Source: Candidatus Eiseniibacteriota bacterium (lineage in GTDB: Bacteria > Eisenbacteria > RBG-16-71-46 > CAIMUX01). From it: 31,740 nt of DNA. The notes under the pieces were generated by a model. The model was not told the origin of the DNA. It ran no database searches and saw only the letters and a program-made list of their open reading frames with translations. Where the stretch lies: assembly GCA_029569475.1 (NCBI GenBank), contig JAKQSZ010000022.1:1-31740 (forward strand), given 5' to 3'. The translations under genes were made by a program, and so were the position numbers. Below, in pieces: positions 1 to 31,740 of this stretch (positions are counted from its first letter, which is position 1; every line of letters begins with the position of its first letter).

Positions 1-153
1 CGCGCCGAAGCGCTACCCGCCGCAACGGGCCGGCCAACGTGGTGGGCGCGGCTTGATAACGGCGGGGAGTCTATGCGTCGGAAGGATCCGGCGCGAGGTG
101 AATCTGCGCGGCGGGGGCTGCCTGCCCGGGAACATGCCTGCCATGCTTCTTCC

Positions 154-430
154 ATGCAACTCGTCCTCATCGTCGGTCCGCCGGCTGTGGGAAAGCTCAC
201 GGTCGGCAAGGCCCTGTCAAAGCGAACGGGCTACTGACTTTTGCACAACCACCTGGTGAATGATCTGGTCCTGGAATTCTTCCCATTCGGCTCGCGCGGA
301 TTCAGCAAGGCCACGACCACCATCCGCAAAAGATCACGTCCTCATTGACACGGACGAGCTTTCACCGGCGCGGGCGGCAGATCGCATCGTCAAGGAGCTG
401 CGGATCTCTTCGAAACGGCGAGTGCGCTGA
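154..430 (+). pseudogene. Decayed P-loop kinase / AAA-type NTPase remnant
   Basis: Reading from the ATG at 154 gives MQLVLIVGPPAVGKLTVGKA, a typical Walker A start (GPPAVGKLT) of the small P-loop kinase-like proteins of about 180 residues. The frame is cut by a TGA at 235-237, where relatives usually have Arg in a TGYRLFHNHL motif. It then goes on in frame as LLHNHLVNDLVLEFFPFGS to about position 310. From 335, in another frame, HVLIDTDELSPARAADRIVKEL resembles the C-terminal end of the same family. The middle of about 80-100 residues is missing. I read this as a gene broken by a nonsense codon plus an internal deletion that changed frame. The family match is from memory of its motifs; the substrate is unknown. 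Confidence 0.6.
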
Positions 431-715
431 GCGCAGGGCGTTGACCTCAATGCCCAGAAATCCGCGAGCGAAGACGCGCCGGAGTGTGGCGGCCAGCGAC
501 GCTCACATCGAGGGAGAGTGCCAGCCCTGACCAAGGCACTCAGACGAGAGGACCTCCGAAGCGCCGCGCGGGTCACCCTCTTGCCGGAGACCCTGCTTGG
601 AATGCCCGCGCGGTCTCCGACGCTCCTTCCCGGTGAGCGGCGGCCGGAACCGGTCAAAACCCCGTGGGCGAATGCGCGGTCTCTATGCGATGAGAGGACC
701 AGATGAGCACCCTAG
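431..715. other. Stretch without a recognisable gene
   Basis: Several short open frames exist on both strands, but none has a recognisable domain, a convincing ribosome site or a family-like sequence. It lies between the kinase relic and the foldback element and is probably decayed DNA. The first 153 bases of the window likewise show no gene I can support. Confidence 0.4.
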
Positions 716-812
716 CAGGGGGTGCTGAATAACCCCGCAGCGCAGCGACGAGGCCGCCCGCTGCAGCAAGAGGATCTCTTGCCGCAGCAGGCGCGGGTTT
801 TTCAGCACCCTG
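716..812. mobile_element. Foldback / MITE-like element with inverted ends
   Basis: The left end (716-736) reads CAGGGGGTGCTGAATAACCC and the right end (793-812) is GCGGGTTTTTCAGCACCCTG, whose reverse complement is CAGGGTGCTGAAAAACCCGC. The two ends pair apart from a 2-base gap and one mismatch. Near the centre, GCAAGAG (766-772), loop GAT and CTCTTGC (776-782) form a perfect 7-bp hairpin. The element is under 100 bp and carries no protein. Ends of this kind are typical of insertion sequences, so it may be a MITE or an internally deleted IS. I cannot see a clear target-site duplication in the flanks, so the exact borders and family are uncertain. Confidence 0.5.
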
Positions 813-884
813 TCATTAGAGGTCAATCCGCTACCGCGCCCGAGCTGGACGGACGGAAAGCTCTGGCGTTTTGGGGTGAACGGA

Positions 885-3800
885 CTATCGAAACAGGAAC
901 ACCCTGGCGTGACTCCGCACCGTCCCCTCCGACAGGCGCACCGTAGCGCGCCCGAAGTAGATCCCGCTGGGGACCCGGACGTCCGCGTCGGAGGAGCCTC
1001 CCCAGTGGTAGGCGTGGGACCCCGCCACCTCGGTTCCCCGATGAAGGAGCGCCACCCGCCGGCCGGTCAGGTCGAAGATCCCGAGATCGACTTCGGCCGC
1101 CTCCGGAAGCTCGAGGTCAAGAGTTGCTCCCCCGTCGGGAGCCATCCGGCTGGAGAGCGCGACTCTCGCGGGCAGCCCCGAGATTCCTGATCCATTCGGA
1201 AGATGCCCGTTACCAGGCTCGTCCACGCCCGCCGCCGGAATGTCGAACACCACCACCGCAAGTGAGGTGTCCGTGTAGACCAGCTCGACACAACGGGCCG
1301 GACCCGGGCAGCCGATGACCCGGTCGAAGTCTCCTTCGCGGGAAGAGAAGGAGAGGATCCGGAAGCTGTCGCCAGCCGCGACCTCGAAGCCATCGAGAGC
1401 GTCGACCAGAAGCGTCCCGGCCAGTCTGGCCGTTCCACTGACCGCCAGATGATCGAACTCTCCCTCTTCCCGTCCTGCCAGGTCGATGCTCAACCAGCCC
1501 GTCTCCTCCTGTGTATAGTCGCCCTCGATGGTGAGGCGGCCGGTGGGATCCCCGGGGCAGGCGGTCGCCGCGACGGAGACGTCCGCCCGGACCGTTCCGG
1601 TCCCGGCCAGGCATCCCGCCAGAACCGTCATCGAATCGGCGCAGTCCATGACCCCGTTGACCGTGGTCCGGCGCCCGGGAGGAGAAACGCTCTGTACATA
1701 GGCTCCAGTGACCCGTAGGGAGCAGGCCTCTCCCACCACGACTTCCCCCTGGTTGGTGAAGCTCGCCGCGGTGACGAAGTCACGCCCGTTGCGGATCTCA
1801 AAGCGACCTCCCGGTCCCACCGCCGCGAAGCCGGAGAGACCGTCTCCGGTCCCGTCGTCGCGGTACAGGATGGATCCGGGCCCGTCCAGGAGCAGGGATG
1901 CGCTGCAGGTGCTCACGGGCATGTGCACGAAACGCATCACGCTGTTCGCATGGACGTGCCAGGAGCCGCCGGTGAGGGTTCCACCGGCGTAGTGGTTGGT
2001 CAGATTGGTAACGCGGAAGGTGCCGCCGCCCCGGGCCTCGGCGACGCCGTCGTTGCGGATCGGGCACGACACATCCATGGTTCCATGGTTGCTCGCCCGC
2101 CAGATGCCACGGTTGACCTTCTCGTTTTCGACGAGCCACAAAGTCCCTCCTTCCACATCCGCCGCGACAAGACCGTAATTGGCGGGCATGCCCACGCTGA
2201 TCATTCCATCGCCCCGGATGGTATGGCCGGCGGACTGGGTGAGGTCGCCGTAGTACCACTGAATCCGCGCGTCGTACGGGTCCCCGCTCGTCGCCAGCAC
2301 GATTTCGCCCGTACCGCCCACGGTGAGGCCGTAGGCGCCCGCGTACAGAATCGCGTCTCCCCCGCCGTCGTCCGAATGCACACGGATGGTCCCGTCGTTG
2401 ACGATGGACGCGCCCAGGAGACTGACCTGGCCTCCGCCCGGGATGCGGAGATCCCCCCGGTTGGCGATGTTCCGAAGCTCGGTCCAGGCCGTGGCCTCGA
2501 TGACCCCGTCCCCGGTCGTCTCGAGCGATCCACCCGTAAGGGTGGTGCCCTGCTCGAAGCGCACCACCCCTGCGGGCGCCCCGCGGATGATGCCGCCGCT
2601 CCCCTGCGAGATCTGCACCGAGGAGGCCCGCAGGATGCCGCCGCCGGTCGCCTGGAAGACGCCGTTGTTGGTTTTGGGATTCCCCGTCATCCAGAGAGCG
2701 CGCCCGGGGGCGTCGGCCGAGATGAGTCCAAGGTTGTCCGGCATGCCGACCTCGATCAGACCCTCCCCGCGGATGGTGTGACCCGCGGCCTGGGTGAGGT
2801 CGCCGTAGTACCACTGCAACCGCGCGTCATAGGGATCGCCGCTGGTCCGAAGAACGATCTCTCCCATCCCGCCCACGGTGAGACCGTAGCTTCCGGCATA
2901 GAGGATGGCGTCTCCCCCGCCTGCGTCCGGGTTGATCCGGATAGTCCCGTCGTTGACGATGGCGGAGCCCAGGAGGAAGGCGTTGCGGCCGCTCGGAATG
3001 TGGTAGTCCCCGAGGTTCGTGACATCCCTGAGTTCGGTCGAGCCGATGCTCTCGATGACGCCGCCGCCAGCCGTAACCAGGCTGCCGCCCGTGATGGAGG
3101 TGCCGGCGTCGAACTGCACCGTGCCCCCGTCGCCGCGGATGACGCCGCCGCTCCCCTGCGAGATCTGCACCGAGGAGACCCGCAGGATGCCGCCGCCGGT
3201 CGCCTGGAAGACGCCGTTGTTGCTTTTGGGATTCCCCGTGAGCCAGAGGACGCGGCCGGCCGCGTCGGCGGAGACAAGTCCCAGGTTGGCGGGGATTCCG
3301 ACCTCGATGAGCCCCTCGCCGCGGATGGTATGGCCGGCCTCCTGGGCAAGGCTGCCGTAGTTCCACTGAAGCCGGGCGTCATAGGGGTCGCCGGATGTCC
3401 GCATGACCAGCTCGCCGCCGCCGCCGAGAGTGACGCCCCCGGACAGGAAGACGATTGCGTCAGCTGATCCGGACTCGCTGTTGACGAGGAACTGCCCGTG
3501 GTTGGTCACCGTGGGCCCGTGCATGTAAAAGGCCTGGCCCGCATTGACCTGGAACACGGCCCCCGCCTGGTTGCGGAGGTTGCCGTAGATCCGGGGTGCC
3601 CCCGAGTTCACCACCACCCTCCCGCGGTTGGTGAGACCTTCCTCGAGGAGAAACTGGATCGTCGTGCTCCAGAGGTTGAGGGTTGCGAGCGGATTGTCGA
3701 GGCTGATCCGGTCCAGCACCGGGTACGCGTCCAACTCGATGGTGTAGGCAAGTCCATCGGCCGGGATGACGGCCTCCTCGCCGCTCTGGTCGGGCACGTC

Positions 3801-3986
3801 CTGGGGACTCCAGTTCGTGGCCGTGTTCCAGTTCCCTCCCCCTTGGACCGCCCAGGTGATGACCTCAGACCGGGCTGGTCCGGCGGCCGCGAGAAGCAGG
3901 ACGCAACCGGCAAGCCCGCCGGCCAGTGCGAGGATGTCCAGGATGCGGGCAGGCCGTCTGCCGCAAGCGTCGTGTCCTAACCTCAT
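885..3986 (-). CDS. Large secreted repeat protein with C-terminal FlgD-like domain
   Basis: A secreted or surface protein of 1033 residues. The start at 3986 is chosen because GGGAGGA sits 9 bases upstream and the protein then begins with a signal peptide ending near PARS (residue 40); the open frame extends further upstream but without such a site. Residues about 41-190 have the look of autotransporter-like or beta-helix passengers (GGGNWNTATNWSP motif). Residues about 198-640 hold 2.4 copies of a 184/185-residue repeat starting SGDPYDAR and rich in TNNGVFQATGGGILR and GSGG turns. A further stretch resembles adhesin-type beta-helix modules (GDYTQEETGWLSIDLAG). The last 85 residues are a FlgD-like Ig domain (DLTGRRVALLHRG, SGIYF) ending in FLFR. 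The repeats suggest a long beta-solenoid. The ligand is unknown. Confidence 0.75.
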   Translation of the reverse strand: MRLGHDACGRRPARILDILALAGGLAGCVLLLAAAGPARSEVITWAVQGGGNWNTATNWSPQDVPDQSGEEAVIPADGLAYTIELDAYPVLDRISLDNPLATLNLWSTTIQFLLEEGLTNRGRVVVNSGAPRIYGNLRNQAGAVFQVNAGQAFYMHGPTVTNHGQFLVNSESGSADAIVFLSGGVTLGGGGELVMRTSGDPYDARLQWNYGSLAQEAGHTIRGEGLIEVGIPANLGLVSADAAGRVLWLTGNPKSNNGVFQATGGGILRVSSVQISQGSGGVIRGDGGTVQFDAGTSITGGSLVTAGGGVIESIGSTELRDVTNLGDYHIPSGRNAFLLGSAIVNDGTIRINPDAGGGDAILYAGSYGLTVGGMGEIVLRTSGDPYDARLQWYYGDLTQAAGHTIRGEGLIEVGMPDNLGLISADAPGRALWMTGNPKTNNGVFQATGGGILRASSVQISQGSGGIIRGAPAGVVRFEQGTTLTGGSLETTGDGVIEATAWTELRNIANRGDLRIPGGGQVSLLGASIVNDGTIRVHSDDGGGDAILYAGAYGLTVGGTGEIVLATSGDPYDARIQWYYGDLTQSAGHTIRGDGMISVGMPANYGLVAADVEGGTLWLVENEKVNRGIWRASNHGTMDVSCPIRNDGVAEARGGGTFRVTNLTNHYAGGTLTGGSWHVHANSVMRFVHMPVSTCSASLLLDGPGSILYRDDGTGDGLSGFAAVGPGGRFEIRNGRDFVTAASFTNQGEVVVGEACSLRVTGAYVQSVSPPGRRTTVNGVMDCADSMTVLAGCLAGTGTVRADVSVAATACPGDPTGRLTIEGDYTQEETGWLSIDLAGREEGEFDHLAVSGTARLAGTLLVDALDGFEVAAGDSFRILSFSSREGDFDRVIGCPGPARCVELVYTDTSLAVVVFDIPAAGVDEPGNGHLPNGSGISGLPARVALSSRMAPDGGATLDLELPEAAEVDLGIFDLTGRRVALLHRGTEVAGSHAYHWGGSSDADVRVPSGIYFGRATVRLSEGTVRSHARVFLFR

Positions 3987-4391
3987 GGCAATGATCCTCC
4001 CTCGGGATGCCGGTCGCGACAACGCGGACTGCTCGTGGTCGGCTCCCGGACGGCACCTCCGGCGAGAGCCGGCGATGCGAACGATGAACGGGGCAGGGTC
4101 GCCCCCCTCGGATGGCGGACCCGGATTCCCGATCAGCCGGCCTTCCGGTGTCCCCAACCGACGGAATGAAGTCTAAGGAGATGGAGTTACGCGGCTGTTA
4201 CGCCGTGCATGACGTAGGGCCCCCAGGCCAGGAACTGTCGCCGCGACGGAACCGACCCAGGGCTCTCCGGAGACCCCCTCACGTGGCTCCAACCGGTCTG
4301 GCCGGGTCCGTCGAGTCCGATGATGAGCTACAATGGAATCCTCCGATCTGGACTTCAGTCGCGCCGAGTCGAACGGCCAGGAGGATCTTCC
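3987..4391. other. Divergent intergenic region
   Basis: About 400 bases separate the starts of the two large secreted genes, which are transcribed away from each other, so the region should carry promoters for both. I see one reasonable -10 element on the plus strand (listed separately) and no clear sigma-70 box on the minus strand. There is no recognisable RNA gene. Confidence 0.5.
4329..4334 (+). promoter_or_regulatory. Candidate -10 box for the GH85 gene
   Basis: TACAAT matches the TATAAT consensus at five of six positions and would give a transcript start near 4341, about 50 bases before the chosen ATG at 4392. No good -35 box lies 16-18 bases upstream, so this is weak evidence. Confidence 0.3.
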
Positions 4392-7300
4392 ATGTCAACC
4401 CACCGGCCTGCCGCTATCCCGTTGTGGTTCAACAGTCTGGCGTTCTTCTTGCTCCTTGCCGCGGCTGTCTGCCTCGTGGCGACACCGGCTCAGACGGGGC
4501 AACGGACGCTTCCCTCCGATCAGCCGTTCGCCTCCTACTGGTTCCCCAACGAACTGCTGGCCTGGAGCCCGGAGATCGATCCGGACGCGCCCTATAACAG
4601 GAGCCTCACGCCGCTGCGGGACCGGTTCCTGGGCGACCTCCAGGTCAACCCGCACGCCCGTCCCAACGAGGCGCGGATCTCGCCGCTCAGCATCTTCTGG
4701 GCGACGTCGGGCAACCCGTCCCAGGGATCGCTGGACATCGACTACTACACCTGCTCGTACTGGCCCTACATGGACAACCTGGTCTTCTGGGGAGGTTCGG
4801 CTGGAGAGGGGCTGATCCTGGCCCCCAACGGCGGGATCATCGACGCCGCGCACCGCAACGGCGTCCCCGTGCTCGGAACGATCTTCTTCCCGCCCAACGC
4901 CTACGGCGGGAACATCCAGTGGGTCAGGGACCTGGTGCAGCGCGCGGGCGACTCCTTCCCGGTCGCGGACAAGCTGATCGAGGTGGCCGAGTACTACGGC
5001 TTCGACGGGTACTTCATCAACCAGGAGACGAGCGGGGGGAACTCGGCTCTGGCTAACGATCTGATCGACTTCATGAAGTACTTCCAGGCCAACAGCGACC
5101 TCCAGATCATGTGGTACGACGCCATGATCGAGAGCGGCGCCATCTCGTGGCAGGAGCAACTCAACTCGCTCAATGACCGGTTCTTCCAGGATGGATCGCA
5201 GCTCGTCTCGGAACGCATGTTCCTCGACTTCGGATGGAACGGAACGGACTTGCAGTCCTCCCGCACCTACGCCCGGTCGCTCGGACGAAGCGAGTTCGAG
5301 CTCCACGCCGGCATCGACGTCCAGGCCAACGGGTACAACACCGGCGTCAACTGGGGAGCGGTCTTTCCCGAGGGGCTCCCCCACGTCACCTCCCTCGGGC
5401 TCTACGTCCCGAGCTGGACCTATCACAGCGCGTCCGGCCTGACCGACTTCTACGACCGGGACAACCGGTTCTGGGTCGGGCCGAACCGGGATCCGAGCAA
5501 CACCAACACCAGCGAGGCGTGGAAAGGGCTGGCCCACTATGTGCCCGATCTCTCCTCGATCAACGACCTGCCCTTCGGGACGGCGTTCGGAACCGGCCAG
5601 GGATACGGGTTTGCCCTGGACGGCGTGCCGGTCGCCCCGCCGGGATGGTCGGGGCAGGGCTGGAACAACATCGCCCTGCAGGACCTTCTCCCCTCCTGGC
5701 GATGGATCGTGGAAAGTCCCGGAGCCAAGCTCGCGCCCGCCTTCGACTGGTCCGACGCCTATTACGGTGGAGGCTGTCTGCGGATCTCCGGGGCGCTTCT
5801 GGCCGACAACCACATCAAGCTGTACAAGACCGATCTCCCCGTGACCCCGTCCACGCAGGCCCGGCTGGTGTTCAAGACCGGCCGGATCGGTGCCTCCTCC
5901 ATGCGGCTGGGGGTCGCCCTGGCCAGCTCGCCGCAGGACTTCCTCTTCCACGAACTGGGAGCCACCACGACGACCGGTTGGGAGGAGCGCGTGATCGACC
6001 TCTCCGGCTACCAGGGGGAACGCATCGCGGCCATCTCGCTCTTCTTCCCCGGTGGCCATGGCCTGGGCTACGAGATGAAGGTCGGGCTTCTGGTCGTCGA
6101 AGACGGGGACGGCCAGGCTCCGGCTCCGCCGTCGGACGTCGTGGTGGAGAAGCGAACGGATGAGGGGGACTTTGTGACGCTGCGCCTGCGCTTTCATCCG
6201 TCCACCGATCCGGTCCTTCACTACAACGTCTATCGCCGCAACCCGGACCTGACGTCCACCTGGGTGGCCGGGACGGCCAGCGACGCCTGCTTCGTCGCTG
6301 AGGTCCCCCATGTGCCGGGCGACAGCCTGGTGACGATGGAGGTCGAGGCGGTGGGTCCGGACTTCCGGCGGTCGAGCCGCGCCATCGTGACCTTCCCCTG
6401 GGATGCGCCCCCGTTGGCGGCCGGCCTTCCCGACCCGGCTGCCGGAGCCTCGGGCGTCGTGCGCAACCCCATTCTCGGATGGCACCCCGGCTCCAACGCG
6501 GTCTCCCATGATGTGTACTTCGGCGCGTCGTATCCGCCTCCTCTGGTCGCGAGCCAGACGGAGGTCGCGTTCGATCCCGGACCGCTCGAAGCGAACACCC
6601 TCTATCATTGGAGGATCGACGAACGGAACCAGGTCGGGGTCACGCCAGGACCGCCCTGGAGCTTCACCACCGGAGAGAGCTCCGCCGATCCGGGCTTCTA
6701 CGCCCTCGACTTCGACGGCCAGAATGACTTTGTCGACTGCGGCGACGGCTCGCTCGCCATCACCGGCCCTCGGATCACCCTCGAGGCCAGGATCCTGGCG
6801 CACGCGTGGAAGCCGAACGTCTGGGAAGGCTCGATCGTCAACAAGGAGCAGAACGGCCCGGACCACGGATACATGCTGCGGGCCGGCGGCAGCGGGAGGC
6901 TCAGCTTCAACCTCGGATCCGGCTCGTGGAATGAGGTCATCTCCCCCGTCGGCTCGATGGAAACGGGGCGGTGGATCCACGTGGCCGGCACCTACGATGG
7001 AACCACCATGCGGCTCTTCATCGGCGGCGAGCAGGTCGGCTCGCTGGCGCGCTCCTTCAACATCGGAGATGCCGGCGTGGACCTCTTCCTCGGCAATTCC
7101 CAGAGCAATCCGGGCCGCGTCTTCGATGGGCTGATCGACGAGGTCCGCGTCTGGAACCGCGCGCGGCCGCAGGGCCAGATCCGCGCCTACATGGACCGCG
7201 AGCTTCCCGAGGAGTACTTCCAGAATCCGGACAGCGGCCTGGTGGGCTATTGGCGCCTGAACGAGGGACGCGGGCAGCAGACGGAAGACCTCGCCTCCGG

Positions 7301-7694
7301 CGCCCATCACGGGCGGCGCGGCACGACAACCGGCGGAGACGGAGATGATCCGCTCTGGTTCCGTGTGCTCGACTTCCCGACCGGCGCCGGGGAGCCATGG
7401 GGCCTGGAAGCTCCGCCCGCGCTGCTGCTTCATCCGAGCGAACCGAACCCCTTCGCGGCGGCCACCTCCATCCGCTTCGATCTGCCGCGCGCGGGGGGGG
7501 TGCGCCTGGCCATCTTCGACCTGACGGGGCGTGAGGTTCGGGCGCTGTGGTCAGGACCTCGGGCCGCGGGAAGCCACGTCGTGAGCTGGGATGGGCGGGA
7601 TGAAGCAGGTCGGCCGCTCAGCGCCGGGCTCTATCTGTGCCGGATGACGGGGCAGGGGCAGGCGCGAGCGATCAAGATGCTCCGAGTCCGTTAG
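4392..7694 (+). CDS. Secreted GH85 endo-beta-N-acetylglucosaminidase with LamG and FlgD-like domains
   Basis: Predicted to cleave the GlcNAc-beta-1,4-GlcNAc core of N-glycans outside the cell. The start at 4392 follows AGGAGG by 8 bases and gives 1100 residues with a signal peptide (hydrophobic core FFLLLAAAVCLVATPA). The GH85 domain covers about residues 44-330. YGFDGYFINQET holds the family's catalytic Asn-x-Glu pair (N210, E212), and IMWYDAMIESGAISWQ is another family hallmark. Then follow a beta-sandwich (about 430-573), two Fn3-like domains (about 583-668 and 676-760), a LamG-type jelly roll (about 770-940, LDFDGQNDFVDCGDGS) and a FlgD-like tail (about 1012-1100, DLTGREVRALWSG) ending LRVR. 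The tail matches those of three other proteins in this window, suggesting a shared export or anchoring route. The enzyme family is secure; the natural substrate is inferred. Confidence 0.88.
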   Translation: MSTHRPAAIPLWFNSLAFFLLLAAAVCLVATPAQTGQRTLPSDQPFASYWFPNELLAWSPEIDPDAPYNRSLTPLRDRFLGDLQVNPHARPNEARISPLSIFWATSGNPSQGSLDIDYYTCSYWPYMDNLVFWGGSAGEGLILAPNGGIIDAAHRNGVPVLGTIFFPPNAYGGNIQWVRDLVQRAGDSFPVADKLIEVAEYYGFDGYFINQETSGGNSALANDLIDFMKYFQANSDLQIMWYDAMIESGAISWQEQLNSLNDRFFQDGSQLVSERMFLDFGWNGTDLQSSRTYARSLGRSEFELHAGIDVQANGYNTGVNWGAVFPEGLPHVTSLGLYVPSWTYHSASGLTDFYDRDNRFWVGPNRDPSNTNTSEAWKGLAHYVPDLSSINDLPFGTAFGTGQGYGFALDGVPVAPPGWSGQGWNNIALQDLLPSWRWIVESPGAKLAPAFDWSDAYYGGGCLRISGALLADNHIKLYKTDLPVTPSTQARLVFKTGRIGASSMRLGVALASSPQDFLFHELGATTTTGWEERVIDLSGYQGERIAAISLFFPGGHGLGYEMKVGLLVVEDGDGQAPAPPSDVVVEKRTDEGDFVTLRLRFHPSTDPVLHYNVYRRNPDLTSTWVAGTASDACFVAEVPHVPGDSLVTMEVEAVGPDFRRSSRAIVTFPWDAPPLAAGLPDPAAGASGVVRNPILGWHPGSNAVSHDVYFGASYPPPLVASQTEVAFDPGPLEANTLYHWRIDERNQVGVTPGPPWSFTTGESSADPGFYALDFDGQNDFVDCGDGSLAITGPRITLEARILAHAWKPNVWEGSIVNKEQNGPDHGYMLRAGGSGRLSFNLGSGSWNEVISPVGSMETGRWIHVAGTYDGTTMRLFIGGEQVGSLARSFNIGDAGVDLFLGNSQSNPGRVFDGLIDEVRVWNRARPQGQIRAYMDRELPEEYFQNPDSGLVGYWRLNEGRGQQTEDLASGAHHGRRGTTTGGDGDDPLWFRVLDFPTGAGEPWGLEAPPALLLHPSEPNPFAAATSIRFDLPRAGGVRLAIFDLTGREVRALWSGPRAAGSHVVSWDGRDEAGRPLSAGLYLCRMTGQGQARAIKMLRVR

Positions 7695-7741
7695 TACCTT
7701 CAAGTAGACCCCTCGAGTCCGTAGTTCTGGGCAGTCCGTGG

Positions 7742-7850
7742 CCTCAGGATGTGGGCCGGGTCCGGGGTGCCGCGGCTCCGTTGGAGGCGCCTGGGGCGAC
7801 CTCGGGAATCAGATGGGTATCCGGACCCGGCCGGCAGTCCACGATTGAGG
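7742..7850 (+). ncRNA. Candidate IS110 bridge RNA (structured 5' non-coding end)
   Basis: GGCCGGGTCCGG (7754-7765) pairs perfectly over 12 bases with CCGGACCCGGCC (7821-7832), enclosing 55 bases that hold a small CTCC-GTT-GGAG hairpin. CCTCA (7742-7746) and TGAGG (7846-7850) could extend the structure. In the IS110 group the left non-coding end upstream of the transposase encodes a bridge RNA whose two loops pair with target and donor DNA. Position, length and structure fit that role. I have not identified the guide loops, so this is an inference from position and pairing. Confidence 0.4.
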
Positions 7851-7965
7851 AAACGGAGGCGTTGCTCGGAACGGCCTCGAGTCGAGCACTAGCGGGTGGC
7901 AGGTCGGCCGGGAACTCCGGTGTCTTCCCCGGGCCCAGGTTTTCTGGAACCAGGGAGGCCCGGTC

Positions 7966-9321
7966 ATGAAGACAAACCTCTACGTCGGTGTGGATCTGGG
8001 TGGGAAGTTCCACCAGGTGCAGGTGACGAGTTCTTCGGGCGCGCGGGTAGGTCGATCGTTCCGGATTGGGCGGGGCCGCCGAGCTTTGGCAGAGCTGTTG
8101 GAGGGGGTGAGGGCGCGTTGCGAGGGCCGGGACTTCGAAGCGGTCTACACGGTCGAGGCGACGCAGAACTTCTGGCTGGAGCTGGTGCATCCGTTGGTAC
8201 GGTCGGGAGCTCGGGTCTATCTGGTGTCTCCGTCCAAGTCGAGCGCGCTTCGAACGTTCTACCGTCGGCACACCAAGACGGACGCAATTGACGCCGGTGC
8301 AACATCCCAGGTGCCCCTGGTAGATCCCGATTTGCACCCGGCCTTCGTGGGGAGCCCCCGGTTCGATGCTCTGCGCCGCTTGGTGCGGCAGTACTGGCAG
8401 CTAAAGACGGCCATGTCGGACCGCAAGCGTCGGATCATCTCCCGGGTGCTGATGGTGTACCCGGGCTACGAGGAGGTCTTCCGGAATCGCTACTGCGGAG
8501 CCTCGCTCCTGTTTTGCCGCCGCTATCTGGTTCCCTCCCGGGCCCATCGGCTTGGTCGTAAGAGGCTGGAGCAGATCCTCTGCCGGCGGGCCTGGGGAAA
8601 GTTCAGCGCTACCCGAGGTGCCCGGCTCTGGGAGGTGCTCGAGAACGCTCCGGAGCTCGATATCGACTACGAGGACCTGCAGTTCCTGGTCAACCAGGAT
8701 CTCGACCTCCTGGAAGCGGAGGAGCGATCGAAGACGGCCCTGAAGGAGCGAATTGCCGAGGTCTACAGCGAGGTCGATCCGGAACTTCTGCTCCAGACTC
8801 ATCCTGGGCTGGGTGAAGTCCTGGCGGCGGGGATCACCGCTTTCGTGGGGGAACAGGGGCGGTTCGACAATGCGAACCAAGCCGTGGCCTTTTCCGGCAT
8901 CTACACGCGGAAGAAGGCCTCTGCAGGGTCAGAGACGCCCAATCAGCGTCTTTCCCGACAGGGCGATCCGACCCTGCGCAGCGTCCTCTATGTGGCCGCC
9001 GAGGTCGCGCGACACTACGATCCCGAACTGCAGGCCTTCCATCGGCGATTGACCGGACGGGGCAAGCACTACAAGCAGGCCAGCTGCGCTCTGGCTGCCA
9101 AGATCCTGCGCCGCTGCTTTGCCATCCTCCGCGATCGCAGACCCTATCAAGTGACCGGAAGTGAGATCCTGGCCCAGGCCAAAGAGATACAAGGGAAGCG
9201 GATCCGTCAGTCGGTATCCGAGGTCGCAGAGCGCCTCAACGACGCATTGGAATCCACTCCCCTCACCGCCAGAGCCTACGCCTCCGCAACCGGCTTCTCC
9301 ACCGATCCCAACGGAGGTTGA
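7966..9321 (+). CDS. IS110-family transposase (DEDD recombinase)
   Basis: A 451-residue recombinase that moves the IS. The ATG at 7966 follows GGGAGG by 7 bases. The N-terminal RuvC-like domain shows the acidic residues of the DEDD group: Asp in YVGVDLGGKFH, Glu in YTVEATQNFW, and two Asp in HTKTDAIDA. The C-terminal Transposase_20 domain shows HPGLGEVLAAGITAFVG, the AVAFSGIYTRKKASAGS stretch and RLSRQGDPTLRSVLYVAAE, which holds the conserved Ser region of this family. The length is at the upper end of the family range. The frame is intact with no missing motif, so the enzyme could be active. It sits between the GH85 gene and vapBC and separates chromosomal functions that are otherwise unrelated. 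Confidence 0.92.
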   Translation: MKTNLYVGVDLGGKFHQVQVTSSSGARVGRSFRIGRGRRALAELLEGVRARCEGRDFEAVYTVEATQNFWLELVHPLVRSGARVYLVSPSKSSALRTFYRRHTKTDAIDAGATSQVPLVDPDLHPAFVGSPRFDALRRLVRQYWQLKTAMSDRKRRIISRVLMVYPGYEEVFRNRYCGASLLFCRRYLVPSRAHRLGRKRLEQILCRRAWGKFSATRGARLWEVLENAPELDIDYEDLQFLVNQDLDLLEAEERSKTALKERIAEVYSEVDPELLLQTHPGLGEVLAAGITAFVGEQGRFDNANQAVAFSGIYTRKKASAGSETPNQRLSRQGDPTLRSVLYVAAEVARHYDPELQAFHRRLTGRGKHYKQASCALAAKILRRCFAILRDRRPYQVTGSEILAQAKEIQGKRIRQSVSEVAERLNDALESTPLTARAYASATGFSTDPNGG

Positions 9322-9447
9322 TTTGATGTTAGGAAATCTGATCTCTCCGTGGGCCGCGCTGTCGATTGCCCGCCTCTGGGGAACCGGCTTGGCGAGCTCG
9401 TTCGGAAGACAACGACAGGTGGGATCCCCTCTCGGAAAGTGCGGACT

Positions 9448-9840
9448 TCACACAGATCTCTCCCGCAAGCGGGAGATCCGTGCGAGCGCGGTGTAGTCGC
9501 GGTCCCGGTGCAAGACCTCGAGGTCGTGACGAAGGGCGCAGGCGGCGATCAGGCAGTCCACCGAGGAGCGCACCGTCTGCCCGGCGCGACGTGCGGTGCG
9601 ATAGAGATCCACCGCAGTTTCGAAGACCTCCATTCCCAGAGGAGCTTCCACCATGGGCAGGCTCAGCAATCCCTCGCGGGCCACGCGGAAGGCGGACTCG
9701 TCGCGGAATCCTTGAAGGACCTCCTGCACCACCGGCAGACAGGTCACGACTTCTTCGAACTCGACGTGGCTCTCGAGGTCGAGTGGCCGCACTCGACGAA
9801 AGAAGTCGATCCAGACCGAGGTGTCGACCAGCACCATCAT
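9448..9840 (-). CDS. vapC: VapC-family PIN-domain toxin ribonuclease
   Basis: A 130-residue PIN-domain ribonuclease, the toxin of a type II pair that typically cleaves tRNA or rRNA when freed from VapB. All four acidic residues of the active site are visible: D6 (LVDTSVW), E40 (PVVQEVLQGF), D95 (SVDCLIAACA) and D113 (HRDRDYTALA). The ATG at 9840 overlaps the vapB stop by one base (TGATG), pointing to coupled translation; a second ATG follows directly. GGGAGAGG near the end of vapB can act as the ribosome site. The last codons contain an 8-bp inverted repeat (9459-9476), so the C-terminus may have been touched by the adjoining IS110 end, but the length is normal for the family. Confidence 0.88.
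   Translation of the reverse strand: MMVLVDTSVWIDFFRRVRPLDLESHVEFEEVVTCLPVVQEVLQGFRDESAFRVAREGLLSLPMVEAPLGMEVFETAVDLYRTARRAGQTVRSSVDCLIAACALRHDLEVLHRDRDYTALARISRLRERSV
9459..9476. repeat. Perfect palindrome at the vapC 3' end
   Basis: TCTCCCGC and GCGGGAGA pair over 8 bases around a central AA. The palindrome lies inside the last codons of vapC next to the IS110 right side. It could be a terminator stem, an insertion hot spot or chance. Confidence 0.35.
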
Positions 9841-10058
9841 CAACCTCTCCCGCGTTTCGGGGGCCGGTCGCGCCGCATCGCGGGTAGATCTCCCTCCCAT
9901 AGGCCGGAACCCCGCAGGTCCAGGATGCGCCGGGCCCGGGCGCGGCGGACGAAATCGCGCAGCGCCTGATCCACGGCATCGGAGTACGTTCTGGCGCCGG
10001 AGAGTTTCTTCGCTTCATCCAGCAGTGTCTCATCAAGCACAAGATTTGTACGTTTCAT
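9840..10058 (-). CDS. vapB: VapB-type antitoxin
   Basis: A 72-residue antitoxin of the VapB_antitoxin (ribbon-helix-helix) type. The N-terminal half (MKRTNLVLDETLLDEAKKLS) binds DNA as a dimer, and the basic, Trp-containing tail (RRILDLRGSGLWEGDLPAM) is the part that usually wraps the VapC active site. It lies directly upstream of vapC with a one-base overlap, the normal antitoxin-first order. The ATG at 10058 is chosen because the family consensus begins with MKRTNL or MRTTV; the longer open frame upstream shows no family sequence. The pair probably represses its own promoter. Confidence 0.87.
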   Translation of the reverse strand: MKRTNLVLDETLLDEAKKLSGARTYSDAVDQALRDFVRRARARRILDLRGSGLWEGDLPAMRRDRPPKRGRG

Positions 10059-10065
10059 GTGTTTG

Positions 10066-10094
10066 AGGCTACTCCCCGGATCGCTCGGTGTCAA
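10066..10094 (-). promoter_or_regulatory. Candidate vapBC promoter
   Basis: On the minus strand TTGACA (10094-10089) is followed after 17 bases by TAGCCT (10071-10066). The -35 box is perfect and the -10 box matches three of six positions. Transcription would start within a base or two of the vapB ATG, giving a leaderless or nearly leaderless message, which suits the lack of a ribosome site before vapB. Confidence 0.4.
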
Positions 10095-10354
10095 GGCCCC
10101 GGCCGGTCGGACGAGGCTGAAACCAACCACGGCCCCTGGGGCGCGCATCCGCCGGCACCGAGCCAACGAGGTTGCCAAGGACTGCGCCCGCCATGCATGT
10201 TGTGCGGGCCTGCCGCGCCGGGCGGAGAGCGATCCGCGGCGCACCTCCATTTCGGAATTTCTCTCACAGGTTGTGCGAGAATTGCGACTAGGTTGCGCAC
10301 CCCATCCAGTAACTCTCACGGGGGGCGGCGAGGGTATCTCCTGGCCGCGGAGCT

Positions 10355-10714
10355 GTGCCGCTAACGGAGCTCCAGGCGCGCATCCTGCGAACTCTGGCGG
10401 CCGGGCGCAACCCCGAGAGCTACCTGGCCGGCGCCACCGTGCTGCACAGGACGGACGACAGCCCTCGTTTCTCCCAGGATCTCGACTACTTTCACGACGT
10501 GGCCGATAGCGTGGCGCAGAGCGCCGAGGCGGCCGCGTCCACGTTGCTCGAGGCCGAGCCCGCGAGCTGTACCGTGGCCATCCGGGTCAGGAATCTGCCA
10601 TCATCATCTGGTATCCAACTACCGCACTTCCACGGAGACCTCCGATGCATGGCGGCCGACCGGTGTTCTCTCGGCGTCCTGGTTCTGTTGCTCGAAACGT
10701 CACTTTGGTCCTGA
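10355..10714 (+). pseudogene. Truncated AbiEii/AbiGii-type nucleotidyltransferase
   Basis: The frame starts at GTG 10355. It reads ILRTLAAGRNPESYLAGATV and then SPRFSQDLDYFHDV, the N-terminal signature of the AbiEii/AbiGii-like nucleotidyltransferases that act as toxins in type IV pairs or phage-abortion systems. The SxDLD metal-binding motif is present. Family-like sequence stops near 10580 (SCTVAIRV); the rest, RNLPSSSGIQLPHF onward, is unrelated and runs into the start of the next gene. Intact members have roughly 200-300 residues, so at least half is missing and the product is unlikely to work. Its neighbour vapBC suggests an old accessory or defence patch. Confidence 0.6.
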
Positions 10715-12832
10715 TGGGCTGCTGCTGGTGGGGGCTCGGGTCGGCCGGGGGCGAGTGCGTCGACTGGGGCGCTCATCTGCACTGGTGCGGCGGCGCGAAC
10801 ACGCCCGGGATGGCGTGGGGCGTGGCGATTTCGGGCACCCATGCCTACGTCGCGGATTACGGCCCCGGTCTCCACGTCGTTGACCTTGCCGATCCGGAGA
10901 ACCCGCGCATCATTGGGAGCCTGGACACACCGGGCTCGGCGGTAGCCGTCCGCGGCCTCGGAGACTCATGTCTACGTGGCGGATGCGTACTCCGGTCTTC
11001 AGGTGATCGATGTCACCGACCCTACGCGGCCTCAGATCGCGGGCACCATCAACACCCGCGACTACGCGGGGGACGTGGTCGTCTCCGGGATTCACGCCTA
11101 CGTCGCGGACGGCTCTTCCGGACTCCAGGTGATCAACACCTCGATTCCGGAGATGCCCTGGGTCGAGGGCAGCGTCAACACGCCGAGCTATGCGGTGGGC
11201 GTGGCCGTCTCCGGTACCCTGGCCTTCGTCGCGGATCAGCTCTCCGGCCTGCAGATCATCGACGTCACGGATCCCGCGAGCCCGCGGATCCTGGGCTCCG
11301 TGAACACGCCCAACGTTGCGTGGAGCGTGGCCGTTTCGGGCACCCACGCCTATGTGGCGGATGACTACGGCCTCCTGGTCGTCGATGTCACCTCTCCCGA
11401 ACATCCCCAGATCGTCGGTGGTCTCGACATGTACGCGCAGGATGTGGTTGTCTCCGGAGCTCACGCCTACGTGACCGATGGGATACACGGTATGCAGGTC
11501 CTGGACATCTCGGATGCGGTTGTACCCAGACCGGTGGGCTGGGTGGTCACCGGTGTCGATATGCTCGCGGTGGCGGCTTCCGCAACCTACGCCTGTGTCG
11601 CCAACGGCGAGTACGGCGTCCAGGTGATCGACAACCACAATCCGGAAAGCCCCCCGACGGTGGGCTGGGTGGACACGCCCGACCAGGCCTGGAGAGTCGC
11701 CGTCGCGTCGCCGTACGCCTACATGGCGAACTCCTCTTCCGGTTTGCAGGTGGTCGACGCCACGAACCCGGGTTCCCCCGTACTCGTCGGGAGCCTCGAT
11801 ACTCCGGGAAGTGCCCGCGACATCGGTCTTACCGCTACCCATGCCTTCATCGCGGACGATCCGTCGGGCCTTCTGATCGTGGACATCAGTCGGCCGTATG
11901 ACCCGCAGTTGGTTGGGAGTGTTGACACGCCGGGTTCGGCCCTGGCGGTGGTCGTCTCGGGTCACCATGCCTGGATTGCGGACGGCAGCGCGGGTCTTCA
12001 AGTCGTCGATATCACGACCCCGGGGGATCCTCGCGTCGTGGGAAATCTGGACACGCCGGGGTCCGCGAACGGCGTCGACATCTCCGTTAACTTCGCCTAT
12101 CTCGCGGACGGTTCCGCCGGCCTTCAGGTGATTGACATCACGAATCCGGCCAGTCCATGCCTCGTATGGACTGTGGACACGCCCGGCTCCGCCTCCGACG
12201 TGGTAGTCAGCGGCGCCTATGCCTACCTGGCAGATGGAGGCGGAGGGCTGGAGGTCCTCGATCTCACGGATCCCGCCAGGCCGTACATCCTTGGCCATCT
12301 CGCCCGACCGGCATATGCCGGCGACGTGGCGGTGTCCCTAACGCACGTCTACATCGCGGCCGGCCCGCTCGGGCTCCAGATTGCCGATGTCGCCGATCCG
12401 GCCAATCCCCGCCTGATGGGAGGGGTGTACCCGCGGGACAGCGCACTCGGTGTGGCCGTCTCCGGAGGCGTCGCCTACGTCGCCGCGGAGGACCGTGGCC
12501 TGGTGATCTTGCCGGGGCAATGCGCGCCGATATCGAGCGTTGGCCCTGAGCACGACGTGACGGCGCGCCTGGACGTGCGTCCCAACCCCGGCCGGGGCCC
12601 GATCTCCGTCGGGTTCGCGACGGCCGGACCTGGTGAAGTCGTGGCTCGCGTATACGACTCTGTTGGCCGGTGTGTGCGTCGGATCCATGGCGGGAGGGTT
12701 GGTCGCGGAATCCATCAGCTTGACTGGGACGGCCAGGACGAGAGCGGCCGCCTCGCCCGGAGCGGCCTGTACTTCGTCCGAGTGATCACCCCGGAGGGCA
12801 GCGCGGCGGCTCGCACCGTCGTCGTCAGATGA
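10645..12832 (+). CDS. Secreted LVIVD-repeat beta-propeller protein with FlgD-like tail, frameshifted
   Basis: A secreted protein built from LVIVD repeats. The start at 10645 opens a signal peptide and the mature N-terminus CVDWGAHLHW. The frame changes once: after PGSAVAV (near 10950) one extra C in GTCCGC moves the reading frame, and from about 10960 the repeats go on in the next frame to the stop at 12830. Joined, there are 14 repeats of about 42 residues (pattern HAYVADGSSGLQVIDVTDP), consistent with two seven-bladed propellers. The last 90 residues are a FlgD-like domain (WDGQDESGRLARSGLYFVRV) ending VVVR. A Cys near each end of the repeat region (CVDW, GQCAP) may form a closing disulfide. 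The frameshift may be real or a base-calling error. The ligand is unknown. Confidence 0.75.
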
Positions 12833-12942
12833 CTCCTGCTGCGCTGAAAACTCGCGACCCTGAGAACCCGACGGATCACCGTTGGCGACGCCGCCACCCG
12901 GTTCAAGGCATGCCGCGGTACATCGGCGTCCCTGAGCCGTGC

Positions 12943-13024
12943 AATGAAGCAGGTCGGAAGCTGAGCGCCGGGCTCTATCTGTGCCGGATGGCAGGCGAGC
13001 GGCGGATCTCCACGCGAGCCCGGG
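12943..13024 (+). pseudogene. Orphan relic of a FlgD-like C-terminal tail
   Basis: The reading NEAGRKLSAGLYLCRMAGER then RISTRARVSMR matches the end of the GH85 protein (DEAGRPLSAGLYLCRMTGQG). At DNA level 12943-12990 and 7599-7646 are nearly identical. No further domain sequence lies upstream in 12833-12942, so this is a fragment left by deletion, or one copied from the GH85 gene by recombination. Confidence 0.5.
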
Positions 13025-13104
13025 TCTCCATGCGAGCCGCTGATCTCGGTGCGGCCGGCGTTGGTAGTGACGACGGCCGCGGAGACGCGCTTTACGCCCC
13101 GAGT

Positions 13105-15405
13105 TCAGCGCAGCAAGAGAAGACGAGCGCTTTCCGGGTGGTCTCCGCGTTGGTCCCGGTAGTCCATCCGCGCGAAATAGACCCCGGCCGGCAGTAGCCG
13201 TCCGGTATCATCCCGGCCGTCCCAGCGGACCGTGTGCTCGCCGGCTCCGATCCGATCATGGATGAGGCGGCTGACCTGACGACCGGCTGTGTCGTAAATG
13301 CCGAGTTCGACCGCGCCCTCCCCCGGCAGCTTGAAGCTCAGCGTGGTCGTGGTCTGGAACGGACTGGGCATGCCCCCGCGCAGGAACTGGCCGTGAGCGT
13401 CCACGGAGAGCGAAGGCATCCCGGGCGTCCCGCCCTCCCCGCCGGTCGAGACGCCGGATGGCTCGGAGCAGTGGCCGGCCACGACCCTGAGGCCACGGGA
13501 AGCGACCGACACGAAGGCGTTGCCGCCCGCCGCATCCACGCTCATGGCCGCGCCGGGGATGTTGGCCGCGCCGAGCGAACGCGGCGAGAGCGGATCGCTC
13601 ACGTCAAAGGCCAGCAGACCCATGTAGCCGCCGGTCACATAGAGCGTCGATCCATCGAGCGCCACGCTTCCCGCCGCGTCGGGCAGCGGGATCCGGGCGA
13701 CCCGCACCGGGTGTTCCGGATCGGTCAGCCGGATGACCGTCAGCCCGTCGTTGATGGACGCCGCATGGACGAACTCGCCGTCGACCGCCAGGTCTTGCGG
13801 GCCATCCATGGCAATGCTGCCCACGATGCGAGGGGAGAAAGGATCCGATACGTCGATGACCTGCATCCCGCCATAGTAGACTTCGGCGGCCAACACATAG
13901 TCTCCCGCCAACGCCACCGCGTGGCAGTAACCGAGCGCCAGGGTGCTCGCGAGGCTGGGGGCGGCCGGCTGGGAGACGTCGATGATCTTGAAGGCTCCCC
14001 ACCCATCGGCGAGGTAGGCCCAACCCCCTGAAACAACGACGTCCTCCGCGCCGGAGGTGTCGAGAGTCCCCAGCAGCGTGGGGTTGGCCGGCGTGGAAAC
14101 GTCGAGGATGTGCAGGCCGGCGGTGCCGTCCGCCACATAGGCGCGGCCATCCACGACGTCGAGCCCCTGGGCCGAGCCTGGGGTGTTGTAGGTCCCGATG
14201 ATGACGGGCTGGGTCTCATCGCCGGCGTCGATGATCGTGAGCCCGCTGCTCCAGGCCGTGGCGTACACCGTCGTCCCATCAGCCAGCACTTCATCGCTCG
14301 TCCCTGGGTTGTAGAAGACCGAGCCGAGGACCGGCGGCGATGTCGGATTGGTGATGTTCAGCGTCCGGAAGGACTGCTGGCCCGTCACGCAGGCAAACCC
14401 GTCGGCTTCGGCCACCCAGCCGCCCGGCGCCAGCCCGCCCTGCAGCGTGGGGGTCTCCGGGTCGGTGAGGTCATAGACTTGCACGGTGCCGAGCTGGAGC
14501 CCGGTGACCGGAAGGCAGTGCACGAAAGCGGCGCCGTGGATGATGGTCACGCCAATCGCCAGCCCGTGATCGGGGTAGGTGTCGATGGTGGAGATGACGA
14601 CCGGATGGGCCGGATCGGCCACGTTGATGACCTCGATCCCGTCCTGCTCCGCGGCCACGTAGAGATAAGGCCAGGCGAGCGCCAGCCCCCGGTAGACTCT
14701 CGACGTCACCAGCGAACCTGCCGTGAAGGGATGAAGCGGATCGGAGACGTCGACGATCCAGAGACCGGAGCCCTGCACCAGGAGATAGGCGTACCCGTCG
14801 CGAACGACGAGACCGGACGCGTCGCCCGGGAGGGCGAGCGTCGAACGATGCGCCGGATAGGATGGATCGGAGACATCCAGGATGTGAAGACTTTCGCCGC
14901 CCAGGTAGGCGTGAGTCCCGTCCACGTCGACGAGGTAGCTTGTTCCTGGCAGATCCAGCGTGCCGAACAGGGTCGGATGACTCGGATCATACAGCCCGTA
15001 GACCGCCAGGTCGGGTGTGCCGGCCACGTACAGGTATTCCCTGGTGGCATCCACGCCGAGGGCCCCTTCGGAGATTCCGCCGGCGATCTGCGGAGTGGTC
15101 GGATCCTGGACGTCGATGATGGTGAGGTGTCCATAGTCGGCGGCATAGGCGCGCCCGTTCTCGACGACGACGCTGGAAGGCCAGCCGGCCAGGTCGATCG
15201 ATCCCATCCAATGAAGGTACCGGCTGTAATCCGTGCAGGACGCGCGGGCGGCGGAACTCGCAGCTCCGAACACGAGAGCGACCGCGAGCCCAAGCGCGAT
15301 CCCGCGCGCCGGAGCCGGGATCGGGTGAAGCGACCGGACCGGGGCGACGGGCTTGTGGCGGGAGGCACAGAGGTGAAGGCAATGAAAAACACACAATGGT
15401 CTCAT
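13105..15405 (-). CDS. Secreted LVIVD-repeat beta-propeller protein with FlgD-like tail
   Basis: A 766-residue exported protein, paralogue of and convergent with the LVIVD gene at 10645. The ATG at 15405 follows AGGAGG by 8 bases; the hydrophobic stretch GIALGLAVALVFGAASSAAR ends an unusually long signal region of about 55 residues. The mature start CTDYSRYLHW mirrors CVDWGAHLHW of the paralogue. Fourteen LVIVD repeats follow (for example AYVADGTAGLHILDVSTPAN), again compatible with two seven-bladed propellers, closing with GLRVVAGHC. The last 90 residues form a FlgD-like domain (IYDTAGRQVSRLIHDRIGAG, WDGRDDTGRLLPAGVYFARM) ending LLLR. The frame is intact throughout. Proteins of this kind are thought to sit at the cell surface; no partner or ligand can be named. 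Confidence 0.82.
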   Translation of the reverse strand: MRPLCVFHCLHLCASRHKPVAPVRSLHPIPAPARGIALGLAVALVFGAASSAARASCTDYSRYLHWMGSIDLAGWPSSVVVENGRAYAADYGHLTIIDVQDPTTPQIAGGISEGALGVDATREYLYVAGTPDLAVYGLYDPSHPTLFGTLDLPGTSYLVDVDGTHAYLGGESLHILDVSDPSYPAHRSTLALPGDASGLVVRDGYAYLLVQGSGLWIVDVSDPLHPFTAGSLVTSRVYRGLALAWPYLYVAAEQDGIEVINVADPAHPVVISTIDTYPDHGLAIGVTIIHGAAFVHCLPVTGLQLGTVQVYDLTDPETPTLQGGLAPGGWVAEADGFACVTGQQSFRTLNITNPTSPPVLGSVFYNPGTSDEVLADGTTVYATAWSSGLTIIDAGDETQPVIIGTYNTPGSAQGLDVVDGRAYVADGTAGLHILDVSTPANPTLLGTLDTSGAEDVVVSGGWAYLADGWGAFKIIDVSQPAAPSLASTLALGYCHAVALAGDYVLAAEVYYGGMQVIDVSDPFSPRIVGSIAMDGPQDLAVDGEFVHAASINDGLTVIRLTDPEHPVRVARIPLPDAAGSVALDGSTLYVTGGYMGLLAFDVSDPLSPRSLGAANIPGAAMSVDAAGGNAFVSVASRGLRVVAGHCSEPSGVSTGGEGGTPGMPSLSVDAHGQFLRGGMPSPFQTTTTLSFKLPGEGAVELGIYDTAGRQVSRLIHDRIGAGEHTVRWDGRDDTGRLLPAGVYFARMDYRDQRGDHPESARLLLLR

Positions 15406-15452
15406 GGTGGCTTCCTCCTGTCGCAGAGACCTGAGCACACAACGCCGGGAAG

Positions 15453-15482
15453 AGTATACTGCAGCGAGCTTATCCGTCGCAA
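15453..15482 (-). promoter_or_regulatory. Candidate promoter of the LVIVD gene at 15405
   Basis: On the minus strand TTGCGA (15482-15477) and TATACT (15458-15453) are 18 bases apart, matching four and five of six consensus positions. Transcription would start near 15446, leaving a leader of about 40 bases with the AGGAGG site. Confidence 0.45.
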
Positions 15483-15689
15483 CTGCGCCTTGGGTGTGGA
15501 TGACAAACCGGACTTTGCCGAGCCGCCGGATCACGCGGCGCCGGCCCTCTAGGGACTGGTCAGGCAGCACGATGATTCGCTCTGGCGCCACTTTGCGGAA
15601 GGACAAACATCGGGTCTTTCACGGGAGGCCAAGCGTGAGTGCTCGGGATCGCGGGACCCGAAAGCTCCTCTCGCGGTATCTTGCTCCTG

Positions 15690-17027
15690 ATGAAGATCAG
15701 AATCGTCCCCATTGTCCTGTTCGGGCTCCTCGTGGCCGCGATATCCGAAGCTGAGGGTCGCACTCTCACTCTGGAAGAGGCTGTTCAGACTGCCTTGGAC
15801 CGCAACGAGCGCGCGCTTGCGGCCGTTGAAGATGCGCGTGCGGCCGGCGCCCGGGTGAGACGAGCGCGCGCTTTTCTTTTCCCTGACCTGACGCTATCGG
15901 CTGATTACACCCGTCGATCGGCGGAGGATCGCGACAGGGGTGAAGAGCCCGGCGACGATGGGGCACGGGAGAGCAACGAAGGGCGGGTGACCGTCAACCA
16001 GACCCTGTTCCGTGCCGGAGGATTCCCGCTGCTGGCGCAGGCGCGGCACTTGCGAACCGCGGCGGGACACGAAGCTCGAGATGAGAACCGTCAGCTGGCC
16101 TATGAGACCGCGGCGGCTTTCCTGGCGGTGCTCAACGAGCAACAGGTCGCTCGGGCGGCCGAGGAACGGCGGTCGCTGGCCTCGAGGAGCCTTCACGACA
16201 TAGAGCTTCGCTTCGAAGCCCAGTTGGTCGGCTCGAACGATGTCACCCGAACCGAGTTGGAGCTTGCGTCGGCCGAGCGGGAGCTGGTTCTGGCCCAGGG
16301 GAACGTCCGCATTGCGCGCCATCAGCTCGGGCAGCTTCTCGGCATGGACGCTCCCGACAGCCTGGCGATTCCGGCGAATCTGTTGGCAACGGCTTCGTCG
16401 CCGGACTCGACCGGGGAACGACGCCTCGTCGATCTTCACCGGGCGCTGTCCGGCCGGCCGGATGTGCAGGCCGCGCGATCACGCGTCGCGGCCCTGCGCG
16501 CCTCCGCGTCCGAACCGCTCACCCGTTACCTGCCGGAGCTGGGCGCGACCGGGAGCGCCTGGTCATTGAAGGAGACGGACGTCGCGGGAAGGAGAGAGCA
16601 TTGGAGAGCCGACCTGGGCCTGACGTGGAGAGTCTTCGATGGAGGAGAGCGCGAGGCCGAGCGAGCGGAGCGCCTGGCGATGGCCCGTTCCGCGGAGCTG
16701 CTCCTGGCCAACCTGGAACGCCGGGTCGCGGTCGACATCGAGGTGGCTGCCAGCGCGCTGGAACGTGAGCGTGCCTCGCTGGCCCGCGCCGAGGTAGCCT
16801 TGACGGTCGCTCGCCGCAATGCCGAGGAGAGCGCCGAGTTGTACAGGCAGGGGCTGGTGCGGGCTCTCGAGGTCGTCGATGCGAACCTGCAGCTCTACCT
16901 GGCCGAGGTGGAGCGGGCGGGCGCCCGGTTCTCCGCGGCGCTCGCCCTCCTGGACCTCCGCCTGGCCTCCGGCGCGGATCCGTTGGAGACAGGAACAGAT
17001 CCACGGGAAACGGAAGGACGTCCGTGA
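15690..17027 (+). CDS. TolC-family outer-membrane efflux channel
   Basis: Outer-membrane exit channel of a tripartite efflux pump, 445 residues from the ATG at 15690. That start gives a clean signal peptide (MKIRIVPIVLFGLLVAAISE). A GTG at 15639, with GGGAGG 10 bases ahead, would add 17 residues and cannot be excluded. The mature start RTLTLEEAVQTALDRNERAL is the classic opening of the OEP family. Long Ala/Arg/Glu-rich helices follow in two related halves, including the usual ARHLRTAAGHEARDENRQLA and RARFSAALALLDLRLASG-like stretches. The stop overlaps the start of the MFP gene by four bases (GTGA), showing a single operon with the periplasmic adaptor and the RND pump. Confidence 0.88.
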   Translation: MKIRIVPIVLFGLLVAAISEAEGRTLTLEEAVQTALDRNERALAAVEDARAAGARVRRARAFLFPDLTLSADYTRRSAEDRDRGEEPGDDGARESNEGRVTVNQTLFRAGGFPLLAQARHLRTAAGHEARDENRQLAYETAAAFLAVLNEQQVARAAEERRSLASRSLHDIELRFEAQLVGSNDVTRTELELASAERELVLAQGNVRIARHQLGQLLGMDAPDSLAIPANLLATASSPDSTGERRLVDLHRALSGRPDVQAARSRVAALRASASEPLTRYLPELGATGSAWSLKETDVAGRREHWRADLGLTWRVFDGGEREAERAERLAMARSAELLLANLERRVAVDIEVAASALERERASLARAEVALTVARRNAEESAELYRQGLVRALEVVDANLQLYLAEVERAGARFSAALALLDLRLASGADPLETGTDPRETEGRP

Positions 17028-18466
17028 AGTCACCAGAGAGCCTCGTAACGCCCCAGCCTCATGCCCGCGCGAGCCGCGACGATGGACATTCGGCCGGCCG
17101 GATCCGCCGTCGCGTCATCGCGGGTGGGGCAGGTATGCACGTGAAGATCTCACCACCCCTGAGGAGAAACCCCGGCCGGGGCTCGGCTGGCAGACATCGC
17201 GAGGCTCAGGCGGGAGAGGCGTCCCTGCTCACGCTGGCGGTCGCCGGCCTCTCTCTGGTTTTCTTGCTGGCCGCGGCGGGGTGCGACAAGAAGGAGAGCC
17301 ATGCTTCCGGCAGCGCGGCCCGGGGAGCGGGAGCAACGGCAGTCGCGACCGGCGGGTCGGCGGCGGAGGGGGCCGGAGGGGCCGGAGAGACTGGCGGAGC
17401 GGGAGGAACTAGAGGAGCTGGAGCAGCCGGTGGCAACCGGGGCCGGGGGGGGCCCAGAGGCGCAGCGGCCTTTCCGGTCGAGGTGACGCCGGTCGAGGGT
17501 CGTTCCGTCGAGTACATCGTTTCGGCGGTTGGTTCGGTGGAGGCCTTCGAGGTGGTGCACGTGACCGCTCGCGTGGCCGGCGCGGTCGAACGGGTCGCCT
17601 TCCGCGAGGGAGATGCGGCGCGCGCCGGGGACGTGCTGGTCGAGATCGAGCCGGAACGCTACCAATTCGTCCGTGAGGAAGCCGATGCCGCCTTGGAGAA
17701 GGCACGGGCGGCGCTGGCCGAGGCCGAGGCCGGCTTCAACCGCCGGGAGAGCGTGAACCAGAAGACGCCGGGCTTGATCCCCGGGGAGGAGGTCGACGCC
17801 TGGAGGACGCGCGTCCGCACGGCGGCCGCCGAGGTCGCCGCCCGCGAGGCGGATCTGAAGCTGGCCGAGCGCAACGAACGCGACGCGCGCGCCTCCGCGC
17901 CCGTTCCCGGGATCCTGCAGACGCGCGATGTGCAGACCGGCCAGTACGTGCAGCCCGGAGACATGCTCGCGACCCTGGTCCGGCGCGAACCGCTCCTGCT
18001 GCGCTTCGAGGTGCCCGAGGGAGAGGCGGCCCGCATCGCCCCGGGGATGACCGCCCGCTTCCGGGTTCGCGAGTCGGACCAGGAGCACTCCGCGCGGATC
18101 ACCCACGTGGCGGAGTCGGCCGACCGGCGATCGCGCATGGTGCCGGCAACCGCGGAAGTGACCAGCCCGGACCGCTCCCGCTTGCGGCCGGGCGCCTTTG
18201 CGGAGGTCTTCGTGCCGGTCGGAGTCTCGCGCGACGCGGCGGTGGTGCCACAGACCGCGGTCCGGCCGAGCGAGCGAGGCTTCCTGGCCTTTGTGATCCG
18301 GGAGGGAAAGGCCGAGGAGCGGGTCCTGACGCTCGGCCTGCGCACCTCGGACGGGCTGGTCGAGGTGCGGTCGGGGCTGGCCCCGGCCGAGAGCCTGGTG
18401 GTGCGCGGCGCGGAGGCGCTGGAAGACGGCGCCCGGGTGCGCGTGGTGCGGGGGACCGCGTCATGA
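17024..18466 (+). CDS. RND efflux periplasmic adaptor (membrane fusion lipoprotein)
   Basis: Adaptor that links the inner-membrane RND pump to the TolC-like channel, 480 residues. The GTG at 17024 overlaps the preceding stop by four bases and has GGAAGGA upstream. The signal region is odd: about 65 polar residues precede a hydrophobic stretch ending in the lipobox LAAAGC (Cys87). An internal ATG at 17135 would shorten this, but not to a normal length. A Gly/Ala-rich linker covers about residues 93-150. Then come the lipoyl half-motif VVHVTARVAGAVERVAFREG, a coiled-coil hairpin (ALEKARAALAEAEAGFNRRE to LAERNERDA), the second lipoyl half (TRDVQTGQYVQPGDMLATL) and the beta-barrel and membrane-proximal domains. 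It overlaps the RND gene by four bases. Confidence 0.88.
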   Translation: MKSPESLVTPQPHARASRDDGHSAGRIRRRVIAGGAGMHVKISPPLRRNPGRGSAGRHREAQAGEASLLTLAVAGLSLVFLLAAAGCDKKESHASGSAARGAGATAVATGGSAAEGAGGAGETGGAGGTRGAGAAGGNRGRGGPRGAAAFPVEVTPVEGRSVEYIVSAVGSVEAFEVVHVTARVAGAVERVAFREGDAARAGDVLVEIEPERYQFVREEADAALEKARAALAEAEAGFNRRESVNQKTPGLIPGEEVDAWRTRVRTAAAEVAAREADLKLAERNERDARASAPVPGILQTRDVQTGQYVQPGDMLATLVRREPLLLRFEVPEGEAARIAPGMTARFRVRESDQEHSARITHVAESADRRSRMVPATAEVTSPDRSRLRPGAFAEVFVPVGVSRDAAVVPQTAVRPSERGFLAFVIREGKAEERVLTLGLRTSDGLVEVRSGLAPAESLVVRGAEALEDGARVRVVRGTAS

Positions 18467-20997
18467 ACATCACCGAAGTCTGCATCCGCAAGCCGGTGCT
18501 GGCATGGATGCTGATCACCGCGACCGTGGTCTTCGGCCTGGTCGCCGGGTCGCGGATCGGCATCAGCCAGTTCCCCGACGTGGACTTTCCCACCATCAGC
18601 GTCTCGGTGGATTGGGAAGGCGCCGCCCCCGACGTGATCGAAAGCGACGTCATCGAGGTGCTGGAGGAGGCGCTCGTCCAGGTGGAAGGAGTGCAGTCGA
18701 TCACTTCCTCCGCGCGGCAGGGCAGCGCCAGCCTCACGGTGGAGCTCAACCTCGACCGCGATGTGGACCTGGCCATGCAGGATGTCCAGGCCAGCGTGTC
18801 CCGGGCGCAGCGGCAACTCCCCACTGACATCGATCCGCCGGTCATCTCCAAGACCAACCCCGAAGACCAGCCCATCATGTGGATCGCCGTTTCGGGACCC
18901 TTCCCGCGCAGCGTGCTGGCCGACTACACGCGTTACCGGGTCCGGGAGGAGTTGCAGACCATTCCCGGGGTCGGCGAGATCACCATGGGCGGCTACGTCG
19001 ACCGCAACGTGCGACTTTGGCTGGATGCCCGCCGGTTGGATGAGCGCGGCCTCACGGTCAGCGACGTCATCGCCTCCCTGCAGCAGGAGCACGTCGAGCT
19101 GCCGGCCGGCCGGCTGCAGACGGAGGGGCGCGAGGTCAACGTGCGCGTCCTGGGCGAGGCGCTGGACCTCGACACCTTCCGCCGCATCGTGGTAGGCGGA
19201 ACCTCCGGCGCGCCCATCTACCTCGAGGATGTCGCCCTGGTCGAGGACGGCTTCGAGGACATGCGCCGCCTGGCGCGGGTCAACGGCGAACCGGCGCAGG
19301 GGTTGGGGATCCGCAAGCAGCGGGGCGCCAATGCCGTCGCGGTGGCCGAACAGATCCGCGAGGCGCTGGCCGAGATCCAGGAGTCCCTGCCGGAAGGGAT
19401 GGCGATCGGCATCAACTTCGACTCCAGCCGCTTCATCGAGGAGTCGGTGCACGAGATCCAGTTCGAGCTGATCCTGGCCGTGCTGCTGACCGCCGTGGTC
19501 TGCTGGATGTTCCTCGGATCGTTCTCCAGCACGTTGAACGTGCTTCTGGCCATCCCGATGTCGCTGCTGGGGACGGTGGCGGCCATCTACTTCTTCGGCT
19601 ACACCTTCAACACCTTCACTCTCCTGGCCATGGCGCTGGCCGTCGGCATCGTGGTCGACGACGCCATCATGGTCCTGGAAAACATCACGCGCCATGGCGA
19701 GATGGGCAAGGACAAGGTGACCGCGGCGCGGGAGGGAACCAAGGAGATCACCTTCGCCGCGCTGTCCGCCACGATCGCGGTCGTGGCCATCTTCCTTCCG
19801 GTGGTCTTCATGGAAGGGGTGGTCGGACGCTTCTTCCTGCAGTTCGGCGTGACGCTCTGCGTCGCGGTCCTCCTCTCCTACGTCGAGGCCATCACGCTGG
19901 CGCCGGCGCGGTGCGCCCAGATCCTCGACATCCGGCATCAGGAGCGGCGGGGCATCGGCAAGTGGGTGGATCGCGGGTTCACCTGGCTGGAGTCGGCCTA
20001 TCGCGGCACCCTCCGCTTCGTCCTGGCCCGCCCCAAGCTCGTGCTGGCGGGGGCCGCCGTGCTCTTCGTGGGCGCCATGCTGGTCTTCCGCGCGCTCCCG
20101 TCGGAGTTCGTCCCCTCGCAGGACCAGAGCCGCCTGATGATCCGGCTGCAGACCGCGGTGGGATCCGACCTGTCCGAGACCGACCACCTCTTCCGCAAGG
20201 CCGAGGAGGTGGTTCGGTCGCATCCGGAGGTCGCGCGCGTCTTCGCGATCGTCGGCGGCTTCGGCGGCTCGGGCGTCAACTCGGGGATGCTGATGACGAG
20301 CCTGGTGCCTCCCTCGAAGAGGGAGAAATCGCATCTGGAGTTCGCGGCGGCCTTGCGGCGCGAACTGAATGCCATTCCGGGCCTGCGCGCCGTGGTGCAG
20401 GACCCTTCGCAGCAGGGGTTCACGGCGCGGCGCGGCTTCCCGGTGGAGTTTTCGGTGCGTGGATCACACTGGGAAGAACTGGTCAGCCTCTCCCACGAGA
20501 TCACGCGGGAGCTCGCCGCGAGCGGCCTGGTGGTCGACCTCGACACCGACTATGAGGTCGGCATGCCCGAACTGCGCGTCATGCCGGACCGGGCGCGCTG
20601 CGCCGACCTCGGCGTGTCGATCGAGGACGTGGCCAACGCGATCAACGCGACGGTGGGCGGGGTTCGTGTCGGGAAATACAACCAGGGCGGCCGCCGGATC
20701 GACGTGCGCATGCGCCTGCTGGCCGAGCAACGTTCTCGTCCCGAGGACATCTCCCGGCTGCGGGTCCGCACGGCCTCGGGCGATCTGATCCCCCTCCAGT
20801 CGGTCGTGAACACGGAGGAACGGCCCGCCCTGCAGGCGATCACGCGCCGCGACCGGGAGAGGGCGATCACGGTGTTTGCCAACGTCGCGCCGGGTCACTC
20901 GCAGCAGGAGGCTCTGGCCAAGGTCGAGGAGATCGGAAGGAGCATGCCGGTGGGCTACCGGCTAGTCCTGGGGGGCGCGAGCGTGGCCTTCCGCTAG
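18463..20997 (+). CDS. RND (HAE1/AcrB-type) efflux pump, N-terminal 844 residues, ended by in-frame TAG
   Basis: Inner-membrane proton-driven exporter. The ATG at 18463 overlaps the MFP gene by four bases (ATGA). Visible are the first membrane helix (KPVLAWMLITATVVFGLVAG), the porter domain opening (ISQFPDVDFPTISVSVDWEG) and the TM4 proton-relay Asp pair in GIVVDDAIMVLEN (D399, D400; equivalent to AcrB D407/D408). The frame stops at TAG 20995-20997 just before TM8 and resumes in the same frame at 21001. Relatives read on through this point (GG-A-AF-ES-GSLYFAL), so the TAG most likely replaces a Gln codon (CAG). TAG is used as a normal stop by other genes here, for example the GH85 gene, cstA and the end of this pump, so general recoding is unlikely. 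This piece alone lacks TM8-TM12. Confidence 0.85.
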   Translation: MNITEVCIRKPVLAWMLITATVVFGLVAGSRIGISQFPDVDFPTISVSVDWEGAAPDVIESDVIEVLEEALVQVEGVQSITSSARQGSASLTVELNLDRDVDLAMQDVQASVSRAQRQLPTDIDPPVISKTNPEDQPIMWIAVSGPFPRSVLADYTRYRVREELQTIPGVGEITMGGYVDRNVRLWLDARRLDERGLTVSDVIASLQQEHVELPAGRLQTEGREVNVRVLGEALDLDTFRRIVVGGTSGAPIYLEDVALVEDGFEDMRRLARVNGEPAQGLGIRKQRGANAVAVAEQIREALAEIQESLPEGMAIGINFDSSRFIEESVHEIQFELILAVLLTAVVCWMFLGSFSSTLNVLLAIPMSLLGTVAAIYFFGYTFNTFTLLAMALAVGIVVDDAIMVLENITRHGEMGKDKVTAAREGTKEITFAALSATIAVVAIFLPVVFMEGVVGRFFLQFGVTLCVAVLLSYVEAITLAPARCAQILDIRHQERRGIGKWVDRGFTWLESAYRGTLRFVLARPKLVLAGAAVLFVGAMLVFRALPSEFVPSQDQSRLMIRLQTAVGSDLSETDHLFRKAEEVVRSHPEVARVFAIVGGFGGSGVNSGMLMTSLVPPSKREKSHLEFAAALRRELNAIPGLRAVVQDPSQQGFTARRGFPVEFSVRGSHWEELVSLSHEITRELAASGLVVDLDTDYEVGMPELRVMPDRARCADLGVSIEDVANAINATVGGVRVGKYNQGGRRIDVRMRLLAEQRSRPEDISRLRVRTASGDLIPLQSVVNTEERPALQAITRRDRERAITVFANVAPGHSQQEALAKVEEIGRSMPVGYRLVLGGASVAFR

Positions 20998-21000
20998 TCG

Positions 21001-21567
21001 ATGGGGAGCCTCTACTTCGCCCTCTTCCTCGGGATCGGGGTGGCGTACATGGTGCTGGCCTCCCAGTTCAACTCCCTGCTTCATCCGCTGACCGTGCTGA
21101 CCATCCTGCCGCTCTCGGTAGCCGGCGCCGCCGCGGGGCTGTGGCTCACCGGCAAGACGCTCAACATCTTCAGCATGATCGGCCTCCTGCTCCTGCTGGG
21201 GATCTCGAAGAAGAACTCCATCATCCTGGTGGACTATGCGCGGCAGCGGCGCGATGAGGGCGCCGATCCTCGCACCGCCATGCTGTCGGCGGGAGAGAGG
21301 CGGCTGCGTCCGATCCTGATGACCTCGATCGCCACCATGTCGGCGGCGCTGCCTCCGGCGCTGGGGTTGGGGCCCGGTTCGGAGATTCGCATGCCCATGG
21401 CCATCGCCGTGATCGCCGGCCTGCTCGTGTCGACGGCTCTCAGTCTGCTCGTGGTCCCGGCGTTCTTCGTGACGGCCGATGGCGCCCTGGCGCGCATGAA
21501 GGGCTGGACCTTCTGGCGGCGGCAGCCTCGCCCCGCGGAGGCGCCCGCCCGGCCGGAGACCGTCTAG
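21001..21567 (+). CDS. RND efflux pump, C-terminal 188 residues downstream of the TAG
   Basis: Direct in-frame continuation of the pump: GSLYFALFLGIGVAYMVLAS is the TM8 region, SKKNSIILVDYARQRRDEGA contains the Lys equivalent to AcrB K940 (position 917 in joined numbering), and LRPILMTSIATMSAALPPAL completes the transmembrane core. Joined with the upstream part the pump is about 1033 residues, the normal size for HAE1 proteins. The relay Lys lies here while the relay Asp pair lies in the upstream part, so a working pump needs readthrough, two-part assembly or a corrected base. The ATG at 21001 could restart translation but has no good ribosome site. The stop is TAG. Confidence 0.82.
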   Translation: MGSLYFALFLGIGVAYMVLASQFNSLLHPLTVLTILPLSVAGAAAGLWLTGKTLNIFSMIGLLLLLGISKKNSIILVDYARQRRDEGADPRTAMLSAGERRLRPILMTSIATMSAALPPALGLGPGSEIRMPMAIAVIAGLLVSTALSLLVVPAFFVTADGALARMKGWTFWRRQPRPAEAPARPETV

Positions 21568-21716
21568 CCTGGCTTGAGCCGCAGCAGCGGACGCTTCGGA
21601 GCGGACCGCCTGGTCCAGCCGCGGCAGCGGTGCAGTTCGGCCGGATACCGTCTGGTCCAGACCCGGCAGCGGGGCAGTTCGGCCGGATACCGTCTGGTCC
21701 AGACCCGGCAGCGGTG
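21549..21716. repeat. 42-bp tandem repeats from the RND 3' end towards aspS
   Basis: Three units with a period of exactly 42 bases are seen by the CTGGTCCAG core at 21610, 21652 and 21694. Units 2 and 3 (from 21632 and 21674) are almost identical. A fourth, diverged copy appears to start at 21549 (CGGCCGGAGACCGTCTAGCC) and includes the last codons and stop of the RND gene, suggesting the array grew from there. In units 2 and 3 GTCTGG-T-CCAGAC is a perfect 6-bp dyad; unit 1 keeps the CTGG-T-CCAG core. Being a multiple of three, the period keeps a frame open, but the array lies before the aspS start and is probably not translated. Confidence 0.65.
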
Positions 21717-21846
21717 CGGTGCGGCGGCGGGCGGGCTCCGACGCGGCTCGCCAGGTCCGTGCGGATCTGCGATACTCCCCCGAGTCCGTGGCGCCGTAGT
21801 GTGCGCCGACACCCGGGTTCAGAACAGCACAGGCGGGACAGGGGAC

Positions 21847-23631
21847 ATGCACAAACCAAACCGGTATCGCACCCATCTCTGCGGCGAGATCCGCGCCGCC
21901 CACGTCGGACAGACGGTCACGCTTTCCGGATGGGTCCACCGCAAGCGCAACTTCGGCGGCCTCTACTTCCTCGTGCTGCGGGATCACTCGGGCATCGTCC
22001 AGGTGGTCGTCGGCACCGACGCCGGGTTCCATGAGCAGGCCGAGCAGATCCGCCTGGAGAGCGTGGTCCAGATCGAGGGGGAGGTCATCCCGCGGGAAGA
22101 AGGCAACGTCAACCCGAACATGCCCACCGGAGAGATCGAGGTGAAGGCGCGATCCTTCACCATCCACTCCACCTCCGAGATCCTGCCCTTCGCCATCGCC
22201 GACGAGATCGACGCCTCGGAGACCGAACGCCTGCGCCACCGGTTCCTGGATCTCCGCCGGGACCGGCTACAACGCAACATGGTGCTCCGTTCGCGGGTAA
22301 TCCAGTCGATCCGTCGGCGGATGACCGAGATGGACTTCCACGAGTTCCAGACCCCCATCCTGACCTCGAGCTCGCCGGAGGGAGCGCGCGACTTCCTGGT
22401 GCCCAGCCGGCTGCACCCGGGGAAGTTCTACGCCCTGCCGCAGGCGCCGCAGCAGTTCAAGCAGCTCATCATGGTGTCGGGGTTCCCCCGCTACTTCCAG
22501 ATCGCGCCCTGCTTCCGCGACGAGGACGCGCGGGCCGACCGGTCGCCGGGCGAGTTCTACCAGCTCGATCTCGAGATGGCCTTCGCGGAGCAAGAGGACG
22601 TCTTCTCGGTTCTCGAAACGCTGCTGACGGGGCTCTTCGCCGAGTTCAGCGACTGGCAGAGCACGCCCGCGCCCTTCCCCCGCCTGACCTATCGGGACGC
22701 GATGCTGCGCTACGGCAGCGACAAGCCGGATCTTCGTTTCGGGTGCGAGATCGTGGACGTCTCCACCCTCTTTGCCTCCTCGGGATTCCGGGCCTTCCAA
22801 TCCGTGGTCGACGAAGGGGGCGTGGTCCGCGCTGTTCCGGTGCCGGGCGCCGCGGGCCAGTCGCGCAAGTTCTTCGATGGACTGGACGCGTTCGTGAAGG
22901 AGCATGGCGGCAAGGGCTGCGCGTGGCTGGCGTTCCCCGAAGGGGGCGAGGCCAAGGGTTCGGTGGCGAAGTTTCTGGATGCGGCCCTGCTCGAGTCGCT
23001 CAAGGGCCTCCCGGGCGCCGGGCCGGGTTCAGCCGTCTTGCTCCTGGCGGGCAAGGCGGCGGAGGCCGCCACGCTGGCCGGCCGCGTCCGGCTGCGCGTG
23101 GCCGACGAGCTCGACCTGCGGGAGAAGAAGGCCTACCGCTTCTGCTGGATCGTCGACTTCCCCATGTTCGAGTGGGACGAGGAGCACCAGAAGGTCGAGT
23201 TCTCCCACAACCCCTTCTCCATGCCGCAAGGGGGGCTGGAGGCGCTGGAGACCCAGGACCCGTTGACCATCCTGGCCTACCAGTACGACATCGTCTGCAA
23301 CGGTGTCGAGCTCTCCTCGGGCGCCATCCGCAATCATCGTCCCGACATCATGTACAAGGCCTTCGAGATCGCGGGACACGACCGCTCGGTCGTGGATGAT
23401 CGCTTCGGCGGGATGATCCGCGCGTTCCAGTTTGGCGCGCCGCCGCACGGCGGGATCGCGCCGGGGGTGGACCGCATCGTCATGCTCCTGGCCGACGAGC
23501 CGAACATCCGCGAGGTGATCATGTTCCCGATGAACCAGAAGGCGGAGGACCTGCTGATGGGGGCGCCGTCGGAGGTTCGTCCGGCGCAGTTGGAGGAGCT
23601 GCATATCCGGGTGGAGATGCCGCGGGATTGA
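21847..23631 (+). CDS. aspS: Aspartyl-tRNA synthetase
   Basis: Charges tRNA-Asp (possibly also tRNA-Asn) in the cytoplasm. The ATG at 21847 gives 594 residues, the usual length for bacterial AspRS; the frame is open further upstream only because of the 42-bp repeats. The N-terminal OB-fold anticodon-binding domain covers about residues 1-115 (VTLSGWVHRKRNFGGLYFLV). The class II core shows motif 2, CFRDEDARADRSPGEFYQLD, and motif 3, HGGIAPGVDRIVMLLADEPN. The bacterial GAD insertion lies between them, and NGVELSSGAIRNHRPDIMYK matches one bacterial subgroup. Motif 2 carries SPGEF where QPEF is usual, a small local change. The gene stands alone after the efflux operon and ends with TGA. Confidence 0.95.
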   Translation: MHKPNRYRTHLCGEIRAAHVGQTVTLSGWVHRKRNFGGLYFLVLRDHSGIVQVVVGTDAGFHEQAEQIRLESVVQIEGEVIPREEGNVNPNMPTGEIEVKARSFTIHSTSEILPFAIADEIDASETERLRHRFLDLRRDRLQRNMVLRSRVIQSIRRRMTEMDFHEFQTPILTSSSPEGARDFLVPSRLHPGKFYALPQAPQQFKQLIMVSGFPRYFQIAPCFRDEDARADRSPGEFYQLDLEMAFAEQEDVFSVLETLLTGLFAEFSDWQSTPAPFPRLTYRDAMLRYGSDKPDLRFGCEIVDVSTLFASSGFRAFQSVVDEGGVVRAVPVPGAAGQSRKFFDGLDAFVKEHGGKGCAWLAFPEGGEAKGSVAKFLDAALLESLKGLPGAGPGSAVLLLAGKAAEAATLAGRVRLRVADELDLREKKAYRFCWIVDFPMFEWDEEHQKVEFSHNPFSMPQGGLEALETQDPLTILAYQYDIVCNGVELSSGAIRNHRPDIMYKAFEIAGHDRSVVDDRFGGMIRAFQFGAPPHGGIAPGVDRIVMLLADEPNIREVIMFPMNQKAEDLLMGAPSEVRPAQLEELHIRVEMPRD

Positions 23632-23701
23632 CCCCTTCCGGCCGCGGGACCGGCGGGACGCGAGGAAGACCGTCCAATAACACCCTCTTGGATCGATGAT
23701 C

Positions 23702-23733
23702 TGGCCACCTTTCGAACTGACGAAAGGCGGCCA
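23702..23733. repeat. Strong hairpin after aspS
   Basis: TGGCCACCTTTCG (23702-23714) and CGAAAGGCGGCCA (23721-23733) form a 13-bp stem with one G-T type mismatch and an AACTGA loop. It could end aspS transcription, but no T-tract follows. The left arm returns as TGGCCACTTTTC at 23758, so the stretch may instead be the repeated end of a lost IS21-like element; that reading is tentative. Confidence 0.45.
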
Positions 23734-23784
23734 TCACGGCACGCTCGACTCCAGTCATGGCCACTTTTCAATGAGGTGGAGCCG

Positions 23785-23925
23785 ATGTCCGAGAGGCCAT
23801 TCGTCGGACGAGACCGGTAACTCGCCGACCTCAAGAGGGTGATCGAGGACGACCGCGCCTCGAGTATGACGGCCATCTCCGGCCGGCGCCGGATCGGCAA
23901 GGCTCACCTGGACCGGGAAGCCGGT
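23785..23925 (+). pseudogene. Decayed ATPase N-terminus (Walker A region)
   Basis: From the ATG at 23785 the reading is MSERPFVGRDR, then TAA at 23818-23820, then in the same frame LADLKRVIEDDRASSMTAIS followed by GRRRIGKAHLDRE. This is the start of the FVGRE-type archaeal/bacterial AAA ATPases, which show GRRRIGKSxL as their Walker A motif; the usual Ser after GK is Ala here. Family-like sequence stops by about 23925, whereas intact members have 300-450 residues. Both the early stop and the altered Walker A point to a dead fragment. Confidence 0.55.
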
Positions 23926-24289
23926 CCGGGGATGGATCTTCTCCACCTCAGGGGTCTCGAGGGGATCGGCACGGCCGGGCAGAAGAAGCATGACTCCATG
24001 ACCCTGGAACGTCTCCGGCTCGCCCCTCTGACTCCGTCCATCCCCCGGCCTCGCTTCGATCCTGACCGCCGAAGAGTGGTCGCGCCTCAACGCGGCCGCG
24101 CCCGACGACGCCGTCCGTTCGGATGTCCTGGACAAGACCCTGATCTGGCTGATCGGGCACGATCGTCCCTCGGGATCTCCGCTCGTTCGGTCAACTGGAG
24201 CCGTGCGGCTCGCGGTTTCCGGAAAACTCCGGCGACCGGGCGAAGGAGTATGATGGTCCGCAGATGCGGCCGCGGGAGGAACCGAGAAC
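23926..24289. other. Intergenic stretch with a coding-like fragment
   Basis: No intact gene. The plus-strand frame from 24062 to a stop at 24251 reads LTAEEWSRLNAAAPDDAVRS and DVLDKTLIWLIGHDRP, which looks like true protein but has no start and no family that I recognise. It is probably the 3' end of another decayed gene. The final bases carry GGGAGGAA, the ribosome site of cstA. Confidence 0.35.
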
Positions 24290-25954
24290 ATGATCGCTGC
24301 CATCCTGGTTGCCGGCCTGGGATGTCTCATCCTGGGTTACTTCGTCTACGGGCGCTTCCTGGATCGCGCGCTGGGGATGGATCCGGACCGTCCCACCCCA
24401 GCCCACCAGCTGCGCGACAACATCGACTTCGTCCCATCGAAGCCGGCCATCCTGCTGGGGCATCACTTCAGCTCGATTGCCGGCGCGGGTCCGATCGTCG
24501 GACCGGTCATCGCCGCGGCGGCCTTTGGCTGGTTGCCGGCCGTCATCTGGGTGGTGTTCGGCTCGATCTTCATCGGAGGAGTCCAGGACTACGGGTCGCT
24601 GATCGCCTCACTCCGGCACCGGGCGCGTTCCGTGGCGGAACTGGCCCGTGAGGAGATCTCCCCCCTGGCGCGGACCCTCTTCCTGCTGTTCGTCTGGTTC
24701 GCGCTGGTCTATGTCGTGGTGGTCTTCACCGATCTGACGGCCACGACCTTCGCGGAAGATCCGGGTGTGGCTTCTTCCTCCGCGATGTACGTGGCTCTCG
24801 CCGTGGCCCTCGGACTCATGGTCTATCGCCTGGGAGTCGGGCTCGGTCGTGCCAGCCTCCTCCTGGTTCCGCTCGTCTTTGTCGGAATCTACGCCGGCCA
24901 GCAGCTGCCCTTGCCTCTGCCGGTCGAGGATCCCAGGCGTTGGTGGAGCATGATCCTGCTCGCCTATTGCCTGTTGGCTTCCGTCCTGCCGGTGTGGCTG
25001 CTGCTTCAGCCGCGCGATTATCTCTCCTCGTTCCTGCTCTACGTCTGCGTGGGAGGGGGCGTCATCGGAGTTCTGCTGGGAGGCGGCCGGATCGCGCCGG
25101 GGACCGAGACGCTGCCGGCGCTGCTCTCTTTCAAGGACGCCAACCTGGGGCTTCTCTTTCCGGCCATGTTCATCACCATCGCCTGCGGCGCCTGCTCGGG
25201 GTTCCACTCGATCGTCGCCTCCGGCACGACCGCGCGCCAGATCTCCAGCGAGCGGCACGCGCGGCCGGTGGCCTATGGCGCCATGCTCCTGGAAGCGGTG
25301 CTGGCGCTCCTGGCCGTCGGAGCCGTCCTCCTGGTGGGACCGACGGTGGCTCGAGGACAGGCGCCGACCGTCGTCTTCGGCAGCGCCATCGGGAAGTTCT
25401 TCGGGGTCTTCGGGCTTCCGCCGGCTCTGGGCGGTCACTTCGGGGCGCTGGCGGTCTCGACCTTTCTCCTGACCACGCTGGACACGTGCACCCGCCTGGG
25501 GCGTTACACGCTGGAGGAACTGCTGCGGCTTCCCAAGGGCAAGCCGGCCGTGATGGTCGCGGCCACGATCCTCACGCTGGCCTTGCCCCTTGTCATGACC
25601 CAGATCACGCTGCGCCTCCCCGACGGCACGCCGGCCGCTGCCTGGCGGGTGATCTGGCCGGTCTTCGGCGCGACCAACCAGCTGCTGGGGGCGCTCGCCT
25701 TGCTGGCGGTGACGGCCTGGCTGCGCAACAGCGGCAGGCGGTGGGCCTTCGCCGCGTGGCCGATGGCCTTCATGTCCACGGTAACGCTCATCGCCCTGGC
25801 GCAGCTCGTCTGGCGGTATGGCCCGGCCTCGCTCGTCGGGGGCATCGCCACTGCTCTCTTCATCCTGGCCGTGATCCTGATCGTGGAAACCGGCCGGCGT
25901 CTGGCGGCGGCGAGGGCGACATCTCGGGCTGGCGCCCGGCTCGACCCCGTCTAG
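24290..25954 (+). CDS. cstA: CstA-family carbon starvation / peptide or pyruvate transporter
   Basis: Inner-membrane permease of the CstA family, 554 residues. Members take up peptides or pyruvate, especially under carbon limitation. The ATG at 24290 follows GGGAGGAA at a normal distance. The family signature is clear: GYFVYGRFLDRALGMDPDRP, then NIDFVPSKPAILLGHHFSSI and AGAGPIVGPVIAAAAFGWLP, with IGGVQDYGSLIASLRHRARS a little later. The protein is made almost wholly of hydrophobic helices. It is shorter than E. coli CstA (about 700) but of the length usual in many other phyla, and lacks an extended C-terminal domain. No two-component regulator adjoins it. The stop is TAG. The next gene starts 42 bases downstream and may be cotranscribed. 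Confidence 0.9.
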   Translation: MIAAILVAGLGCLILGYFVYGRFLDRALGMDPDRPTPAHQLRDNIDFVPSKPAILLGHHFSSIAGAGPIVGPVIAAAAFGWLPAVIWVVFGSIFIGGVQDYGSLIASLRHRARSVAELAREEISPLARTLFLLFVWFALVYVVVVFTDLTATTFAEDPGVASSSAMYVALAVALGLMVYRLGVGLGRASLLLVPLVFVGIYAGQQLPLPLPVEDPRRWWSMILLAYCLLASVLPVWLLLQPRDYLSSFLLYVCVGGGVIGVLLGGGRIAPGTETLPALLSFKDANLGLLFPAMFITIACGACSGFHSIVASGTTARQISSERHARPVAYGAMLLEAVLALLAVGAVLLVGPTVARGQAPTVVFGSAIGKFFGVFGLPPALGGHFGALAVSTFLLTTLDTCTRLGRYTLEELLRLPKGKPAVMVAATILTLALPLVMTQITLRLPDGTPAAAWRVIWPVFGATNQLLGALALLAVTAWLRNSGRRWAFAAWPMAFMSTVTLIALAQLVWRYGPASLVGGIATALFILAVILIVETGRRLAAARATSRAGARLDPV

Positions 25955-25996
25955 GCTGCGGGGGGCCGGGGTAGCCGCCATTCTTGGAGGTGGATC

Positions 25997-26662
25997 ATGA
26001 TGCCTCGATTCGCGCAGAGCGCCCTCGCCGCGCTTTCCTTGGCTCTGGCCCTGTCAAACCCTCTGTCAGCCCAGGAGACGGCTCGGCCCGAGGCCGCCGA
26101 AGCCCCCCTCCATGGAGCGGATGGCGCCTGCCCGGCAGACTCTGTTTCGCAGGACTCCGCCGGAGTGCTGAGCCGGTGGGACTCCGCCGGCGCGCTGAGT
26201 TGGTGGGACCTGTCGAGGGAAGCGACCCTGGGCAGACCGCTCCACGCGGTGACCATTCGCGACACCCTGGAGATCGTGGCACGGCGTCGGGTCACTTGGC
26301 TTTCGACGACAGCGTTGGCGGCCCTGGCGTGCTCGACGGATGGAGCGAACCCGCAGCGGTCGTTCCTGCTCGCCACGATGCTCCGTCCCCGCTTCCGCGA
26401 GCGCACGCCCTTCGCCCGCGTGGTCATGGGGGCGGATCGCTTGGCCGCCGCCGGCGGCGCAATCGGCGGACTAGGCATGGTGGGTGGACTCTGGGGCGAG
26501 AAGACCACCGGGATCCTGATGGGTGCGGGCGCTGTCCTCGGCGCTGTGTGGGGAGGCACGCTGGGAGCCGATGATCCTGATCTGCGCCTGGGCATCGAAG
26601 CGGAGCCGCGACACCTCGGAATGGAACGGCGCTCGCCTGGACTACCGGGCCGCGATGAATGA
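25997..26662 (+). CDS. Exported protein of unknown function with glycine-zipper-like segment
   Basis: A 221-residue protein with no family that I recognise. The ATG at 25997 follows GGAGGTGG. A signal peptide (FAQSALAALSLALALSNPLS, cleaved near AQE) is followed by a low-complexity region with a 9-residue duplication, DSAGVLSRW/DSAGALSWW, also visible as a 27-base repeat at about 26154-26207. Residues about 150-190 are rich in Gly and Ala (AAAGGAIGGLGMVGGLWGEK, then GILMGAGAVLGAVWGG), like a glycine-zipper hairpin that inserts in a membrane. The C-terminus is charged. It lies just downstream of cstA and may be read from the same message, but nothing ties its role to transport. Confidence 0.6.
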   Translation: MMPRFAQSALAALSLALALSNPLSAQETARPEAAEAPLHGADGACPADSVSQDSAGVLSRWDSAGALSWWDLSREATLGRPLHAVTIRDTLEIVARRRVTWLSTTALAALACSTDGANPQRSFLLATMLRPRFRERTPFARVVMGADRLAAAGGAIGGLGMVGGLWGEKTTGILMGAGAVLGAVWGGTLGADDPDLRLGIEAEPRHLGMERRSPGLPGRDE

Positions 26663-27021
26663 TCGGCTTCAGACCCGGCCGGGATCGTGATCGCGGAGGG
26701 CGCCGTCAGAGGGAAAGCCCGCGCCTACGCGCGCGCACGAGAGAGAGAGTCACGTAATCGGGTCTCCGGAGAATCCGGGGCGGTTCAAACCCGGGGCGGT
26801 TCAGTTCAGAGAGAGAGAGAGAGGGTGTGTGTGTGTGAGTGAGTGTGAGTGAGTGTGAGTGTGAGTGAGTGAGTGAGTGAGTGAGTGACGGGGATGAGGC
26901 GGCGGCGACTCATCCCCCATTTGTCACTCGGCACGGGAGGCAGGGTGGTGGTTCGTTCGGTGGCCTCTCACCGAGGCGCGCCGTAGGAAGTCGGTCCGCT
27001 CCCAACCGGCGCGACGACCTG
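26663..27021. other. Gene-free stretch with microsatellite
   Basis: No gene is supported in these 359 bases. They contain a short GAGAGAGAGA run near 26741-26751, a 13-base direct repeat and a long GA/GT/GAGT microsatellite, listed separately. Genes on both sides converge, so terminators would be expected, but I see no clear hairpin with a T-tract. Confidence 0.5.
26775..26888. repeat. Simple-sequence tract: (GA)n, (GT)n and (GAGT)n, preceded by a 13-bp direct repeat
   Basis: CCGGGGCGGTTCA occurs at 26775-26787 and again at 26791-26803. From 26808 a purine run (GA)7-8 passes into (GT)n and then into GAGT repeats with GTGAGT variants up to 26888. The plus strand is nearly free of C over some 80 bases, in a GC-rich genome where such tracts are uncommon. 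Confidence 0.8.
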
Positions 27022-28071
27022 CTATCTCGCCCGGTTCTTGTTCTTGTTCTTGATCTTCCCCCAGGTGGTCCGCTCGACCGGGTTGGGGTTGAGGCACGGA
27101 TTGGGGTCGCACACCGTATAGGCGCCCTGCCAGATCCCGCCCTGACCCGCGCAGTCCTGCTGGGTGAGCAGGAAGCAGTCGGTGCTCACGCAGCACGCGC
27201 CGAAGATCAGGCACGGATTCGGGTCGCAGGTCGTCCCGACGCCCTGGAACACGCCGTCGCACTGGGCCTCCGGCACAACCAGGCACTCCTCTCCGACGCA
27301 GCATGCGCCGACCGGCTGCTCGCAAGGATTCGGATCGCAAGGCACGCCCGGCCCCTGGAACTGGCCGGCACACTGGTCTTCGGTCGTGATGAGGCAGTCA
27401 GGGCCGATGCAGCAGGCTCCCTCCAAACCGCCGCCTTGCGGACACACGAACGCGCCCGGCGTGTCGAAGCCGATGGAGCCGAAGCCGGCGATGTTATCGA
27501 GGATGGCGGGGATCGAGTCGTCGCCGAACATGCCGCCCAGGACCGGGTCGGAGTGCGCTCGCAGTTGGAAGACCGAGGGCGATCCCGAGTAGTTGTACCC
27601 CGCGAACCAGTAGCACTCGACCAGGCGGCTGGTCTGGGTGTACTGCCACACGATGGAGGTGCCGGTGTTCGGCTCCGGCCAACCGGCGCCCGGGAACTCG
27701 GCCGCGCCGTTGTTCGGGTCGCCGATGCAGGGCCCCCAGGCGAGCAGGAGGATGCTGGCACCGCTGTAATCGATGCCCCACGTCATGCCCCTGAGGCGTG
27801 GACTGCTGCCCTCCCCGAACGCCGCGTAGACCTTCCAGACCATGGGCTGGACGTCAGAGCTGCCATCCAGGCTCGTATCGACCGCTTCGCAGGAGCCGGG
27901 GATGACACCGGTCCCGCAGTAGGTGGCAACATCCGAGGTGTAGACGGTGGAGGCATCGTGGGCGACGATGGTGCCTCCGGCGTTGACCCCAGCCATCACC
28001 GGCGTGGTCAGTGCAAGACACACGCCTGCCAGCGCCGACAGTCTTGCAACCTGCAACGTCCGCTGCTTCAT
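27022..28071 (-). CDS. Secreted protein with three Cys-rich GACC repeats and a basic C-terminal tail
   Basis: A 349-residue exported protein. The ATG at 28071 has AAGGGAG just upstream and opens a signal peptide ending TTPVMA. Residues about 28-235 form a domain with no family that I recognise; it includes a CxxxxPNNG-type segment and several aromatic strands. Then follow three repeats of about 40 residues with the pattern GACC-x4-C-x7-C-x(7-8)-G-x(3-7)-C-DPNPC (for example GACCIGPDCLITTEDQCAGQ), six to seven Cys each, likely disulfide-bonded knots or stalk modules. The tail VERTTWGKIKNKNKNRAR is basic and resembles a WGxIK ending that I associate with exported proteins of these phyla; this is a recollection, not a proven sorting signal. 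The KN run comes from a 6-base DNA repeat at 27031-27050. Function unknown. Confidence 0.75.
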   Translation of the reverse strand: MKQRTLQVARLSALAGVCLALTTPVMAGVNAGGTIVAHDASTVYTSDVATYCGTGVIPGSCEAVDTSLDGSSDVQPMVWKVYAAFGEGSSPRLRGMTWGIDYSGASILLLAWGPCIGDPNNGAAEFPGAGWPEPNTGTSIVWQYTQTSRLVECYWFAGYNYSGSPSVFQLRAHSDPVLGGMFGDDSIPAILDNIAGFGSIGFDTPGAFVCPQGGGLEGACCIGPDCLITTEDQCAGQFQGPGVPCDPNPCEQPVGACCVGEECLVVPEAQCDGVFQGVGTTCDPNPCLIFGACCVSTDCFLLTQQDCAGQGGIWQGAYTVCDPNPCLNPNPVERTTWGKIKNKNKNRAR

Positions 28072-28109
28072 GCTCGCTCCCTTCTGTTGGGTCCGGGCGC
28101 TCCGTGCAG

Positions 28110-28124
28110 GGAGGCCCGGCCTCC
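28110..28124. promoter_or_regulatory. 15-bp dyad upstream of the Cys-rich protein gene
   Basis: GGAGGCC-C-GGCCTCC is a perfect 7-bp inverted repeat about 40 bases before the start at 28071. It could be an operator or a leader hairpin; in GC-rich DNA it may also be chance. Confidence 0.2.
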
Positions 28125-28290
28125 GGGTCTGACCTTGTCCGTTGGGAAGTCTTGCGTTGCACCGCCGTTCGGGCTGGTACTCCCTTGGCCGCGAGAACGC
28201 TTTGGCCTCGCCGGCGTCCCAGCGACTGCGCCTCCCGGGATGTGTGACGCAAGATCTCTGCCGGAATGGCCCCGGACGTGAGCTAGCCCG

Positions 28291-29505
28291 CTAGAAGACC
28301 TCCGGGCACCAGGGCGCGCGGTCCCAGCGCAGCAGGTCGTCGAGGCGTTGGGCCGCCCCCTCGCGCCTCTCCATGGCCCGGCCGGAGCGTACGAGCTGGG
28401 CCATGGTGAATCCGCTCAGGTAGACCGATCCCAGCGCATTGATGTCACAGGCCAGGTCGGGATCCGCGGTCGTGCGGCCCAGCCGGCCGGCTCCGATCTC
28501 GTAGCGTCCCGTATTGGATTCCAGAAACTCGTCGGTGACCTCGACGACAACGGGAGCTCCCGGACGGATGGCGCGGGCCGCGAAGGCCGCGGGAACATCG
28601 ATGATGCGGACCCAGAGGGTGTCGGACACATGCCAACCCATGGAACGGGGCCGCGCGAGAAGCAACTGCAGCGGGTGATCCACGGGCAGGAAGTGCGCCT
28701 TGACGCGGCCGATCCAGTCGATGTCGAGGAGAAACCGCCAGATCTCGCGCGTGGCCTCGGGAGTCACGCCCATGGCCTCGACGACGCTGATGTGGCCGGC
28801 GGCGACGCCTCCCTCCTTGGCGGCGTGGATCCGGTAGATCGCGTACCCGGCGGGCTCGCCGTCGAGCTCAAGAACGGCGCGTTGCTGCGGACCGCCGCCC
28901 ATGCGGCGATTCTCGGGGTCGGCCAGGCGCCGCAACGTCCACCAGTCCTTCGAGCGGGCGCACATCCCTGGCGACACGCGACGGACCTGGTCGTAGACCC
29001 GGCTGATGGGCTCGACGGCTTCCTCCGCCCTGAGGAGACGGACCTGGCCGCGAGCCGCCGACGGGCGAGCAAAGGCGGCGGCGGTCTTCGGCAAGTCGAT
29101 GCTGCCGCCGAGGGCGGCCATGCCGTAGCCGTAGCGGCTGTAGATCGTCTCCTCCGAGGCCCAGAGGTAGGCGACCGGCTCGCCCCGTTCCTGGATGGCC
29201 TCGAGCTGACTTCGCATCATGGCGCGCTGGATGCCGCGCCGACGGTGGGTCGGGTAGACGCCCACCACCGTGACCGCGGCGGCTGACACCATTCCGCCCG
29301 GCACCGTGAGCTCGTGGGTATAGGCGCCCGCTCCCCCGACGATGGCGCCGTCGATCCGGGCGGCGTGCATCCGGGAGGGGCCCAGGAGAGTCATCCAGCG
29401 ATCGAGGTCTTCGGGCGCGAGGGAGAGGCCGAAGTAGTGCCAGATCGCTCCCAGCGCCTCCCCCAGGTCCTCGCGCGAACGGCAAAGCGTGATGGTCGGA
29501 TTCAT
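28291..29505 (-). CDS. Eis-like GNAT N-acetyltransferase
   Basis: An acetyl-CoA dependent acetyltransferase of the Eis family (404 residues, typical length), built of two GNAT lobes and a C-terminal SCP2-like domain. Relatives acetylate aminoglycosides at several amines and also peptide or protein lysines. The ATG at 29505 follows GGGAGG by 5 bases. The acetyl-CoA loop VVGVYPTHRRRGIQRAMMRS and the family hallmark YLWASEETIYSRYGYGMA are intact. The SCP2-like part begins near residue 290. The chain ends in PWCPEVF; in Eis the terminal Phe carboxylate takes part in catalysis, and it is kept here. The gene lies downstream of the YHS-like lipoprotein on the same strand, about 107 bases apart with a hairpin between, so cotranscription is uncertain. 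The true substrate cannot be told. Confidence 0.88.
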   Translation of the reverse strand: MNPTITLCRSREDLGEALGAIWHYFGLSLAPEDLDRWMTLLGPSRMHAARIDGAIVGGAGAYTHELTVPGGMVSAAAVTVVGVYPTHRRRGIQRAMMRSQLEAIQERGEPVAYLWASEETIYSRYGYGMAALGGSIDLPKTAAAFARPSAARGQVRLLRAEEAVEPISRVYDQVRRVSPGMCARSKDWWTLRRLADPENRRMGGGPQQRAVLELDGEPAGYAIYRIHAAKEGGVAAGHISVVEAMGVTPEATREIWRFLLDIDWIGRVKAHFLPVDHPLQLLLARPRSMGWHVSDTLWVRIIDVPAAFAARAIRPGAPVVVEVTDEFLESNTGRYEIGAGRLGRTTADPDLACDINALGSVYLSGFTMAQLVRSGRAMERREGAAQRLDDLLRWDRAPWCPEVF

Positions 29506-29529
29506 GTTGCCTCCCGCAAACAGGCGTCA

Positions 29530-29549
29530 GGGTTCCCGAGGGGGAACCC
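29530..29549 (-). terminator. Hairpin between the YHS lipoprotein and the Eis-like gene
   Basis: GGGTTCCC and GGGAACCC form a perfect 8-bp stem with a 4-base loop, about 65 bases after the lipoprotein stop and just ahead of the Eis-like gene. There is no T-tract, so it could slow or stop transcription or protect the message end rather than act as a classic terminator. Confidence 0.4.
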
Positions 29550-29612
29550 AAAGAGTCAAGCTTTCGCCGGTATGGAGCCACGCCCCTTGGAGTGCGCGAC
29601 GCCAATGGTACA

Positions 29613-30293
29613 TCAAGTCCGGTCGCTCCCCGGCGAAGGTGTGGTCTGCCGCATCCGGAAGTGGGGAACCGAGAAGCTGTCCGGCCGGGCCGCGAACTCC
29701 TGACGCGTCTTGTCGGAAACGAAGTAGAAGCGGCGCCCTCCGGCCTCGGCGACCGGCGAACGCTTCGTCGGAACGAACCGCTGCAAAGTCACCGGGTCGG
29801 TCAGCGGCCCGCACCAGCGGGTCGGATCGGCCTCGAAGCGGCGCCGGGCTTCGGAATCGGAGAAGTAGAAGATCTCGAAGTTGAGCGAGGCGCGCAGGGA
29901 CTCCTCGATCCGCGCCTCGATCCGGTCGGTCATCAGGCAAGGGACGCGGATCTGCTGCTCCCGCATGTACGGATCGGGGTCTTGCACGAAGACCCTGACG
30001 CAGGGTGTTCAGCAGAATCCGACCGGCCGGCCATTGACGTAGATCGCGCGGATCCTGGGGTTGAGCCTGGAGGAGCGGACCATGCACCTGTCATTCAGGG
30101 TGCGGGTACGGTCGGCGTACAGCAGCCGCGGCAGGGCGGCGGTCGAGTCGTCATAGACCGGACACAGCCCTTCGTCGAGGATCGTTACCTGGCGCTCGTC
30201 CCCTCCGCAACCCGCGCCCCACGCGAAGACGAGAGCCGCGGCGGCCGGCACCAGCCAGCCGCGCTTCCATGAAACCGGTCGAAGGGCTCGCAT
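29613..30293 (-). CDS. Lipoprotein with three YHS-like domains and an in-frame UGA: candidate selenoprotein
   Basis: The ATG at 30293 follows AGGAGA by about 6 bases. The chain starts with a lipoprotein signal (LVFAWGAGC, lipid Cys29). Residues about 66-112 form a YHS/TRASH-like metal-binding domain: C70 in NDRCMV, then YVNGRPVGFC (C94), UGA as residue 95, T, P, C98, and VQDPDPY. Relatives have FCC-x-x-C here, so the UGA stands exactly where a Cys is expected. After it the frame stays open to 29613 and keeps family sequence: a second (IFYFSDSEARRRFEADPTRW) and a third YHS-like core (RFYFVSDKTRQEFAARPDSF) without the Cys cluster. With Sec the protein has 226 residues. A SECIS-like hairpin follows the UGA. 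Such domains bind copper or other soft metals; the target is unknown. A nonsense mutation or base error is the alternative. Confidence 0.6.
29977..29995 (-). promoter_or_regulatory. Candidate bacterial SECIS hairpin
   Basis: In the mRNA, GGGUCUU (29995-29989), loop CGUGC (29988-29984) and AAGACCC (29983-29977) form a perfect 7-bp stem. The loop begins 21 bases after the UGA at 30011-30009, inside the 16-37 base range described for bacterial SECIS elements, and has a G as its second base followed by U, as the consensus asks. A competing hairpin, ACCCUG-CGU-CAGGGU, lies between the UGA and this stem, so folding needs to be tested. Confidence 0.4.
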
Positions 30294-30770
30294 ACAGTTC
30301 TCCTAGCCTGATCTGTCCCGTGGTCGTCGCCTGGCCTCCCTGCCCTGGGACCGCGAAGAACTGCGGGAAGCGCGCTGTCGATGAGAGGGAATACCCGGAC
30401 GGCACGTCCTTGCGACCAGGGCATTCAGGGCAGCCGCCGATTCTACCTCAAGCTGTCGGAGCTGGTCACGGCGAACTCCCGCAGCGCCTCGAAAATCCTC
30501 GGCAGAAGGCGTCGCCGATCAGGTGGATTGGTTGTGGAAGGAGTTCTGGTGTGCGGGTAGCGACGAGCGTTCGACGGTGGTCCCGCCGGCCGCTCCCACG
30601 CCTGTGGCCACAAGATCTGGCTTCAATCGATGAAGAACTGAGGCTATCGTGGGGAGTGCAGACCCGAAAGGCACATGAGAAGGACTGCGGGAAGCCAAGT
30701 GAGTGGCCAGACTGAGCGGTAGCCGGGTCGATCGGTAACCGGGCTGATCGGTCGCAGCGAGTCCTAGCGG
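30294..30770. other. Gene-free stretch with a short tandem repeat
   Basis: No intact gene is seen. On the plus strand, near 30430, RRFYLKLSELVTANSRSASK looks protein-like but soon ends without a domain that I can name. At 30717-30755 a 16-base unit (CGGTAGCCGGGTCGAT, then CGGTAACCGGGCTGAT, then CGGTCGC) is repeated 2.4 times just beyond the stop of the transposase, and may mark the end of that element. Confidence 0.45.
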
Positions 30771-31740
30771 TTAGAACGCGAACTTCAGCAGGTTCTCCGT
30801 CTGCCTCTCCCCCAGTGCGGCCGTCTTGACGCGCCGCCAGTAGTAGCTCCACCAGGAGCCGGGCAACTCGGCCCGCCGCGGGAACCGCCGCCTCGCGAAG
30901 ACCTCGCTCCAACGCCACCGTCGCTGGACCACCCCGGCGGCCATCGCCGCCGTCTCTCCCGGCTGGTTCTCCCGCCGCCACTTGATCAGGTTGCGCCAGA
31001 CCACGAAGATCGCCATCCGCTCCAACCCGCCCTGACGGCGCTTGTCGAAAGCGATCGTCTCCCGCCGATGATCCGCCTCGCAGTGACGCAGGAGCAGGTC
31101 GGCCAGGTTGACCGGGAACAAGGCGTTGCCTCGCGTCCGCGGGTCCTTCGAGGAAGTGCGGGCATGGGTGATCTCGGGTGCATCGTCGAGCTGGCGGAGG
31201 CGCCGGATCGAGCGGACATAGGCGGGATGCTCGTCACTGTGTAGATCGAGTCGGGGAGATTCGTCCGCCGGCAGCAAGGGGAACAGCTCCCGCAGCAGAT
31301 CGTGGACGGAGTTCTCGATCGCCTTGGGATCGGGCCGGCCGAGCAGGTCCTCCAGCTGTTTGCGGCGCTCCTTCTGCCCCGGCGTCATGGTGCCCTTGCG
31401 CCGCAGGGGGGAGTCGTTGAAGTGATAGAGGCACCAGCTCTGTTGCCCGGCGGCGATGTTGATGTGGTAGGGGAAGAACTGGGAGTGCTCGAAGGTCTCG
31501 AAGCCGTCGAAGCAGACCGGCTCCTGGATGCGCGCCTGCGCGAAGAGCTGTCGATGGAGGACCAGGCAGTAGCGGGCGGCCCGGGTCAGGTGCAAGGCGA
31601 CGGTGGAGTGGGAAACCCCCTGGGTCCGGGCGATCTGGCGGATCCCGGACCCGGCGACGGACTGGCGGACGATGTCCAGGAACAGGTCGTGGCGATGGAG
31701 CCAGTAGGTGGCGGAGAAGGTGCGGGCGGTGAAGGTCCTG
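30771..31740 (-). CDS. Transposase, 5' end beyond the window
   Basis: The frame is open from the right edge to a stop at 30771, about 323 residues, with the true start outside the window. The first visible residues, RTFTARTFSATYWLHRHDL, resemble the region after the zinc-ribbon of transposases that read TFT-x-TYW. A helix-turn-helix follows (SGIRQIARTQGVSHSTVALH). The likely catalytic core has acidic residues in VCFDGFETFEHSQFF and in LDLHSDEHPAY, with a possible Glu in GGLERMAIFVVWRN; the HTRTSSKDPRTRGNALFPVN-type segment lies between. It is probably a DDE-type enzyme of an IS1-like or related group, but I cannot name the family. The visible frame is intact. The 16-base repeats just past the stop could belong to the element's end. 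Confidence 0.65.
   Translation of the reverse strand, partial: RTFTARTFSATYWLHRHDLFLDIVRQSVAGSGIRQIARTQGVSHSTVALHLTRAARYCLVLHRQLFAQARIQEPVCFDGFETFEHSQFFPYHINIAAGQQSWCLYHFNDSPLRRKGTMTPGQKERRKQLEDLLGRPDPKAIENSVHDLLRELFPLLPADESPRLDLHSDEHPAYVRSIRRLRQLDDAPEITHARTSSKDPRTRGNALFPVNLADLLLRHCEADHRRETIAFDKRRQGGLERMAIFVVWRNLIKWRRENQPGETAAMAAGVVQRRWRWSEVFARRRFPRRAELPGSWWSYYWRRVKTAALGERQTENLLKFAF

Follow-up and report, generated by a model that had tools for sequence, protein, structure and literature searches.

A candidate exported selenoprotein with YHS/TRASH-type cores and a conserved in-frame UGA beside a putative metal-binding site

Organization of the locus

The window analyzed here is a stretch of 31,740 nucleotides from a Candidatus Eiseniibacteriota contig. 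On its minus strand, a single reading frame runs from ATG 30293 to 29613 and, as a sequence-only reading of the window had claimed and translation confirmed, is broken only by the TGA at 30011-30009; the frame encodes 226 residues plus a terminator, with this one internal stop (Table 1). The DNA around codon 95 reads ggattctgc-TGA-acaccctgc, which gives the protein context VGFC-U-TPC. The terminator of the gene itself (29615-29613) is also TGA, and UGA is therefore not generally a sense codon here.

Table 1. Positions of the candidate selenoprotein gene, its elements and other features of the window
Feature	Position	Strand	Remarks and basis
Candidate selenoprotein gene	29613..30293	-	226 residues + TGA terminator; predicted exported; three YHS/TRASH-type cores
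In-frame TGA, codon 95, putatively read as selenocysteine (GFC-U-TPC)	30009..30011	-	13 other genomes also have TGA here
RBS-like AGGAGA	30299..30304	-	five bases upstream of ATG 30293; read from sequence
Candidate SECIS-type hairpin	29978..29994	-	6-bp stem (29994-29989 with 29983-29978), loop CGUGC (29988-29984); covariation and bSECIS model
Cys70 (NDRC)	30084..30086	-	invariant, from alignment; equivalent of the first YHS/TRASH Cys ligand, by analogy with the accessible text of PMC4626032
Cys94 (GFC)	30012..30014	-	invariant; YHS/TRASH ligand position; alignment
Cys98	30000..30002	-	invariant; YHS/TRASH ligand position; UxxC with Sec95; alignment
Cys119	29937..29939	-	possible further ligand or resolving Cys; alignment
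GNAT acetyltransferase with SCP2-like domain	28294..29505	-	downstream neighbor
AcrB-family transporter gene	18463..21567	+	interrupted by TAG at 20995-20997
Stretch starting ERPFVGRDR	23785..24170	+	in frame with ATG 23785; TAA at 23818-23820
Large LVIVD-repeat protein	10976..12832	+	C-terminal FlgD_ig
Large LVIVD-repeat protein	13105..15606	-	C-terminal FlgD_ig
GH85-family protein	4320..7694	+	same C-terminal domain

The acetyltransferase next to the candidate gene belongs to subfamily PRK01346 (Eis-like). In the interrupted AcrB-family gene, ACR_tran was matched at 2-854 of 1021 before the TAG and at 863-1019 after it. The stretch starting with ERPFVGRDR, which we take to be ATPase-like, looks like a decayed gene, and its segment 23848-24168 had no Pfam match. 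The earlier caution about interruptions in other genes of this window was borne out for these two, which were the ones that we looked at, and neither of their stops is TGA.

Neighborhoods were compared by a mechanical listing of open reading frames, antisense frames included, and no conserved partner gene was recognized within 9 kb of the UGA in eight loci of 10-19 kb and the window. An AcrB-family gene adjoins the candidate selenoprotein gene in genome G055; in the window the distance is about 8 kb, and the position is not conserved. Genomes G053 and G054 share a block containing an AAA ATPase, presumably to be called RadA-like, together with IspD and others. One loosely linked gene set was seen in five loci (L055, L056, L058, L059 and L060) at differing distances and on differing strands; its one scanned member is a beta-helix/FlgD_ig protein, which is why we regard the set as reflecting a common domain of surface proteins (20 neighbor proteins were scanned overall).

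Conservation of the in-frame TGA

The 80 genomes of the phylum to which G001 belongs yielded 14 matches at E <= 1e-6. Eight were strong (199-276 bits), each with one TGA; the other six were weak (30-40 bits), had no stop and were excluded from the count as probably other YHS-like proteins. A search of 387 relatives, with at most 8 candidates scored per genome, gave 10 matches at E <= 1e-12, two of which (G272 and G316) were new. One of the five genomes in the phylum of G272 matched, as did four of the seven in that of G316, adding three carriers. All 13 genomes with a strong homolog have exactly one in-frame stop, TGA at codon 95 (for the relative L001, MAG KW1-S15_115, TGA was likewise read at the same codon). 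The window and these 13 genomic carriers make up the 14 loci, and the 14 Sec forms, that are compared below. No relative was found among viral contigs or plasmids when both collections were searched.

In protein databases, a first search matched 15 proteins, and a profile search, which scored the 7993 candidates sharing most words, matched 128, with the best 120 of the 128 listed. Of the 123 different database proteins, 45 were first classed as full-length and 53 as C-terminal pieces; 22 more stopped at FC, and 3 fitted none of these classes. With a wider motif, two of these three joined the full-length set and the third was a C-terminal piece. Among the 47 full-length database homologs, position 95 is Cys in 46 and Gly in one. 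UGA or Cys (once Gly) therefore occupies this position and both flanks are conserved, a pattern that the sequence-only reading had named as favoring Sec. All 22 N-terminal pieces end exactly at GFC and, among the 123 proteins, none ended elsewhere; these pieces were defined by their FC ending, and a cross-check left no N-terminal piece over. Most C-terminal pieces (45 of 53, judged by eye) begin no more than about ten residues past the UGA. Protein records are silent on which stop codon causes the break, and the genomic loci show TGA.

If the UGA were an ordinary stop, two separate genes could lie here, the second protein being started from a GTG or ATG just downstream. Gene callers split many entries in this way (the 53 C-terminal pieces), and a GTG is present at 29987. 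However, the invariant C94-x3-C98 pair straddles the UGA, 46 homologs are continuous with Cys at position 95, and the first half has a signal sequence whereas the second half, judged by eye, has none. Two genes would also leave the covarying hairpin described below, and its position, unexplained. We consider this arrangement very improbable.

Alternatively, the UGA could be a true stop or an error, that is, a nonsense mutation, a sequencing error or the mark of a pseudogene whose remainder is decaying, and the TAG-interrupted AcrB-family gene demonstrates that broken genes are present in the window. This explanation does not fit the strong genomic homologs, 13/13 of which have a lone in-frame TGA, always at codon 95, and no other stop. 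As the sequence-only reading had maintained, the downstream part has not decayed: the window frame is open to its end, and random stops were absent from the relatives (0/13 with a second stop). Additionally, purifying selection acts past the UGA, with dN/dS for G391/G392 of 0.28 before the codon and 0.10 after it. In four more distant pairs the values were 0.18-0.33 upstream of the codon and 0.23-0.39 downstream of it, saturation preventing the calculation of one downstream value; all five pairs were hand-chosen, and their upstream parts start at the preceding in-frame stop and may include bases before the start codon. Mutation, error or decay is thus exceedingly improbable, the least probable of the explanations that we weighed.

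One branch in a tree of the family has the Sec forms on the same side, G002 being at the boundary. The support of this branch is only 60/66, and a single origin of the Sec forms is therefore not established. The closest Sec pair, L071 (G392) and L072 (G391), differs just after the UGA (Ser-Pro-Cys versus Thr-Pro-Cys); both loci keep the hairpin, that of G391 with a G-U pair. One database protein, P0006 (211 residues, Cys at 119), has Gly at the Sec position and yet falls inside the Sec group (97/75 with G075). P0006 may be a UGA form whose translation used a code assigning Gly to UGA.

Selenocysteine machinery and genetic code

Machinery genes were sought in the eight carriers of G001's phylum (G001, G002, G037, G053, G054, G055, G067 and G075); G272, G316, G391, G392, G394 and the genome of the window were outside this test. 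Both selA and selD scored over their cut-offs in 8/8 genomes and selB in 6/8, the remaining two falling below the selB cut-off of 242.25 (G037, 187.3 bits; G053, 218.8 bits). A tRNA-Sec of 67-76 bits was found in seven of the eight, with none over the gathering score in G053. All four components were over cut-off in six carriers, and incomplete assemblies could explain the weak selB of G037 and G053 and the missing tRNA-Sec of G053. In 14 known genomes used as controls, the numbers over cut-off were two for selB, one for selA, two for selD and five for tRNA-Sec.

Across the whole phylum of 80 genomes, selB was over cut-off in 73, which identifies a selenocysteine-using group, and tRNA-Sec in 72. 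Since the machinery is nearly universal there, its presence in the carriers is permissive rather than specific as evidence. The selD gene of each of the eight carriers tested contains one in-frame TGA, and SelD of these genomes is probably itself a selenoprotein. The AspRS of the window is 41-47% identical to that of the same phylum (75/80 genomes matched), and the organism of the window is therefore at best a distant relative of those 80 genomes.

A changed code or a suppressor tRNA could also lead to UGA being read as Cys, Gly or Trp rather than as Sec, and P0006, with Gly at position 95 inside the Sec group, looks as if a UGA=Gly code had been used. However, UGA also terminates the same gene in 9/14 loci, and the carriers have selA, selD and mostly selB and tRNA-Sec. 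The in-frame TGA in selD of the same genomes and the presence of a SECIS-type hairpin likewise argue against recoding to another amino acid, which we regard as extremely improbable.

A covarying hairpin downstream of the UGA

The DNA 3' of the TGA aligns without gaps in the 14 loci. Alignment columns 27-32 pair with columns 38-43 and close a five-base loop, CGUG[C/A]; the stem starts 14 nt past the UGA and the loop 20 nt past it. Standard pairs fill 82 of the 84 cells (54/54 in the first nine loci alone), two of the six pairs failing in G272, and three of the six change on both sides among the 14 loci. None of 500 shuffles reached the observed percentage paired or the covariation score, although relatedness of the loci can inflate both results. 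Two further shuffle measures were unexceptional: double-change pairs were as high in 15/500 shuffles, and further pair types in 496/500. When the register was slid, only 23.8-65.5% of cells paired, the next best register reaching 65.5%.

The hairpin also seems to leave a trace in the coding sequence. Codon 101 is nearly the reverse complement of codon 105 (GUC-GAC, ACC-GGU, AUC-GAU, AUC-GGU and GCU-AGC), G272 excepted, and the encoded residue pairs (V-D, T-G, I-D, I-G and A-S) seem to vary in concert among the Sec forms. Because these two codons are paired in the hairpin, this looks like an RNA structure steering the protein sequence. Within the stem, the Gln/Lys codon has A as its last base in all of the first nine loci and in 12 of 14 overall (G in G272 and G391). 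In 8 of the first nine loci, the A-ending codon is locally the less common choice, and the product of the local frequencies is 3.3e-7 if they are independent. Residue 103, whose GUG codon lies in the loop, is Val in 14/14 Sec forms and in 23/46 Cys forms, and pairing would be possible at the residue level in 13/14 Sec forms and 31/46 Cys forms.

The bacterial SECIS model given in the Fig. 2 legend of PMC13188914 requires a loop of 3-9 nt, 4-16 bp, a G in the first two loop positions, a distance of 16-37 nt from the UGA and an MFE <= -7.5. The window hairpin lies within all of these limits (6 bp closing a 5-nt loop with G as its second base, spacing 20 nt, MFE -12.2), and the hairpin of L010, with an MFE of -6.5, misses the limit of -7.5 in that legend. 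Folding energies are ordinary in the 14 loci (z -1.79 to +0.16), and the minimum-energy fold contains all six pairs in seven loci and four pairs in one more. Folding energy is weak as SECIS evidence, and covariation carries the argument. An Rfam scan of the window returned nothing at gathering thresholds.

Domain cores, cysteine ligands and export signal

The Pfam YHS model (PF04945) matched the joined protein in two stretches with 23.1 bits (E 7.5e-05), and a precomputed PF04945 annotation is found on many full-length homologs. The earlier label "YHS-like" thus agrees with the Cys ... C-x3-C pattern and is weak by Pfam, whose cut-off is 30.3. Structure prediction used 17 sequences with Cys substituted for Sec; the best of five models had a pLDDT of 80.5 and a pTM of 0.72, with mean pLDDT down to 58.7 among the five. 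Three strand-strand-helix-helix (E-E-H-H) units were predicted, at residues 84-112, 134-160 and 181-207, of which only the first retains Cys ligands. These predicted units accord with the claim that more YHS-like cores follow downstream. Among solved structures, a search by fold found no match at E <= 0.001, and a search by sequence found only repeat-like matches, to adenylate kinase 9 (6.8e-07 over the whole chain) and to a second cilia protein (1.3e-06), no individual stretch scoring better than 0.23. The lack of a structural match does not show a new fold.

The general YHS/TRASH motif is FC-x3-C. The sequence-only reading had taken FCC-x-x-C to be the normal form, which was incorrect: the YHS domain of Mycobacterium phlei (M. 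phlei) described in the accessible text of PMC4626032 has C204-x3-C208. A Cys directly after Cys94 is a feature of the present family (46/47 full-length homologs). C70, C94 and C98 are present in 61/61 full-length sequences, and Cys119 occurs in 12/14 Sec forms versus 15/46 Cys forms. The UGA does replace a conserved Cys, as had been proposed, but that Cys does not belong to the three classical TRASH ligands. By analogy, Sec95 would be the extra thiol/selenol of the family, beside the classical ligands C70, C94 and C98.

The protein had also been called a lipoprotein. Inspection by eye revealed a lipobox-like Cys in 8/14 Sec forms and signals like ordinary signal peptides in the other six, and "exported" is the safer term.

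Interpretation and proposed function

The reading of UGA as selenocysteine is strongly supported by the codon conserved in 13/13 genomes, the Cys homologs, the covarying hairpin and the sel genes. On sequence comparison and a predicted structure, we judge with a probability of roughly 0.94 that the gene encodes an exported selenoprotein in which UGA95 is decoded as Sec, with three YHS/TRASH cores of which the first keeps its Cys ligands.

We provide a putative mechanism for the action of this protein. UGA95 would be decoded as selenocysteine by the bacterial SelA/SelB/SelD/tRNA-Sec machinery, directed by the hairpin 14 nt downstream. The product would be exported and would consist of three E-E-H-H YHS/TRASH cores, only the first having the ligands C70, C94 and C98. 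Sec95 would add a very soft, low-pKa and redox-active ligand to this core, creating a vicinal C94-U95 and a U95-x-x-C98 pair. Outside the cytoplasm, the protein would then most probably bind a thiophilic metal ion, e.g., copper(I) or mercury(II), and would release the metal on oxidation of U95-C98 (or U95-C119) to a selenenylsulfide. What points to a carrier or sensor of a thiophilic metal with a redox switch is the combination of invariant ligands, export and a soft additional ligand; the assignment is tentative, and we give it slightly less than an even chance.

The main functional rival accepts Sec decoding and makes the residue catalytic, the protein being an exported oxidoreductase or peroxidase that works through U95-x-x-C98 with the YHS fold as a scaffold. 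UxxC is frequent in Table 1 of PMC13188914, the accessible text of which calls most uncharacterized selenoproteins probably redox-active, and the higher frequency of Cys119 in Sec forms points in the same direction. However, the invariance of C70, C94 and C98 goes beyond the needs of a redox pair alone, and the model contains three short predicted E-E-H-H units rather than a thioredoxin-like fold. A catalytic role is a serious possibility, albeit one that we doubt more than we credit.

The proposed Sec95 puts selenium next to a probable extracytoplasmic metal-binding site, which makes a role of Sec in metal handling directly testable. Members of the family come from three groups, each handled as a phylum of its own in the genome search, and many entries in protein databases are probably halves of a single gene mistaken for whole proteins. 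We speculate, at odds approaching but not reaching even, that this is a large unannotated exported family spanning several phyla and split in databases, in which Sec serves as an extra TRASH-site ligand of a redox-gated soft-metal carrier or sensor.

Comparison with known systems

Known selenoprotein families are not numerous: the 2026 review PMC13188914 counts 119 families and subfamilies, and the present family is absent from its Table 1. The window protein also stays below the cut-off of every NCBIfam model. Our literature search on YHS with selenoprotein or selenocysteine returned two reviews, a 2008 ocean survey and one cancer-cell paper, in which the family is undescribed; two sources that are cited in PMC13188914 and lay outside this search, the Deng et al. 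2026 groundwater survey and mSystems 2025 e01417-24, might contain it. We read the gene as the member of an undescribed selenoprotein family.

A YHS-type domain with a reported selenoprotein form is shared with NF041384, the YHS domain-containing (seleno)protein, which has the motif GxU and is the only YHS family in Table 1 of PMC13188914; a "YHS domain protein (OS)" also appears in a table of PMC2398784. NF041384 scored 14.9 bits on the joined protein and 17 bits on its second half alone, against a cut-off of 70, and it aligned to the Cys-less third core (residues 183-208) and not to the Sec region. The Sec motifs also differ, FCUxPC in the window versus GxU as tabulated for NF041384. Identity with NF041384 was rejected by the score and the Sec motif. 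In the 80 genomes of G001's phylum, this model gave 18 weak matches, none over cut-off and none with an internal TGA.

A YHS domain is also held by toluene-4-hydroxylase, a multicomponent monooxygenase alpha subunit, according to the accessible text of PMC4626032. In such alpha subunits the YHS part belongs to a large enzyme, and the match of the window protein is below any threshold for a firm relation. For SaoB, SaoC and UXX-star, Sec has been suggested as a metal ligand in the accessible text of PMC13188914, which gives MbdU as "metal-binding double selenoprotein". The window protein showed no match at E <= 10 to the NCBIfam models of these four. SaoB, SaoC and MbdU have a vicinal Cys-Sec in the table of that review, as the window protein would with C94-U95.

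The YHS domain of an M. phlei adenylyl cyclase is copper-responsive, with D178, C181, C204 and C208 as proposed ligands (PMC4626032, accessible text). The spacing there is C-x22-C-x3-C (C181, C204 and C208), compared with C-x23-C-x3-C (C70, C94 and C98) in the window protein. The likeness covers these three Cys, the Asp ligand of that text having no assigned counterpart here. In contrast to the single cytosolic domains described in the same text, which include ribosomal protein L24e, the window protein has three cores, predicted export and a Cys/Sec directly after Cys94.
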